The position numbers and the translations under genes are program-made. This document shows positions 1 through 64,000 of a DNA stretch of 64,000 bases, piece after piece; the stretch's first letter is position 1; each line of letters opens with the position of its first letter. The stretch is taken from NCBI GenBank assembly GCA_003175935.1, contig PSRI01000128.1, positions 1 to 64,000 of the forward strand. Direction: 5' to 3'. Under the pieces are notes generated by a model. It did no database searches, had not been told where the DNA came from, and was given only the letters and a program-made list of their open reading frames with translations. This DNA is from Bacteroidota bacterium. Its GTDB lineage: Bacteria; Bacteroidota; Bacteroidia; Chitinophagales; Chitinophagaceae.

Positions 1-291
1 TTCTCATGCCCGGGTGTACACAAATTGTAAGCATACATCATCACAAATCACTCCCACACCCCGGGTGTCGACACCTAAAAACTGCATTTGGTTTCCATTT
101 TAAAAAAATATTCTCCCGGGTGTCGACACAAATTGTAAGCATACATCCAGGGTAAATCAATCCCACCCCCGGTATCGACACCTAAAAACTCCAATTGGTC
201 TCCATTTAAAAAAAATGTTCTCCCGGGGTGTCGACACAAATTGTAAATGCACGTCCAGGGTATTCCCCGGGTGTCGACACAATAAAAATTG
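1..291. repeat. Palindrome array, unit type A (about 107 bp)
   Basis: About 2.7 tandem copies of a unit of roughly 107 bp start near 12, 118 and 225; the array probably continues left of the window. Each unit holds two palindromes about 50 bp apart. One is followed by AAATTGTAAGCATACATC, the other by CTAAAAACT and an A-rich stretch. Palindromes of the GGTGTCGACACC family lie near 64, 119, 171, 227 and 270, with a GGTGTACAC form at 13. A C-rich flank (CCCGGG or CCCCGG) sits on the left of most of them. The short minus ORF 75-305 is only a translation of these repeats. The copies are not identical, which indicates ageing or selection on the cores only. Confidence 0.85.
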
Positions 292-720
292 AATATAGTG
301 AACACCAGTTAAGTGTAAATTTTGAGCGTCGACACCGCAGCATTGGGTAAAATGTTTATTATGGTGTAGACCACTTTAATTCTAATGGTGTCGACACCGT
401 GGGATTTTAGGAAATTGAAAGTGGTTGAAATGTTGGCAGGTGTACACCATTTTGTTTTGAATGGCGTCGACACCGCGGGATTTTGGGAAATTTAAAAGTA
501 GTTGAAATGTCATCAGATGTATTGCAATTTGTTTTGAATGGTGTCGACACCGGGGATTATAGCAAATAAAAGCTGGTTTAAATATTGGCAGGTGTACACC
601 ATTTTGTTTTGAATGGCGTCGACTCCCGGGAACCTCAGTTGAAATTTTTTGTGGTGTAAACCATTGCGAATTAAATGGGCGTCGACACCGTGGGAGTAAT
701 GAAATGTAATTTGGTTTTAT
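292..720. repeat. Palindrome array, unit type B (about 76 bp)
   Basis: Four to five copies of a unit of about 76 bp start near 363, 439, 516, 591 and 653. Each has a 10-bp palindrome GGTGTACACC (variants GGTGTAGACC, GGTGTAAACC and a decayed GATGTATTGC), then about 14 bp such as ATTTTGTTTTGAAT, then a 12-bp GGCGTCGACACC or GGTGTCGACACC. The 12-bp forms begin near 325, 387, 463, 540, 615 and 678. The G-rich flank lies on the right (CACCGCGGGATTTT), the mirror image of type A, so the two halves appear to face each other with a switch near 291-325. The minus ORF 382-750 is a repeat translation and not a gene. Confidence 0.85.
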
Positions 721-766
721 ACCCGAAATTTTTCCGAAAAATACTCCCAACCACCGGGATTTCTCA

Positions 767-798
767 TTTGCATCCCTTTTTTCCCAAACGTATTTTTG
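767..798 (+). promoter_or_regulatory. Bacteroidota-type promoter of the RAYT-like gene
   Basis: TTTG at 767-770, 20 bp, then TATTTTTG at 791-798 fits the known Bacteroidota primary-sigma pattern (TTTG, 19-21 bp, TAnnTTTG). It sits 33 bp before the ATG at 831 and just after the last repeat. The expected transcription start is near 805. Confidence 0.5.
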
Positions 799-830
799 TT
801 TAAATATTTTTTCACGCTAACCTAACCCCT

Positions 831-1391
831 ATGCAATCTATTTTCAATGTCGAATTCCTTTCGGCACAAATACAAAATCAAAAACCCCTATTTGTCAACG
901 ATAAAATAAAAATCGAAATCGTTGAATCCCTTCACTGGCTAGTGCGACAACAACGATGCACCATCTACGGATTTTCAATACTTCCCAGCGAGCTAAACCT
1001 CATTTGGGAAATAAATCCGGATGTCCGAAGAACCGATTGCCAGGGATCACTTTTCAAATTCACCGGACATATGTTTAAAAAATACCTCGAAAAAAATGAA
1101 CCCGAAACCCTGGCAAATTATCTGGTAGAAAGGAAAGACCGAAAATATCATTTCTGGAATGGAAATCCACTCATCCAGGAATGCTGGAATCCGAAATTTT
1201 TAGAAAATAAACTTTACAGAATACATCAACTTCCCTGCTACCCTAAATGGAATCTGGCGAAAGTGCCCGAAGAATATCATTGGTCTTCTGCTGCATTCTA
1301 CAAATTAAACGATCACTCATTCCCTTGGCTTACTTCTTACAAACTAATACCAATTCATTCCCCTTCATCTTTCGCTCCTCACAATGCTTAG
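831..1391 (+). CDS. RAYT-like (REP-associated Y1 transposase family) protein, catalytic residues lost
   Basis: This 186-residue protein follows the layout of the Bacteroidota Y1-transposase/RAYT family: a YGF-x-I-x-P strand near residue 47, then FKFTGHMFKKYL, then the DRKYHFWNGNPL block, and finally PEEYHWSSAAFY near the C-terminus. In active relatives the first block reads roughly MPNHIHLIW and a later block LEYIHNNP. Here the first reads LPSELNLIW, so both HUH histidines are replaced (E and N), and the second reads LYRIHQLP, so the usual tyrosine position holds R with a Y one residue earlier. Length is close to normal and there is no frameshift, so the frame has been kept. It lies directly downstream of a palindrome array, as true RAYTs lie beside REP elements. 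A DNA-binding rather than DNA-cutting role is an inference. Confidence 0.8.
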   Translation: MQSIFNVEFLSAQIQNQKPLFVNDKIKIEIVESLHWLVRQQRCTIYGFSILPSELNLIWEINPDVRRTDCQGSLFKFTGHMFKKYLEKNEPETLANYLVERKDRKYHFWNGNPLIQECWNPKFLENKLYRIHQLPCYPKWNLAKVPEEYHWSSAAFYKLNDHSFPWLTSYKLIPIHSPSSFAPHNA

Positions 1392-1439
1392 TTTGATCCA
1401 TACCCATTCAATAATATTTCCTCAACCAAAGTCTTCATT

Positions 1440-2606
1440 TCATATCAACCTCTTAATATTTCCAAGATCTCCATCAATCACCACTACACCGGGCTGCTTT
1501 CCTTTATCTAAACTTCCCAATTGCTCCTCAAGTCCCAAAGCTCTTGCACCATTCATAGTGCACCATCTCAAGACATTTGCAATATTCAGTTCAGGATAAA
1601 ATTTTCGTAATGTGCGTATCTCGTTTACTAAATCCAATTGATGATTGGAAGCCAGGCTATCAGTACCAAGAACAATATTGCAGTTATTCCTTTCAAACAT
1701 TCTTACGTCGGGAATTGTACCATTGATATATTGATTTGCATTCGGACAAAAACACCAATACATATTCCCGAAATCGACAGCCTGATATTTTTTGGAAAAA
1801 TCAATATCATCCTGACTACTCGCAATATTATGCACCATCATCATCGACCTTTTACCAGAAAAATGTGGAAGAAAACTTTGCAGACTGCTTACGCCAGTTG
1901 GAATAAACGAGCTCATATCGGAGCCCAACTCTTCATACAACCTTAAAAAACTTCCACTCTTTGATTGGAGAAATTCATTTTCATCTTCAGTCTCCTGGTT
2001 ATGAATAGAAACATAATCAGCACCAAGATCATTGATTAGGTCCATTAATTTGCCAGACACAGAATAAGGAGCATGCGGGACAATATCCACCAGCGCACTA
2101 TTTCCCAACTCGCTCCTGAATATTTCCGCAACCTTTATGGCATTCGAAAGTCTGCTTTCTGCAACAGATTCCGGAAATCCTGCCGCTTCAATAAAATTTC
2201 TGTAAATAATTTCAGACCTACTTTTTTGTCTCACCGTATCACTTCCATTGCAAATATCCCCTACTGCAACTATTCCACTCCGCAACATTTCATTATCAGC
2301 AGTTTCAATAGCCTGCAGCCTAAGTTCTTCGTCAAAATTTCTTCGCTTAATCACGCCCAAAAGAAAATCAATCATTCCTGTTTTTTCGGGAATCACGCCC
2401 TTCAAATAGGACAATTCCAAATGACAATGAGCATTCACCAGGCCCGGACTTATTATCCCATTAAAATTTCTTATATCATCTCCGGCCTCATTATCATTTA
2501 CTATTGCTTCAATTTCACCATTGGTTTTACAAATAAGCACTTTATCGCCATTCAACATTGTAATGCCGGTAAAAATTTTATCAGCCTTATATTTATGATA
2601 AGCCAT
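1440..2606 (-). CDS. Amidohydrolase family protein (deaminase-like)
   Basis: The 388-residue protein belongs to the metal-dependent amidohydrolase superfamily (COG0402-like: chlorohydrolase, cytosine or aminofutalosine deaminase relatives). Visible metal ligands are H60-x-H62 in NAHCHLELS, H202 in SIHNQETEDE and D316 in GTDSLASN. VPHAPYS around H178 and a C-terminal GKQPGVVVID strand are also typical. No signal peptide is seen, so it is probably cytoplasmic. The NAHCHLELS form resembles aminodeoxyfutalosine deaminases of the futalosine menaquinone pathway, but no other pathway gene is nearby, so the substrate is left open. It converges on the RAYT-like gene and diverges from prfA. Confidence 0.8.
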   Translation of the reverse strand: MAYHKYKADKIFTGITMLNGDKVLICKTNGEIEAIVNDNEAGDDIRNFNGIISPGLVNAHCHLELSYLKGVIPEKTGMIDFLLGVIKRRNFDEELRLQAIETADNEMLRSGIVAVGDICNGSDTVRQKSRSEIIYRNFIEAAGFPESVAESRLSNAIKVAEIFRSELGNSALVDIVPHAPYSVSGKLMDLINDLGADYVSIHNQETEDENEFLQSKSGSFLRLYEELGSDMSSFIPTGVSSLQSFLPHFSGKRSMMMVHNIASSQDDIDFSKKYQAVDFGNMYWCFCPNANQYINGTIPDVRMFERNNCNIVLGTDSLASNHQLDLVNEIRTLRKFYPELNIANVLRWCTMNGARALGLEEQLGSLDKGKQPGVVVIDGDLGNIKRLI

Positions 2607-2623
2607 GAAAGGTGTGAATGAAT

Positions 2624-2631
2624 TAACTTTG
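2624..2631 (+). promoter_or_regulatory. Candidate -7 element for prfA
   Basis: TAACTTTG matches TAnnTTTG exactly and lies 56 bp before the prfA ATG, in the short gap shared with the divergent amidohydrolase. No clear TTG is seen at the -33 position, so support is partial. Confidence 0.35.
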
Positions 2632-2687
2632 CGAACTTATTTGCTTTTTCCGGCAGAAAACTGCCATCTTAAAAGTAATTTAAAACT

Positions 2688-3752
2688 ATGTTAGATAAAC
2701 TTGATGCGATCAGGGCCAGATTTGAAGAATTGGGAGTAGCGCTCACTAACCCTGAAATAGTGAGTGATAATAGGAAATTTGGACAACTAAGTAAAGAATA
2801 TCGTAACCTGGAAAAAATTGTAAAAGCCCAGGATACTTACAAAGATGTTTTAGACAATATTGAATTCAATCGGGAGGTACTCAATGGGGATGATGCTGAA
2901 ATGAGGGATCTGGCCAAACAAGAGCTGCCGTTGCTGGAAGAAAGAAAAGAAAAGCTTGAATCTGATATTAGGCAAATGCTGATTCCGAAAGATCCCCAGG
3001 ACGACAAAAATGCCATAATCGAAATACGTGCGGGCACGGGGGGCGATGAAGCCTCTTTATTTGCCGGCGATTTGCTCAGAATGTATATAAGGTACTGTGA
3101 AAAAAGAGGGTGGAAAACCGCTATTCTCAGCGAAAGCGAAGGCACAGTTGGTGGATACAAAGAAGTTCAACTAGAAGTAACCGGTGATGAGGTTTATGGA
3201 ACTCTCAAATTTGAAAGTGGAGTCCATCGAGTCCAAAGAGTACCTGATACTGAAACAAGCGGTAGAGTCCATACAAGTGCGGCAACTGTGGCGGTAATGC
3301 CTGAAGCTGAAGAGGTAGATTTTGAACTGAGGGAAAGTGATGTGAAAATGGAGACAGCCCGAAGTGGAGGTGCTGGTGGACAAAACGTAAATAAAGTTGA
3401 AACAAAAGTGATGCTGACCCACTTGCCTACAGGAACCGTCGTTGTTTGTCAAACAGAACGATCTCAATTGGGGAATCGTGAAAAGGCAATGCAAATGTTG
3501 AGGACCAGACTGTATGAAGAGCAGGTTCGTAAACAGGAAGAAGAAATCGCAAGAAGAAGAAAAAGTTTAGTGAGTACGGGTGATCGCTCAGCCAAAATCA
3601 GAACATACAACTTTCCTCAGGGCCGCGTCACCGACCATCGCATCGGCCTGACAGTATATAACCTGGACGAAGTCATAAATGGAAATATTCAACCATTCAT
3701 CGACGCGCTTCAATTTGCAGAAAATGCGGAAAAACTTACACAGACTGCCTGA
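2688..3752 (+). CDS. prfA: Peptide chain release factor 1
   Basis: RF1 ends translation at UAA and UAG in the ribosomal A site. The 354-residue length is normal. The stop-codon reading tripeptide PxT is present as P186-D-T188 within [11 protein letters not shown], which separates RF1 from RF2 (SPF). The peptidyl-tRNA hydrolysis motif GGQ is at residues 230-232 in [14 protein letters not shown]. The N-terminal helical domain and the C-terminal [11 protein letters not shown] stretch are intact. It stands alone between the divergent amidohydrolase and a 269-bp gap, so it is probably monocistronic. Confidence 0.97.
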
Positions 3753-4021
3753 TAAGAGTATCCACTAATCAATCAATTATAGTTTGTATTAGAGAATAAA
3801 ATTGTAAATTAGTAGAGCTCTATCTCTATTTGCCCACCTGCAATTTTCCTAATTCCTAAACGTATTTTTAAGGTTATTTTATTCCAGCTATCTGGTTTAA
3901 TCTATACCCCTTTGAAAATCTTGGAAAATGTGAAGTTTTTCATTTAAGAGGCTATTTTTTTATTTGCCTTGATGAAAAAAATGATTGACTCATAATTTGC
4001 CACCACGAAAACGACAGAACG
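3753..4021. other. Intergenic gap after prfA
   Basis: This AT-rich stretch holds no ORF of note, no convincing terminator hairpin and no clear TAnnTTTG promoter. It presumably carries the promoter of the following membrane protein gene. Confidence 0.4.
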
Positions 4022-4918
4022 ATGGAGCCTAAAAAAGGGATTAGCTTCTTTAAAAAGTCAAGGGTATTTGTAAAAAGCATTTGGAACAATTTATTCATCC
4101 TCACTTTCCTCATTGGATTTCTGATTTCTTCTTTGATTTTTATTCATATGGAATCAACTTATGAATCAGACCTGTTTCAAAATGTAGTTCAGAAAATTTA
4201 TCACGAAGGAAATGGTAAGATGTCAGCAGACAGTTTTCTCGTGCATGCGGTCCACATGACAAAGCGATTGATGATTGATCGTGAAATTATTTTTAAGAAT
4301 GCAGAGTTCAACGATATTAAAGGAGGCTTTCTCAAGCCAGCAACAGTTGATCTGGCAACAGCATATGGTTCTTGCGGAAGTTATTCAAATGTGCTTGCAA
4401 GAATTTTGGTACGGGATGGAAAAGAGGTGCGATTTGCGCAAATGAAAGTGAATGGAGTTTATGGTGGACATATTCTGATTGAAGCGAAAGGCGATAATGG
4501 ATGGGTCGTGTTGGATCCTATTTATGATTTATATTTTGTTAGTCCGGATAAACATCTCGCATCTTTTGAAGAGGTCGCCTCGAATTGGAATTTTTACCAA
4601 AATCAGGTGCCAGCTGATTACAATTTGAATTATAACTACAGTGGTGTTAGATATACGAACTGGAACAAAATTCCAATAGCACTACCCCTCGTTAAGAAAA
4701 TAATTTCTCTGTTTGTTGGACCAAAAAATGCCGATCAGATATCATTGAGGTCCTATTTCCTCAAAACTTACGAAACAATCTTTCAGGTTGGCTTGATATT
4801 CCTGATATTGATTTCCGCCCATACTTTTGAAGTTTTTCGCCGACAAAGAAGATTTAATTTATCGGCCATTAATCGGGACTCCGACATTTCATTGCTCGAT
4901 CAAAGAATTCCCGCCTGA
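4022..4918 (+). CDS. Membrane-anchored transglutaminase-like protein
   Basis: The 298-residue protein has a transmembrane segment near residues 24-42, a soluble domain, and a second hydrophobic segment near 254-268 followed by a basic tail. The soluble part shows a transglutaminase/papain-like triad layout: C118 in YGSCGSYSN, H150 in YGGHILIE and D165 in VVLDPIYDLYF. Proteins with this fold act as proteases, amidases or crosslinkers; the reaction here is unknown. With two membrane segments, the domain would face the periplasm if the termini are cytoplasmic. It sits just before the polysaccharide locus and might belong to it, but a 78-bp gap and a different gene type leave this open. Confidence 0.6.
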   Translation: MEPKKGISFFKKSRVFVKSIWNNLFILTFLIGFLISSLIFIHMESTYESDLFQNVVQKIYHEGNGKMSADSFLVHAVHMTKRLMIDREIIFKNAEFNDIKGGFLKPATVDLATAYGSCGSYSNVLARILVRDGKEVRFAQMKVNGVYGGHILIEAKGDNGWVVLDPIYDLYFVSPDKHLASFEEVASNWNFYQNQVPADYNLNYNYSGVRYTNWNKIPIALPLVKKIISLFVGPKNADQISLRSYFLKTYETIFQVGLIFLILISAHTFEVFRRQRRFNLSAINRDSDISLLDQRIPA

Positions 4919-4996
4919 TTTATTTTAAAAAATAGAGCCATTCAAATGAGATGGACTTAACCCATTTCTCCCTTATTTTGCAGCCAAATACATATT

Positions 4997-6049
4997 ATGC
5001 GAATCTTGGTAACAGGAGCCGCCGGCTTTATTGGTTTTCATCTGGTCAATTATTTGATTCAAAGAGGCGATGAGGTTACCGGTATGGATAGTATAAATGA
5101 TTACTACGATCAAAATCTGAAATTCAGTCGATTGGCACAGGCAGGAATTCAGAAAGATAGCATCGCATATAATACTCTCGTAAAGAGTAAGACTTATCAG
5201 AACTATGGTTTTATCAATCTTCAACTGGAAGATGCGGAAAATCTGAACAAACTTTTTTCAGCTTTGCAGTTTGACAGAGTATGTAATCTGGCAGCCCAGG
5301 CTGGTGTAAGATATAGTCTCACTAATCCGCAAGCATATATCAACAGCAATATCATTGGCTTTAGTAACGTACTGGAATGCTGCAGGCACCACGAGATTAG
5401 CCACCTTGCATATGCAAGTAGTTCAAGTGTATACGGACTGAACAGTAAAACACCTTTTTCGACTTCAGATAATGTGGACCATCCGGTTTCGCTTTATGCA
5501 GCCAGTAAAAAAAGCAATGAATTAATGGCACATGTTTACAGCCATTTATTTGGGATTCCATCTACAGGTTTGCGCTTTTTCACAGTTTACGGGCCCTGGG
5601 GAAGACCAGATATGGCTTTGTTTTTGTTTACAAAAGCTATCCTTGAAGGAAAGCCCATAGAAGTGTTCAATAGTGGGAATATGGTGAGAGACTTTACTTA
5701 CGTTGACGACATAGTGGAAGGTGTAGTGAGAGTGATTGACAATCCCCCAACGCCCAATAGCAATTGGGACAGTGCAAATCCAAATCCGGCCAATTCATCG
5801 GCGCCGTATAAAGTTTACAATATAGGCAACAACAATCCGGTGAGGCTGATGGATTTCATAGAAGCGATTGAGCAGGAGCTTGGTAAAAAGGCAGAGAAGC
5901 AAATGATGCCCATCCAGCCAGGCGATGTCACAGCAACTTATGCAGATGTAAAAGATTTGGTTGAAAATCTCCATTATAAACCTCAGACTCCTATTAGAGA
6001 CGGTATTCGCAATTTCATAAGCTGGTATCGGAAGTATTACAATGTGTGA
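4997..6049 (+). CDS. UDP-glucuronate 4-epimerase (extended SDR)
   Basis: The 350-residue extended short-chain dehydrogenase has the NAD-binding GAAGFIG near residues 7-13, S142-S143 in YASSSSVYG, and the catalytic Y167-x-x-x-K171 in [11 protein letters not shown]. The block [14 protein letters not shown] near residue 30 is characteristic of the CapI/LspL type that interconverts UDP-GlcA and UDP-GalA. It would supply UDP-GalA to the exopolysaccharide operon that begins about 490 bp downstream. It is separated from that operon by a promoter-bearing gap, so it may be expressed on its own. Confidence 0.85.
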
Positions 6050-6117
6050 TTTCGCCTGCATGCCGGCGAATCATGAACCAAAATCTGCCTGAAACTTTCA
6101 TTTGAAGAGAATTCTTT

Positions 6118-6140
6118 TCACAGTTTCGCAATAACTGTGA
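6118..6140. promoter_or_regulatory. Inverted repeat upstream of the operon promoter
   Basis: TCACAGT, nine bases, ACTGTGA form a perfect 7-bp inverted repeat about 40 bp upstream of the promoter candidate. It could be a regulator site, or a weak terminator for the epimerase since no proper T-run follows. The choice cannot be made from sequence alone. Confidence 0.35.
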
Positions 6141-6180
6141 TTATCTCTTCCGATAACGGGTTTCTAACCTCTGTGGCTCA

Positions 6181-6209
6181 TTGTTGAATGGTTTAAAAAT
6201 TTATATTTG
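6181..6209 (+). promoter_or_regulatory. Candidate promoter of the polysaccharide operon
   Basis: TTG at 6181-6183, 18 bp, then TATATTTG at 6202-6209 matches the Bacteroidota promoter pattern. The expected start near 6216 leaves a leader of about 320 nt before the NusG-like gene. No competing TAnnTTTG was noticed between here and 6540. Confidence 0.45.
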
Positions 6210-6215
6210 TCAAAC

Positions 6216-6539
6216 AATTTTCCAGAATCAATGGGGTTTATATAAATCTCTGAAAATGTTTGAGTTCTTAACTTGATTTCTGCGATATGATAGTCCGGAT
6301 GAAAGGTGCTTTTTACGCAGCAATTTCGCCCGAGGTATTCTACAATACATGAATCAGTTATTGCTAATATAAATTGGCTTGCAGGATGATCTCCTATCGC
6401 AGAAATAGGAACGGGAAAATTGTATAAACTATTGAAAAGAAGTCGGTTGCAAACTTATGCTGTGACTGACGTGGCGAAGCTTTGAAGCAATCATACTGCC
6501 ATATGGCCGGGGTTAGTTTTAAACGGTTAATTTTGGATC
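6216..6539 (+). promoter_or_regulatory. Long 5' leader with hairpin ahead of the NusG-like gene
   Basis: If the promoter candidate is right, about 320 untranslated nucleotides precede the first gene. Inside lies TCCTAT, seven bases, ATAGGA at 6392-6410, a perfect 6-bp stem. Specialised NusG paralogues of the UpxY, RfaH and LoaP groups are recruited through elements in such leaders; this hairpin is a candidate, not a demonstrated one. Confidence 0.35.
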
Positions 6540-7043
6540 ATGCACAACGACAAAAGATGGTATGCCCTTTATACAAAGCCCCGCTGGGAGAAGAAAGTAC
6601 ACCAATTCCTGCAGGAAAAAGGTATGGAGAGTTACTGCCCTCTTAATAAAGTCCGAAAAAAATGGAGCGACAGATATAAAGTAGTTAATGAACCCCTGTT
6701 TAAGTCTTATGTGTTTGTAAAATTGAAGGAAAGCGAGCAGTCGGGGGCGAGAATGATTGGTGGGGTTGTGAATTTTGTTTACTGGAATGGAAAGCCTGCA
6801 CATATTCGAGAAGAAGAAATTCTCCTGATAAGAAAATTTTTGAACGAATACGAGTCTTTGGAAGTTGCACCCATCTCATTTTCTGAACAGCAGAAAGTGA
6901 AATTTTCAAGAGGAGTGCTTATGGATGAACAGGGAATAATCACACGGGTTGATAAAAATAAAATCCAGGTAATGCTCACCAGTTTGGGATACAAATTAAT
7001 TGCTACAGTTAACAAACAGGAAGTAATTCCACTTCAGGATTGA
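6540..7043 (+). CDS. NusG-like antitermination factor (UpxY/RfaH-type)
   Basis: The 167-residue protein has an NGN domain starting with WYALYTKPRWEKKV, followed by YCPL, FKSYVFVKL and a C-terminal KOW-like region with VKFSRGVL and IQVMLTSLGYKL. This is the layout of specialised NusG paralogues, which travel with RNA polymerase and stop premature termination in long surface-polysaccharide operons. Being the first gene of a run of about 36 genes covering 39 kb fits this role exactly. The next gene starts 42 bp downstream. Housekeeping nusG would sit in a ribosomal/secE cluster, which is absent here. Confidence 0.85.
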   Translation: MHNDKRWYALYTKPRWEKKVHQFLQEKGMESYCPLNKVRKKWSDRYKVVNEPLFKSYVFVKLKESEQSGARMIGGVVNFVYWNGKPAHIREEEILLIRKFLNEYESLEVAPISFSEQQKVKFSRGVLMDEQGIITRVDKNKIQVMLTSLGYKLIATVNKQEVIPLQD

Positions 7044-7085
7044 TGACTACCATATTCTTCAAAAAACTTTTCTCATAAGCAATTT

Positions 7086-7901
7086 ATGAAAATCATTTTT
7101 CGGCTATTGATTGTTTTTTCCATCGTTGGATTATTCTCATGTAAAACACAAAAACAGGTTCAATACTTACAAGGCAGCATTGATACTACAAAATTTTCTC
7201 AGGTGAAAATTCCTGAGCCCGTAATACAACGGGATGATCTTTTGGGAATAACAGTTTATAGCGATAACCCTGAAGCCACAGCAATTTACAATCAGCAAAT
7301 GGTAACCAGTCCAACGTCTTCAGCGGTATCAACAACGGGATCTTCGGTTGGAGGTTTTATGGGAGCAGCTGCACCTACGATGCCTGGGTATTTGGTTGAT
7401 CAGGATGGTGATATTCATATGCAAAGCCTTGGCGCTTTGCATGTGGAGGGCCTCACTAAATCACAACTTGGAGCATTGTTGAAAGAGAAATTATCTCCGT
7501 TTCTGAAAAATGTATATTTCAATATTCGGTTCCTGAATTTTAAAATAACGGTACTGGGTGAGGTAGGTAAACAGGGAGTATATACGATCCCCGGCGATAG
7601 AGTGAATATCCTCGAAGTTCTGGGAATGGCCGGCGATCTCACTATCTACGGGATGAAAGACAGCGTGATGGTTATCAGGGAAGGAAGCGGAAAAAGAGAA
7701 TTCGGTCGGGTTGATGTAAGCAGTCCTGACCTTTTTGTATCACCCTATTACTATCTAAAGCAAAACGACATTATACTGGTCAAATCAAATCCTAAGAAGC
7801 CCACTGTTTCAGAGCAGGTCACAACTCGTAACCTGGCTATAATAGCTACTATAGCAACAATTATTACGTCAGTGGGCGTATTGATTAGTCTATTTAAGTA
7901 A
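7086..7901 (+). CDS. wza: Polysaccharide export lipoprotein, Wza/BexD family
   Basis: The 271-residue protein begins with a lipoprotein signal ending in GLFSCK (Cys19), followed by a Poly_export domain (QRDDLLGITVYSDNPEA), a DGDIHMQSLGALHVEGLT strand typical of the family and an SLBB-like region (VLGEVGKQGVYTIPGDRVNILEVL is in two parts). A C-terminal hydrophobic helix (residues about 246-268) would cross the outer membrane, as in Wza. It forms the outer-membrane channel for exported polysaccharide and is paired with the Wzc-like kinase immediately downstream (88 bp). Confidence 0.9.
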   Translation: MKIIFRLLIVFSIVGLFSCKTQKQVQYLQGSIDTTKFSQVKIPEPVIQRDDLLGITVYSDNPEATAIYNQQMVTSPTSSAVSTTGSSVGGFMGAAAPTMPGYLVDQDGDIHMQSLGALHVEGLTKSQLGALLKEKLSPFLKNVYFNIRFLNFKITVLGEVGKQGVYTIPGDRVNILEVLGMAGDLTIYGMKDSVMVIREGSGKREFGRVDVSSPDLFVSPYYYLKQNDIILVKSNPKKPTVSEQVTTRNLAIIATIATIITSVGVLISLFK

Positions 7902-7989
7902 ACAGGTAAGAATTTTGTAGAATATTGATAAGGAAGAAGCGTTAACACAAGAGATCAAACCTCAAACACCGTACGGAGCACAACTAGAT

Positions 7990-10377
7990 ATGTCTGAAAA
8001 TAACAATGTCCAGTTAAACGGGACTAAAGAGAATCAGCAGGATTTCAATCTAAGGGAGTTTATTTATAAATATCTCCGCTATATGCCACTGCTCATTCTG
8101 AGCGTGACTATTGCGCTGATTATTGGATTTATTCAAACGAGGTATGCAATTCCTATCCATAGAGTCACCGGTACGCTCTTCATAAATAAAGACAACAAAT
8201 ATGGTGGCGGATCCAAATCACAACTGGATGAAATCTTTTTTTCAGATAATATTAATCTGAGTAACGAACTTGAAATTCTGCACTCGAGACCACTGCTTAC
8301 CAGGGTAATTAATAATCTCGGACTCACAATCAGCTATCACAATCGCGGGAATCTGCGTTCTTCAAATATTTACGGTTCTGAGCCATTCCGTTTGAGCATT
8401 ATTTCTCTCAAAGATTCTACGAGAGGATTCAATATGGAAATTGATGCAAGGGAAAATGATTTTTTAATAGGACCTACATCTACGGCTCCCATTACTTATG
8501 GTCAGATTTTTCAAACTTCTTACGGTCAGTTTATTCTCATCCGATATCCTGCAGTGAGTCTGAGAGATTTCGCAACAAAAAAATTCGATGTAACATATAC
8601 TCCTATTGAGGGACTGGCATCTGCGCTAAGCAAAGCGGTTAAGGTCGGCCAGGCCAATGATTATGCCAGCATACTTAATATTTCAATGGAAACCGAGAAT
8701 GTACAGCTGGGAAAAGCAATCATAAATAACCTCATGAGTGAATATGGAAAATTGAGTATTGAGGTCAAAAGAGAAATATCCCAGGCAACCATGGATTTCA
8801 TTGATGTTCGTCTGGATACTATTAAAAGGGAATTGGGTGGTGTCGAGTCCAATCTTCTCAATTATCGCGAATCAAATGAAGTCATTGACCTTACTGCGCA
8901 GTCGAAATTATATTACGACAAAATGGAAGAAAGTTCCAAAGGAGTAAATGCTCAACAGGTTCGTATGAATGTTTTGGACATGCTTTTGAATTATTTGAAT
9001 AACAAAGACCATCAATATGAAATAGTGCCAACAAATCTCGGGATTGAAGAGCCGGTCATTGTGCCTATGTTGCTTCAGTATAATGCATGGCAATTGCAGA
9101 GAGATAATTATTTGAAAACTACAAATGAGGCTAATCCGGCAGTAAAAAATATTGAGACCAATCTCACCACACTCCGGGAGCAAATCATTGAAGGCCTGAA
9201 AAATGTGAGGCAATCTTATCAGATAGCCATTAATAAAATGCAATCGACTTTAGAGGGTGCTCAAAGAGATGTTCGATCTGTTCCGGCAAAAGCTAAAGGA
9301 TTGCTCAATATTGAAAGGCAACAAAAAATTAAACAGGAACTTTATTTGTTCTTACTACAAAAGAGAGAAGAAGCTGCTATATCTGCTGCTGCTACAGTGG
9401 CAAGTTCCAGACCACTTGAAGATGCAATTGCATCGGATACGCCAATAAAGCCTGACAAGAAGGGTACTTACCTCATGGCATTATTTCTTGGGCTTATCAT
9501 ACCAATTGGTATCATTTTCATATTCGAAACTTTCAATGATAAATTGAGAACAAGGGATGAAATTGAAAAGAAAACGAATGTGCCCATTATTGGAGAGATT
9601 GGACACGCAACTGAAGGTCGTTTTGCTGTTACACATGGAAGCAGAACTGTAGTAGCTGAACAATTTAGGATCGCCAGGTCAAGCGCTCACTACCTGCTTT
9701 CAAAAATTGAAAAGCCAGTGCTTCTGATTACATCAACAGTAAGCGGAGAGGGCAAATCATTTATTGCAACTAACTACGGTGCAGTTATTGCACTTTCTGG
9801 TAAGAAGACAATCATCCTCGAATTCGATATCAGGAAACCAAAAATCCTGACTAACCTCGGATTAAAAACCGGAAAAGGTTTGACGGATTATATAGTCGGA
9901 AATATAAAGCTGGATGAAATAATTCAACCGATACCCGAAGTTCAAAATCTTTACATCATTGGTTGCGGACCTGTTCCGCCGAATCCTTCGGAATTATTGT
10001 TGAGTGAAAAAGTTGGAGAATTATTTCAACAGCTGAAGGAAAGATTTGATGTAATCATAGTCGATACTGCGCCAATAGGTTTGGTGAGTGACGCAATGAC
10101 TTTGGAAAGATATTCAGATGCCTGCTTCTACATTGTGCGCCAGAATTATTCAGTCAAGAAACAATTGGTCTTGATTGAGGATTTATATCGTCAGAAGAAA
10201 ATGCGCAATATGGCCCTAATAGTGAATGACATCAAATTGAAAGGTCGTTACAGCGGATACTATGGATATGGAAGTAGCTACGGTTACGGCTACTCGTATG
10301 GTAACGGTCCGGATTATTACGAAGACGGTCATAAACTCAAAAGAAATGTGTTTAAGAGAATGCGTCTTTTCAAATAA
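7990..10377 (+). CDS. wzc: Tyrosine-protein kinase / chain-length determinant, Wzc family
   Basis: The 795-residue inner-membrane protein has a transmembrane segment near residues 35-53, a long periplasmic Wzz-type coiled region, a second segment near 493-510, and a cytoplasmic BY-kinase domain. Walker A is STVSGEGKS ending at S590, Walker A' is EFDIRKPK and Walker B is FDVIIVDTAP. The C-terminus carries a tyrosine cluster with about ten tyrosines in 30 residues (SGYYGYGSSYGYGYSYG), the usual autophosphorylation tail. Wzc controls polymer length and export together with Wza, and its likely phosphatase is the last gene of the operon. Confidence 0.93.
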   Translation: MSENNNVQLNGTKENQQDFNLREFIYKYLRYMPLLILSVTIALIIGFIQTRYAIPIHRVTGTLFINKDNKYGGGSKSQLDEIFFSDNINLSNELEILHSRPLLTRVINNLGLTISYHNRGNLRSSNIYGSEPFRLSIISLKDSTRGFNMEIDARENDFLIGPTSTAPITYGQIFQTSYGQFILIRYPAVSLRDFATKKFDVTYTPIEGLASALSKAVKVGQANDYASILNISMETENVQLGKAIINNLMSEYGKLSIEVKREISQATMDFIDVRLDTIKRELGGVESNLLNYRESNEVIDLTAQSKLYYDKMEESSKGVNAQQVRMNVLDMLLNYLNNKDHQYEIVPTNLGIEEPVIVPMLLQYNAWQLQRDNYLKTTNEANPAVKNIETNLTTLREQIIEGLKNVRQSYQIAINKMQSTLEGAQRDVRSVPAKAKGLLNIERQQKIKQELYLFLLQKREEAAISAAATVASSRPLEDAIASDTPIKPDKKGTYLMALFLGLIIPIGIIFIFETFNDKLRTRDEIEKKTNVPIIGEIGHATEGRFAVTHGSRTVVAEQFRIARSSAHYLLSKIEKPVLLITSTVSGEGKSFIATNYGAVIALSGKKTIILEFDIRKPKILTNLGLKTGKGLTDYIVGNIKLDEIIQPIPEVQNLYIIGCGPVPPNPSELLLSEKVGELFQQLKERFDVIIVDTAPIGLVSDAMTLERYSDACFYIVRQNYSVKKQLVLIEDLYRQKKMRNMALIVNDIKLKGRYSGYYGYGSSYGYGYSYGNGPDYYEDGHKLKRNVFKRMRLFK

Positions 10378-10425
10378 TTTCCACCATTTACAATTCAAAA
10401 AGTCTGATTCAAATAAGTACTCGGC

Positions 10426-10433
10426 TAAATTTG
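10426..10433 (+). promoter_or_regulatory. Possible internal -7 element after wzc
   Basis: TAAATTTG fits TAnnTTTG and lies 43 bp before the WbpD-like start, in one of the few gaps (99 bp) inside the operon. No -33 TTG is visible at the right distance, so it may be chance. Confidence 0.2.
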
Positions 10434-10476
10434 CTCCAAATTCAGGCCACGGTGCTTAAAATTTACTAAATACTTC

Positions 10477-11058
10477 ATGAATTTTTTTGCTCACGAAACT
10501 GCGGTAATCGATGACGGTGTACAGATCGGGGATGGAACAAAGATCTGGCATTTCTCACACGTGATGTCTAAAAGCCAGATCGGAAAAAATTGCAACATTG
10601 GACAAAACGTTGTCGTATCTCCTGGTGTCATCATTGGAAATAATGTAAGAATTCAAAATAACGTTTCAGTTTATACAGGAGTTATTTGTGAAGATGATGT
10701 TTTCCTCGGACCTTCCATGGTATTTACAAATGTTTACAATCCCAGAAGCGCCATTTCCCGCAAAGATGAATTCCGTTCAACTATTGTAAGGAAAGGCGCA
10801 ACTATTGGAGCAAATGCAACCATCGTATGCGGTTACGAAATTGGTGAATACGCGTTTATTGGCGCAGGTGCAGTTGTTACAAAATCTGTATTGCCTTATG
10901 CACTTGTTTTCGGTAATCCGGCGCGCCAATCTGGCTGGATGAGTGAATATGGCCACCGATTAAATTTTGATGCAAACGGACTGGCAAAATGTGACGAAAG
11001 TGGCGAAGAATATCGCCTCCTAAATAATAGAGTAACAAAGATTGTTCATGGAAAATAA
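10477..11058 (+). CDS. UDP-2-acetamido-3-amino-2,3-dideoxy-glucuronate N-acetyltransferase, WbpD/WlbB-like
   Basis: The 193-residue protein is a left-handed beta-helix acetyltransferase: repeated hexapeptides run from about residue 12 to 150 (VQIGDGTKIWHFSHV, IGKNCNIGQNVVVSPGV, FIGAGAVVTKSV). The opening FAHETAVIDDGVQIGDGT and the GNPARQSGW end are typical of WbpD/WlbB, which acetylates the 3-amino group in UDP-ManNAc3NAcA synthesis. It overlaps the WbpB-like dehydrogenase by 11 bp, the same pairing as in Pseudomonas and Bordetella O-antigen loci. Confidence 0.85.
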   Translation: MNFFAHETAVIDDGVQIGDGTKIWHFSHVMSKSQIGKNCNIGQNVVVSPGVIIGNNVRIQNNVSVYTGVICEDDVFLGPSMVFTNVYNPRSAISRKDEFRSTIVRKGATIGANATIVCGYEIGEYAFIGAGAVVTKSVLPYALVFGNPARQSGWMSEYGHRLNFDANGLAKCDESGEEYRLLNNRVTKIVHGK

Positions 11059-12082
11059 TGGAGTAATAAAATTCGCAGTAGTTGGTTGCGGGCATATTGG
11101 CAAAAGGCACGTTGAGATGATTAACAAGAACAAAGAGTGTGAGCTGGTTGCAGTTTGCGACACGAGACCAGTGGATCAACTAAAATTCAAAGAACTTACA
11201 GTACCACATTACTCTGATCTAAGGGATATGTTATGCAAACACCAGGATTTTGATGTCCTCTGTGTAGCTACGCCAAATGGATTGCATGAACAACATGCAT
11301 TAGAAGGCTTGAGGTCAGGCAAAAATGTTGTGGTTGAAAAACCTATGGCTTTGCATAAAGGTGGTTGCGAAAAAATTATTTACGAAGCACTAAACCAACA
11401 TAAACAGGTTTTTTGCGTGATGCAAAACAGGTATTCACCTCCATCTGTATGGTTAAAAGAAATTGTTCGTAAATCAGTTCTTGGTAAAATTTATTTAGTG
11501 CAGATTAATTGTTACTGGAACCGTGACGAAAGATATTATACTGCCGGTAACTGGCATGGAACGAAACAATTAGATGGGGGCACTTTGTACACGCAATTCT
11601 CACACTACATTGACATCATGTACTGGTTATTTGGTGATATAACTAATATCCAATCCAGATTTTACAATTTCAATCACAACAAAATGATTGAATTTGAAGA
11701 TTCAGGTTTTGTGAGCTTTGATTTTGTAAATGGAGGCATGGGTTCGCTTTCTTATTCCACCTCAGTTTGGGATCAAAACCTTACAAGTAATCTTACCATT
11801 ATTGGGGAAAAAGGTACGGTAAGGGTGGGCGGACAATACATGAACGAAGTTGAATTCTGTCATATCAAGGATTATAAAATGCCTGAGTTGGCACCTTCGA
11901 ATCCTGCAAATGATTATGGGCCTTACAAAGGCTCAGCAGCTAATCACCACTATATTTTTGAAAACGTTGTAGATGTGCTTAAAGGTCGCGCGCCTATAAC
12001 CACTAATGCACTTGAAGGGCTTAAAGTAGTTGAAATCATAGAAAAAATTTACGCATCAGGGGAAGTCATAAATAATAATTAA
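11048..12082 (+). CDS. UDP-GlcNAcA 3-dehydrogenase, WbpB/WlbA-like (Gfo/Idh/MocA family)
   Basis: The Rossmann motif [11 protein letters not shown] near residue 10, VATPNGLH, and the catalytic EKPMALH are those of Gfo/Idh/MocA oxidoreductases. Length, [23 protein letters not shown] and the neighbour WbpD-like gene indicate the WbpB/WlbA branch, which oxidises C3 of UDP-GlcNAcA so that it can be aminated. The ORF track starts at a TTG (11042); the ATG at 11048 is preferred and overlaps the previous gene by 11 bp, which suggests translational coupling. Confidence 0.85.
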
Positions 12083-12087
12083 CAGCA

Positions 12088-13038
12088 ATGGAGAATAAAT
12101 CAATTTTCATTACCGGTGGAGCTGGGTTTATAGCAAACTGCCTTATTAAGAATTTAATTGAAAAAAATAAGATTACGGTTTACGACAATTTCCATCGGGA
12201 CACACTCACTACAAGTGGATTTGCAAAGCATCCCAATATTTCAATTGTAAAAGGCGACGTTTTGGACTATAACCTTCTTAAGGAATCCATGAATGGTACT
12301 AATATCGTTGTGCATGCCGCTGCCATTGCTGGAATTAACACTGTGATTCAGGACCCAGTAAAAACAATGAGGGTGAATATGATTGGCACTGCCAATGTTC
12401 TGGAGGCGGCGCACGCGAATAAAATCAAAGATCGTTTAATTGATTTCTCTACATCCGAAGTTTTCGGATCTATGGCATATAAATCGAGCGAAGAAGATAC
12501 TACAGTATCAGGTAGCGCAGGTGAAGCGCGCTGGACTTACGCCGTAAGTAAATTGGCAGGAGAACATCTTGCACAATCATATTTTAAACAATTCGAGTTA
12601 CCGGTAGTAACAGTTAGACCTTTTAATGTATATGGCCCGGGACAGACTGGTGAAGGCGCCATTCAAATTTTTATAAAGAAGGCCCTGAAAAATGAAGACA
12701 TTTTTATTTATGGAGATGGAAATCAGATTCGTGCATGGTGTTATGTTGATGATTTTGTGGATTGCCTGATGCGCACCATCACAAATGAAAATGCAATAGG
12801 TCAAAGTTTTAATATAGGAAATTCCAGAGCAGTAATAACAACACTTGGACTTGCTCAAATGGTTTGCAGAGTACTAAATTCCAAATCGAAGATTATTTTC
12901 AAACCTTCGTTGAGCGCAGACATAGAGCTTAGAATTCCCAGTGTGGAAAAAGCAGATCGCATCCTCGGATTCAAAGCCAAAGTTGATCTGGAAGAAGGGA
13001 TTGAGAAAACCGCGCAATGGTTTTCTGAAAACAGCTAG
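12088..13038 (+). CDS. NAD-dependent epimerase/dehydratase (extended SDR)
   Basis: The 316-residue protein is an extended SDR of the UDP-sugar epimerase/decarboxylase type. It has [10 protein letters not shown] at the N-terminus, where the third glycine of GxxGxxG is alanine, DFSTSEVFG, and the active-site YAVSK in [33 protein letters not shown] and the [14 protein letters not shown] block are family hallmarks. It makes or modifies a nucleotide sugar for the polysaccharide; the exact substrate cannot be read from the sequence. It follows the WbpB-like gene after 5 bp. Confidence 0.75.
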
Positions 13039-13057
13039 ACTGTCAAATCACTCCTGA

Positions 13058-13837
13058 ATGGATCTAAAAGAGCAGAAAAAATTTGACATAGTTTACATTT
13101 TAGGTGCGAACAGCTTTGTTGCTAAGAATATTTCAGAAGGATTAAAGACATGTTCAAATAAAATCTTCCCACTCACAAGAAAGGACTTCGAGCTTGGAAA
13201 TGAGGTTGACTATTCTAAGTATAATTTTTCAAATTCCCTGATCATTGATTGCATTACCCGGATTGATGGATCGGAGCTTGAAATAATCGAAAACAATTTG
13301 GAGAAGTTCAAAGAATTTATAATTTATTTAAAACTTCGCCATAAGGATTTTAGGTATATCTATTTTTCAACACTCTCCGTCAGTTCAAAACAAGCAGCGC
13401 AAAATAATCCTTACATAAAAAGCAAATCATTAGCGGAGCAGTTTCTAAATGAAAATCTGAGCGATTATCTGGTGATTAGATTGAGTTTTCCATTTGGCAA
13501 AGGTGAATCTTCAAAGCGACTTATTTCCAGGCTAATCCAAAAAATCAAAAGCGGCGAGATACTGGGTATTGACAATCTCAGTTTGAGTTTGATGCCTGTA
13601 GAAAATTTGCGAAACGATATCTGTGATTTGATTTCTTTTAAAGGACCTGTTGTACAATATCTAAATGCCCGAATTGTGACCCTTGAGTCAGTTGTAAAAT
13701 TTATTTACTCGCAATTAAAAATTAAGGAAAATTATCAGTTGAGGAATTCTATTCCCACGGCTATACAGGCCGATCCATTAATTATAAAATTGGAGAAAAA
13801 TATAGATCCATTTCCTGCAATCGAATCGATGATTTAA
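13058..13837 (+). CDS. Short atypical SDR-family sugar-nucleotide enzyme
   Basis: The 259-residue protein is shorter than normal sugar-nucleotide SDRs. It keeps a nucleotide-binding start ILGANSFVAKN, a serine strand FSTLSVSS, a YIKSK motif that fits YxxxK, and an RLSFPFGKGES strand. The substrate-binding C-terminal part is reduced. It is probably a reductase or epimerase acting on an intermediate of the neighbouring pathways. It could also be a degenerate copy, although the frame is intact and spacing to both neighbours is short. Confidence 0.55.
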   Translation: MDLKEQKKFDIVYILGANSFVAKNISEGLKTCSNKIFPLTRKDFELGNEVDYSKYNFSNSLIIDCITRIDGSELEIIENNLEKFKEFIIYLKLRHKDFRYIYFSTLSVSSKQAAQNNPYIKSKSLAEQFLNENLSDYLVIRLSFPFGKGESSKRLISRLIQKIKSGEILGIDNLSLSLMPVENLRNDICDLISFKGPVVQYLNARIVTLESVVKFIYSQLKIKENYQLRNSIPTAIQADPLIIKLEKNIDPFPAIESMI

Positions 13838-13840
13838 AGC

Positions 13841-14368
13841 ATGCCCTCAAACTCAAATTTTTTTTTCAACGACAGAATTTTCTTTATTGTGCAGGGGTTG
13901 CTTAAATACATTCCTTTTGACTGGGCCATTTCATTTCGACGTTTTTGTTATAGGCCCTTCTTCAAAAAGTTAGGACGAAATACAAGAATAAAAGACGGAA
14001 CTACTTTTAAGTTTCCATCAGAAATCGAAATTGGTGATGATTGTGTAATTGGGGAATATTGCTATTTCGTTGGAAAATCAGGATTAAAAATAGGTAACCA
14101 TTTGTTGATGGGTGCAGGAAGTAAAATCATTACCTCCAACCATAAATTCGAAAGAAGAGACATTAGCATTCGGGAACAGGGCATCAGTTTTACCCCTGTT
14201 GAACTGGAAGAAGATATCTGGCTTGGTTTCGATGTAAAAATCCTGGCTGGCTCTTATATTGCCAGGGGTTGTATCATCGGAACTGGCGCACTGATCAATA
14301 AAGAATTTCGCGAACCATATAAAATCATAGTTGGGGTTCCGGGTAAAGTTGAGGGTGAACGCCCTTAG
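13841..14368 (+). CDS. LbH-type acyltransferase (WcaF/CatB-like)
   Basis: The 175-residue protein has an amphipathic N-terminus followed by hexapeptide repeats (IEIGDDCVIGEYCYFVG, LKIGNHLLMGAGSKI) and the catalytic histidine region SNHKFERRD. A second block DIWLGFDVKILAGSYIARGCIIGTGA and the GVPGKV end are typical of O-acetyltransferases that decorate surface polysaccharides. It starts 3 bp after the previous stop. The acceptor sugar is unknown. Confidence 0.8.
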   Translation: MPSNSNFFFNDRIFFIVQGLLKYIPFDWAISFRRFCYRPFFKKLGRNTRIKDGTTFKFPSEIEIGDDCVIGEYCYFVGKSGLKIGNHLLMGAGSKIITSNHKFERRDISIREQGISFTPVELEEDIWLGFDVKILAGSYIARGCIIGTGALINKEFREPYKIIVGVPGKVEGERP

Positions 14369-14375
14369 AGTATTC

Positions 14376-15608
14376 ATGAAAATTCTGGTTGGCACAAACG
14401 AAAATTGCGGAATCCTCAATGGAATTGTACTGGGTCTAAAGGAACTGGGCCATGAGGTTAAAAGTTTTGTGAAAAGCAGGGATAATTTTTTCCCTGAGAT
14501 TAGGTATGATTATGACCTGACAAAAGAATCTGTAGCTCCCAAAATATTTTCCGAGGTACCAGTACTACGGGGCCTTGAATTTCGATTGAGAAATACATCA
14601 CTCAAACGAACGATTAGAAGAATTTTTCAAAAGGAGCTCCTTGATTTTGACGCTTACATTTTTACCTGGGGTTCAGTATTACCCAATTTGGAAGACCTTA
14701 GAATCTTAAGGAAGCTTGGAAAAAAAATTGCATTCATTTTTATAGGATCCGAAGCCAGGTATTATGGTGCATTTAAGCAACAATACCCCGACATCAATAT
14801 CACCTTACCTGATGACTATTATTTAAAAGACGATCTCAATAAAAAAATAAAATTCATTAGGACAATAGAATTGCTTGCAGACAGCATTCATGCCTTACCT
14901 GATTTATCGGGATTATTTATCCGACCATTTCATCCAACCTATGTTCCCTATGTACTCAAAGGCGAGCCGGCCCAGCCAAGACATAATTCGAGAGTAAGAA
15001 TTCTTCATGCTCCCAGCAATCGCGATCTTAAGGGAACCAGGTTGATAACTCAAACTGTAGAAGGCTTAAAGGGTGAAGGCCTGGATTTCGAATTTGAGAT
15101 CTTGGAAAAAAAACCCAATAGCGTAGTTCTCGAAGAACTAAAAAATTCAGATATCGCAATTGATCAAATCTATTTACACTATCCGGGAATTTTTGCAACG
15201 GAAGGAATGGCAATGGGATGTGCAGTGGGAACCAAAATATTTGAAAGCGGACCAGAGGCTATTTTTAGTCCGCCTATTTGTAACCTGGACGAGAACAATC
15301 TGAAAGATCAGCTGCGCAAATTGATCCAGGATCAGGAGTATCGATTGGCATTTGCCAAATCGGGTAGAGATTTTGTTCAAAAAAATAATGCACCTTCCTG
15401 GGTTGCAGGTAAAATAATTGACGGGCTCACGGGAAATCAAACTCCTCATTTTAGCCCAACTTTTTTTTGTGAAAAATTCGTACTAAATAAGGGAACCACT
15501 TTAAGTGATGAAGTAAAAAGTTTAAATAAGGAAGTCGTCGAAAAATATGCTGAAAAAAAAATGGTCCCTGTTTATTTAGATTCTCTAAGAAAGCGTGAAC
15601 TAGTATAA
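14376..15608 (+). CDS. Glycosyltransferase (GT4-like)
   Basis: About 410 residues. The ORF track begins at a TTG within the upstream gene; the ATG at 14376 (MKILVGTNENCGIL) is a normal glycosyltransferase start with the donor-independent N-terminal Rossmann strand. The C-terminal half has RILHAPSNRDLKGTRLI and IYLHYPGIFATEGMAMGCAV, which resemble the donor-binding E-x7-E region of GT-B enzymes. It adds one sugar to the lipid-linked repeat unit on the cytoplasmic face. Specificity is unknown. It overlaps the flippase gene by one base. Confidence 0.7.
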   Translation: MKILVGTNENCGILNGIVLGLKELGHEVKSFVKSRDNFFPEIRYDYDLTKESVAPKIFSEVPVLRGLEFRLRNTSLKRTIRRIFQKELLDFDAYIFTWGSVLPNLEDLRILRKLGKKIAFIFIGSEARYYGAFKQQYPDINITLPDDYYLKDDLNKKIKFIRTIELLADSIHALPDLSGLFIRPFHPTYVPYVLKGEPAQPRHNSRVRILHAPSNRDLKGTRLITQTVEGLKGEGLDFEFEILEKKPNSVVLEELKNSDIAIDQIYLHYPGIFATEGMAMGCAVGTKIFESGPEAIFSPPICNLDENNLKDQLRKLIQDQEYRLAFAKSGRDFVQKNNAPSWVAGKIIDGLTGNQTPHFSPTFFCEKFVLNKGTTLSDEVKSLNKEVVEKYAEKKMVPVYLDSLRKRELV

Positions 15609-17074
15609 TGGCAACTAACAAGACAAAACAACTTAAGGGGCTTTTCAGCGATAGCGTTATTTATGGCATCTCCGGTATCATCAGTTCTTTTATCGGAATT
15701 TTTTTGATTCCCATTTACACAAGAATTTTCGATCCCAAGGACTATGGAGTTATAGGTCTATTGGGGACAACTTTCGCGATAGTTTACATGTTGGTGGTTT
15801 TTAATATGGACAATACCATGACTGTATGGTATTGGAAAAAAAATGAAGACATTGAAATCAAACGGACTCTGAATACATGGCTTGTATTTTTGGCTGCAAC
15901 GAGTTTTGTAGCCGGAATCCAGTTTATTTTATTCGCAGGGTTTTGGTCAAAACTCATTTTACAATCTTCGGAGTATGCCATTCTTTTGAAATTGTTTGGA
16001 GCCAATGTGTGTATGTCTGCATTTCAAAAAGTAGTTAATATTTGGTATCGCATGAAACGAAAGCCAATACATGCTGTTACCTATTCACTGGTTATTGTAC
16101 TCTTAACGATTGGTCTCAATATTCTCCTGATAGTAGAATGGCGCTGGGGACTTAAAGGAAGTTACACGGCCCAGGTAATTGCTTCGTTTGTGGGATTTAT
16201 CGCTTGTTTCGTAATCCTTCGTCACTGGATCAACCTGAAATATTTCTCCTGGGCAAGATTAAAAGAGATGTTGATTTTTTCAACTCCACTCCTGCCTGCA
16301 TCCCTTCTTTTTTGGGTGATGAATTCAACTTCAACTTACTTTCTCAATTTCTATTCATCCAAAGCTGAAGTGGGACTGTTTCAAATAGGTTCTGCTGTTG
16401 CTGGTGTACTCAACTTATTGATTTGGGCATTCATGCAGGCGTGGTCACCTTTCGCTATGTCCATTTCGAAAAACGATGATGCCCCCCAGATTTACAGTCT
16501 GGTTTTAGAGCTCTATTGTATCATTGGATTTCTGGGAGTATTCCTTCTGGGATTATTTGCCGAAGACATTCTCCGCATTTTCACAAATGAAAAATACCTG
16601 GGATCAAAAAATGTGATCAGTATTCTTGCTTTAAATGTATTGTTGCTTGGGATTCCGCAAATTTTGAGTATCGCCAATGCAATAGCAGGAAGTAGCTTTT
16701 CATATGCTAAGGCAATTGTTGTCGGAGCAATTATCTCAGTAATCTTATACAACGTTTTAATTCCGATATGGGGTAAGGAAGGTGCTGCACTTTCGATTTT
16801 GGCTGGTAATCTTGTAGTGCCATTCTATCACGCTCGAATGGTTCAAAAATTATATCCGATTCCTTATAATTTCAAAAGGATATTGTTGGGCTGCGTTATC
16901 ATATCTGCATTTTTCCTGTTGGGATTTAGTGTTGTAAATCTTACGGGAAAATATCGCGTGGACTTCGTCGTAAGATTTTTTATTGCACTTACAGGCATCG
17001 CCTCTTTATTGTTTTTCTATCGCAAAGTAGTTTCCTGGAAAACAATTGCCCGGAGATTGCGTTCTCAATCTTAA
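15608..17074 (+). CDS. wzx: Lipid-linked repeat-unit flippase, Wzx-like (MOP superfamily)
   Basis: The 488-residue protein has about 12-14 hydrophobic helices spread over its whole length and no soluble domain. The opening LFSDSVIYGISGIISSFIGIFLIPIYTRIF is the standard start of polysaccharide-synthesis MATE-type flippases, including the YTRIFDPKDYGV loop. It moves the undecaprenyl-linked repeat unit across the inner membrane for the Wzy polymerase. Its ATG overlaps the previous TAA by one base. Confidence 0.9.
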   Translation: MATNKTKQLKGLFSDSVIYGISGIISSFIGIFLIPIYTRIFDPKDYGVIGLLGTTFAIVYMLVVFNMDNTMTVWYWKKNEDIEIKRTLNTWLVFLAATSFVAGIQFILFAGFWSKLILQSSEYAILLKLFGANVCMSAFQKVVNIWYRMKRKPIHAVTYSLVIVLLTIGLNILLIVEWRWGLKGSYTAQVIASFVGFIACFVILRHWINLKYFSWARLKEMLIFSTPLLPASLLFWVMNSTSTYFLNFYSSKAEVGLFQIGSAVAGVLNLLIWAFMQAWSPFAMSISKNDDAPQIYSLVLELYCIIGFLGVFLLGLFAEDILRIFTNEKYLGSKNVISILALNVLLLGIPQILSIANAIAGSSFSYAKAIVVGAIISVILYNVLIPIWGKEGAALSILAGNLVVPFYHARMVQKLYPIPYNFKRILLGCVIISAFFLLGFSVVNLTGKYRVDFVVRFFIALTGIASLLFFYRKVVSWKTIARRLRSQS

Positions 17075-17083
17075 AGTTTTTCA

Positions 17084-17701
17084 ATGATTGTTATTGTTGA
17101 TTACGGTGTGGGAAATCTTAATTCTATTCGCAACATGCTCAAAAAGGCAGGCGTTAGCGCCGTAATTAGCGGCGATAGAAAACAAGTGGCTGATGCAAGT
17201 AAATTGCTCCTTCCTGGTATGGGCAATTTTGACAATTGCATGCAAAAATTAAACGACTCGGGACTAATGGAAACCATCAATGAAAAAGTATTTAATGAAA
17301 AAGTTCCTATTCTCGGTATTTGTGTGGGATTGCAAATGATGATGGAAAACAGCGAGGAGGGACAATTACCCGGACTTGGTTGGATAAATGGGAGAACAAT
17401 CAGATTCAAAAAGGAACTTGTTGAAAAAGGATTGAAAGTTCCCAATATGGGATGGAGAGAAATTAAAGTTGATAAGCCTTCCAGACTAATGACCGGGATG
17501 GATTCAGATTCGAGGTTTTACTTTGCACATTCTTATCATGTCTCGCCAAATGATCGTACTGATATCTTAATTGAAGCAAATTATGGGTACGATTTCACTG
17601 CTGGTATCGAACATGAAAATATTATCGGTGTCCAATTTCATCCTGAAAAGAGTCACCGGTTTGGTTATAACCTTCTTAGAAATTTCGCATTTCAATATTG
17701 A
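17084..17701 (+). CDS. HisH-like glutamine amidotransferase for amidino-sugar synthesis
   Basis: The 205-residue class I glutaminase begins VDYGVGNLNSIRNML and has the nucleophile in GICVGLQMM (Cys about 82) and the His-Glu pair in VQFHPEKSH. It is full length. In a histidine operon it would sit beside hisA and hisI; here it sits with a HisF-like gene and a WbpG-like gene, the trio that turns an acetamido group into an acetamidino group in P. aeruginosa O5-type O-antigen. It releases ammonia from glutamine, which is passed through HisF to WbpG. The stop overlaps the next ATG. Confidence 0.88.
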   Translation: MIVIVDYGVGNLNSIRNMLKKAGVSAVISGDRKQVADASKLLLPGMGNFDNCMQKLNDSGLMETINEKVFNEKVPILGICVGLQMMMENSEEGQLPGLGWINGRTIRFKKELVEKGLKVPNMGWREIKVDKPSRLMTGMDSDSRFYFAHSYHVSPNDRTDILIEANYGYDFTAGIEHENIIGVQFHPEKSHRFGYNLLRNFAFQY

Positions 17702-18474
17702 TGAACAGGGTTCGTGTAATTCCCGTTTTATTATTGCATAAAGGCGGGCTTGTAAAATCAGTAAAATTTAAAAATTACACCTATGTGGGTGACCCTATCA
17801 ATGCTGTAAAAGTTTTTAATGAGAAGGAGATAGATGAAATAGTAATCTTGGACATTGATGCTACCAAAGAAAAAAGAGGTCCGAATATTTCGAAAGTAAA
17901 GGAAATAGCAGGCGAAGCTTTTATTCCTTTAGCATACGGAGGAGGAATTACTTCAACTAAAGAAATTGAACAGCTATTCCACGAAGGAGTTGAAAAAGTA
18001 ATTCTAAACTATAGTGCCGCAACAAATCCAAATTTGGTGACAGAAGCCGCAAAATTGGTAGGTAGTCAGAGCATTGTTGTATCCATGGATATCAAAAAGA
18101 ATATTTTCGGGAAATACAAGGTTTATATAAAAAACGGATCAGAAAAAATTGAAGAAGATCCTGCTGAATACGCGAAACGGATGCAGGATATAGGAGCAGG
18201 TGAAATTTTTCTGAATTCAATAGACAGAGACGGAACTTATGAAGGCTATGATACAGGCCTAATTCAAAAAATCAGTTCTCAATTGAGCATACCGTTGATT
18301 GCATGTGGAGGTGCTTCTACTGTTGAAGATTTTTATTTGGCGGTTCAACACGGTGCATCTGCTGCTGCAGCAGGTAGTATGTTTGTTTTTCAAAGACCTC
18401 ATAAAGCGGTATTGATTAGCTATCCTTCACAGGAGGAGCTGAAAGAAAAATTATATAGAAGGATAGGATTTTGA
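17701..18474 (+). CDS. HisF-like ammonia-channel subunit lacking the HisF catalytic aspartate
   Basis: The 257-residue (beta/alpha)8 protein resembles imidazole-glycerol-phosphate synthase HisF: YGGGITS, the phosphate-binding ACGGAS and AAAGSMFVF loops are present. The first strand reads RVIPVLLLHKG where true HisF has a CLDV motif with the essential Asp11, so this residue is replaced by leucine; the second Asp (SMDIKK) remains. This fits a protein kept as an ammonia conduit for WbpG and not a histidine enzyme. The start at ATG 17701 overlaps the HisH stop by one base; the track's TTG at 17698 is less likely. Confidence 0.85.
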   Translation: MNRVRVIPVLLLHKGGLVKSVKFKNYTYVGDPINAVKVFNEKEIDEIVILDIDATKEKRGPNISKVKEIAGEAFIPLAYGGGITSTKEIEQLFHEGVEKVILNYSAATNPNLVTEAAKLVGSQSIVVSMDIKKNIFGKYKVYIKNGSEKIEEDPAEYAKRMQDIGAGEIFLNSIDRDGTYEGYDTGLIQKISSQLSIPLIACGGASTVEDFYLAVQHGASAAAAGSMFVFQRPHKAVLISYPSQEELKEKLYRRIGF

Positions 18475-18498
18475 ATTAGTAATGATTTTATTCAAACA

Positions 18499-19551
18499 AT
18501 GATTCTCACTTTAATAGGCGCCCGACCCCAATTCATAAAAGCGGCAGTTGTTTCCAAAGCTTTTTTAGATTCTGGCATTAAAGAAATTATTGTGCATTCT
18601 GGTCAGCACTACGAAGAGAAAATGAGCCAGGTATTTTGGGATGAACTTAGAATTCCACACCCGTTTGCAAATTTGAACGTGGGATCAGGATCTCATTCAG
18701 CACAGACCGCCCAAATATTAGTTGGATTTGAAAAAATCATTCTTGAGCTTGCTGAATTTCCTGAGGCCGTATTGTTGTATGGCGATACAAATACGACAAT
18801 AGCGGGTGCACTGGTCGCCTCTAAAATGCACATACCTGTAATTCATATTGAAGCCGGATTGCGCAGTTTTAACAGGGAGATGCCGGAGGAAATAAATCGA
18901 GTTATAACCGACCATGTCTCCGATATTTTGTTTTGTCCTTCGGATTCTGCTGTAGAACAATTAAAAAAAGAAGGCATAACAAAGAACGTTTTTAATGTTG
19001 GAGATGTGATGTATGATTCATTCCTGGCCTTCTCAGCAATTGCCACTAAACATGCATCCATAAAAAAACTTGTCGGCGATCTGAAGGATTTTATCTTACT
19101 AACGCTACACAGACCGGTTAACACCGATAAAAAAGAAAACCTCGAACAAATTCTCTCATCACTGGGGCAACTGGATTCTAAAATTATATGGCCAGTACAT
19201 CCAAGAAACAGAGCAAACCTCAACAAAATAGCTTTGCCTCAAAATATCAGAATCACCGAACCGCTAACCTATTTTGAAATGTTGCTGGCTTTGGAAGAAT
19301 GCAGTCAGGTCATTACAGACTCAGGTGGTTTACAAAAAGAATCGTATTGGGCAAAAAAACCCTGCATCACTCTGCGCGATGAAACGGAGTGGACTGAAAC
19401 CCTGGTTGGTAATTGGAACCAGCTTGCGAAGGATAATAATTTGCTGGAAAAGATAAACATCAAACCTAAAAATGCATGGTCGCCGCTTTACGGAAAAGGT
19501 GATGCTGCCAGGCAAATTGCCAGCATAACAAAAAAGCTACTCGCCATTTAA
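18499..19551 (+). CDS. UDP-2,3-diacetamido-glucuronate 2-epimerase, WbpI/WlbD-like
   Basis: The 350-residue protein belongs to the non-hydrolysing UDP-HexNAc 2-epimerases (WecB family): GARPQFIKAAVVS, HSGQHYEEKMS, VLLYGDTNTT, EAGLRSFNREMPEEINR and TDSGGLQKE are all in place. The GSGSHSAQTAQ and MPEEINR variants and the pathway neighbours favour the WbpI branch, which makes UDP-ManNAc3NAcA, over plain UDP-GlcNAc 2-epimerase. It lies between the HisF-like and WbpG-like genes. Confidence 0.82.
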   Translation: MILTLIGARPQFIKAAVVSKAFLDSGIKEIIVHSGQHYEEKMSQVFWDELRIPHPFANLNVGSGSHSAQTAQILVGFEKIILELAEFPEAVLLYGDTNTTIAGALVASKMHIPVIHIEAGLRSFNREMPEEINRVITDHVSDILFCPSDSAVEQLKKEGITKNVFNVGDVMYDSFLAFSAIATKHASIKKLVGDLKDFILLTLHRPVNTDKKENLEQILSSLGQLDSKIIWPVHPRNRANLNKIALPQNIRITEPLTYFEMLLALEECSQVITDSGGLQKESYWAKKPCITLRDETEWTETLVGNWNQLAKDNNLLEKINIKPKNAWSPLYGKGDAARQIASITKKLLAI

Positions 19552-19567
19552 CTGAATAAACTTAAAA

Positions 19568-20461
19568 ATGGGTCTAAAAGATTTGATAAGAAACAACAAA
19601 TTGATCAGAAATTTCGCGATCAAAGTAAATCCATTTAATCTCATTGTTCCACCAGGTCATTTTTATAGTCCAATCCCAGACGTTAGTGAAATCAAAAGAA
19701 AGGAAGATTCTATTTTCGATTCAAAAAAAGACGTAAAGGCTATCGATCTGAATGATTCTGTGCAGCAAAATCTGATTGAGGAATTTAGAAAACATTATAA
19801 GCAAATTCCTTTTGAAGATCAACATACAGAACGTTTCAGGTATCATTACAATAATGAAATGTATTCGCATTCAAGTGCCGTCCTTTTATATAGCATGCTG
19901 CTATATTTGAAACCAAAAAGGATTATTGAAGTGGGATCCGGATACACTTCTGCACTGATGCTCGATGTAAATAATATTTTTCTTGAGAACAAAATGCAAC
20001 TCACATTCATCGAGCCCTACCCGAAGAGATTAAAGTCTTTGCTAAAAACATCAGACTATCAAAATGTAACAATCATTGAAGAAAAACTGGAGAACGTAGA
20101 CACTAAAATATTTTCCCAGCTTCAGGAGGACGATATACTATTCATTGATTCAACTCACATATCTAAAATAGGCAGCGACGTTAATACCATACTATTTGAA
20201 ATCCTTCCCCTACTTAACAAAAACGTATATATTCATTTCCACGATATTTTATATCCATTTGAGTACCCGAAGGAATGGATATACAGCGGTCAATTCTGGA
20301 ATGAAGCTTACATGCTAAAGGCGTTCTTAATGTATAATGAAACCTTCAAAATACATTTTTTTAATACCTATGCTACTATGAAATTTGAGGATTCATTCAA
20401 AGACATGCCCCTGTTCACAAAGAATATGGGAGGATGTATTTGGCTGAAAAAAGAAAAATAA
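19568..20461 (+). CDS. Class I SAM methyltransferase-like protein
   Basis: The 297-residue protein has a SAM-binding motif I, RIIEVGSGYTSALML near residue 120, an acidic end of the second strand (FIEPYPKRL) and DILFIDSTHISKIGSD as the motif IV region, as in the Methyltransf_24 group. A C-terminal MGGCIWLKK closes the fold. It is embedded between wbpI-like and wbpG-like genes and probably methylates a sugar or a modifying group of the polymer, but the target cannot be assigned. Confidence 0.65.
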   Translation: MGLKDLIRNNKLIRNFAIKVNPFNLIVPPGHFYSPIPDVSEIKRKEDSIFDSKKDVKAIDLNDSVQQNLIEEFRKHYKQIPFEDQHTERFRYHYNNEMYSHSSAVLLYSMLLYLKPKRIIEVGSGYTSALMLDVNNIFLENKMQLTFIEPYPKRLKSLLKTSDYQNVTIIEEKLENVDTKIFSQLQEDDILFIDSTHISKIGSDVNTILFEILPLLNKNVYIHFHDILYPFEYPKEWIYSGQFWNEAYMLKAFLMYNETFKIHFFNTYATMKFEDSFKDMPLFTKNMGGCIWLKKEK

Positions 20462-20464
20462 GTC

Positions 20465-21607
20465 ATGAGTTACAGAATTTTCCAAATGTGCAAGAGGTGT
20501 GTGATGGATACTACCGACCCCGATATCATATTCGACGAGCAGGGTATATGCAATCACTGCAAAGATTTTGATATAAAATTTGCAAAACTTCCCAAAACAA
20601 GTTTCCAGGAATCAACATTCTTTCAGGATTCAATTAAGGAGATTAAGGATAGCACCCGGGGGAAAGATTACAATTGCATTCTGGGATTAAGTGGAGGAAC
20701 CGACAGTTCTTTTTTGGCATATCTCTGTAAAGAATCAGGATTAAAGCCTCTTGTTGTCCATTTCGATAATGGATGGAACACAGAATTCGCTATTCGCAAT
20801 ATTGAAAACCTGGTGAACAAACTCAATTTTGAATTGTACACCTATGTAATCAATTGGGAAGAGTTCAAAGATCTGCAGCTATCCTATTTCAGGGCATCTG
20901 TTATTGATCTTGAAGTTCCAACAGATCACCTCATTTTTGGCGCACTATTTAAGATTGCAAAAAAATATAAGATTCATAACATCCTTTCAGGCTACAACCT
21001 TACATCTGAAGGCACCATGCCAAAGGCCTGGCTGTACGAATATAAATTCGACAGGGCCAACATGAAGGATATCCATAAAAAATTCGGTACTGGTAAAATG
21101 AGTCATCTTCCCACACTTGGTTTATGGGAAAGAACCATGTACCAAAAATTCTATCGGTTCAAACAGTATCATTTGTTGCAGACTTTTTATTATGATAAAA
21201 TCCAGGCGAAGAAATTACTTACTGAAAAATTTGACTGGAAAGATTACGGCGGCAAACATTTTGAATCTGTTTTTACCAGATTTTACCAGGGATATTTCTT
21301 ACCACAGAAATTTGGTATAGATAAGAGAAAAGCACACCTTTCAACTTTGATTTGTGCGGGGCAAATGACGAGAGAAGATGCACTCGCGGAATTGCAACAT
21401 CCTCCATATGATCCCCAATTGCAAAAAGATGATATCGAATATGTGTGTAAGAAATGGGGCATATCGAGAGAAGAATTTGATGAAATCATGAAAGCCCCGG
21501 TAAGACAGCATAGTGAATTTCATGAAGAGCTTGAACTTGAAAAGAAACTGCATAAATTAATACAGTACGTAAAACCGCTGATTCCATCAAAGCTTCGGAA
21601 TGCTTAA
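20465..21607 (+). CDS. N-acetyl sugar amidotransferase, WbpG-like
   Basis: The 380-residue protein starts with the WbpG signature: cysteine pairs in MCKRCVMDTTDPDIIFD and GICNHCKDFD, probably a zinc site. It then has the PP-loop LGLSGGTDSSFLAYL, which binds ATP and activates the acetamido group for attack by ammonia. Together with the HisH/HisF-like pair it would form the acetamidino group of ManNAc3NAmA-type sugars. The trio is split by the epimerase and a methyltransferase-like gene, but all are in one operon. The stop overlaps the next start by 8 bp. Confidence 0.9.
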   Translation: MSYRIFQMCKRCVMDTTDPDIIFDEQGICNHCKDFDIKFAKLPKTSFQESTFFQDSIKEIKDSTRGKDYNCILGLSGGTDSSFLAYLCKESGLKPLVVHFDNGWNTEFAIRNIENLVNKLNFELYTYVINWEEFKDLQLSYFRASVIDLEVPTDHLIFGALFKIAKKYKIHNILSGYNLTSEGTMPKAWLYEYKFDRANMKDIHKKFGTGKMSHLPTLGLWERTMYQKFYRFKQYHLLQTFYYDKIQAKKLLTEKFDWKDYGGKHFESVFTRFYQGYFLPQKFGIDKRKAHLSTLICAGQMTREDALAELQHPPYDPQLQKDDIEYVCKKWGISREEFDEIMKAPVRQHSEFHEELELEKKLHKLIQYVKPLIPSKLRNA

Positions 21608-22943
21608 AGTACTGTTTCTAACCTTTGAATTTAATCCGGTTCAAACTACAGGAAACTTCAGGCCGGCTAAATTTGTTAAGTACCTCAGGGATTTTGGTAT
21701 CGACCCCATTGTAATCTGCGGAGATGAAAAAAGCATTCTGCAATATTACATATCCGGGAAATTGAGTCCTGCGCTGGCTAAAGAAATTCCTGACGAAATT
21801 GAAGTAAATCGAATTCCATTCTCAAAGCCATATAAACCAAAATCTAAGTACTCACAATTCTTATATTACTCAGATCCACTTTACAAACACTGGAGCAGGA
21901 ATGTTTATCCGGTAGTTGATAAAATCCTGGAGAATGATAAACAAATAAGGGCGGTTATTGTAACGGTTCCTCCATTCAGCATCGGAACAATCGCCCGAAA
22001 AATTGCTGCAAAACATAAGCTTCCTCTCATCGTTGATTTGAGAGACGCCTGGTCCGATCAGGGACAGTTTCCATATTTTACCAGGCTGCATTATTACATC
22101 AACAGAATTTTTGAAAAAAGGTTACTTAAAAGGGCTGATGCAATTGTTGCGGTAACTAAGGAGCTGGCGAATATTTATGAGCATTCAAATCCGGAACTGA
22201 ATAAGGACAAATTTGAGATTGTCTACAATAATTTTGATAATTATAAATTTGAAGCAGGTCAAAAAATTGAAGGAGTTTCTGTTACCTCAGTTCCTAAATA
22301 TATCATTGGCTACATAGGTTCATTTTATTATACCACGGAAGCTGAGACACTCAAAAAAACTTCGTGGTGGAAAAGAAAAGGACCAAGAAAATTGTTTTAT
22401 TACCCTGTTAAAGAAGAATGGATTTATAGAAGTCCATATTTCTTGTTCAAGAGCCTCAATCTCATTTTTAAAAAACATCCCGAGCTCCGTTCAAAAATAT
22501 TTTTTGGACATATTGGCCATACGCCATCCTGGATGCAGAATATGGCAAAAGAATTCGGAATCGAAAAAAATATTATCAATTACGGCTTTACGGACGCGGG
22601 AGAAGTAAGAAAGCTGGCGGAAAATTTTAACGCCATGCTTATAACAACCGAGAAAATTGATGGAAATAAGAGTTTTTGTTTACCCTCAAAAACTTTCGAC
22701 TATGTCAAATACAACAGGCCAATTCTTGCACTCGTAAAAAATGGAGACCTAAAGGATTTCCTTAATAAAGGTGGAATGTCGGTTGTAATTGACCCTGATA
22801 ATTTAGATGACGAAATTGGTGTTTTGGAAGAATTCCTTTTGAAAGGAAAAACATTTTTCCCCGACGGTAATTACATCAATAAATTTCATTCAAAAGAACA
22901 AACCCATCTACTGGCAGATATAATCCGTAAAGTTGTTAAGTAG
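21600..22943 (+). CDS. Glycosyltransferase, GT4-like
   Basis: The 447-residue GT-B protein begins LKVLFLTFEFNPVQTTGNFRPAKF, with the glycine-rich acceptor loop, and has LIVDLRDAWSDQG and RADAIVAVTKEL, typical of GT4 enzymes of the WbuB/WbpH type. The C-terminal domain has YIIGYIGSFYY and SFCLPSKTFDYVKYNRPILAL for donor binding. It overlaps the WbpG-like gene, so it may act on the amidino sugar; this is only positional evidence. Confidence 0.85.
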   Translation: MLKVLFLTFEFNPVQTTGNFRPAKFVKYLRDFGIDPIVICGDEKSILQYYISGKLSPALAKEIPDEIEVNRIPFSKPYKPKSKYSQFLYYSDPLYKHWSRNVYPVVDKILENDKQIRAVIVTVPPFSIGTIARKIAAKHKLPLIVDLRDAWSDQGQFPYFTRLHYYINRIFEKRLLKRADAIVAVTKELANIYEHSNPELNKDKFEIVYNNFDNYKFEAGQKIEGVSVTSVPKYIIGYIGSFYYTTEAETLKKTSWWKRKGPRKLFYYPVKEEWIYRSPYFLFKSLNLIFKKHPELRSKIFFGHIGHTPSWMQNMAKEFGIEKNIINYGFTDAGEVRKLAENFNAMLITTEKIDGNKSFCLPSKTFDYVKYNRPILALVKNGDLKDFLNKGGMSVVIDPDNLDDEIGVLEEFLLKGKTFFPDGNYINKFHSKEQTHLLADIIRKVVK

Positions 22944-22962
22944 CAACTTTTCTCAGCAACTA

Positions 22963-23997
22963 ATGAAAATTTCCATATGTATCCCTCAATATAATCGCAT
23001 CCATTTTTTGTTGCAGGCCCTTGCAATAATTGAGGAACAGACCTACTCAAACATTGAGGTGGTTGTAAGTGACGATTGCTCGAGCGATGATACTCCTGAG
23101 GAAATCGGGAGATTAAAATCTATTTATAAATACCCGATCGTTTATCATCGTAATTCAAGAAACCTGGGATATGATGCCAACTACCGCCAATCCGTGGCCC
23201 TGGCTACGGGTGAATATTGCATTGTAATTGGCAATGATGATAGTATTTTCGGCAAAGATAGTATTCATAATCTTGTAGAATTTATTAAGGAAAATCAATA
23301 TCCTGAAATCGGATTTGCAAATTTTGTAGAAGCTAAAAATACTGGTGTTACTATCCATCGGGCAAGGACAACCGAAGTATTGGGATCCGGTCCGGATGTG
23401 GCTATGAACTATTATAGTTGCTTTAGTTTTGTAGGCGGATTAATCTATAAGAAATCGGCATTTGATCAATACAATACTTCCAAACATGATGGCAGCATTT
23501 ACGCGCAGGTATATTTGGGATGTTTAATGATAGCCTCCGGATGCAGGTTATTTTCTATTAAAGAACCGATCGTAATTAAAGACCTGGAAGTGAAAGAAGA
23601 AGAGAGAAAATCTTATAAAGATGTAATCGCGAGGAAATGGAAAGACTATAAAATGGAGCAGGGAGGACTCCCATCTGTCATTAATGTATTGATCGATGCC
23701 TTCAGAGATGCAAGAGTTTTAACGCCAGCTATAATTTTCAAAATATTCAGGAGAATATACGGTGTAACCTATCCACATTGGATTCTGGATTATAAGAGCA
23801 ACGGAGCCTTCCCTGCTGCAATGGGCCTGGTACACGGACTTTGGCCCGGAAAGTTGGATAATTTTAGACTTTTGAGTTTTTTCAATAGAGCAAAAATTCG
23901 GATTATTTATTTCTTTGTTTCTGTGACCGCACTCCTTACACCCGTATTCGTTTACCAGGCAATTCGAACGAGGCTTTACGACTGGATGAAAAAATAA
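22963..23997 (+). CDS. Family 2 glycosyltransferase
   Basis: The GT-A fold enzyme of about 344 residues begins MKISICIPQYNRIHFLLQAL, followed by VVVSDDCSSDDT and the DXD-like IGNDDSIF. The ORF track starts at an upstream TTG; the ATG at 22963 gives the standard start. A C-terminal hydrophobic segment (IRIIYFFVSVTALLTPVFVY) suggests membrane attachment. It adds one sugar of the repeat unit. Confidence 0.87.
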   Translation: MKISICIPQYNRIHFLLQALAIIEEQTYSNIEVVVSDDCSSDDTPEEIGRLKSIYKYPIVYHRNSRNLGYDANYRQSVALATGEYCIVIGNDDSIFGKDSIHNLVEFIKENQYPEIGFANFVEAKNTGVTIHRARTTEVLGSGPDVAMNYYSCFSFVGGLIYKKSAFDQYNTSKHDGSIYAQVYLGCLMIASGCRLFSIKEPIVIKDLEVKEEERKSYKDVIARKWKDYKMEQGGLPSVINVLIDAFRDARVLTPAIIFKIFRRIYGVTYPHWILDYKSNGAFPAAMGLVHGLWPGKLDNFRLLSFFNRAKIRIIYFFVSVTALLTPVFVYQAIRTRLYDWMKK

Positions 23998-24018
23998 TTT
24001 CACAATTTTATCTTATTG

Positions 24019-25041
24019 ATGAGTAAAATTAAAATGTATTTCTTTGGAGGAGATGACACGTTTGGACTTTGTCCCTCTTATGTGCGTTCTGCCAAAAAAT
24101 TGAATTACGATATAGAGCTTTTTGATTTTGACAGAGAATTTGCGCAAAATGTTCGATATGGAAAATTCGGAAAAATACTTTCTACTTATTTAACAGTTGA
24201 TGCATGGATTCACAAAACCAATAGAAAGTTTATTGTAAGGGCGATGAAAACTCAGCCTGATCTGATACTTGTATTCACCAATTATCATATAACATCCGGG
24301 GCTCTACTATTTCTGAGATCGGTCCTTCCGAAAACAAAATTCATTTTGGTTTGGCCGGATTCACTTGCGAATATCAAACAACATGTTTTAACAAGTGCTC
24401 CTCTTTACGATGCAGTTGCCACCCTGAGTAGTAATTCTATTTCGCATTTTGAAAATATTGGATTTAAAAAAGCGTTTTGGTTGCCTCTTGCAGGTGATCC
24501 TTCCATTCATAGTGCAACAAGCACTGAAGAATTTGATTATGATGTTTCATTCGTTGGAGGCTGGAGGCCGGAAAGAGAAGCCGCAATGGCAACTATAGTA
24601 AAGAATTTCCCCGAAAAAAAAATTGTTATTCATGGGGCAGACTGGAAACGTTTTTGCAAAGACAAAAATCTGCTTTCGCTTTGTTCGGGCAGATGGTTAT
24701 TCGGACAGGAAATGGCAAATTGTTTTAGTCGAAGTAGGGTAAATGTCAATGTGATTGACGATACAAATTATCCGGCAGCAAATATGAGGTTTTTTGAAAT
24801 CCCAACGGCTGGCGGATTGGAACTTGTATCTGCCTGCCCGGAAATGGAGAACATATTCAAAAACCGAATTGAGGTTTTATATTTCACAGATGAAAAATCG
24901 CTGATTGAAAATATTCAATTCGTATTCGACAATCCTGGCGAAGCAAAAAGAATACGCACTCAGGCAAAAGAATTAATTAACCGCGAACACAATTACGACT
25001 TACGTTTACAATCCATCTTAAAATACTGTGAGCTCATATGA
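24019..25041 (+). CDS. CgeB-like glycosyltransferase
   Basis: The 340-residue protein has the layout of CgeB/spore-maturation type transferases: an N-terminal YFFGGDDTFGLCPSYVRSAKKL, then YDVSFVGGWRPERE, and the C-terminal NMRFFEIPTAGGLELVSACPEM block that matches the family's nucleotide-binding region. The ATG at 24019 is preferred over the adjacent TTG. It probably transfers a sugar in the repeat unit. Stop and next start overlap as ATGA. Confidence 0.75.
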   Translation: MSKIKMYFFGGDDTFGLCPSYVRSAKKLNYDIELFDFDREFAQNVRYGKFGKILSTYLTVDAWIHKTNRKFIVRAMKTQPDLILVFTNYHITSGALLFLRSVLPKTKFILVWPDSLANIKQHVLTSAPLYDAVATLSSNSISHFENIGFKKAFWLPLAGDPSIHSATSTEEFDYDVSFVGGWRPEREAAMATIVKNFPEKKIVIHGADWKRFCKDKNLLSLCSGRWLFGQEMANCFSRSRVNVNVIDDTNYPAANMRFFEIPTAGGLELVSACPEMENIFKNRIEVLYFTDEKSLIENIQFVFDNPGEAKRIRTQAKELINREHNYDLRLQSILKYCELI

Positions 25042-25973
25042 ATTTCAAGCATAAGATATTGATCACCGGCGGTGCCGGTTTTATTCCAAGTTCACTAGCT
25101 GAAAAACTTTTGTCAAACCCCGACAATTTTGTGGTGCTTACCGATAATATGGTAACCGGACAGTCGAAGAATATTCCCAAGCATCCCAATTGCAGGTTCA
25201 TCAAGGCTGATGTGAATTCTTATGAAGATATCGCTCCAATAATGACCACTGTGGGATTCGACTTTGTATTTCATTATGCCGCAATGGTCGGAGTTTTGAG
25301 AACCCTCGAAAACCCTGTTGGAGTGCTGGATGATATAAAAGGATTGCAAAATATCTTTCAATTATGCAAAAACACGGGAGTTAAAAGGGTTTATTACTCA
25401 TCATCATCCGAAGTGTATGGGGAACCCGTTCATTTGCCTCAACACGAATATGAAACTCCTCTGAATTCCCGCTTACCCTACGCCGTTGTAAAAAATATAG
25501 GTGAGTGTTTCTGCAGAAGCTATGCCAAAGAGCACAATCTTCCCTATACGATTTTGAGATTCTTTAATACTTATGGCCCCAAACAAAGCCCGGATTTTGT
25601 TATCTCTAAATTCCTTCATGCTGCAATGAGGGGTAAGGACATTACGATTTACGGTGATGGATCACAAACACGTACATTCTGTTATATTGATGATAATGTG
25701 GAGTTCACTGAAAAAATTTTCAACGGAAACTTGTTTGTAAACGATGTAGTAAACGTTGGTAATGCAGAATTGACAACGATTAATAGTTTGGTTGAAACTA
25801 TCATCAAAGTTTCAGGGTCAAAATCTAAAATTATTAATCTTCCTCCTTTGAAAGAAGGAGATATGACACGTAGACAGCCAGACAATTCCAAAATGCTTTC
25901 TGTTTTAAACCGAGAACTTTTACCACTGGAAGAAGGGCTTAAAAGAATAATAAAGATTAATAATTTTTCTTAA
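25038..25973 (+). CDS. NAD-dependent epimerase/dehydratase (extended SDR)
   Basis: The 311-residue extended SDR has [16 protein letters not shown] at the start, with proline in place of the third glycine of the dinucleotide loop, SSSSEVYGEP, and YAVVK as the YxxxK site. RFFNTYGPKQSPDFVISKF and GDGSQTRTFCYIDD follow the UDP-glucuronate decarboxylase/epimerase pattern. The replaced glycine is unusual, but all other motifs are intact. It forms a nucleotide-sugar precursor of unknown identity. Confidence 0.75.
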   Translation: MNFKHKILITGGAGFIPSSLAEKLLSNPDNFVVLTDNMVTGQSKNIPKHPNCRFIKADVNSYEDIAPIMTTVGFDFVFHYAAMVGVLRTLENPVGVLDDIKGLQNIFQLCKNTGVKRVYYSSSSEVYGEPVHLPQHEYETPLNSRLPYAVVKNIGECFCRSYAKEHNLPYTILRFFNTYGPKQSPDFVISKFLHAAMRGKDITIYGDGSQTRTFCYIDDNVEFTEKIFNGNLFVNDVVNVGNAELTTINSLVETIIKVSGSKSKIINLPPLKEGDMTRRQPDNSKMLSVLNRELLPLEEGLKRIIKINNFS

Positions 25974-26011
25974 GTCAATAGATCATTTCTTCATCCCGGA
26001 TTGCTCAAATT

Positions 26012-26581
26012 GTGAAAGATAGTCCGCTTAAACGAACCCTTACCGGTCCATACCAATTTTTTAAGTATCTCACTGATTACTTTTTCAGGGAATGGATCAT
26101 GTTCATTCCTTTTCATGCAGTGAGAAATTTTTTTATCAGGCAAACTGTGAAATCCGTCGGAAAAAATACAAGCTTTTTAATGGGTGTGGAATTTCGCCAT
26201 GGAGAAAATATCACGATTGGAAATAATTGTGTAATTAATAAAAAAGTTTTGCTCGACGGTAGAGGAGGAAAACTTACAATTGGGAACAATGTCGATATTG
26301 CCCAGGAAACAAATATCTGGACTCTTGAACACGACGTCAATAGCGATTATCATTCCGATGCAGGTGGTGATGTAACTGTTGAAGATTATGTTTGGCTTGC
26401 ATCCAGAGTAACTGTATTACCAGGAGTGAGGATTGGGAGAGGCGCCGTGGTAGCGTCAAACAGTGTGGTTACAAAAGATGTTCCTCCCATGGCCATCGTT
26501 GCAGGAATCCCCGCAAAAATAATTGGTGAGCGAAAGAGTGGACTTAAGTATAATCTTAAGCATGCACCCTGGTTTCAATAA
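26012..26581 (+). CDS. LbH-type acyltransferase
   Basis: The 189-residue protein has an N-terminal amphipathic region and hexapeptide repeats ([33 protein letters not shown]), a loop with LEHDVNS that bears the catalytic histidine, and [21 protein letters not shown]. It resembles serine/maltose-type O-acetyltransferases of capsule loci. No upstream ATG is in frame, so the GTG at 26012 is taken as start. It probably acetylates the polymer or a precursor. Confidence 0.78.
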
Positions 26582-26615
26582 TTGAACAGCTGAAATTTTC
26601 AGACCGGCAATAAGT

Positions 26616-27752
26616 ATGAGCGTTCTGGTTGCAATCTATAATCCTGCAGAGTTTTATCCTCCAACCATAAATGCCGTGGAATCACTTGCAAGGAATTATG
26701 AAAAAGTAACGCTTATTACTCATGATGTTGAAGGACTCGACCCCTGGGAATTTCCAAAAAATGTAAGGGTTGAATATGTAGACAAATGGAACCCGGGAGA
26801 TGGATCGCAAAATTTTATAAGGCATATCCAGCGCTTTCTTAAATTTTCGAAACAGATAAAGAAAGCACTTGTGTCGGAAAAGTTCAAAATAGTTTTGCTC
26901 TATGAACCCCATGCAGTTCTATCTTACAAAATGTCGGGGTTGCATCAACAAAAAAAGCCTGATATACTTTGGTATCACAGTCATGATATTTATGTTCCTG
27001 AAGGTCAAAGAACATTTTCAGTGGGATGGTGGGCAGGAAGGGCCGAACAAAAAATCTTTAAAGAACTGGATATTTTCACCCTGCCTGCAGAAGAAAGAAA
27101 AGAATTTTTTCCATTACAAAATTTAAAGGGAAAATATTTCTTTCTTCCTAATTATCCTTCTAAATATTTCTACAAAAAATTTTACGGGCCCCGTCAACCA
27201 GGTAATGAATTTAGAATTATCTACCAGGGTAGAATCGCGCCTGGACATGGCCTGGAAGAAATTATTTCACTGCTCCGTGAAACTCCTTCGGGAAAGAAAT
27301 TGTCACTGCATCTAAAAGGACTTGTTGATGAGGAATACAAATCTTCATTGATAAGAATTGCGGGAGAAAACAATTGTCTGGATGATTTGCATTTTTACGC
27401 AATCACTTCTTACAAGGAAGTCCCCGCTTTAGGATCCACCTGCCATATTGGAATTGCGATCCACACCAGGATGGACATCATGAATAAGACTTTGGGCACT
27501 TCATCGAATAAAATTTATGAATATGCAGCCCTCGGATTACCTGTTCTATTGTTTGACAATCCACATTTTCGCAAGCATCTTGAAAAATATAGTTGGACCG
27601 CTTTTACAGATTGCAGTCGTGATTCGCTGCTTGCCTGTATAAATCGAATCATTTCAAACTATAATAAATATTCAGAGGATGCACATCGGGATTTCGAACA
27701 AGATCTCAATTTTGAAAATAATTTTTCAAAGGTTTTAGCACAGATTCCTTAA
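26616..27752 (+). CDS. Glycosyltransferase, GT4-like
   Basis: The 378-residue GT-B enzyme starts MSVLVAIYNPAEFYPPTIN and has ILWYHSHDIYVPEG in the N-domain. In the C-domain, RIIYQGRIAPGHGLEEII and the SSNKIYEYAALGLPVLLFD block are the donor-binding motif of GT4 transferases. It is one of eight transferases in the operon, consistent with a long repeat unit. Specificity is unknown. Confidence 0.83.
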   Translation: MSVLVAIYNPAEFYPPTINAVESLARNYEKVTLITHDVEGLDPWEFPKNVRVEYVDKWNPGDGSQNFIRHIQRFLKFSKQIKKALVSEKFKIVLLYEPHAVLSYKMSGLHQQKKPDILWYHSHDIYVPEGQRTFSVGWWAGRAEQKIFKELDIFTLPAEERKEFFPLQNLKGKYFFLPNYPSKYFYKKFYGPRQPGNEFRIIYQGRIAPGHGLEEIISLLRETPSGKKLSLHLKGLVDEEYKSSLIRIAGENNCLDDLHFYAITSYKEVPALGSTCHIGIAIHTRMDIMNKTLGTSSNKIYEYAALGLPVLLFDNPHFRKHLEKYSWTAFTDCSRDSLLACINRIISNYNKYSEDAHRDFEQDLNFENNFSKVLAQIP

Positions 27753-27840
27753 TCTGATTTGATAATTTAAATTCAGGTATAATAAAAGGCGAAAGGACCG
27801 TCATACACTTCGGAAATCATTCAAAAAGACAGTAACCAGT

Positions 27841-28953
27841 ATGAGCCAAACATTTATTCCCATATCAAAACCCTGGATAACTGAAAAGGAAGTTGAATTT
27901 GTCACTGATGCCGTTCGTTCCACCTGGGTTTCGTCACTCGGTAAATACATTGATAAATTCGAAGAGGACTTCGCAAAATTTTGCGATACTAAGTATGGAG
28001 TGGCATTAATGAATGGGACGATTGCACTCCAATTGGCACTTGAAGCTTGTGGTATTGGCGATGGCGATGAAGTAATTGTTCCTGACCTTTCATTTATAGC
28101 AACTGCAAATGCTGTGTTGAATATTGGGGCAGTGCCGGTTTTTGTAGATGTGGAACCTATTACTTATTGCATTGATCCTTCAAAAATTGAGGAAGCAATT
28201 ACTTCAAAAACAAAAGCAATCATTCCTGTTCATTTATATGGACACCCATCTGAAATGATTAGCGTCAATGCTATTGCTAAAAAATATAATCTTAAAGTTG
28301 TTGAAGATGCTGCAGAGGCACATGGTGCAACGATTAATGGGAAAAAAGTAGGAAGCTTTGGTGATTGCGCAATTTTTAGTTTCTACGGCAACAAAAATCT
28401 AACAACGGGCGAAGGTGGAATGGTGGTAACTAATAATAAAGAAATTTATGACCGCTGTCGGTTTCTTCGTGACCATGCCATGAGCAAAGAAAAAAGATAC
28501 TGGCATCCTGAAAAAGGGTATAACTATAGAATGACCAATTTACAGGCGGCCCTGGGTTGTGCGCAAATGTCACGCATCAGTGAAATCATGGCAAACAGAA
28601 TTTCACTTTTTGAAAAGTATAAAAAGGCTTTAGGCGGATGCGAATCCATAGTTTTGAACCAAACACTTCCATGGGCAACTAATTCATACTGGCTCATTAT
28701 CGCCAGGTTCAAAGACATATCGGAATCACAAAGAGACAAACTCATGGTTTCTCTCAAAGAAAAAGGAATAGATTCGAGACCTTTTTTCTATCCAATGTCA
28801 GATATGCCTTATTTCAAACAAAAACCCAACACTCCGGTTACGCATAAGGTTTATAAAGAAGGGATCAACCTGCCAACTTCATTTGATCTCACTGAAGAGC
28901 AGGTTAATTTTATTTGTGATTCGATAAAAGCAATCGTAAAAGATCTGAAATGA
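27841..28953 (+). CDS. DegT/DnrJ/EryC1/StrS aminotransferase (perosamine-synthase-like)
   Basis: The 370-residue PLP enzyme has VPDLSFIATANAV, PVHLYGHPSEM, VEDAAEAHGA and the PLP lysine region FSFYGNKNLTTGEGGM. The YWHPEKGYNYRMTNLQAALG block and the TWVSSLGKYIDKFE start are closest, from memory, to GDP-perosamine synthases. That fits the gmd gene in the same operon, which makes the needed GDP-4-keto-6-deoxymannose. The other possibility is the 3-aminotransferase step (WbpE) of the ManNAc3NAcA pathway, which otherwise has no gene here; true WbpE proteins look different. It overlaps an acyltransferase gene by 4 bp. Confidence 0.8.
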   Translation: MSQTFIPISKPWITEKEVEFVTDAVRSTWVSSLGKYIDKFEEDFAKFCDTKYGVALMNGTIALQLALEACGIGDGDEVIVPDLSFIATANAVLNIGAVPVFVDVEPITYCIDPSKIEEAITSKTKAIIPVHLYGHPSEMISVNAIAKKYNLKVVEDAAEAHGATINGKKVGSFGDCAIFSFYGNKNLTTGEGGMVVTNNKEIYDRCRFLRDHAMSKEKRYWHPEKGYNYRMTNLQAALGCAQMSRISEIMANRISLFEKYKKALGGCESIVLNQTLPWATNSYWLIIARFKDISESQRDKLMVSLKEKGIDSRPFFYPMSDMPYFKQKPNTPVTHKVYKEGINLPTSFDLTEEQVNFICDSIKAIVKDLK

Positions 28954-29588
28954 TCAAAACTATAATTCTAAGTTTCTTTGAAGACTGTATAAGGAATTGT
29001 AGCGGACCGATAGGAAGAAAATTCAGACAATGGTATTATCGTGGAAGACTTGGATCCTGTGGCAGGAATGTAAAGATTGATACCGGAGTATATTTTGAAA
29101 ACCCCAAAGAAATAAGTTTGGGAGATAATGTTTGGATTGATAAGAATTGTATTCTGATTGCTGGCACTTTAAATAAGAAGAATACCAGATTCGTGAATCA
29201 GGCAAATTCAAATGGTTCTCTGGGAAAAATTAAAATTGGATCGAATTCTCATATTGGAATCGGAACAGTTATGCAGGGCCATGGGGGAATCACTACCGGA
29301 GAATTTTTCACCACCTCTGCTTATTGCAGAATCTATTCTTTTTCTAACGACTATAAGCAAATCCATCATGGAACTCAGGATAGCTCCGAGTTTGGTGAAT
29401 CACATTATGTTGTGGGGCCCGTTGAAATCGGAAAGAATGTGTGGCTGGGTTTAAATGTTTCTGTAATCAGTTGTAATCTTGGAAATGATAGTTTTATTCT
29501 TCCTCACTCAGTAGTATACCATTCCATTGATGCAAATTCCGTTGCCGGTGGTAATCCCGCTTCAAAACAAAAATCCCGTTTTGAATAG
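28950..29588 (+). CDS. LbH-type acyltransferase next to the aminotransferase
   Basis: The 212-residue hexapeptide-repeat protein has ISLGDNVWIDKNCILIAG, IKIGSNSHIGIGTVMQG and VEIGKNVWLGLNVSVIS, plus a GGNPASKQK end. The ATGA overlap with the aminotransferase suggests they act on the same sugar, for example N-acylation of perosamine made by that enzyme. This pairing is inferred from position. O-acetylation of the polymer is the alternative. Confidence 0.75.
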   Translation: MIKTIILSFFEDCIRNCSGPIGRKFRQWYYRGRLGSCGRNVKIDTGVYFENPKEISLGDNVWIDKNCILIAGTLNKKNTRFVNQANSNGSLGKIKIGSNSHIGIGTVMQGHGGITTGEFFTTSAYCRIYSFSNDYKQIHHGTQDSSEFGESHYVVGPVEIGKNVWLGLNVSVISCNLGNDSFILPHSVVYHSIDANSVAGGNPASKQKSRFE

Positions 29589-29593
29589 CTTCT

Positions 29594-30739
29594 ATGAAAA
29601 TCCTGTATATAACTCCCGGTTGTTTCGATAAAGGAGGGATTAGCCGATATAATCGCTACCAGATCCAGGCCCTAAGAGAATTGTTTGGTGAAGAAAACAT
29701 CAAAGTAATTTCCTTGCTTGGTCCGGATGCTAACTCCTTCGAAGACCAGTTTGATACATACTGGCATGGAAATGGAACAAGTAAAAAAGATAAGATTTCC
29801 ATGGTATGGCAGGCATTTAAATTGGCCCTAAAGTGGAAACCCGGCATAATTTTCCTTGGTCATGTGAATTTGAGCGGAATGGGATGGCTAATATCAAAAA
29901 TATCCGGGAGCAAAACCATACTAAACGTTTATGGCCTGGAAATCTGGAGCAAAATGAGCGCAGACGCCTCAATGGGTTTGAAAAATGTTGGGTTAATTAT
30001 TTCAGATTGTAGAAATACTGCGGATTACCTGGTAAAAAATAATCTTCGCAAAGAAAATAGCATCACTGTTGTTTGGGATTGCATTGATACTAACAAATTC
30101 AAACCGGGGACAAATTTTCAATCAGACTTCCTGCTAAAATATAATATTCCTGATCCCTCGAAGCACTTTATCATACTTACCCTTGGAAGATTATCAAAAC
30201 CAGATGCTTTTTACAAGGGATACGATAGGCTAATAAAAGTTTTTTCAAAGCTTTCTCCAAATTATCCAAATGCCAGACTCGTAATTGCAGGAAGAGGAAA
30301 TTATAAAGAAGATCTTTTAAAATTAATTGCAGAGTTGAGACTGGAAGACAAGGTTTCCTTCACAAATTCTATTGATGAGGCAGATTTAGCCACAGTGTAC
30401 CAAACATGTAGTATTTTTAGCCTGATTACAGAAGCAGGAAAGGATAAAGGAGAGGGAATTCCATTGACGCCTTTGGAGGCAATGGCTTGTGGCAAACCAA
30501 TCCTGGTAGGAAATCAGGATGGATCCAGGGAAGCAATCTTTGAAGAACAAAATGGTTATTCAATGGACCCCGGTAATTTGGAATTACATCAGAAAATAAT
30601 TGAGAGCTATATAAACGATCAGGAACTGCTCCGGCAACACTCAGCCAACGCCCTTTCTATTGCGAAAGAATATTTTTCCTATCCCATTTTTAAATCCAAA
30701 CATGAAATTTTCTTTAAATCCCTCGAGAATCTGTCATGA
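29594..30739 (+). CDS. Glycosyltransferase, GT4-like
   Basis: The 381-residue enzyme is a clear GT4 member: the glycine-rich ITPGCFDKGGISRYN start, LIISDCRNTADYLV, ILTLGRLSKPDAFYKGYDRLI, LVIAGRGNYKEDLL, and the E-x7-E donor region with GEGIPLTPLEAMACGKPILVGN. It works in the cytoplasm on the lipid-linked oligosaccharide. Its stop overlaps the Wzy-like start by 4 bp. Confidence 0.9.
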   Translation: MKILYITPGCFDKGGISRYNRYQIQALRELFGEENIKVISLLGPDANSFEDQFDTYWHGNGTSKKDKISMVWQAFKLALKWKPGIIFLGHVNLSGMGWLISKISGSKTILNVYGLEIWSKMSADASMGLKNVGLIISDCRNTADYLVKNNLRKENSITVVWDCIDTNKFKPGTNFQSDFLLKYNIPDPSKHFIILTLGRLSKPDAFYKGYDRLIKVFSKLSPNYPNARLVIAGRGNYKEDLLKLIAELRLEDKVSFTNSIDEADLATVYQTCSIFSLITEAGKDKGEGIPLTPLEAMACGKPILVGNQDGSREAIFEEQNGYSMDPGNLELHQKIIESYINDQELLRQHSANALSIAKEYFSYPIFKSKHEIFFKSLENLS

Positions 30740-32136
30740 TCGCCGCGCAATTTGATCTGAAAAGGGAATATCAAAACGTCAGGAATAAGTATGTTCTTAC
30801 TTTTCTCCTGTTTGTATTTGCTATTATAAGTACAAACGGCGGCAGCTTTAATATTAAAGTGAGCTATTGCATCACGTTTTATTTTTTCCTTTCGTTGATG
30901 TATTCTCTCGGTAAGAAAATTCCGCTAAAAGAAATCACGCTATTTGTTTCCAGTCTGCAGTTATTGCTCGCTCCAACTCTCGACTATGAATATCTTGGTA
31001 AATACACCAGCTTCCACATGCAGATCGAAGAGAGTAATTATTTCGCATATATTCTTCCTGCATTTATTGCATTTTGGATAGGAATGGTAATTCCCATGGG
31101 AAAAAGAAAGTATACCGAAAAGCAACTAATCGAATATCTAAAAGCAAACCCCTCTTCAAATAAACATCTTGGAGTCATATTCATTCTTCTGGGAATTATC
31201 TTCACGTTCGTGAGTGTTTACATCGAAACACAATCGCTCGCATTTATTTTTACTTTGATGTCGCTCCTGAAATATGTGGGGATTTTATATTTATGGTTTT
31301 CCGATTCCAAATACAAAAAATTCTTTTTCTGGCTGGTGTTCTTACTGGTTTTTTATCAAACACTCAATGAAGCCATATTCATTAATTTTATTGTAATCAG
31401 CTTCCTGTTTTTCTGTTATTACTGTTTGCTTCGACACGTAAACGTGGCGAAAGCAATCATCATCACAGTATTGGCCGCTGCACTACTTTTCTTCCTGCAG
31501 GGTGTTAAAAAAGATTATAGAAAAGCAGTCTGGTTCAACCAAATCGACCAGAATAAATTTTTGTTCCTTGTAAACCTGATTAGTGATAAGGCAACCACAC
31601 TTACCGATAAACAATTCTTAACAACAGCTGCCGAAGTAAACCAACGGCTTAATCAGGGTTGGGTGATCAGCAGAATTATGATTACTATTCCCCAAAAAAG
31701 ACCCTATTTGGGTGGCGATATTTTTTATGATGAAGTACTGGGAATTATTTTCCCGCGTTTGTTTTTTACAGATAAGGCAGTTGTACAGAGCTCTGAAAAA
31801 TTTGAAAAATTTGCAGGATATAAACTTAAAAAATACACAATCGCGGTTGGGATTCCGGGAGATGGTTATGGTAACTTTGGTCCGGTATATGGAGTGATTT
31901 TTTGTTTTTGCGTAGCACTTTTTTTCAATTTCGCTCTAAGTCTTTTTTATCGGGGTTGTGATCGATATCCCATTCTTATTTTATGGTCACCTGTCATATT
32001 TTTCTATCTCATGCGCGCGGGAGACGACTTTTATATTATTGCCAACTGGATTGTGAAATCATCCATTTTCGTTGTGGTGTTCTTCTTCCTTAACAGAAAA
32101 AACAACAAGAAAATCGAACCCAATAGTATTTCCTAA
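30736..32136 (+). CDS. Polysaccharide polymerase candidate, Wzy-like membrane protein
   Basis: The 466-residue protein has about ten to twelve predicted membrane segments and a larger hydrophilic loop around residues 255-375 (DYRKAVWFNQIDQN to IPGDGYGNFGP). Wzy polymerases lack strong sequence motifs and are recognised by this topology and by position. It is the only large multi-span protein of the locus apart from Wzx, which makes it the best candidate for linking repeat units in the periplasm. An O-antigen ligase role cannot be ruled out. Confidence 0.7.
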   Translation: MIAAQFDLKREYQNVRNKYVLTFLLFVFAIISTNGGSFNIKVSYCITFYFFLSLMYSLGKKIPLKEITLFVSSLQLLLAPTLDYEYLGKYTSFHMQIEESNYFAYILPAFIAFWIGMVIPMGKRKYTEKQLIEYLKANPSSNKHLGVIFILLGIIFTFVSVYIETQSLAFIFTLMSLLKYVGILYLWFSDSKYKKFFFWLVFLLVFYQTLNEAIFINFIVISFLFFCYYCLLRHVNVAKAIIITVLAAALLFFLQGVKKDYRKAVWFNQIDQNKFLFLVNLISDKATTLTDKQFLTTAAEVNQRLNQGWVISRIMITIPQKRPYLGGDIFYDEVLGIIFPRLFFTDKAVVQSSEKFEKFAGYKLKKYTIAVGIPGDGYGNFGPVYGVIFCFCVALFFNFALSLFYRGCDRYPILILWSPVIFFYLMRAGDDFYIIANWIVKSSIFVVVFFFLNRKNNKKIEPNSIS

Positions 32137-33989
32137 TGTGTGGAATTGGCGGCATATTAAAACTGGATCGTAGTTCTGTACAGCTGGAATTGTTGCAGAA
32201 AATGGGTGGGGCCATGAGTCATCGAGGTCCGGATGCAGAAGGAATTTTTTGCGAGGGTCCGATTGGTTTTGTGCATCGCAGATTGTCCATTATTGATTTA
32301 TCTGATTCAGCAAACCAACCCTTCGTTGATCATAGTGGCAATTTTGTTTTGATTTTTAATGGAGAACTGTACAACTACCAGGAAGTCAAAACTAAATTAG
32401 CTGACTATCCATTTAGAACCAGTTCAGATACGGAAGTGTTGCTTGCCGCTTTTCAAAAATGGGGAATGAGTTGTTTGAATTTGTTTGCAGGAATGTTTGC
32501 TTTCGCAATTTGGGATAAAAAAAATGAAAGGCTTACAGTTGCTCGCGACAGAATGGGTGTAAAACCCATGTATTTCTACAGGGATTTTGATGTATTTGCT
32601 TTTGCATCCGAACAACGTGCACTCTTAGCCTCGGGATTTGTAAAGAAGGAAATAAACCTGGATGCAGTTCGCGATTTATTAATGTACCAATCTGTTTCCC
32701 ACCCGCATTCAATGATAAAGAATGTTGAACAACTGGAAGCAGGCTATTACATGACCATCGAAAATGGCAACATTTCTAAGTTTAAATATTGGGACATCAC
32801 TGATAAATCAAATGCGAACGGTGTTTCAGCAGAAGAAATTTATAAGGATACCAGGTCTCTTCTACGAACCTCTGTTTCCAGGCGAATGGTGAGTGATGTA
32901 CCCGTAGGATTTTTTCTTTCAGGTGGAATAGATTCAAGTGTAATTGTTGGTTTGGCGGCAGAAGTAAGCGCATCGGCTCCAAACACTTTCACTATTGGAT
33001 TTGATGAGCAGGAATTTGATGAAACCAAATACGCCGAATTAGTTGCAAAAAAATTCAGGACCAACCATACTAATATCAGGCTGAGATCTTCAATTTTTTT
33101 GGATGAATTACAAACTGCACTCGATTCAATGGACTCTCCATCAGGCGATGGAATTAATACATACGTTGTTTCAAAAGAAATTGCAAAGCAGGGCATAAAA
33201 GTGGCTCTGTCTGGTGTAGGCGGCGATGAATTGTTTTCAGGATATCCTTTCTTCAAACAATATCTTAAATACAAATCCTTTGATAAAGTTTGGAATGCAA
33301 CCGGCATCCTAAGAAAAGCAGCCGCAGGAATTATTTCTGGTACGCCTAAGCGAAACAAGGTAAAGCAATTGCTATTGGGACCTGATTGTGATATTTCTTC
33401 TTTTTATCCTGTAATCAGGCAGGTAGTAAACCCTGTAGATGTAAAAGATATTCTTAAATCGACTAACGGCCATAGTAATACGCCGATCATTGAATTGCAG
33501 CTAGATGAAATGAAGGTGAAGATTAATGAATTCCCTTTGCTTAGCCAGGTTTCCATCTCAGAGTTTATGGGTTATACTCAAAATACACTTCTCAAGGATA
33601 TGGATCAAATGAGCATGGCTGTTTCTCTGGAACTTCGTGAGCCATTCTTTGATCATGAATTGGTGAGCTATGTTTTGAATGTGCCCGATTCCGTTAAATT
33701 CCCTGAATACCCAAAGAAACTACTCATTGAATCTGTAGGTGATTTAATCCCTGATGAAGTCATTCATAGAAAAAAACAGGGCTTTCTTTTCCCCTGGTCC
33801 ATATGGATGAAAAATGAATTGTCGGATTTTTGCTATCAAAATATTAAAAACCTCGGGCAAAGACCATTTATCAATCAAAAGATTCTATTCGATAAATGGA
33901 ACGAATTCAAAAAAGGAAATCCTGCCGTTAACTGGATGGAGTTGTGGCTGCTCGTGGTACTTGAATACTGGTTGAACAAAAATTTATAA
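32136..33989 (+). CDS. asnB: Asparagine synthetase B-like glutamine amidotransferase
   Basis: The 617-residue protein has the N-terminal Ntn glutaminase domain with Cys2 (MCGIGGIL), MSHRGPDAEG and FNGELYNY, followed by the synthetase domain with PP-loop FLSGGIDSS (S262-S268). Length is normal. Inside a polysaccharide operon, AsnB homologues such as WbpS are thought to amidate uronic acid carboxyls and not aspartate. The uronic acids expected here (GalA, ManNAc3NAmA) would be suitable targets. Start and previous stop share one base (TAATG). Confidence 0.88.
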   Translation: MCGIGGILKLDRSSVQLELLQKMGGAMSHRGPDAEGIFCEGPIGFVHRRLSIIDLSDSANQPFVDHSGNFVLIFNGELYNYQEVKTKLADYPFRTSSDTEVLLAAFQKWGMSCLNLFAGMFAFAIWDKKNERLTVARDRMGVKPMYFYRDFDVFAFASEQRALLASGFVKKEINLDAVRDLLMYQSVSHPHSMIKNVEQLEAGYYMTIENGNISKFKYWDITDKSNANGVSAEEIYKDTRSLLRTSVSRRMVSDVPVGFFLSGGIDSSVIVGLAAEVSASAPNTFTIGFDEQEFDETKYAELVAKKFRTNHTNIRLRSSIFLDELQTALDSMDSPSGDGINTYVVSKEIAKQGIKVALSGVGGDELFSGYPFFKQYLKYKSFDKVWNATGILRKAAAGIISGTPKRNKVKQLLLGPDCDISSFYPVIRQVVNPVDVKDILKSTNGHSNTPIIELQLDEMKVKINEFPLLSQVSISEFMGYTQNTLLKDMDQMSMAVSLELREPFFDHELVSYVLNVPDSVKFPEYPKKLLIESVGDLIPDEVIHRKKQGFLFPWSIWMKNELSDFCYQNIKNLGQRPFINQKILFDKWNEFKKGNPAVNWMELWLLVVLEYWLNKNL

Positions 33990-33996
33990 GGTATTG

Positions 33997-36306
33997 ATGC
34001 GGGTTTTTCTTTCCATAGTGTTTCTCTCATATCTCGTTCCCACATTCTCACAAAACCTCGAAGAATTTACGGGCCCATTTGCAAGCTGGTGCGACGTGAA
34101 AAAAAGATGTGGGGCCTACGGAGACGGTGCTCACGATGACACTAAAGCCATCCAAAAGGCAATTGACGGACTTGCTAATTATCATTTAAATGTCAACACT
34201 GAGGGCAACGCCTACACTGTAGTTTATCTTCCCAAAGGAACTTACAAAATTTCAGAAACACTTTATTTAGCCGGGCAAATCGGAGTTTCTATTATTGGAG
34301 AGGATCCGGCAAATACAAAAATTATCTGGGCAGGTCGGGATAAGGATACCATGCTTTGGATCAATGGATCGGCTTATTTTTCTATAGGCCGACTTACATG
34401 GAACGCGGGTGAAAAGAAAAATATCGAGGCAATAGGAATACATTGGAAAAACAGGTGGAACACTGAAAAGAGCAGAAGCTATGCGAGTGAGAATATGGAA
34501 ATCGTGGATAATATATTTGAACCCGGACTATACGTAGGAATTGGTGGAGGTTCTTATTACAATGAAGGATTTACAGGATCTAACGATTCTGAAATTGCAA
34601 TTCGAAGATGTATTTTCAATAAGATGGTGAATGCCGGGATTGATATTAAAGGTTTCAATGCGCTCGATTACTGGGTATGGGATTGCAAATTTTACTCCTG
34701 TTATAAGGCCGTGAGCTGCTGGCATGGCAATTATCATATTTTCAATTCTAATTTTGAAAAATCAGGAAGAGCAGATGTTTTCAATTTCGGGGGATATTAT
34801 ACATCGGTGCGATATTGCGTTTCTAATAACTCCATGGCATTTTCTGTAGACTCAGGTGCAAGCTGCAATCCTTTCAAACGAGTTTTCGAAAGCAATGAAA
34901 TAAATGCATACACGGAAGTTCCGATTCATTATTCACACCTCGGAAGAATCACACTCATGGGAAATAAATTCAATTCCATGGGGAAGAAATTAAAATCGAA
35001 AAATGTAGTGGAATATTCCAGCTGGTGCCCTGGAATGTATGAAATGCTTTCGCTTGATAATGATTTTGGATCAGATAGCGCAGTTCTTATGATGAATGCG
35101 AACAAGAAAATGTTTACTTACAATGACAAATTCAAATACGTTGCCGGAATTAAAGCATCAAAGGCTTTTGCATTAACATCAGCTCCTAAAACTGATCGAA
35201 AAATATTTGAAGTGCCGACAAATGCTAATGCAACTCAAATTCAGGAACTTATTAATAAAGCCGGCGATTACAGGGGAAAAAGACCTGTAATTCATTTTCC
35301 CGCAGGCAAATATGTGATCGATCAAACATTGGAAATTCCTGCCAACTCGGATATTCAATTTGTAGGAGACGGACTTGCTCTCGCTTCAATGATTATCCCG
35401 GGTACCCCAAGGGTACAAAACCTTCATTCAGGAGCTATGTTTTACGTAAAGGGTCCATCTTATGTTTCATTTAAGAATCTTCAATTGAATTTAGACGGAC
35501 AAACCACTACGTTTACCCGTGGGGTATATTTTGAAAATATAGATCAAAAGGATTCACGCTTGTATATGGATCAAATCTCAACGTATACAGATTCAACACT
35601 ACTTGTAACCAATAATTCGGGCCTTTACGTCCAAAAAACAAATTCTTTTTTTAGTATCGGGAATTTTTTCCTCCACGATAAGCCTTATAAAACAACTGCC
35701 AGGCCTAAGGCTTATTTTTTTGGCGGGCAATTTGTAAATCTAACTGTAAATGATCCTTATATTTTTGTTGCCAAAGACTGCTGGTGGGAAGGAGCTATGA
35801 GAAGGCCTTTAAATTTAAGTGGTAGTGGCGATATTTCCATTGACGGTGCATTGTTATCGCCGCAGAGCGTAGATACAACCCCGACAATTATAGTGAACAA
35901 ATTTGACGGTAAAATAAGCATCTCAAATATGTATCTCTTCGGAGGTTTGTATGTGACACCCAATAATCCTGATTTAAACTTACTGATTTGGAACATTCAT
36001 GTGCATCACAAAAAAGTTCCACTGGATTTTGTGAATAATTCAGCAACCTATAAGGGCGCATATATTGGACTTACCCAGCAATGTTTTGATAATACCGATC
36101 CTTATTGCAAAAACATGAATTCAATTGCAGATAAATGGGTCAATCAAAAAGATGATGCAAAATTTTTGAAGGATATGACAACAACGGGTCACGCTGCAAA
36201 GTTTGAACCTTATAATGCAAAGCCCGCGGGTATCAGCAATATTTATTTTTCACGTGTGAGTTTTGGCCGTATCCCGGTCTCCATAGAAGTAAAAGGAACT
36301 TATTAG
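33997..36306 (+). CDS. Secreted double beta-helix protein (pectate-lyase-3-like)
   Basis: The 769-residue protein has a signal peptide (MRVFLSIVFLSYLVPTFSQ) and two right-handed beta-helix regions. The first opens with KRCGAYGDGAHDDTKAI near residue 37, the second near residue 408 with a weaker IQELINKAGDYRGKR start and HFPAGKYVIDQTLEIP. Both carry the PAGKY/PKGTY and VGDG features of Pectate_lyase_3 proteins. It probably cuts, epimerises or binds the polymer in the periplasm or outside. No catalytic residues could be assigned. The ATG at 33997 is chosen over the adjacent TTG. Confidence 0.75.
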   Translation: MRVFLSIVFLSYLVPTFSQNLEEFTGPFASWCDVKKRCGAYGDGAHDDTKAIQKAIDGLANYHLNVNTEGNAYTVVYLPKGTYKISETLYLAGQIGVSIIGEDPANTKIIWAGRDKDTMLWINGSAYFSIGRLTWNAGEKKNIEAIGIHWKNRWNTEKSRSYASENMEIVDNIFEPGLYVGIGGGSYYNEGFTGSNDSEIAIRRCIFNKMVNAGIDIKGFNALDYWVWDCKFYSCYKAVSCWHGNYHIFNSNFEKSGRADVFNFGGYYTSVRYCVSNNSMAFSVDSGASCNPFKRVFESNEINAYTEVPIHYSHLGRITLMGNKFNSMGKKLKSKNVVEYSSWCPGMYEMLSLDNDFGSDSAVLMMNANKKMFTYNDKFKYVAGIKASKAFALTSAPKTDRKIFEVPTNANATQIQELINKAGDYRGKRPVIHFPAGKYVIDQTLEIPANSDIQFVGDGLALASMIIPGTPRVQNLHSGAMFYVKGPSYVSFKNLQLNLDGQTTTFTRGVYFENIDQKDSRLYMDQISTYTDSTLLVTNNSGLYVQKTNSFFSIGNFFLHDKPYKTTARPKAYFFGGQFVNLTVNDPYIFVAKDCWWEGAMRRPLNLSGSGDISIDGALLSPQSVDTTPTIIVNKFDGKISISNMYLFGGLYVTPNNPDLNLLIWNIHVHHKKVPLDFVNNSATYKGAYIGLTQQCFDNTDPYCKNMNSIADKWVNQKDDAKFLKDMTTTGHAAKFEPYNAKPAGISNIYFSRVSFGRIPVSIEVKGTY

Positions 36307-36339
36307 TTGAATATCCCGGCGTAAAAAGAGTACCGACTT

Positions 36340-37479
36340 TTGAAAAACAGGCTATTAGTTTTTACAGATTGGTATGAACCCGCAATTAAAGCCGGTGGCC
36401 CTGTGAGGTCACTGGTAAATTTCGCGAATAATCTTCGCGACGATTATGATTTGTGGATCTATACAGGCGACCGGGATCTTGGTGACCAACATCCGTACAT
36501 AAGCTTCCCACTCGATCAATGGATTGAAAAGGCAGATGGAACTCATGTATATTATGCTTCGCAATCCAATTCAGGTTTCAGGGATATCAAAAAGCAGGTT
36601 GAATATGTAAAGCCCTATTGGATCTATCTCAATAGTATGTTCTCCCTGCAATTTTCAATTTACCCGGTTCTATTACGTCGCTTTGGGAAAATTCGATCAA
36701 GAATTGTGATTGCTCCCAGAGGAATGTTAAAAGAGTCGGCTCTCAGATATAAGTCCAGAAAGAAAAAATTCTTCCTGTGGCTTTACAGAAAATTAGGTCT
36801 TAATAAATACCTGATTTTTCAGGCAACAGATAGTGTTGAACAGGAAGATATCAAAAAACAATTTGGATACGATTCTAATGTTGTATTGATTCCTAATTTT
36901 CCAGGAATACAAAAAGATTTTGTTCCAATTCCTTCAAAGGAATCTGGCGTTGCACATCTCATTTTTGTAGGTCGAATTCATCCGGTAAAAAATCTACTTT
37001 TTTTATTGGAGGCACTTAAGCATGTTCGAACACATGTAACCCTGACGATCGTTGCAGCTATTGAAGATTTTGATTACTGGCAGGCCTGCAAAGCTGCCAT
37101 TCAATCTTTGCCTAATCATATATCCCTGAATATTTTAGAACAAGTGCCGCACGGTCAGTTAGAAAAAATTTTACTTGACAATCATTTGTTCGTGCTCCCA
37201 ACGGAAGGTGAAAATTTTGGCCACGCCATATTTGAAGCACTTGCTGCTGGCAGACCGGTTCTCATTAGTGATCAAACTCCGTGGAAAAATTTATCTTCTT
37301 CCACCGCCGGATGGGATCTTCCTTTGGGAGATCCAAAATCTTTCTCAGGGAAAATTGATCTCGTTGGGAGTATGTCTGCTTTTGAACTCAATGAATGGTG
37401 CAGGGGAGCTTATGAATTTTGTACAGATTATATTCGCAATCTAAATCTCAAAGAAGATTATAAAAAATTGTTTCATTAG
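36340..37479 (+). CDS. Glycosyltransferase, GT4-like
   Basis: The 379-residue enzyme begins LLVFTDWYEPAIKAGGPVRSLVN, the classical GT4 start with a glycine-rich loop, and has RIVIAPRGMLKESALRYKS, LIFVGRIHPVKNLLFLLEAL and TEGENFGHAIFEALAAGRPVLISD. The start is a TTG at 36340 because no ATG fits and family members begin at this point. It adds one sugar to the growing unit. Confidence 0.88.
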   Translation: MKNRLLVFTDWYEPAIKAGGPVRSLVNFANNLRDDYDLWIYTGDRDLGDQHPYISFPLDQWIEKADGTHVYYASQSNSGFRDIKKQVEYVKPYWIYLNSMFSLQFSIYPVLLRRFGKIRSRIVIAPRGMLKESALRYKSRKKKFFLWLYRKLGLNKYLIFQATDSVEQEDIKKQFGYDSNVVLIPNFPGIQKDFVPIPSKESGVAHLIFVGRIHPVKNLLFLLEALKHVRTHVTLTIVAAIEDFDYWQACKAAIQSLPNHISLNILEQVPHGQLEKILLDNHLFVLPTEGENFGHAIFEALAAGRPVLISDQTPWKNLSSSTAGWDLPLGDPKSFSGKIDLVGSMSAFELNEWCRGAYEFCTDYIRNLNLKEDYKKLFH

Positions 37480-39213
37480 ATGATAACCTTAGGTTTAAAC
37501 GCTTACCATGCTGATTCCTCTGCAGCTATTTTTAGAGATGGCGAAATGATTGCTGCAACCGAAGAAGAGCGATTCACAAGGATTAAGCATTGGGCAGGAT
37601 TTCCAAAACTGGCAATTGAATTTTGTTTGCGCGAAGCTGGAGTAGGCTTAAAAGATGTGGATTACATAACTATAGGTCGTGATCCCAAAGCAAAACTGAA
37701 TAGGAAACTTTTTTATTTGTTACGGAATCCTTCAATTATTGGAAATGCATTGGGTAGATTTTCAAATAGCAGGCAGATCAGCAGTCTTGAAGATGAATTT
37801 AAGAATATTGATCCTTCAATTTCTACCTCTTCACTAAAAGAAAAAATAAAAAATATTGAACATCACCGCAGCCATTTGGCGTCAGCCTTTTTTGCTTCTC
37901 CCTTCGAAGAATCTGCAATTCTATCTATAGATGGCTCCGGGGATTTTACAACCACAATGATAGCAATTGGACGTGGAAACAAAATCGAAGTACTTGACAG
38001 TGTTGATTTCCCGGTTTCAATTGGATTGTTTTATACCTCCTTCACTCAGTTCCTCGGTTTTCCTCATTATGGTGATGAATATAAAGTAATGGGGCTGGCC
38101 CCCTATGGAGAAGCTAAATACACTGACAAAGTGAGAAAGGCATTGAAATTTCTTCCATCCGGACTTTATTCCTGGGATGAGAAATATTTTGTTCAGCCAA
38201 CTAAAGCAGGCTTTAAATACGAAAATCATATTCCTTCGGTGGGAAATTTATTTTCCGAACGTTTTATAGAGGCATTTGGTCCTCCCCGCAAAAAGGATGA
38301 ACCGCTTACCAAATATCACAAAGACCTTGCAGCTTCTGTTCAAAATGTAACTGAAGAATTAATTTTTCATATTCTGAGAAAATTGAAAGAGAAAACAGGA
38401 ATGCAAAATGTTTGCATTGCGGGTGGAGTGGCTCAAAATTCTGTTGCTAATGGAAAGGTTGCAGAAGCCACGGGGTTCGAAAATGTATATATACCTTCTG
38501 CCGGTCATGATGCAGGAATATCAATGGGGTCCGCACTATATCATTATAACCATGTTCTGGGTCAACCGCGTGTGAAGCCAATTTACAATGCATATACCGG
38601 AATCTGTTTTGAAAACTCAGAGATTGAAAAATTACTTCAGGAGAAATCAATAGCGTACAAAAAATATGCTGATGATGAACTTTTTGATATCGTCACGAAT
38701 AAATTAATTGAGCCTGGTGTGGTTGGATGGTTTAATGGTCGGGCAGAATTTGGTCCCCGTGCCTTGGGCGCCAGATCTATTTTGGCTGATCCGCGCAATG
38801 ACAAGGCAAAAGATTTACTGAATGCAAAAATAAAACGCAGGGAGAGCTTTAGACCTTTTGCACCATCAATTCTGCGTGAATACACAGGTGAATTTTTTGA
38901 GAAAAATGACGAAGTTCCATTTATGGAAAAAGTCTTCCCAATCAAAGCTGAAAAACGAGCCATCATCCCAGCGGTTACTCACGTTGATGGAACAGGAAGA
39001 TTACAAACTGTTACAAAAGATGTTTCGCCAAGATACTATGGGTTGATTGAAAAATTCAGACAAAAAACAGGAGTTCCGATTTTGCTCAATACTTCTTTCA
39101 ACGAAAATGAACCTATCGTAAATACTCCACAGGAGGCGCTTGATTGCTATCTGCGAACTCAAATGGATATGCTTGTGTTAGAGAATTGCGTTATTACCCG
39201 AAGTGCCACATGA
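37480..39213 (+). CDS. Carbamoyltransferase (NodU/CmcH family)
   Basis: The 577-residue protein has the N-terminal kinase-like (YrdC-independent Kae1-like) domain with GLNAYHADSSAAIF, EEERFTRIKHWAG and HHRSHLASAFFASPF. The C-terminal domain has GWFNGRAEFGPRALGARSIL and PILLNTSFNENEPIV. Family members move a carbamoyl group from carbamoyl phosphate to a hydroxyl of a sugar or antibiotic. Here it likely carbamoylates the polysaccharide or a nucleotide sugar. It starts directly after the upstream stop and overlaps the next gene by 4 bp. Confidence 0.9.
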   Translation: MITLGLNAYHADSSAAIFRDGEMIAATEEERFTRIKHWAGFPKLAIEFCLREAGVGLKDVDYITIGRDPKAKLNRKLFYLLRNPSIIGNALGRFSNSRQISSLEDEFKNIDPSISTSSLKEKIKNIEHHRSHLASAFFASPFEESAILSIDGSGDFTTTMIAIGRGNKIEVLDSVDFPVSIGLFYTSFTQFLGFPHYGDEYKVMGLAPYGEAKYTDKVRKALKFLPSGLYSWDEKYFVQPTKAGFKYENHIPSVGNLFSERFIEAFGPPRKKDEPLTKYHKDLAASVQNVTEELIFHILRKLKEKTGMQNVCIAGGVAQNSVANGKVAEATGFENVYIPSAGHDAGISMGSALYHYNHVLGQPRVKPIYNAYTGICFENSEIEKLLQEKSIAYKKYADDELFDIVTNKLIEPGVVGWFNGRAEFGPRALGARSILADPRNDKAKDLLNAKIKRRESFRPFAPSILREYTGEFFEKNDEVPFMEKVFPIKAEKRAIIPAVTHVDGTGRLQTVTKDVSPRYYGLIEKFRQKTGVPILLNTSFNENEPIVNTPQEALDCYLRTQMDMLVLENCVITRSAT

Positions 39214-39980
39214 TGAAGATTTCCATAATAACGGCTACTTATAATAGCCAGGCCACTATTGCTGATACCTTGCGTTCCGTAGCGAACCAGGACTATCCAA
39301 ATGTGGAGCATATTATAGTTGATGGAGCTTCAACAGATGATACGGTTAAGACCGTTAATTCGTTTCCACATGTGAGTCATTGCATTTCCGAAAAGGATCG
39401 CGGACTTTATGACGCCATTAATAAAGGAATACAGATGACGACAGGTGACGTCATCGGCATTTTAAATTCAGACGATTTTTTTCCCAATAATGAGGTTCTT
39501 TCAAAAATAGCAAATGCGTTTGCAGAGTATAAAGTGGATGCGATTTATGGGAACATTGCTTTTGTAAAACCTGAAAATTTATCCAGAATTGTTCGGTTGT
39601 ATTCTTCGAGAAGATTCAACACCGGCAAATTTGCTTACGGCTACATGCCCGCACATCCATCATTTTACGTTAGAAAATCTTGTTACGATCAATTCGGTGT
39701 TTACCAGATCGATTATAAAATTGCAGCCGATTACGAATTACTAATGCGATTTATGCATCGTTACGGGGTGAGTCATAAATATATTGACGAGATCATTGTA
39801 TACATGCGTACAGGCGGTGTAAGCAATAAAAATTTAGGAAGCAGGTACATACTGAATAAAGAAATCATCAGGGCATGCAAAGAAAATGGCGTAAGTACCA
39901 ATATGGCCATTCTGTCCCTAAAATACATGAGAAAAATATTTGAATATATAAATCCCAGACTCAAAGCCGTTGGAAAATAA
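39210..39980 (+). CDS. Family 2 glycosyltransferase (WcaA/WbbD-like)
   Basis: The GT-A enzyme of about 256 residues starts MMKISIITATYNSQATIADTL, with HIIVDGASTDDT, EKDRGLYDAINKGI and the metal-binding ILNSDDFF. PAHPSFYVRKSCYDQFG is typical of colanic-acid-type family 2 transferases. The ORF track begins at an upstream codon inside the carbamoyltransferase; the ATG at 39210 (or 39213) is preferred. It extends the lipid-linked oligosaccharide. Confidence 0.88.
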   Translation: MMKISIITATYNSQATIADTLRSVANQDYPNVEHIIVDGASTDDTVKTVNSFPHVSHCISEKDRGLYDAINKGIQMTTGDVIGILNSDDFFPNNEVLSKIANAFAEYKVDAIYGNIAFVKPENLSRIVRLYSSRRFNTGKFAYGYMPAHPSFYVRKSCYDQFGVYQIDYKIAADYELLMRFMHRYGVSHKYIDEIIVYMRTGGVSNKNLGSRYILNKEIIRACKENGVSTNMAILSLKYMRKIFEYINPRLKAVGK

Positions 39981-40854
39981 AAAGAAGATTGCAGTAACAG
40001 GAGCAAATGGATTTATAGGGAAACGATTTATCGAATATAATAAGGACCGGTTTGAAATCGTTTCAATTCCGCTTCGACACACTAATTTTGAAGAGCTTCA
40101 TTTATCCGGCGTTGATGCAATTCTCCACCTGGCAGGGAAGGCACATGACACGCAGGGCGGCAATGAAGAAAACTATTTCGAAATCAATTATGAACTCACA
40201 AAAAAATTGGCAGGAATTGCAGCAAGACAGGGTGTGAAACAATTTATTTATGTGAGTTCGGTAAAAATCTATAATGATGCGGCGGGAAATTATTTCGATG
40301 AAAATTCAACTCCCGATCCCCAGGACGCATACGGATCAAGCAAACTTAAGGCCGAGAAATACCTGATGGGCGAAGAAAATAAAATTCCTCTTATCGCAAT
40401 TGTACGACCTCCGGTCGTTTATGGACCAGGCGTAAAAGGAAATATCCTGAGATTGTTGAAACTTGCGGAATCAAAATGGCCTCTTCCCCTGGGCAAAACC
40501 AGGAATTTAAGAAGCATGGTATTCGTTGACAATCTGGTAGAAATGATTAACGCAATTTTTGAAAAAAATGCAGCAGGAATATTTGTAGGAGGAGATGAGA
40601 GTCCTGTTTCAACAGACAAACTCATTCGCCTTATGAGAAATTCATTTGGAAATGGTGCGGGTTTGATAGGTTTGCCTGGAATATTAAGAACCATGCTTTC
40701 TAAAATAAAACCAGGATTGTATAATAGGATATTTGGATCTTTTGTAATCGACAACACGCAAACCAGGCGGCAACTTGATTTCACTCCTCCATACTCAACC
40801 GAATATGGCGTTGATCAAATGGTGCAATGGTATAAAAGCTCAATAAAAAATTAA
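39970..40854 (+). CDS. WbpV/WreQ-like 4-reductase for a 2-acetamido-2,6-dideoxyhexose
   Basis: The 294-residue SDR has AVTGANGFIGKRF, ILHLAGKAHD, VSSVKIYND and YGSSK (YxxxK). The long block RPPVVYGPGVKGNILRLL, followed by LPLGKTRNLRSMVFVDNLVEM, is the signature of WbpV/WreQ reductases, which reduce UDP-4-keto-6-deoxy-GlcNAc to UDP-QuiNAc or a stereoisomer. Its substrate would come from the CapD-like dehydratase next door. The start is TTG at 39970, overlapping the previous gene by 11 bp. Stop and next start share one base. Confidence 0.8.
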   Translation: MENKKKIAVTGANGFIGKRFIEYNKDRFEIVSIPLRHTNFEELHLSGVDAILHLAGKAHDTQGGNEENYFEINYELTKKLAGIAARQGVKQFIYVSSVKIYNDAAGNYFDENSTPDPQDAYGSSKLKAEKYLMGEENKIPLIAIVRPPVVYGPGVKGNILRLLKLAESKWPLPLGKTRNLRSMVFVDNLVEMINAIFEKNAAGIFVGGDESPVSTDKLIRLMRNSFGNGAGLIGLPGILRTMLSKIKPGLYNRIFGSFVIDNTQTRRQLDFTPPYSTEYGVDQMVQWYKSSIKN

Positions 40855-42065
40855 TGCAGGGTTTTTTTAATACTGAGGAATTCATAAGAAAATTCATTAC
40901 GCGCAGAAAAGAAAGTCTGCTTGCAAATGATATTTCAAATTCACAAGACCTACTTAACAATGAAATTAATGGCAGATCCATATTGGTAATTGGCGGAGCC
41001 GGCACCATTGGATCTTCATTTATCAAAGCCATATTAAAATTCTCACCTGGTAAACTAGTAGTGGTTGATATTAATGAAAATGGACTCACCGAGCTCGTTA
41101 GGGATTGCCGGAGCAGTAAGGATTTGGAATTGCCAGCTCAATTCAAATCGTACCCGGTGAATTTTGGAGATTCCGTTTTCAAAAAAATATTTGATCAGCA
41201 GGGGCCGTTTGATATCGTAGCAAATTTCGCAGCACACAAACATGTGCGTAGCGAAAAAGATGCTTTGTCTATAGAGGCAATGATTGAAAATAACGTGGTG
41301 CGTACAAAGAGGTTATTGGACATATTGAAATCAAATAAGCCTTCTCATTTCTTCTGTGTTTCAACCGACAAAGCTGCCAATCCTGTAAACATTATGGGAG
41401 CAAGCAAAAAATTAATGGAAGAAGTAATTCTTGCTTATTCTCAAACACTTAATATTTCTACGGCGCGATTTGCGAATGTGGCTTTTTCGAATGGAAGTTT
41501 ACTCGCTGGTTTTTTCGAAAGAATGATGAAACAACAGCCTCTTTCCTGTCCTTCGGATGTAAAAAGATTTTTTGTTTCCCCACAGGAATCTGGCGAAATA
41601 TGCATGTTAGCATGCATGTTGGGAAAGAGCGGAGATATATTTTTCCCAAAACTGGATGCAGAAAAGGACATGGTTAATTTTGCCGATATAGTAGAACCTT
41701 TCCTGAATCAATTGGGATTTGAGATGGATATTTGTAAATCTGAAAAAGAAGCACGCGAAAAAGCAGCGTCTTTGAATTCAAAAAACTACCCGGTGTATTT
41801 TTTCGATTCAGAAACCAGCGGAGAAAAATTGTATGAAGAGTTTTATACCGATCAGGAAGAATTGGAACTCGATCGTTTTCACGCCCTTGGCATTATCAAA
41901 AATGCAAAACGAAGAAACCCCAGGGAGCTGGACGAAATAATTGATCAAATAGAATTGTTGTTCAGCCAGTCAATTAATAAATCCGATGTAATTGGTTTAC
42001 TAAGTAAATATCTGCCCAATTTTCAACACATTGAAACGGGATTAAATCTCGACCAAAAAATGTAA
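40854..42065 (+). CDS. UDP-GlcNAc 4,6-dehydratase-like protein (CapD/WbpM short form)
   Basis: The 403-residue protein lacks the membrane domain of WbpM but has the CapD core: ILVIGGAGTIGSSFIKAIL, VVVDINENGL, FAAHKHVRSEKDALSIEAMIENNV, CVSTDKAANPVNIMGASKK (methionine at the usual tyrosine site, as in other members) and RFANVAFSNGSLL. It would make UDP-4-keto-6-deoxy-GlcNAc for the adjacent reductase. The C-terminal tail after residue 330 is not a known domain to me. Confidence 0.8.
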   Translation: MQGFFNTEEFIRKFITRRKESLLANDISNSQDLLNNEINGRSILVIGGAGTIGSSFIKAILKFSPGKLVVVDINENGLTELVRDCRSSKDLELPAQFKSYPVNFGDSVFKKIFDQQGPFDIVANFAAHKHVRSEKDALSIEAMIENNVVRTKRLLDILKSNKPSHFFCVSTDKAANPVNIMGASKKLMEEVILAYSQTLNISTARFANVAFSNGSLLAGFFERMMKQQPLSCPSDVKRFFVSPQESGEICMLACMLGKSGDIFFPKLDAEKDMVNFADIVEPFLNQLGFEMDICKSEKEAREKAASLNSKNYPVYFFDSETSGEKLYEEFYTDQEELELDRFHALGIIKNAKRRNPRELDEIIDQIELLFSQSINKSDVIGLLSKYLPNFQHIETGLNLDQKM

Positions 42066-42077
42066 ACACCTGAACCC

Positions 42078-42746
42078 ATGTACCCTTTTCTCAAAAGAGC
42101 ATTTGACCTGGTCTTCGCGGTTGTTTTACTTATTATTCTTTCCCCATTATTAATCCCCATTGTAATTTTGTTAAGACTAACAGGTGAAGGTTATGTTTTT
42201 TATTATCAAAAACGAATCGGCTACAGGAACCAGAATTTCAATATGATCAAATTCGCGACAATGTTAAAGAACAGTCCGAATATGGGTACAGGCTCTATCA
42301 CGTTGAGAAATGACCCCAGATTACTACCCATGGGAAAATTTCTTCGCATGACGAAAATTAATGAACTACCACAGCTATTTAATGTGTTGAAGGGCGAGAT
42401 GAGTGTGGTTGGACCACGGCCACTTGTTACCGCCACATTCGATGCATATCCGGAAGATATTCGCTATAGAGTTTATGATTCCAAACCAGGGATCACCGGT
42501 ATCGGATCGGTAGTTTTCAGAGATGAGGAAGAATTAATTTCAAAGGCAGCTATTGCGCCGCATGAATTTTATCGTCAAACAATTGCACCATACAAAGGCG
42601 AATTGGAAATATGGTATAATAAGAGAAAAAGCTTGTGGGTAGACATACAAATTGTTTTTCTCACTTTATGGGTTATTCTTTTTCCGAAAAGCAAATTAAT
42701 ATATAAGTCTTTTAAAGACCTTCCCCAACGCAATCTAGAAGTATGA
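42078..42746 (+). CDS. Initiating sugar-phosphate transferase (small monotopic PGT)
   Basis: The 222-residue protein has one N-terminal membrane helix ([21 protein letters not shown]), then [46 protein letters not shown] and PGITGIGS, the full motif set of PglC/WbpL-type monotopic transferases. It moves a sugar phosphate to undecaprenyl phosphate and so starts each repeat unit. Being next to the dehydratase/reductase pair, its substrate is probably the UDP-QuiNAc or FucNAc they make. Its stop overlaps gmd by 4 bp. Confidence 0.9.
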
Positions 42747-43858
42747 ATAAAATCGCATTGATTACAGGTGTTACCGGTCAGGACGGTGCCTATCTCGCGG
42801 ATCTGCTATTAAAAAAAGGGTATGTGGTTCACGGCATAAAAAGAAGAACCTCTCTTTTTAATACAGATCGGATTGATCATCTGTATCAGGATCCTCATGA
42901 AAAAAATATCCATTTCACCTTACATTATGGCGATCTCACTGATTCAACAAATCTCATTCGGATTATTCAGGAAGTTCAACCAGATGAAATTTATAATCTT
43001 GCTGCAATGAGCCATGTGCACGTGAGCTTTGAAACGCCTGAATATACTGCCAATGCTGATGGTATTGGAACACTTCGCATACTGGAAGCCGTGAGATTAC
43101 TGGGCCTCACAAAAAAAACTAAGGTTTATCAGGCATCCACCTCAGAATTGTATGGCCTTATTCAGGAAACGCCACAATCAGAAAAGACACCATTTTACCC
43201 GAGATCACCCTATGCAGTAGCAAAATTGTATGCTTACTGGATCACGGTGAATTATCGCGAAGCGTATAATATGTATGCTGTAAACGGCATCTTGTTTAAT
43301 CACGAATCACCATTGCGCGGAGAAACTTTTGTTACCAGAAAAATATCCCGGGGGGTGGCTAAAATTGCATTGGGTTTGCAGGAAAAAATTTTTCTCGGAA
43401 ATCTCGGTGCCCAGCGCGACTGGGGACATGCAAGAGATTATGTTGAAGCAATGTGGTTGATGATGCAACAGGATAAGCCCGAAGACTATGTGGTAGCAAC
43501 GGGGATAACAACGCCTGTCAGGGAATTTGTAAGAATGGCATTTAAAGAAGTAGGCATGGAAATTGAATTTAAGGGCAGTGCAGAAAAGGAAACAGGTGTA
43601 ATTGTATCCTGCAAAAATCCTGATTTCCAGGTTAAAGTTGGAAAAGAAGTTGTGGCCGTGGATCCGAGGTATTACCGGCCAACAGAAGTAGATCTGCTAA
43701 TAGGAGATGCGTCCAAAGCGCAAAAAAAATTGGGATGGACGCCCAAATGTGATCTTCCTTCGCTGGTAAAAGAAATGGTTGATTCTGATATTGAGCTATT
43801 CAGCAAAGAAAAGCTCCTCCGTGAATCAGGGTTTGTTATAAAAAATCAATTTGAATAG
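42743..43858 (+). CDS. gmd: GDP-mannose 4,6-dehydratase
   Basis: The 371-residue protein matches Gmd along its whole length: [71 protein letters not shown] (YxxxK), [16 protein letters not shown] and [21 protein letters not shown]. It converts GDP-mannose to GDP-4-keto-6-deoxymannose, used by Fcl next door and possibly by the perosamine-type aminotransferase. Confidence 0.96.
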
Positions 43859-43913
43859 TATTATTATTGTTCGATCGCTCAGCCCGTATTGCCTACATTA
43901 AATCAAAGAGAAA

Positions 43914-44852
43914 ATGAATAAGAAGGACAAAATTTATATCGCCGGGCATAGAGGCATGGTGGGTTCTGCCATTGCGAGAAAACTTTCTAAGGAAGGATTC
44001 GAAAATATAATTGTTAGAACTTCTGCTGAGTTAGACTTACGTAATCAACTGGACGTCCATGATTTTTTTGAATCTGAAAAACCTGATTTTGTTTTCATGG
44101 CTGCCGCGAAAGTCGGTGGAATTCTGGCCAACAATATTTATCGTGCGGATTTTTTGTACGACAACATGATGATTCAAAGCAATGTTATCCATGCTTCGTT
44201 TGAGAACAACGTTAAGAAGCTCATGTTCCTTGGTTCTTCCTGCATTTATCCAAAAATGGCTCCTCAACCACTGAAAGAGGAATACCTGCTCACGGGTGAA
44301 TTGGAACCAACGAATGAGCCATACGCAATTGCAAAAATTGCGGGCATCAAAATGTGCGATGCATTTAGGTCGCAATACGGCTGCAATTATATTTCAGTGA
44401 TGCCCACAAATCTTTATGGACCAAATGATAATTACGACCTGAATAATTCCCACGTTTTACCAGCATTAATTAGAAAATTTCACGAGGCAAAATTATATCA
44501 GTCGCCCGAGGTGGTGATTTGGGGTTCAGGTAAGCCACGCCGTGAGTTTCTCCATGCAGATGATTTAGCAGATGCCTGTTATTTTTTGATGCAGAATTAT
44601 AATGAACCAGGCCTCATCAATATAGGCACGGGAGTAGACATTGAAATTGGTGAGCTCGCCATACTGGTAAGTAAGATTGTCGGTTACCAGGGTAAAATTG
44701 TCCATGATCATTCAAAACCCGATGGCACACCAAGAAAATTAATGGATGTAAGCAAGCTGGCAAACCTCGGTTGGACAGCCAGTACAGGACTGGAAGAAGG
44801 TATTCGCAAAGTGTACAAAGAATACTCATCCAGCCACAGCCTCATTCAATAA
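43914..44852 (+). CDS. fcl: GDP-L-fucose synthase
   Basis: The 312-residue protein has the Fcl signature IYIAGHRGMVGSAIARKL, FMAAAKVGGILANN, SSCIYPKMAPQPLKEEYLLTG (in two parts), YAIAK (YxxxK) and PTNLYGPNDNYDLNNSHVLPA. It performs the 3,5-epimerisation and 4-reduction that finish GDP-L-fucose. It follows gmd after 55 bp, the usual pair. Confidence 0.96.
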   Translation: MNKKDKIYIAGHRGMVGSAIARKLSKEGFENIIVRTSAELDLRNQLDVHDFFESEKPDFVFMAAAKVGGILANNIYRADFLYDNMMIQSNVIHASFENNVKKLMFLGSSCIYPKMAPQPLKEEYLLTGELEPTNEPYAIAKIAGIKMCDAFRSQYGCNYISVMPTNLYGPNDNYDLNNSHVLPALIRKFHEAKLYQSPEVVIWGSGKPRREFLHADDLADACYFLMQNYNEPGLINIGTGVDIEIGELAILVSKIVGYQGKIVHDHSKPDGTPRKLMDVSKLANLGWTASTGLEEGIRKVYKEYSSSHSLIQ

Positions 44853-44885
44853 ACTTTTCCTCAGAAAAAAGTCGGGATAGTAATT

Positions 44886-45623
44886 ATGTTTTCTCTTTTC
44901 GGAAAAAAAACATCGGAAGCTCCGGATCTCAGTTTTTTGAAAACTGATATGCACTCCCATCTAATTCCGGGAATAGATGATGGTTCACCTGATATGGAGA
45001 CCTCAATAGAACTCATTCAAGGTCTTTCGCAATTGGGATATAAAAGACTTGTGACCACTCCGCACGTCATTTCAGGAATGTATAACAATACAAGGGAAAT
45101 AATTTTGCAGGGCTGCGAGGATGTAAAAAATGAATTGACCAGGAGAAATATAAAAATGGAATTCAGGGCCGCTGCTGAATATTTACTGGATGATCATTTT
45201 GATTTCCTGCTTGAAAAACAAGAGCCACTCCTTACTATAAAAGACAATCTTGTTTTGGTAGAATTTTCTTTTGTAAGCCCACCCATTGATTTCAAAGAAA
45301 AATTATTCTCCATTCAAATTAACGGATATAGACCTATTCTGGCTCACCCCGAACGGTATGGCTATTTCTACAACCGCCCTACAATCTATGAGGAATTAAA
45401 AAATGCAGGTTGTTTGTTCCAGGTAAATCTTTTGTCGCTCTCAGGGTACTATGGGAAGCAGGCAGCAAACATTGCAGACCAGCTCATTAAAAAACAGCTT
45501 GTAGATTTATTCGGGACCGACATGCATCACGTCAGACACCTTCATCAGCTTCAGGATCCCCTGGTTTCTTCCCGCGCACGAAAGGCTGCAGCCACTTCAA
45601 CTATTTTGAATTCAGAGATCTAG
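44886..45623 (+). CDS. PHP-type tyrosine-protein phosphatase, CpsB/YwqE-like
   Basis: The 245-residue protein belongs to the PHP metallo-phosphatases: TDMHSHLIPGIDDGS near residue 21, TTPHVISGMY, AAAEYLLDDHF, ILAHPERYGYF and LFGTDMHHVRHL give the full set of metal ligands. CpsB-type enzymes remove phosphate from the tyrosine tail of BY-kinases, so it is the probable partner of the Wzc-like protein at the start of the operon. It is the last gene in the run; no intrinsic terminator is visible after it. Confidence 0.88.
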   Translation: MFSLFGKKTSEAPDLSFLKTDMHSHLIPGIDDGSPDMETSIELIQGLSQLGYKRLVTTPHVISGMYNNTREIILQGCEDVKNELTRRNIKMEFRAAAEYLLDDHFDFLLEKQEPLLTIKDNLVLVEFSFVSPPIDFKEKLFSIQINGYRPILAHPERYGYFYNRPTIYEELKNAGCLFQVNLLSLSGYYGKQAANIADQLIKKQLVDLFGTDMHHVRHLHQLQDPLVSSRARKAAATSTILNSEI

Positions 45624-45668
45624 GTTTTAGTTTACCTCCCAATCCTTTGGTATCTTAAAAAATATCGG

Positions 45669-45718
45669 GCAATACTATATTGCTTCTTAACTTTTTTGTT
45701 GCTTTGAGCTGGCAAAGC
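45669..45718. promoter_or_regulatory. Two inverted repeats upstream of the MerR-B12 gene
   Basis: GCAATA-CTA-TATTGC at 45669-45683 and GCTTTG, six bases, CAAAGC at 45701-45718 are perfect inverted repeats within the 75 bp before the start. MerR-type regulators bind such sites, often in their own promoter, so these are candidate operators. No TAnnTTTG promoter was recognised here. Confidence 0.4.
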
Positions 45719-45742
45719 CCAGTTTGATTTGTACTCATCGCT

Positions 45743-46624
45743 ATGAATGCATTTACCATCAGAGATCTGGAAAATCTTTCCGGAATTAAGGCGCACACCA
45801 TTCGAATATGGGAGCAGCGATATGCATTTCTTAAGCCAGAAAGAACCTCAACCAATATCAGGTATTACAGCAATGATGAACTGAAAAAGCTTTTGAACAT
45901 TTCCCTTCTTAATAGAAATGGTTTCAAAATCTCTCATATCGACCGGATGTCGGAAATGGAGATGAGAGAAAATATTCGTTCCCTGTCGCATACCGATGCT
46001 CAGCAGGAAAGAATTGTAAATGATCTCATTCACATGATGGTTGACCTAAGACTTAATGACTTTGAGCAAATCATCGACAATCATATTCTGGCGCGTGGAA
46101 TTGAAAGATCACTATCTCAAATCATTTTTCCCTTCCTGGAAAGAATAGGAATTCTCTGGCAAACCTGTCATATTATTCCCGCCCAGGAGCATCTGGTTAC
46201 AAATATCATCAGGCAGAAATTAATTGTAGGAATCGAGAGTATTGTTTCGCATGTAAAAGTTAACCGCTCGGTTTTGCTCTTTTTGCCCGAATCAGAATTT
46301 CATGAACTCGGACTGCTGTTCGCCTATTTTTTGTTGAAGAGTAGGGGCACAGATGTGATATATCTTGGGGCGAGTGTTCCCCTGGATGATGTAGAATATG
46401 TGGTGCGGCTTAAGAAACCCGACTACGTTTATACCCATCTTAGTGTACTGCCTCCAAAATTTAATTTCGACCGTTTCCTCGCCCAGGTTTCCAGGAAGTT
46501 TGAGGGCACTAATGTCATAATTTCGGGTCCGGTCACACATTTCTACGAGAAGAAACTACCTCCCGGAGTCTCTTTTAAGCAGTCCTGCCATGAAGTTTTC
46601 GAATTTGCTGCCAGTTTGCACTGA
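45743..46624 (+). CDS. MerR-family regulator with B12-binding domain (CarH/LitR-like photoreceptor)
   Basis: The 293-residue protein has a MerR winged helix (FTIRDLENLSGIKAHTIRIW, RYYSNDELKKL), a helical bundle with W139, nine residues, E149-H150, close to the W-x9-EH motif of CarH, and a cobalamin domain with ExHxxG at E185-F-H187-E-L-G190. His187 corresponds to the cobalt ligand. CarH proteins use adenosylcobalamin to sense light and derepress carotenoid genes. The following genes, an ECF sigma factor and idi, are the usual company. Confidence 0.88.
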   Translation: MNAFTIRDLENLSGIKAHTIRIWEQRYAFLKPERTSTNIRYYSNDELKKLLNISLLNRNGFKISHIDRMSEMEMRENIRSLSHTDAQQERIVNDLIHMMVDLRLNDFEQIIDNHILARGIERSLSQIIFPFLERIGILWQTCHIIPAQEHLVTNIIRQKLIVGIESIVSHVKVNRSVLLFLPESEFHELGLLFAYFLLKSRGTDVIYLGASVPLDDVEYVVRLKKPDYVYTHLSVLPPKFNFDRFLAQVSRKFEGTNVIISGPVTHFYEKKLPPGVSFKQSCHEVFEFAASLH

Positions 46625-46698
46625 CAGAAATCTTTCGGTTAGATTATTGCGTATAAATACATGGACGGTTTGGAAGCCAGTTTTAGAACCAGATAATT

Positions 46699-46727
46699 GT
46701 TTAAATTTACATTGGAATTAATTAAAC
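46699..46727. promoter_or_regulatory. Inverted repeat upstream of the ECF sigma gene
   Basis: GTTTAA, 17 bases, TTAAAC lies 11 bp before the sigma factor start and could be an operator of the adjacent MerR-type regulator. The half-sites are AT-rich, so chance occurrence is possible. They differ from the repeats upstream of the merR gene. Confidence 0.25.
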
Positions 46728-46737
46728 ACAATAGGCT

Positions 46738-47238
46738 ATGTCAAGTGTAGAATTCAACAAGATGTTAATGGACAGTGCCGATTTCCTTAAGCCATTTGCT
46801 GTTACGCTAACCAGGGATCAGGATTCGGCAAAAGACCTTTTACAGGAAACAATGTACCGTGCCCTTGCTAATGAAGAAAAGTATAGTGTAGGTACAAATA
46901 TTAAAGCGTGGTTGTTTACAATAATGCGAAATATTTTCATTAATAATTATCGCAGAAAGGCAAAACAAAAAACGGTTTTTGATAGCAGCGGAAATGACTA
47001 TCTCATCAACAGCAATCAACATGTTACGGCTAATTCTGCGGAGAGCAGCTTAAGGTTAAAGGATATTTATAAGGCTGTATACAATTTGCCAGAAATATTC
47101 AAGCGACCATTTTTGCTCTATTTTGATGGATTTAGATATCATGAAATCGCTGAAATCCTACACGAACCACTTGGAACAATCAAGAGCCGAATACATTTTG
47201 CCCGTAAACTTTTGAAAGCGCAAGTGGCCCGCTATTGA
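46738..47238 (+). CDS. ECF RNA polymerase sigma factor
   Basis: The 166-residue protein has region 2 (AVTLTRDQDSAKDLLQETM, IKAWLFTIMRNIFINNYRR) and region 4 (LPEIFKRPFLLYFDGFRYHEIAEI is in two parts, then PLGTIKSRIHFARKLL). No anti-sigma gene follows. Its place after a CarH-like regulator matches the light-controlled sigma factors that drive carotenoid genes in Bacteroidota. The likely chain is light, MerR-B12, sigma, targets; the targets are not in this window apart from possibly idi. Confidence 0.9.
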   Translation: MSSVEFNKMLMDSADFLKPFAVTLTRDQDSAKDLLQETMYRALANEEKYSVGTNIKAWLFTIMRNIFINNYRRKAKQKTVFDSSGNDYLINSNQHVTANSAESSLRLKDIYKAVYNLPEIFKRPFLLYFDGFRYHEIAEILHEPLGTIKSRIHFARKLLKAQVARY

Positions 47239-47330
47239 TTGTCCACTTAAAATTTTCCTAAATCAGTCACGGTTTCGGAGGTTATTTATCTTCGTGGTGA
47301 GTTAAATTTCATGACCCGCAAATTTCACCC

Positions 47331-47846
47331 ATGAAAGACGAAGTTGTTTTAGTTACTGAATCAGATGAAGCCATTGGATCCATGGATAAATTGGAAGCTC
47401 ATAAAGAAGCAATTCTTCATCGGGCATTCAGTGTTTTTATCTATAACAGCAAAGGTGAAATGCTGCTTCAGCAAAGAGCTAAAAATAAATATCATAGTGC
47501 CGGTTTATGGACCAATGCCTGCTGCAGTCATCCCCGTCCGGGAGAAGACATTTTCTCTGCCGCTAATAGAAGGTTATTTGAGGAGCTTGGATTTACGACT
47601 TTGCTGAAAAAAGAATTTGAATTTACGTACAAAGCCAGTTTTGAAAACGGACTTACCGAATATGAATATGACCATGTATTCACTGGAGTTTTCGATGGAG
47701 AAGTAAAACCTGACAAGAATGAAGTAAGTGAGTTCTGTTTTAAATCACTGGATGAAATTGAAAATGATTTACAGAATAGTGGAAAGATGTACACCGAATG
47801 GTTTAAAATAGCATTTCCAAAACTTGTTTCGCGTCAGTATCACTAG
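47331..47846 (+). CDS. idi: Isopentenyl-diphosphate delta-isomerase, type 1
   Basis: The 171-residue Nudix-fold enzyme has the catalytic cysteine in TNACCSHPRPGE, the Nudix-like RRLFEELGF and the catalytic glutamate in YEYDHVFTG. It interconverts IPP and DMAPP for isoprenoid and carotenoid synthesis. It follows the sigma factor gene after 92 bp and overlaps the convergent LOG-family gene by 4 bp. No phytoene synthase or desaturase gene is next to it. Confidence 0.95.
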   Translation: MKDEVVLVTESDEAIGSMDKLEAHKEAILHRAFSVFIYNSKGEMLLQQRAKNKYHSAGLWTNACCSHPRPGEDIFSAANRRLFEELGFTTLLKKEFEFTYKASFENGLTEYEYDHVFTGVFDGEVKPDKNEVSEFCFKSLDEIENDLQNSGKMYTEWFKIAFPKLVSRQYH

Positions 47847-48574
47847 AAGAATTTTTTCTCAAACAACCAGGGTACAGGCTTTGGTTCTTCATATTTCAGT
47901 CCGAAAGTTTTAATGCATTTCGTTTTAAGGTGCTCCAATGCATCTTCAATAGAATCGGTTAATAAAACCAGATTCATATCAACTTCTGAAATAGTTCCCG
48001 CCGCTTTCATTTTTTCAATATGTTCGATCAGGTCCTTATGAAAATCCTTGCAAAAAACAATTACAGGAAATTCGCGGATCATTTTTGTCTGAATGAGTGT
48101 AAGAGCTTCAAAAAATTCATCCAGTGTTCCAAAGCCCCCGGGCATTACCACAAAAGCATAGGAGTATTTTATCAATAATGTTTTGCGGACAAAGAAGTAT
48201 TTGATGTTTACCCATTTGTCGAGATAGGCGTTGGGCATTTGTTCATGTTCCAAAACAATATTACATCCAACGGATCTTCCTCCCACTTCTTTTGCTCCCC
48301 GGTTAGCTGCTTCCATTATTCCAGGGCCGCCGCCCGTCATAATTGTAAATCCAAGTTTTGCAATTTCACCTGATAGCTTTCTTGCAAGCTGGTAATAATT
48401 GTGATCTTCTTTAAACCTTGCAGAACCAAATACGGTAACGCAGGGCCCAACAAAATGCAGGGCCCTGAACCCTTTGATAAATTCTAAAATTACTTTGATT
48501 GTGAAGGTGAATTCTTTCCATCTTGATTGTGGTCCTGCCAAAAAACGGATCTCCGATTTATTCTCCTGAAGCAT
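47843..48574 (-). CDS. LOG-family protein (TIGR00730-type nucleotide phosphoribohydrolase)
   Basis: The 243-residue Rossmann-fold protein has GSARFKEDHNYYQLAR, MTGGGPGIMEAANRGA and the signature PGGFGTLDEFFEALTLIQ. These are the motifs of LOG/LONELY-GUY proteins, which split nucleoside 5'-monophosphates into base and ribose phosphate. The first 30 residues are an extension with no known motif. It is convergent with idi. Confidence 0.88.
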   Translation of the reverse strand: MLQENKSEIRFLAGPQSRWKEFTFTIKVILEFIKGFRALHFVGPCVTVFGSARFKEDHNYYQLARKLSGEIAKLGFTIMTGGGPGIMEAANRGAKEVGGRSVGCNIVLEHEQMPNAYLDKWVNIKYFFVRKTLLIKYSYAFVVMPGGFGTLDEFFEALTLIQTKMIREFPVIVFCKDFHKDLIEHIEKMKAAGTISEVDMNLVLLTDSIEDALEHLKTKCIKTFGLKYEEPKPVPWLFEKKFF

Positions 48575-48752
48575 ATTCCTGAATTGTTCTCAAACCTAGC
48601 AGATTTTCCAGTAATGCGTTCAGAATGAGGTGGTTTTTATGCATTTTTATTTGTTAAGGCCTTTATTCAGTTTCACATAAAGATTTGATAAGGGGTAATG
48701 ATGGTTTCAGGAATTGACCGAACTTGCGCCGGTTATTAAAACAACAGGAACT

Positions 48753-49730
48753 ATGCGTATAGCAATTAATGGAATGGGCAGAATTGGCCGGCTCTTATTT
48801 AGATTATTACTGGAAAATGGAAAACATGATTTGGTTGCCGTGAATGATATTATGGAACCAGAAAACCTGTTATATCTCCTGAAATATGATTCAATTTCTG
48901 GTCCTTATCCTCATAAGTTGGAACTTAAGGACCAGGCCCTGCTCACCGATAATAAATCAGTGAAAGTGCTGAATCAAGCCCATCCCGAAAAACTACCCTG
49001 GAATGAATTGAATATTGACCTTGTTGTTGAGTGCGCAGGAAGATTTACTACAATGCAGCTTGCAGGCAAGCATCTCGAAGCAGGTGCAAAAAAAGTTTTG
49101 TTATCAACTACAGGTTCCGAAGATATGCCTCTCATCATTTGGGGAGTGAACAATGAGATCCTTTCGAAAGAAAATAAAATTCTTTCACCCGGTGGCTGTA
49201 TGACTAATTGTAGCGGTACTGTACTTAAACCACTGCTGGATCATTTTGGAATTGAATCTGTGCAAATAAATTTTCTTCATTCTTATACTTCGCGCCAGTC
49301 TCTCGTTGATGCTCCGCACTCAAATTATCGAAGAGGAAGGGCAGCCGCGACCTCTATTATTCCTGTTGAAATCGATCTGGCACATACTTTAGAAAGACTC
49401 TTCCCCAATCTTGAATCAAAGGTTGCAGCAACTTCCACCCGGGTACCCATCGCGTGCGGAGCTTTTGCAGATTTTTCGGTGATTCTTAAGAAAACAGTCT
49501 CAGTGGCAGAAATGAATGATTTATTTAAAGTTCAATCTGAAAATCAGCTTCGCGGAATTCTACAGTATAATGAAGAAAAGATTGTTTCGAATGATACCAT
49601 TGGCAATTCCCATTCTGCAATTTTTGACTCTACGCTTACAAGCATTGTGGGTGGTCATCACTGTAAAATCAGTGCGTGGTTCGACAATGAATTCGGTTAT
49701 ACGAATCGGCTGATTGATATTATAGGCTAA
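48753..49730 (+). CDS. Divergent glyceraldehyde-3-phosphate dehydrogenase-like enzyme
   Basis: About 325 residues from the ATG at 48753 (the track's TTG start adds 13 residues outside the family). It has RIAINGMGRIGRLLFR, VNDIMEPENLLYLLKYDS, the Cys149 site, HSYTSRQSLVDAPH and the closing SAWFDNEFGYTNR, all GAPDH features. The active-site loop reads SPGGCMTNCSGT where standard enzymes have SNASCTTNC, and the preceding loop is LSTTG instead of SAP. It is probably a paralogue with altered substrate, for example an erythrose-4-phosphate or other aldehyde, and not the main glycolytic enzyme. Confidence 0.82.
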   Translation: MRIAINGMGRIGRLLFRLLLENGKHDLVAVNDIMEPENLLYLLKYDSISGPYPHKLELKDQALLTDNKSVKVLNQAHPEKLPWNELNIDLVVECAGRFTTMQLAGKHLEAGAKKVLLSTTGSEDMPLIIWGVNNEILSKENKILSPGGCMTNCSGTVLKPLLDHFGIESVQINFLHSYTSRQSLVDAPHSNYRRGRAAATSIIPVEIDLAHTLERLFPNLESKVAATSTRVPIACGAFADFSVILKKTVSVAEMNDLFKVQSENQLRGILQYNEEKIVSNDTIGNSHSAIFDSTLTSIVGGHHCKISAWFDNEFGYTNRLIDIIG

Positions 49731-49925
49731 AGCGTCACAGTTCCTGAACCTTCTATCTTCTTTAATGACAAATCGACATTAAAATTATTCTGAGCAATAC
49801 TTAGATTTTTGCAAAAGTCTGGATAATCAGTCAACTATAAATCCCCGCTTTTGTTTTGATTCGGGATGGCACTCGCTTTGTGATTCATGTTGTAACATTA
49901 ATTAAATTGAGGAAGGAATTTATAT

Positions 49926-50789
49926 ATGAATTACAGGACAGTAAAAAGCGTAATTAATTCGGAGATGCACCGTGTGGCCAACCTGACCATGTATCAGCCT
50001 TTACCAACACATGATCTCCAACAAATAGATCCATTTATTCTTTTACACCATCACGGACCCCACCGATTTGAACCATATAACAAGGGGTTACCATTTGGAC
50101 CACACCCGCACAGGGGCTTCGAAACAGTAACGCTAATTTTTGAGGGAAATGTGGTACATCATGATAGTCAGGGTTTTAAGAGCACAATCCGTGAAGGGGG
50201 CGTCCAATGGATGACAGCTGCAAGGGGTATTGTGCATTCCGAACAACTGGATAAGGAGATGCAGGAACATGGAGGTCCGTTAGAAATCATCCAATTATGG
50301 ATCAATTTGCCTTCAAAATTGAAGATGAGCAGGCCAAATTACCAGGGTTTTCAAAAAGAAAGCATTCCAGTCAAAACTTTAGATAACGGTAATGTGGCAG
50401 TTAACATAATTTCCGGTATCTTCGGCGGCTCAAATGGGCCCGTTCAATCAATAACAGGCATCCAACTGTCTACAATTTCTATGAAAGCGGGAGGCCAATT
50501 TGAAACAGAAGTTGACCCCGGGAGAAATATTCTGTTGTACGTGATGGACGGTGAAGTAACCGTTAACGGCACAAAACTTACCAGCCGAACATTGGCAGAA
50601 TTTGAAAATGATGCTGCAGGCATTCGAATAGAAGCCGGCAAAGATTCGCGCATCGTTTTTGGAAATGGCGAACCCTACAATGAACCAATAGTTACACACG
50701 GACCCTTTGTAATGAATACTACCACCGAAATCATGCAGGCAATGCGGGATTATCAGATGGGGAAAATGGGAATCCTGATTGAAGAATAA
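49926..50789 (+). CDS. Pirin-family cupin protein
   Basis: The 287-residue bicupin has the iron site of pirins: GPHPHRGFETVTLIFEG (two histidines) and RGIVHSEQ (His and Glu). The second cupin has NILLYVMDGEVTVNG. Pirins act as quercetinases or as redox-sensitive regulators; the role here is not known. It starts a two-gene unit with the DsbA-fold gene 57 bp downstream, ending at an intrinsic terminator. Confidence 0.9.
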   Translation: MNYRTVKSVINSEMHRVANLTMYQPLPTHDLQQIDPFILLHHHGPHRFEPYNKGLPFGPHPHRGFETVTLIFEGNVVHHDSQGFKSTIREGGVQWMTAARGIVHSEQLDKEMQEHGGPLEIIQLWINLPSKLKMSRPNYQGFQKESIPVKTLDNGNVAVNIISGIFGGSNGPVQSITGIQLSTISMKAGGQFETEVDPGRNILLYVMDGEVTVNGTKLTSRTLAEFENDAAGIRIEAGKDSRIVFGNGEPYNEPIVTHGPFVMNTTTEIMQAMRDYQMGKMGILIEE

Positions 50790-50845
50790 ATTTTTACGAC
50801 TCCAAAAGAGTTGGATATTTTATAACACATAATAAAAGCGTCGTT

Positions 50846-51403
50846 ATGAAGCAAAAAGTGGAAGAAAGAATCATAGCGCCTAAGGAAATCATCATTGGTG
50901 ACTCTAATGCGAAAGTGAAGCTTGTTGAATATGGAGATTACGAAAGCGCAGAATCTGTAAAAGCACATGAGGTGGTATTGCACCTTTTGGAAGAATTTGA
51001 AGGAAAGATTGCCTATACATTCCGTCATTTTCCTTTAACCCGTATTCACCAACGGTCCTTTAAGGCAGCTGAAGCTGCAATTGGTGCAGCACAGGAAGGA
51101 AAATTCTGGGAGATGCATAATCTTCTCTTTAAGAATAATCGCAATCTTGGAACTACCAGTCTTAAAGGTTATGCCCGTGAAGCAGGTGTTAGCAGCAAAC
51201 ACTTCCTTGAAGATCTCATGAATTCAAAATACGGTTGGTATGTGAGAGAAGATCAAATGCAGGGAGCTGATGCCGGAGTACGTGACGTTTCAACCTTCTT
51301 CATTAACGGAGTTAAATTCGAAGGCAAACCTACATTCCATAATCTTTCAGTAGCTATTGAGGCAGCCCTGAAGAGCAGGAAAAAAATTAAGCAGGCCGCT
51401 TAA
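50846..51403 (+). CDS. DsbA-fold protein without CxxC
   Basis: The 185-residue protein follows the DsbA/thioredoxin_4 fold: VKLVEYGDYESAESVKAHEV, YTFRHFPLTRIHQRS, AAIGAAQEGKFWEMHNLLF and VSTFFINGVKFEGKPT. In redox-active members the first block has a CxxC, here SAES at residues 34-37, and the loop before TFFING reads GTP, here DVS. Both redox features are absent, and there is no signal peptide. It probably has a binding or transferase role and not disulfide chemistry. Confidence 0.85.
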   Translation: MKQKVEERIIAPKEIIIGDSNAKVKLVEYGDYESAESVKAHEVVLHLLEEFEGKIAYTFRHFPLTRIHQRSFKAAEAAIGAAQEGKFWEMHNLLFKNNRNLGTTSLKGYAREAGVSSKHFLEDLMNSKYGWYVREDQMQGADAGVRDVSTFFINGVKFEGKPTFHNLSVAIEAALKSRKKIKQAA

Positions 51404-51421
51404 AAATATGATTCTATAATG

Positions 51422-51446
51422 AAACCCCGCATTGCGGGGTTTTTTT
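51422..51446 (+). terminator. Intrinsic terminator after the pirin/DsbA-fold unit
   Basis: AAACCCCGC, loop ATT, GCGGGGTTT, then a T-run form a 9-bp GC-rich hairpin 18 bp after the stop. It is a textbook intrinsic terminator. Confidence 0.92.
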
Positions 51447-51582
51447 GTGCCCGCCCCTGCCAAAATTCTTGACGTTCGTTAATATTTACTCAACTCTGGC
51501 TAACTCTTTTCCTATAACGCTTCATCGGGTTTCCCGTCTTCGCTAATTTTTCTAAATTAGGTTCCTGTTAAGATCAACCAGT

Positions 51583-53565
51583 ATGAGAAAACTTCTACTT
51601 GCAATAATCGCACTGTTTTATAGTGGAATTTCCATCGCACAATCACCATCGGAACAATTTAAAGACAGCGCAATTTTTCTTCTCCATAAATTCCAGCAAA
51701 ATATCGGCACAGAAAAATACACAGTTTCAAAAAACGATTCTTCAATTGAATATCATATCGATTTCAAATTCGTGGATCGCGGTTCAGCAGTTCCCCTGAA
51801 AGCCGTACTTAAACTTTCAAATAACCTTAATCCGCTTGGCCTGACGCTAAAAGGCAGAACCTCGCGAATGTCAACAATCAATGATACCGTTAAAGTCCAG
51901 GATGGAAAATACTGGATTAGGGTAGATGACTCCATCTTCACACGCCCCGTAAACTCCGAAGTTTTTCCAGTTGCCGGATATTCTCCTGGAACCGTACAAA
52001 TGTTGCTGATCCAATACTGGAAGAAACATAATCGTCCCGCAAATCTTGAAACTATTCCATTTGGCTCTGTTCAAATTATTTCAGACGGCACAGATACATT
52101 TTCCCTTAATGGAAATCAAATGGTCCTCGAACGCTATGTGATTGGCGGATTGATTTGGGGAAACGAACTCGTGTGGACCGACACTCAGGGACAATTAATA
52201 TGTCTGATTACGAATGATGCAGAAGGCGACAAATTGGAAATGATGTTGGAACCCTATGAATCATTGCTGGGTGAATTCATCACTAAATCGGCCCGCTATG
52301 GAATGGAAGCATTCGCCAAAAATTCACAATTAAAATTCGATCATCCATCAACCATTGTAATAAAAGGTGCAACCGTAGTTGATGTGGTAAATGGCAAGAA
52401 TATCTCTGACGCAGTTGTAGTAATTGAAAATGGCAAAATCAAATCGGTAGGAAAAGCATCAAAATCAAAATTTCCATCGACGGCCCAAATAATTGAAGCA
52501 AAAGGAAAAACTGTGTTGCCAGGATTATGGGATATGCATGCTCATTTCGAGCAATCTGAATGGGGTCCAGCCTACCTTGCAGAAGGAGTTACATCAGTAA
52601 GAGACTGCGGAAATGAATTTGAATACATAAATGCAATCAGGAAAATAATTGATGATGGTATTGGTGTTGGTCCGCATATTTTAAGAGCCGGTATAATCGA
52701 CGGAAAAGGTCCCAGGGGAATTGGAATGATTAGAGCAGATAATGAAGAGGAAGCAAAAAAGCAGGTTCAATTATACAAAGAGAATGGTTTTGACCAGATA
52801 AAAATTTACAGTTCAGTAAAACCTGAAGTAGTAAAAGCAATATGCTCGGAAGCGCATCGATTGGGTTTAACAGTTACCGGACATATTCCAAATGGAATGA
52901 ACATTAAGCAGGGTGTTGATAGTGGAATGGATATGGTAAATCATGTGGAGTATGTCTATTCAATGATGAAGGTGGACAAAGACAAGACCATTCATTTTTC
53001 TGATTCATCGAATCAATCTGTATTAAGCTTCCTGAAGAACCACAAAGTTGTGATTGATCCAACGCTGGGAATTTATGAATTCATTTTTCGATCAACCAGC
53101 GACGACATCACTAAAATTGAACCGGCGTTTTCAACGCTGCCCCTGGCATTACAGGTTCTCTTTAAGAACGTTGGTATGACACCCGCGCAATCAAATTTCT
53201 ATCAACCCACATTACAAAATTTTAAAAGCATTGTCAATGCCCTTCACGAAAATGGAATTCAGATTGTAGCCGGAACTGACATGATGATACCGGGCTATAG
53301 TTTAGATCGGGAATTGGAGTTATACGTGCAAGCCGGACTAAAACCATATGATGTCATTCAGGCTTCAACCATTGTTCCGGCAAGAGTAATGAAAAAAGAT
53401 TCTGATTTCGGCTCTGTTGAAAAAGGAAAATGGGCCGATATTATAATCGTCGATGGTAATCCACTGGAAAATATTAGCGACATCCGAAAAATATCGGTTA
53501 TCATAAAAGATGGAACCATTTATGATCCGGTGCAGCTAAGAAGGCTGGTTGGGTTCAGCCGATAA
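51583..53565 (+). CDS. Secreted amidohydrolase with N-terminal extra domain
   Basis: The 660-residue protein has a signal peptide (MRKLLLAIIALFYSGISIAQ), an N-terminal region of about 240 residues of unknown fold, and a C-terminal amidohydrolase domain starting at ATVVDVVNGKNISDAV. The metal site is H319-x-H321 in DMHAHFEQ; a probable bridging lysine lies in DQIKIYS, further ligands in TGHIPN and VNHVEY, and the aspartate in AGTDMMIPG. Relatives include prolidase/imidazolonepropionase-like peptidases. It overlaps the convergent radical SAM gene by 30 bp. CTAATTT-TTCT-AAATTAG, 22 bp upstream of the start, is a small inverted repeat. Confidence 0.85.
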   Translation: MRKLLLAIIALFYSGISIAQSPSEQFKDSAIFLLHKFQQNIGTEKYTVSKNDSSIEYHIDFKFVDRGSAVPLKAVLKLSNNLNPLGLTLKGRTSRMSTINDTVKVQDGKYWIRVDDSIFTRPVNSEVFPVAGYSPGTVQMLLIQYWKKHNRPANLETIPFGSVQIISDGTDTFSLNGNQMVLERYVIGGLIWGNELVWTDTQGQLICLITNDAEGDKLEMMLEPYESLLGEFITKSARYGMEAFAKNSQLKFDHPSTIVIKGATVVDVVNGKNISDAVVVIENGKIKSVGKASKSKFPSTAQIIEAKGKTVLPGLWDMHAHFEQSEWGPAYLAEGVTSVRDCGNEFEYINAIRKIIDDGIGVGPHILRAGIIDGKGPRGIGMIRADNEEEAKKQVQLYKENGFDQIKIYSSVKPEVVKAICSEAHRLGLTVTGHIPNGMNIKQGVDSGMDMVNHVEYVYSMMKVDKDKTIHFSDSSNQSVLSFLKNHKVVIDPTLGIYEFIFRSTSDDITKIEPAFSTLPLALQVLFKNVGMTPAQSNFYQPTLQNFKSIVNALHENGIQIVAGTDMMIPGYSLDRELELYVQAGLKPYDVIQASTIVPARVMKKDSDFGSVEKGKWADIIIVDGNPLENISDIRKISVIIKDGTIYDPVQLRRLVGFSR

Positions 53566-55131
53566 TACATTTGGAACCCTTGTTGGTTCAGCGTGTTTAA
53601 CTTTCTTGGCTGATTTGTGAAGATATGCATTGGGATCATGATGCATGGCGCCCTGAGGCAGCCATTGCCACCACACTCCAAGATCTCTTTGAATGATATC
53701 GCTATAGAATTTAGGCAGGGTTTGAGTTTCGCCTTCAAAATAATCCCTGAATGATTTATCCTCAACCAGGTTTTTTCTGATTTGCCTGTAAAACCTCAAT
53801 CTACCATAACCTTCAGAAGAAATAGCTCTCATGAAATTCATCCACTTCGAAGTAAAATATGGTGTGGCTTTCATGCGGCGATATAATGCTTTGCGCGAAA
53901 AGCTGTAAGAGGTAAGACCGATGACCTTGTCATAGAATTCGACCCATTCATAATTCTTGGGCTTGATATTCATTGCAAGGTGGTTATTGAGAAAATGAAA
54001 TGGGAAAGGGAGGACTCTGCCATTTCTTTGATATTCCAGGTTAAGCGGTGCTGCTTCACCAAATGCACTTAATAAAGAATATCCTGGGAATGCGGCTGGA
54101 GACATATCAATAAATCTCTTGGTGAGTTCGAATGGTTCATCTCCTTCTTCCGTATCCATACCTAAAACAAAATTCGTTTGTACGTATGGGATATATTTAA
54201 AAATAGTATTTACATGTTCTGATATTCTTTGCAATTTCTCACGAGGAGCCACATGCGATGTCCTCGATTTGTTTCCAAGTTCATACCATGATTCAATTCC
54301 CGGAAGCATTGCACCAAATCCATTTGTCTTAAGTGCTTTTAAATGATCTTCTGTTAGGATAGATAAACTGCTTTCTGCAATGAATTGGAAACTTCCTGCG
54401 GGAGCAACAGATGCAATAGCATCCATATAATCATCGAACTTAATTCCAAAATTGGGATCGTGCCATACGATAAGCGGCCGCTTGAATTTTGTGCGGAGGA
54501 ATTTTAAATCTTCTTTGAGCACTTCAAAATCTAACGGTTGATATGGAACTGTTGAGTCAATACAAAATGAGCAGGTATATGGGCATCCCATGCTACCGAC
54601 CATCGGCACAATTTTCAAAAATGGTGCTTTCTTCAACGTGGGCTCAATGAATTTCCATCTTTCCACTACACCTGGCAATTGTGTTGGCTGTTTACCGGCA
54701 GAAATAAATTGTCCAATTGGTTTTTGCTGAACGCAATTTTCCAAAATGGAATCAATACTGGATTTATGGGTGAATCCTAAAACGTAGTCGAAGTATTTAA
54801 CAGCATCATCAGGATAGCAACGTGCATGAGGTCCGCCTAATACGGTTACAGCACCCTTTGAGCGGAAATAATTACTTAACGCATATGCGAGCATTGCTGC
54901 CTGCGTAAAGGAGCAAATGAATACGAGATCAACATCTTTGGGAAGTTCATTGGGTAAATCTTCGAGGCCGGTATAACAAATCATTTTTACCTCGTGACCA
55001 GATTGCTCACACCAGGTAGCAACTACCTGAGGCATTACACTGGCAAGATTGGCGTGCATGATCCTGGCCCATAACGTGGTGTTCGGTCCTTTGCTGACCA
55101 GATCAATGACACCAATTTTTAATTTCGCCAT
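53536..55131 (-). CDS. B12-binding radical SAM protein
   Basis: The 531-residue protein has an N-terminal cobalamin-type Rossmann domain (VDLVFICSFTQAAMLAYALS, VTVLGGPHARCYPDD) and a radical SAM core with C183-x3-C187-x2-C190 in GSMGCPYTCSFC. It resembles COG1032-type enzymes, which often methylate unreactive carbons. The cobalamin lower-ligand DxHxxG is not seen. The substrate is unknown; the gene stands alone, convergent with the amidohydrolase. Confidence 0.85.
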   Translation of the reverse strand: MAKLKIGVIDLVSKGPNTTLWARIMHANLASVMPQVVATWCEQSGHEVKMICYTGLEDLPNELPKDVDLVFICSFTQAAMLAYALSNYFRSKGAVTVLGGPHARCYPDDAVKYFDYVLGFTHKSSIDSILENCVQQKPIGQFISAGKQPTQLPGVVERWKFIEPTLKKAPFLKIVPMVGSMGCPYTCSFCIDSTVPYQPLDFEVLKEDLKFLRTKFKRPLIVWHDPNFGIKFDDYMDAIASVAPAGSFQFIAESSLSILTEDHLKALKTNGFGAMLPGIESWYELGNKSRTSHVAPREKLQRISEHVNTIFKYIPYVQTNFVLGMDTEEGDEPFELTKRFIDMSPAAFPGYSLLSAFGEAAPLNLEYQRNGRVLPFPFHFLNNHLAMNIKPKNYEWVEFYDKVIGLTSYSFSRKALYRRMKATPYFTSKWMNFMRAISSEGYGRLRFYRQIRKNLVEDKSFRDYFEGETQTLPKFYSDIIQRDLGVWWQWLPQGAMHHDPNAYLHKSAKKVKHAEPTRVPNVLSAEPNQPS

Positions 55132-55335
55132 AATTTCTTTTTATGGTTTAGGCTTTAGTATTCTACTATGTTGGCATCATTGATTGCAGGAGACAGGGTT
55201 GCAAGCAACAAGCGTGGGGATGACCTTTATTCGTACAAGTTATTCTTTTTTTTATATCTCACACTATCAATAGAAAGATTTGTTTGGATTATTTCCAGAA
55301 CATAAATCTAAAATTTGCAATATCATCATCCGACC

Positions 55336-56208
55336 TTAATGAGAATCAAGATTAAGAAGAATTTGTTTAATGTCATTAAACCTTGTCCACGGAATAAAAT
55401 GGTTCGATCCTTCAAGAATTTTCACTTGAATATTTGCAGCATTTACCAGCATTTTTTTGGTATAATCCACATTAGCAAAAGGAACCATATTGTCTTTATT
55501 ACCATGGACTATAATCACGGGACATTTTATCAGTCCAAAATCTTCCTTAAGATCAACCAAATCTTTCTTCAGGTACCATAGCTCCTTATTGCTGGGTCGC
55601 ATCGCACCCGGAGCGAGATACCTTAAAGGGAAGGCATTTAAAATCGGACGCCAGGATTCCTTTTCTTCCAAATCAGGATCCATCGAACCGGCAAGAATCA
55701 CCAGCCCATTAAAAAATCCCGGATTATCCGCTGCCAGCTTAATAATCATAGGGCCACCTAAAGAATGTCCTACCAAATAAGTGGGCTTGCCATTGAGAAG
55801 CGATTCTATGAGCGGACTCAACAATTTTGATTGGGTAGACAGATTTTCAGATTCCCCAAAGTCACTGTAGCCAAAGCCAGGCCTGTCAATCGAAATCATT
55901 CTGAATTTCTCAAGTAGTTCCTTATCCTTTAAATATTCTGCGAAGGCATCCCAACTGCCCGGTGATCCGTGTATGAAAATAATTGTTGGTAGCGAATCCT
56001 TGCCTGTAGCGACATAATGTATCTGACGCCCATTCACGGATTGAGTAGAAGTGAGCAACTGTACGTTTTCCTTCGAAAATTCCAGTTTGGCATCAGCATC
56101 GCTCCTGCGGAATTTCATTCCTACCTGAGCGAAAATGATCCAGCATATCAATATCAACAATATGATTATCGTGATCACTCTAATGGTCCATTTTATGAAT
56201 TTCCTCAT
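55336..56208 (-). CDS. Membrane-anchored alpha/beta hydrolase
   Basis: The 290-residue protein has an N-terminal transmembrane helix (residues about 8-27), then the alpha/beta hydrolase fold: IIFIHGSPGSWDAF (oxyanion region), DRPGFGYSD, the nucleophile elbow VGHSLGG with S149, the acid in HGNKDNMVPF and His in GSNHFIPW. It is probably a lipase or esterase facing the periplasm. It is divergent from yceI. Confidence 0.88.
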   Translation of the reverse strand: MRKFIKWTIRVITIIILLILICWIIFAQVGMKFRRSDADAKLEFSKENVQLLTSTQSVNGRQIHYVATGKDSLPTIIFIHGSPGSWDAFAEYLKDKELLEKFRMISIDRPGFGYSDFGESENLSTQSKLLSPLIESLLNGKPTYLVGHSLGGPMIIKLAADNPGFFNGLVILAGSMDPDLEEKESWRPILNAFPLRYLAPGAMRPSNKELWYLKKDLVDLKEDFGLIKCPVIIVHGNKDNMVPFANVDYTKKMLVNAANIQVKILEGSNHFIPWTRFNDIKQILLNLDSH

Positions 56209-56295
56209 AACAATTCAGACTGGGCTGGCTGGCAATGAAAATATTGAAAATGTACAAATCTTTAATATCATTATTTCATCGCAACTTTTTGTGGG

Positions 56296-56326
56296 TTGGT
56301 CGCTTTTAAGGCAGTTTATACATTTA
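56296..56326 (+). promoter_or_regulatory. Candidate promoter of the YceI gene
   Basis: TTG at 56296, 20 bp, TACATTTA at 56319-56326 matches the Bacteroidota pattern at all but the last base of the -7 box. It lies 66 bp before the ATG. Confidence 0.35.
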
Positions 56327-56392
56327 GCCGAATAGTTTTGGCTGGTTCAAATAGTAAAAGAGTCAAATTAAATTAATCTTAAAAAGTCTATT

Positions 56393-56929
56393 ATGAAAAA
56401 ATTGCTTTATCCTCTCGCCGCTGTGCTGGTATTGGGAGCCTCGGCCTTCACTGTTATGAATTCTCAGGACTGGAAAATCAGTGATGACTATTCAGTGAAA
56501 TTTACAAGTGCAGATCCTTCCGGAGTTTTCCGTGGACTAAAAGGCACCGTTAAGTTCGACGAAACTGATTTGGCCAATTCAAAATTTGACGTGTCGATAG
56601 ATGTTTCAACTATCAACACCGGAAACGGAATGAAGAACGGACATGCGAAAAGCGCAAAATGGTTTGATGCTGAAAAATACCCTCTTATCACTTTCACTTC
56701 CTCAAGTATTTCAAAAGCCTCAACAGGATATGCAGCTAAAGGAGTTTTAGAAATGCATGGAGTAAAAAAAGATTTTACTATTCCGTTTACTTTTGACAAA
56801 AATGCTTCAGGCGGGGTTTTTAATGCAAGTTTTGATGTAAACAGGCTCGACTTCAATATCAATACTGAAGAACCAGCTCACGGAGCGTCGGTGGTAAAAG
56901 TTGACATTTCTGTTCCGGTTTCCAAATAA
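56393..56929 (+). CDS. yceI: YceI-family periplasmic lipid-binding protein
   Basis: The 178-residue protein has a signal peptide (MKKLLYPLAAVLVLGASAFTVM) and the YceI lipocalin-like barrel: KGTVKFDETDLANSKFDVSID, MKNGHAKSAKWFDAEKYPLI and GVLEMHGVKKDFTIPFTF. Family members bind polyisoprenoid or long-chain lipids. The small membrane-protein gene follows after 10 bp. Confidence 0.92.
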   Translation: MKKLLYPLAAVLVLGASAFTVMNSQDWKISDDYSVKFTSADPSGVFRGLKGTVKFDETDLANSKFDVSIDVSTINTGNGMKNGHAKSAKWFDAEKYPLITFTSSSISKASTGYAAKGVLEMHGVKKDFTIPFTFDKNASGGVFNASFDVNRLDFNINTEEPAHGASVVKVDISVPVSK

Positions 56930-56939
56930 ATATTGAACT

Positions 56940-57335
56940 GTGTTTAAAAAGCTATTTTATCAGGGAATTTGTGCCGGACTTCTGGCCGCCCTCGCCGCAA
57001 TTATTTATAACAGGATTTACATTTTTGCTTTCGAAACAAATTTTTCGAAGATTGTAAATCTGGGAAGTATGATTGGATCGAATTTATTCGCCGATTTACT
57101 CGCAGCAATTGGATATTTTATTTGTTTGAAGTGGTTTAAGAAAAGAGCAGATGTAATTTTCAATTTTGCTTTCACCATTTTATCATTTGCAAGTATCATC
57201 ATACCGATGTCGATGACACTTCCACTGGACATTCAAAACCCGGAAATGTTTCCAGGATTAACAGTTCCCATGCATTTTTTCCCGGCACTTGCCTGGTTTA
57301 CAGTAAAACCACTTTTCCAGGTAAAACAAAATTGA
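56940..57335 (+). CDS. Small four-helix membrane protein of unknown function
   Basis: The 131-residue protein has about four hydrophobic segments (LLAALAAIIYNRIYIFAF, NLFADLLAAIGYFICL, FNFAFTILSFASIIIP, TVPMHFFPALAWFTV). The start is GTG at 56940. I do not recognise the family with certainty. It is probably cotranscribed with yceI and ends at a strong terminator. Confidence 0.7.
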   Translation: MFKKLFYQGICAGLLAALAAIIYNRIYIFAFETNFSKIVNLGSMIGSNLFADLLAAIGYFICLKWFKKRADVIFNFAFTILSFASIIIPMSMTLPLDIQNPEMFPGLTVPMHFFPALAWFTVKPLFQVKQN

Positions 57336-57354
57336 AGAATCAACTATCGATAAT

Positions 57355-57381
57355 AAAAAGGGGCAACATTTGCCCCTTTTT
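57355..57381. terminator. Bidirectional intrinsic terminator
   Basis: AAAAAGGGGCAA, loop CAT, TTGCCCCTTTTT is a perfect 12-bp hairpin with A and T runs on its flanks, so it can act in both directions. It lies 20 bp after the yceI unit. The 232 bp between it and the response regulator stop hold nothing recognisable. Confidence 0.93.
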
Positions 57382-57613
57382 AATGCCCTCAAAATTTCTC
57401 TTCCTGGCTCTTATCTACCAGGGTCAGGGAAGCTGACATTGGATTAAAAAAACGGAAAAATTAAGAAGCTATGCCCCCGAGGCACATGCTTTAAATTCCA
57501 TTATTGCTTTTGTGGCATGTTATTAATGCAGAATCTGAAAGAAATTACGACTGCAAATACTCCTTGGTTGGAGAACATCGATGGAAAGGAAATATCACCC
57601 GGCGAATTCCCAA

Positions 57614-58306
57614 TTAATTTTTTTGCCAATCAGAAATGAAATTAACATAACTGTCGCTTACCGGTAGCTCTGTTGAAGGTAATTGAACTTTTCTGTTCAG
57701 AATGGATTCGACTTTATCAGTTGCAACTATGTAGCTGCGATGTATTCTTCTGAATTTTGTCGATGGTAGTTTTTCCAGAACTTTTTTTAATGACATTAAA
57801 GTGAGAACAGGTTTTCCATTAGTCAGGTGAATTTTGATATAATCTTCGAGACTTTCTATATATTCAATATCTCTAAAAGGAATCTTCAACAACCTATATT
57901 CTGAATGCACAAACAGGTTTTGCCCTTCATCATTAAATGTGGCTCCGGGATTTTGTTTCCATTCTATCGCTTTGTGAATGGCCCTGGAAAATCTTTTGAA
58001 TTCAGTTGGTTTAAGTAGATAATCGATGGCTTCGAGTTCAAAACCATCGAATGCGAATTTTTTATGAGCAGTAGTAAATATTAGCATCGGTCTTTTATCC
58101 AGGCTTCTCACAAGTTCTAAACCTCCGATATCAGGCATATTAATATCAAGAAACAGCAAATCGATTTTAGCGTTCCTCAAAAATCCCGCAGCGGAAATGG
58201 GATCATCAAACACCTGAACGAGTTCCAGCTCTGGAATTTTTGAAATATACTCTCTGATAATATTCAACGCGAGGGGTTCATCATCAACCGCAACACATCG
58301 GATCAT
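57614..58306 (-). CDS. LytTR-family response regulator
   Basis: The 230-residue protein has a receiver domain with VDDEPLAL, phospho-acceptor D54 in LFLDINMPDIGG, T-loop FTTAHKKFAF and K in YLLKPTEF. A LytTR DNA-binding domain follows (IEYIESLEDYIKIHLTNGK, FRRIHRSYIVATDKVESI). It is cotranscribed with the histidine kinase 27 bp upstream and forms a LytS/LytR-type two-component pair. Confidence 0.95.
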   Translation of the reverse strand: MIRCVAVDDEPLALNIIREYISKIPELELVQVFDDPISAAGFLRNAKIDLLFLDINMPDIGGLELVRSLDKRPMLIFTTAHKKFAFDGFELEAIDYLLKPTEFKRFSRAIHKAIEWKQNPGATFNDEGQNLFVHSEYRLLKIPFRDIEYIESLEDYIKIHLTNGKPVLTLMSLKKVLEKLPSTKFRRIHRSYIVATDKVESILNRKVQLPSTELPVSDSYVNFISDWQKN

Positions 58307-58333
58307 GCATATGAATTTGGGACAAAAATTAAT

Positions 58334-59413
58334 TCATATCCGGATCTTTAACCTTACCGTAAAGAAATTATTCTCATTGGAAATGTTAAAAAAATGACGG
58401 TCGGCATAAAGGTGCTCCAACCGCTTCTGAGTATTTGTAATTCCAATGCCCGATCTCTCAGATTGGGTAGATTTTTTAAGGATTTTATTTCTGCACAAAA
58501 AATCAATGCTCTCTTTTTCAATATTGATCCTAATATCGATTGAAGAAGATTCGTGATTGCTAATACCGTATTTGAACGCATTCTCAACAAAAACCATGAG
58601 CACCAATGGTGCAATCGTAAGATCGTCGGGTTCACCATGCACCGAAAATCCAACGATGGCTTTATTACCCAGGCGGAGTCTTTGCAAATCTATATAGTTC
58701 CTGATGCAATTGATTTCACTGGATAACGGAACAAAATTTTCGGTTACCTCATCAGTAAAATATCTCATGATACTGGAGAGTTTCATGATTCCTTCAGCCG
58801 TATGTTCGTGTTTTGAGATGGCAAGTGAGTAAAGGTTGTTTAAAGTGTTGAATAGAAAATGTGGATTCAACTGAACTTTCAAAAATGATAATTCTGCCTG
58901 CGTTTTTTCAGCTTCGGCTTCAGCAATTCTTTGCTCCGACTTTCTCCACCTGCGATTAATTTGTACTGCTCCGCTCAAAGCGATCACCATCACAAACAAA
59001 AAAATACTTGCAAAATCAACCCTTGGTGGTCTTGGCATTCTCAACGGCGCAGGCGCACCCGGAAATTTTCCCTGCATACCTGGAGGAGGTTGAAAATTCT
59101 GTCTTGCCATTGACGAATGCCTGAAAAAATTTTCAATGGGCCTGGCATAATAAACCGCTATCAGTAAAATAAATAATGATAAAATGTATAAAGCAAATCG
59201 TTTTTTGAAATACAAATACGGTATCAAAACATAAGAGTGGAAATAATACAGAAAGACATATAAAAAGATAAAAAGCCAGGTATAAACCGATTTAAATATG
59301 CTGATGAATGTATTCCAATCCAACTGACCAGCCTGGAAAACAAGTGGTAGACTAATAAAAATAAGTCCCACTATAATTTGAATAACCAGTTCCGATACTT
59401 TGGGCCTGAGCAT
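58334..59413 (-). CDS. LytS-type sensor histidine kinase
   Basis: The 359-residue protein has four predicted transmembrane helices (near 10-27, 44-62, 72-90, 133-151) and a proline-rich periplasmic or cytoplasmic loop at 107-131 (FQPPPGMQGKFPGAP). The His_kinase domain has the phospho-accepting H185 in LNPHFLFNTLNNLY, and the ATP-binding part ends with GIGITNTQKRLEHLY. No extracellular sensor domain is present. It starts the two-gene operon on the minus strand. Confidence 0.93.
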   Translation of the reverse strand: MLRPKVSELVIQIIVGLIFISLPLVFQAGQLDWNTFISIFKSVYTWLFIFLYVFLYYFHSYVLIPYLYFKKRFALYILSLFILLIAVYYARPIENFFRHSSMARQNFQPPPGMQGKFPGAPAPLRMPRPPRVDFASIFLFVMVIALSGAVQINRRWRKSEQRIAEAEAEKTQAELSFLKVQLNPHFLFNTLNNLYSLAISKHEHTAEGIMKLSSIMRYFTDEVTENFVPLSSEINCIRNYIDLQRLRLGNKAIVGFSVHGEPDDLTIAPLVLMVFVENAFKYGISNHESSSIDIRINIEKESIDFLCRNKILKKSTQSERSGIGITNTQKRLEHLYADRHFFNISNENNFFTVRLKIRI

Positions 59414-59548
59414 TATTAAAAATAGATATTAGAAATTAAATGTCGTTTGAATGCCGATACCAGCCGGATTTGTATAGATGAATCATTTAAACCCTCGTAA
59501 ACATTATTAATTTAGCCATTGTAATTTTATCCCGATTCAACTCATAAT

Positions 59549-60520
59549 ATGCAGCTTTTTCGGATTTCATTTTTCACTCTCATCGGTATTCAAATTTATT
59601 TTCTTTCGTTTTCGCAGGAACTAAATTCTGATACGCTGGTTCGTGAAAGAATCGAAATTAAGAGCTCCATGGATTCAACCATGCAGCCGAGTTACGTTTA
59701 CTACCGCAAAAGCCAGACCGATGTAAATGAAAAACTGCCACTTGCTGTATTTCTCCACACATGGAGCACAAATTTTGAGCAAAGGTTTCCAGAATTGGAA
59801 GCAGGAATTGCAAAACGTGGATGGATCATGATAGAACCCGATTTCCGTGGCCGCAACGATCATCCCGAAGCGTGCGGATCCGAACTCGCTCAACAGGATA
59901 TTCTGGATGCTGTTGCCTGGGCCCGGGAACGATTTATTGTGGATACAGACCGCATTTACTTGTTTGGTTTCTCTGGTGGCGGAATGATGACAATGCTTAT
60001 GTGCGCCCGCCATCCGGAATACTGGGCAGCTGCAAGTTCCTGGTGTGGCATCAGTGATTTGATAGAATGGTATTCCTATCATCGTAATGCCTATTACGGA
60101 AATTTGATGAACCAGTGTTTTGGTGGAAGTCCGAATAAAAACAAAAAGATAAAAAATGCCTACAGGGAACGGTCGCCAATTACCTATTTTTCAAAAGGAA
60201 TCACTGTTCCACTTTTTATCGCAGCAGGCAAAAACGATACTATTGTTCCCCCCATGCAATCCATCAATGCATTTAATTTGCTCTGCGTGGCAAATAAAGA
60301 ATTGCCTGTTTCACAAGATGAAATTGATCAATTATTCAAATCTGATTCCTCAAATGTTCATCCGCCGCTGGATCCGCCGCTTGTTAATGACAGAGATATT
60401 TTCCTTTACAGGGAAAGGAAATTACTTCGACTTGTAATCTTTAACGGATACCACGAATGGGTTCCCGAATCCGCATTGCAATGGCTCTCCACTTACAACA
60501 AAATGGTTTTTAGAAAATGA
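59549..60520 (+). CDS. Secreted alpha/beta hydrolase (dienelactone hydrolase/S9-like)
   Basis: The 323-residue protein has an N-terminal signal (MQLFRISFFTLIGIQIYFLSFSQ), EKLPLAVFLHTW, the nucleophile elbow FGFSGGGMMT with S142, the acid region AAGKNDTIVPP and the catalytic histidine in FNGYHEWVP. It resembles S9-type peptidases and polysaccharide or feruloyl esterases. It diverges from the sensor kinase and might be controlled by it, but nothing in the sequence proves this. Confidence 0.83.
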   Translation: MQLFRISFFTLIGIQIYFLSFSQELNSDTLVRERIEIKSSMDSTMQPSYVYYRKSQTDVNEKLPLAVFLHTWSTNFEQRFPELEAGIAKRGWIMIEPDFRGRNDHPEACGSELAQQDILDAVAWARERFIVDTDRIYLFGFSGGGMMTMLMCARHPEYWAAASSWCGISDLIEWYSYHRNAYYGNLMNQCFGGSPNKNKKIKNAYRERSPITYFSKGITVPLFIAAGKNDTIVPPMQSINAFNLLCVANKELPVSQDEIDQLFKSDSSNVHPPLDPPLVNDRDIFLYRERKLLRLVIFNGYHEWVPESALQWLSTYNKMVFRK

Positions 60521-60696
60521 TTTTCAAAGAAATTCTTCGTATTGATACCGGGCATTAACTCAAAAAAGATGCACAGTGAGTCCGTAATCAAGATCACACC
60601 TTCCAGCATTCTGTCGGGCCGTTAGAGTAAAATAGTTTCCATGTGCTATATACCTCATTGTACTTTAACCCCATTATTTACCGTAAACAATTTTAT

Positions 60697-61785
60697 ATGG
60701 GACGAATTCAACTTACACGAGCAATGTCGACATTGCTTTTGCTCGCCGTTTGCTTCGGTGCAATGTCACAGGCTGTCACGACTCCAAGAACTCCTAGTCC
60801 TGCTGCAACTGTCGTTCAAACAATAGGCATTTCAACTGTCAGTATTAGTTATTCAAGGCCATCAGTTAAAAACAGGGAGATCTGGGGTAAACTTGTTCCC
60901 TATGGCTGGAACAAGCAGGGCTTCGGTGCGGGTAACTCCGCTCCATGGAGAGCCGGCGCAAATGAAAATACTGTCATCAAATTTTCTCATCCAGCAATTG
61001 TAGAAGGACATAAAGTTCCTGCCGGATCTTACGGATTGTTTTTCGTAATTTATGAGGACAATTCAGGTGAAGTAATCCTATCAAGGGACAGCCGTTCCTG
61101 GGGAAGCTTTTGGTACGATTCCACACAAGATGAAATGCGCGCTAAAATTCAGGTGAAATCAAATGCTCCTACAGAACTGCTCACTTATGATTTCACCAAT
61201 TTCACTAAAACTTCTGCTGAACTGGATCTCAATTGGGAAAAAAAGCAATTCCCGGTTAAAATTGAATTTGCAGTAGATGAGATTGTATTGGCCAATGCTG
61301 CAGAAGAATTAAAAGGACAAACAGGTTTCGGATGGCAGGGTTATGCAAGTGCTGCAAATTATACGCTCCAAAATAAGGTTGACTATGATCAGGGAATAAA
61401 ATGGATCGACAATGCTATAGCAATAAACAAAAGTTTCAATACCCTCAATATTAAAGCAGGATTATTGAGAAGTATGGGCAAAACCGATGAAGCTGATAAG
61501 ATTTTGAATGACGCCATGGCAATCGCTACAGAAGCTGAGTTAAATAACTACGGATATCAACTCTTAAATCAGGGCCAGACCGATAAAGCCATTGAAGTGC
61601 TTACACTTAATACTCAAAAATTCCCAAAGAGCGCAAATGCATGGGATAGCCTTGGAGAAGCTTATGCAATCAAAGGAGATAAGAAAAATGCGATCCCTAA
61701 CTTTAAAAAGTCTTTGAGTTTGAATCCTCCGGCCAATGTAAAAGCCAATTCTGAAAAGTATCTAAAACAACTTGGGGCTTTATAA
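60697..61785 (+). CDS. DUF2911 domain protein with TPR repeats
   Basis: The protein of about 362 residues has a signal peptide (MGRIQLTRAMSTLLLLAVCFGAMSQA), a DUF2911 domain (VSISYSRPSVKNREIWG, LVPYGWNKQGF, PWRAGANENTVIKFS, SRDSRSWGSFWYD) and three or four C-terminal TPR units (YDQGIKWIDNAIAIN, TDKAIEVLTLNTQKFPKS, KKNAIPNFKKSLSLNP). The family is widespread in Bacteroidota with unknown function. The ORF track starts 18 residues earlier; ATG 60697 gives a proper signal peptide. It ends at a terminator. Confidence 0.85.
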   Translation: MGRIQLTRAMSTLLLLAVCFGAMSQAVTTPRTPSPAATVVQTIGISTVSISYSRPSVKNREIWGKLVPYGWNKQGFGAGNSAPWRAGANENTVIKFSHPAIVEGHKVPAGSYGLFFVIYEDNSGEVILSRDSRSWGSFWYDSTQDEMRAKIQVKSNAPTELLTYDFTNFTKTSAELDLNWEKKQFPVKIEFAVDEIVLANAAEELKGQTGFGWQGYASAANYTLQNKVDYDQGIKWIDNAIAINKSFNTLNIKAGLLRSMGKTDEADKILNDAMAIATEAELNNYGYQLLNQGQTDKAIEVLTLNTQKFPKSANAWDSLGEAYAIKGDKKNAIPNFKKSLSLNPPANVKANSEKYLKQLGAL

Positions 61786-61792
61786 ATTCTTT

Positions 61793-61819
61793 AGGCGACT
61801 AATTCTGGTCGCCTTTTTT
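61793..61819 (+). terminator. Intrinsic terminator after the DUF2911 gene
   Basis: AGGCGAC, loop TAATTCTG, GTCGCCT and a T-run begin 8 bp after the stop, giving a 7-bp GC-rich stem. Confidence 0.9.
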
Positions 61820-61899
61820 AATTCCTTCCTTTAGCGTTTTTAGCAATTTTCAATAACACCAATTTTGCAGAAATACTAATTTAGCCTCAAATAATATTT

Positions 61900-62559
61900 A
61901 TGGCAAACAGTATTGCTCAGAAACTTCGCATTAAAGAAGGAATGAAATTACTAACGGTAAATGCCCCGGGTGATTTTGAAAAGAGTCTTGCACCATTGCC
62001 TGAAGATGTCAATGCATCTGCTTCGGGAAAAGATTTTCAGCAGATTCACTGGTTTGTAAAGAACAGGGCGGAAATGGAAAAGCAACTATCTAAAATCTTA
62101 AACATGGTTAAGGATGATGTTGTTTGCTGGATTTATTATCCCAAAGGAAGTTCGGGAATTCAAACGGATCTCACACGCGACAAAGGTTGGGAGAAATTGT
62201 TGAACCATGATCATTTACAATGGATAGGCCTGATATCATTCAATAATACCTGGTCGGCTTTTGGTATGAGAACAAAGAATGATGCTGATAAAAAGAAAGA
62301 AAACAAACCCAAAGAAACCAGACCGATTTTTGATTATATAGATGCCAAAGCGAAAATTGTGAACCTTCCTGACGATCTTTCGAAAGCTCTGAAGAAAAGC
62401 AAAAAAGCTCAAAGTTTTTATGACTCACTTTCCTTCACCAATAAAAAAGAATATGTTGAATGGATAGTAACAGCAAAAAGAGAAGAAACTCGTAAAGAAA
62501 GAGTAAAAGGAACCATTGAAAGACTTGAAAAAAGCTGGAAGAATCCAAGAAACATCTAA
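61900..62559 (+). CDS. YdeI/OmpD-associated family protein with N-terminal DUF3052-like part
   Basis: The 219-residue cytoplasmic protein has an N-terminal part (KLRIKEGMKLLTVNAPGDF, VVCWIYYPKGSSGIQTDLTRD) that resembles DUF3052, and a C-terminal YdeI/OmpD-associated segment (VNLPDDLSKALKKSKKAQSFYDSLSF is in two parts, then KKEYVEWIVTAKREETRKERV). The C-terminal type is linked to bacteriocin protection in the literature; the real role is unknown. The methyltransferase gene follows closely. Confidence 0.8.
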   Translation: MANSIAQKLRIKEGMKLLTVNAPGDFEKSLAPLPEDVNASASGKDFQQIHWFVKNRAEMEKQLSKILNMVKDDVVCWIYYPKGSSGIQTDLTRDKGWEKLLNHDHLQWIGLISFNNTWSAFGMRTKNDADKKKENKPKETRPIFDYIDAKAKIVNLPDDLSKALKKSKKAQSFYDSLSFTNKKEYVEWIVTAKREETRKERVKGTIERLEKSWKNPRNI

Positions 62560-62584
62560 AATTGATAAAAAGAAAAATATTGAA

Positions 62585-63208
62585 GTGGAAATAAAAGATG
62601 CATATAATATTTGGGCGGATCAATATGATACTAATGAAAATAAAACCCGCGATCTGGAAGGATTAGTATTACGCAAATCTTTATCGGGCTTTTCTTTTGA
62701 GAACGTTTTGGAAATAGGTTGCGGCACAGGTAAGAATACAGAATGGTTTATTACACATTCAAAACATGTTACCTCAGTGGATTTTTCAGAGGAGATGTTG
62801 GCTAAAGCAAGAGAAAAATTTCACGGAGATGTGGAATTTATTCAGGCTGATATTAATTTATCCTGGAATTTTGTACATCGATTATACGATCTCGTTAGTT
62901 TTAGCCTCGTTCTGGAACATATCGAAAACCTCGGTGACATTTTTTCGAAGGCCGCGAAATGTCTAAAACCGGATGGATATGTTTATGTAGGTGAACTTCA
63001 CCCATTCAAACAATACCAGGGAACAAAGGCAAGATTTGAAAATGAACATGGCCTGCATGTCCTGGAATGTTATGTTCATAACCTGACTGATTTTATTCAG
63101 GCTGCGAAGAAATACGGCCTGGTTTTGGTTGATATTGAAGAATACTTCGATGATGATAATCCTAACAGCATTCCCCGAATCTTAAGAATCATCTTCCAAA
63201 AAAAATAA
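62585..63208 (+). CDS. Class I SAM-dependent methyltransferase
   Basis: The protein has motif I VLEIGCGTGKNTEWF, the acidic loop TSVDFSEEMLAKAREKF, FIQADINLSWNF and VSFSLVLEHIENLGDIF, as in UbiE/BioC-type methyltransferases. The ORF track starts at TTG 62516 inside the upstream gene. GTG at 62585 (VEIKDAYNIWADQYD) places the start where family members normally begin, 25 bp after the previous stop, and is preferred. No ATG is available. The substrate is unknown. Confidence 0.8.
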   Translation: MEIKDAYNIWADQYDTNENKTRDLEGLVLRKSLSGFSFENVLEIGCGTGKNTEWFITHSKHVTSVDFSEEMLAKAREKFHGDVEFIQADINLSWNFVHRLYDLVSFSLVLEHIENLGDIFSKAAKCLKPDGYVYVGELHPFKQYQGTKARFENEHGLHVLECYVHNLTDFIQAAKKYGLVLVDIEEYFDDDNPNSIPRILRIIFQKK

Positions 63209-63220
63209 GAACTGATATAA

Positions 63221-64000
63221 ATGGCCGAGAAGCATCAAATTCAATATGAAAAAGGTGTTGCCGACAATACTATTTGGCAATGTGATGACATAAAGCTCGG
63301 TCATTCTGTTTCTGTTTTCAAAGAACTCACAACATTCAATGGTCACAGCGAAAATGATGTAGTGAGAATGCATTTTGGACTCAGGGGAAATTATTCATTT
63401 TCATATAAGCAACTCAACAAAAGTTTCGATTTTATAGGAAGCCATCACAATATCATGTACTCTAAAGAATTTGATATTGAAGTTCATAACAAAACGCTCG
63501 AGCTCGAAACTTTCGGCATTCAATTTCCCAAAGAACTTTTTATTAAGTTCACGCAAAATGCAAATGACCTGTTGAAAAATTTTGCCAATGACATTCTTGA
63601 AGGCAGGGCAGTTATTTTGAGTGATTCCTGGGGAGCAATTGATAGTCCTATTCAACAGGTCATCCAGCAAATCATTAATAGCAAATACAAAGGTGATCTA
63701 CAACATTTATTTTTGTTATCCAAAAGCATCGAATTGCTGGTGCTTTCTGCAGAAGCCTGTTATTTGTCCATGCATAACAGGCAAACGATCATAAAAAGTT
63801 CATCCGACAAAGAAAAAATTATAGCCGTTCGGGACCTCATTAACGATCGGATTTCGGACCCTCCAAATCTTTCGGAGATCGCAAGGACCGTTGGACTCAA
63901 CGAATACAAACTGAAGAGAGGCTTTAAGGAAACATTCAATACTACTGTGTTTGGATACCTAACGGACCAGCGATTAAATCTTGCGCATCAATATTTAAGG
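63221..64000 (+). CDS. AraC-family transcriptional regulator, cut by the window end
   Basis: The reading frame from ATG 63221 stays open to the last base (260 codons visible), which is why it is missing from the ORF track. The N-terminal 150 residues are an unassigned ligand-type domain. The C-terminal part has the AraC helix-turn-helix: LSEIARTVGLNEYKLKRGF, then KETFNTTVFGYLTDQRLNLA. The second recognition helix and stop lie beyond the window. It starts 12 bp after the methyltransferase gene. Confidence 0.88.
   Translation, partial: MAEKHQIQYEKGVADNTIWQCDDIKLGHSVSVFKELTTFNGHSENDVVRMHFGLRGNYSFSYKQLNKSFDFIGSHHNIMYSKEFDIEVHNKTLELETFGIQFPKELFIKFTQNANDLLKNFANDILEGRAVILSDSWGAIDSPIQQVIQQIINSKYKGDLQHLFLLSKSIELLVLSAEACYLSMHNRQTIIKSSSDKEKIIAVRDLINDRISDPPNLSEIARTVGLNEYKLKRGFKETFNTTVFGYLTDQRLNLAHQYLR

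Follow-up and report, generated by a model that had tools for sequence, protein, structure and literature searches.

RAYTs (REP-associated tyrosine transposases) have been described as domesticated transposases, with an unclear benefit to their hosts. Those of TnpAREP subclass 2.6 (RAYT group 5) carry the published motifs NH[LIV]H and YIH[QN]NP (PMC6006769), and in the E. coli TnpAREP the asparagine four residues after the tyrosine serves as the third metal ligand (PMC6006769). In three TnpAREPs, replacing the tyrosine by phenylalanine is enough to abolish cleavage or strand transfer (PMC8266576), and one survey set aside RAYT members lacking HUH and Y, regarding them as probably non-functional (PMC6006769). 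A RAYT gene with REPs on either side is called a REPtron. In E. coli the REPs contain GTAG, and 4ER8 is the structure of the E. coli TnpAREP in complex with a REP hairpin. The window analysed here makes up the first 64,000 of the 68,975 bases of contig C148, in a Chitinophagaceae genome that is 87% complete, and it resembles a REPtron in that an array of short palindromic repeats is directly followed by a RAYT-like gene (Table 1). It differs in that the gene lacks the inverted hairpin pair and the repeat is a perfect 12-bp palindrome that folds weakly as a single strand, and the array is without the GTAG of E. coli REPs. If true, a RAYT without catalysis in which fold and frame are preserved would separate binding from cutting naturally, and would allow a test of whether the value of RAYTs to their hosts is binding rather than transposition.

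To place the gene, relatives were collected by searching genomes of the family twice and by scanning named genomes once, and were then aligned, while the new loci of an order-level search, which gave nothing closer than 49% identity, were left out of the alignment. Relatives were present at E <= 1e-3 in 68 of 150 Chitinophagaceae genomes. Across all three sets, relatives aligned over nearly the whole length with 30–49% identity to the window protein, the nearest being that of the Chitinophagaceae MAG SCNH_8 (L092, 49%). All 45 members of one family set (A2) matched NCBIfam NF047646 (REP_Tyr_transpos) and 34 of them matched PF01797 (E <= 0.01). The window protein itself scored 20.1 bits against NF047646, under the 80-bit cut-off, and had no match in Pfam, including PF01797; used as the single query, it found nothing meaningful in a sequence search of the PDB and no relatives in a scan of the named genomes. 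The window protein nested with 100/100 support among intact RAYTs of Chitinophagaceae, Pedobacter and Flavobacteriaceae in a tree of 43 proteins inferred by maximum likelihood (LG+C20+F+G4). By their NH[LIV]H, FW.R and YIH.NP motifs, their length, their C-terminal serines and their presence in Bacteroidota, the relatives correspond to subclass 2.6, equal to group 5 (PMC6006769), and the window protein shares the length, the predicted fold and the C-terminal serine motif. The AlphaFold2 model, which was built from 45 sequences and leans on the alignment of intact relatives, had a mean pLDDT of 92.8 and a pTM of 0.87, with the former HUH motif on strand 54–61 and the former Y motif on helix 121–136. 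Its best PDB fold match was 4ER8 (E 8e-7, TM 0.60/0.67), at 12% identity to the E. coli protein. Taken together, the clade, the 30–49% identity and the fold match confirm that the gene is a RAYT homologue of the Bacteroidota group, and we file it as a subclass 2.6 descendant that does not satisfy the family's catalytic definition. A second, distant RAYT of the same genome (L002 1432–1995, contig C132) has its SHTH and YTHDNP motifs intact.

Table 1. Features at the left end of the window (positions in the window; 12-mers are given by their first base).
Feature	Position	Strand	Detail and basis
Left half-array	9..281	+	Units of about 54/108 bp carrying CCCGGGTGTCGACAC; 12-mers at 64, 119, 171, 227, 270; the same repeats occur next to recO at one end of contig C211
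Right half-array	325..689	-	Units in opposite orientation, period about 76 bp; 12-mers at 325, 387, 463, 540, 615, 678; GGTGTA.ACC-like arm precedes each 12-mer from 387 on
Bacteroidota-type promoter match, TTTG-N20-TATTTTTG	767..798	+	Perfect pattern match
RAYT/TnpAREP-like gene	831..1391	+	Codes for 186 aa; derived from subclass 2.6 (group 5); without the catalytic residues
Degenerate HUH strand, residues 50–59	978..1007	+	ILPSELNLIW (family IMPNHIHLIW); alignment
Codon of H54E	990..992	+	GAG; alignment
Codon of H56N	996..998	+	AAC; alignment
Degenerate Y-motif helix, residues 126–135	1206..1235	+	NKLYRIHQLP (family QKLxYIHxNP); alignment
Codon of Y130R	1218..1220	+	AGA; alignment
Codon of N134L	1230..1232	+	CTT; alignment
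C-terminal extension past the relatives' stop position	1344..1391	+	Alignment; modelled with low confidence (pLDDT 56 in last block)
Amidohydrolase-like gene	1440..2606	-	Host neighbour; faces the RAYT-like gene and the array

The catalytic motifs lie in an ungapped stretch of the family alignment. Residues H, H, Y and N were found at positions 54, 56, 130 and 134 in 113 of 116 aligned members, while the window protein has E, N, R and L, so that the two HUH histidines, the tyrosine and the third metal ligand are all replaced (H54E, H56N, Y130R and N134L). The two further exceptions were L008, a gene cut off by the end of its contig, and L121_2, which is probably misaligned. The scan of named genomes used a pattern containing MPNH and thus favoured intact copies, whereas the family-level genome searches were free of this bias. 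Where subclass 2.6 has NHuH the window protein has SELN, and where the subclass has its tyrosine and Y...NP it has RIHQLP, suggesting that nuclease and strand-transfer activity has probably been lost. An earlier note on this DNA had described a RAYT-like protein with both the HUH and tyrosine sites lost and an intact frame, setting LPSELNLIW against MPNHIHLIW and LYRIHQLP against LEYIHNNP; the alignment reproduces both contrasts, the frame runs through 186 codons with zero internal stops, and N134L, which the note did not name, joins the list. Its description of the gene as full length held for the completeness of the frame and had to be corrected for the length, because the frame continues past the position of the relatives' stop codon and the protein is about 14 residues longer than theirs. 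As to the near-consensus promoter that it named, no sigma-70 site was found upstream of the gene on the + strand, but TTTG-N20-TATTTTTG was matched perfectly. Counting both strands, 2.7 such matches are expected per 64 kb, hence roughly 0.003 per 150-base upstream region, for a match that was picked post hoc. The gene is probably expressed.

To evaluate how the changes are distributed, conserved columns were defined as those kept in at least 94% of relatives (n=25). Eight of them were lost in the window protein (T11, V49, M51, N53, H54, H56, Y130 and N134), and seven of these eight fall on the HUH strand and the Y-motif helix. The other 17 were kept, including W59, T78, W109, K127, H132, P135, Y149, S152, S153 and Y157; K127, H132 and P135 are neighbours of the lost residues on the Y-motif helix. 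The probability that all four catalytic residues are among eight random losses is 0.0055. The replacements are also deep at the codon level, Y to R requiring three base changes and H to E, N to L, M to L and V to S two each. Further conserved residues lost were T13, W17, R111 and Q126. The window protein has a pI of 8.8 and a net charge of +4, as compared with −3 to +3 in five near relatives, a mild basicity that is compatible with nucleic-acid binding and is no proof thereof.

We consider it moderately probable that the gene is a former RAYT that lost its activity and was retained as a non-cutting, most likely nucleic-acid-binding protein. A Bacteroidota-specific RAYT (subclass 2.6 or group 5) would have come to the interval between recO and an amidohydrolase gene with or beside a palindrome array, would then have lost single-strand nuclease and strand-transfer activity, and would since have been kept as a folded, mildly basic protein that does not cut and probably binds nucleic acid. 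The proposal of the earlier note that the protein was exapted and is not decaying was supported in part. The 100/100 clade, ENRL in place of HHYN, the loss pattern, the simulations described below, the codon phase, the model, the charge and the promoter speak for it; against it are the lack of an orthologue with the same changes, the long branch, the other conserved losses, the passed stop and the missing hairpins.

The main alternative is a decaying pseudogene, in which RAYT function was lost and the frame is still open by chance; we regard this as unlikely, though a serious contender, and exaptation as the likelier of the two. To see what neutral decay would leave behind, we simulated it from three intact relatives, stopping at an equal number of lost conserved columns, with 1500 runs per setting. 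The frame remained open in 0.7–3% of the runs under uniform decay, and in 0.07% or less when indels were added at 0.1 per substitution, while all four catalytic residues were lost in 0.7–1.7%. The mean minimum number of base changes per lost codon was 1.1 in the simulations as compared with the observed 1.67–1.75, a value reached in 0 of 1500 runs in every setting; the simulation assumes independent single-base changes, and a clustered mutation or local conversion tract, which violates this assumption, could mimic such multi-base codon changes. Decay also fits poorly with the 18 near-invariant positions that lie away from the catalytic strand and helix positions, of which 17 are intact, and with the codon-phase G+C of the frame (0.47/0.32/0.37), which resembles that of neighbouring genes. 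On the side of decay, the terminal branch of the window protein measures 1.72 changes per column as compared with 0.06–0.67 in its clade-mates (about three times longer), as in relaxed selection, and the family stop position and the flanking hairpins are lost. The evidence on either side comes from a single sequence without a close orthologue. Orthologues with the same ELN/R changes, which the earlier note had proposed to look for, were absent from samples of about 400 genomes of the family and about 400 of the order; every relative examined (<=49% identical to the window protein) keeps the catalytic motifs, and the sole other genome of the genus (G077) lacks the RAYT-like gene of the window. 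Elsewhere in that sister genome a separate RAYT survives merely as a C-terminal fragment (L173 1378–1593, EEWKYSSTKFYETGIDIWRLMTHPGD), indicating that RAYTs do die in this genus. Very improbable, in our judgement, is an enzyme that is still active with a shifted site, E54 and N56 acting as metal ligands and Y129 as the nucleophile beside the normal position. Glutamate and asparagine can bind metal in principle, and a tyrosine immediately precedes the usual position (LYR in place of LNY). However, the third metal ligand is gone as well (N134L), a shift of one residue in an alpha-helix turns the side chain away by about 100 degrees, such an arrangement occurs in none of the relatives, and the three TnpAREPs cited above did not tolerate even phenylalanine at the tyrosine. 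Because of the loss pattern, the depth of the codon changes and the simulated survival of the frame, we read the active centre as fast-evolving and the remainder as constrained, a pattern expected of a protein retained for a non-catalytic role.

The adjoining palindrome array reported in the earlier note is real, as 11 matches to GGTGTCGACACC with <=2 mismatches were found at 64–689, as compared with an expectation of 0.6 for the entire 64 kb. The palindromes of the array are distinct from the hairpins of the family. Intact relatives are flanked by hairpins such as GTTGG[C/T]G-TCCC-C[G/A]CCAAC, and stems of >=7 bp were present on both sides of 65 of 112 family genes (the window gene counted among the 112), as compared with 2 of 224 shuffled flanks in which a stem reached this length. 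The stems flanking the window gene are 4 and 2 bp, so that it lacks the secondary structure on both sides, and the family hairpin was absent from 359 kb of its own genome. As a single strand, the array palindrome folds at −2.2 kcal/mol or weaker. A hairpin formed from the two arms of a right-array unit was considered and rejected, since it beat shuffled sequences in merely 2 of 5 units. The array 12-mer differs at two positions from the core of a family hairpin, GGTGTCCCCACC, suggesting that it may be a derived REP, though one that folds weakly as a single strand. Among the relatives, the intact RAYT of L006 (gene at 1474–1989) has an upstream array of >10 hairpin units, each TCGGTTGGTGTCCCCACCAACCGA-like, with a period of about 57 bp, an example within the family of an intact RAYT immediately preceded by a long array.

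The site was compared with that of the sister species (G077), in which the amidohydrolase gene faces recO across a gap of 20 bp, the genes ending at 706 and 727. In the genome of the window, recO stands at the end of contig C211, the first ~105 bases of which carry the array repeats. Given these repeats and the array beside the RAYT-like gene, the order is most likely recO - array - RAYT-like gene - amidohydrolase, with a join of C148 and C211 that we infer and that was not sequenced, and the array and the gene together are most likely extra DNA relative to the sister species. There is an even chance, in our view, that array and gene are neighbours by descent or accident and that the palindrome belongs to another host system for DNA binding or methylation, a reading compatible with exaptation and decay of the gene alike. 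Consistent with it, a second array (C104/C140) has no RAYT beside it, the same 12-mer is dispersed in housekeeping genes, and the array palindromes are not stable hairpins. Against it, array and gene occur together in what is a gap of just 20 bp in the sister species, the intact relative L006 also has its long hairpin array directly upstream, and the family hairpin GGTGTC-CC-CACC and the array GGTGTC-GA-CACC are separated by two differences, a comparison made post hoc. That the protein binds nucleic acid is probable; that it binds the GGTGTCGACACC array is speculative, recognition of the array being a guess. A stronger version, in which the RAYT was converted to a non-cutting sequence-specific DNA-binding protein and the GGTGTCGACACC arrays and single sites form a chromosome-wide site system, appears improbable to us.

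The genome of the window (G000) contains 22 perfect copies of GGTGTCGACACC (examples at 1501–1512 in L061, L066 and L064), as compared with 0 or 1 in each of 120 relatives and with 0.02–0.04 expected from a Markov model, an over-representation of at least 500-fold. Six copies lie in two arrays and 16 are dispersed, 13 of the latter inside long open frames. These 13 stand in ordinary genes, housekeeping genes included, where they are read as GVDT or VSTP. Their origin as insertions was rejected for SucB and YggS, which align gap-free to solved homologues, so that the 12-mer arose there via substitution or codon choice. Foreign or contaminating contigs were not supported as the cause, the local G+C being 0.37–0.42 and that of the genome sample 0.39. 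The three other versions of GGTGTNGACACC are entirely absent from the genome, one-mismatch copies of GGTGTCGACACC were absent from a 304-kb sample, and a plasmid search gave no match. The second array, of GTGTCGACAC palindromes, occupies L036 1463–1701 and L062 1–585, at the end of contig C104 and the start of C140. Its neighbours are an MFS transporter on one side and a pentapeptide-repeat gene on the other, no adjacent RAYT was seen, and its spacing is ~25–30 bp in places. The ends of the two contigs have sequence in common and are probably contiguous.
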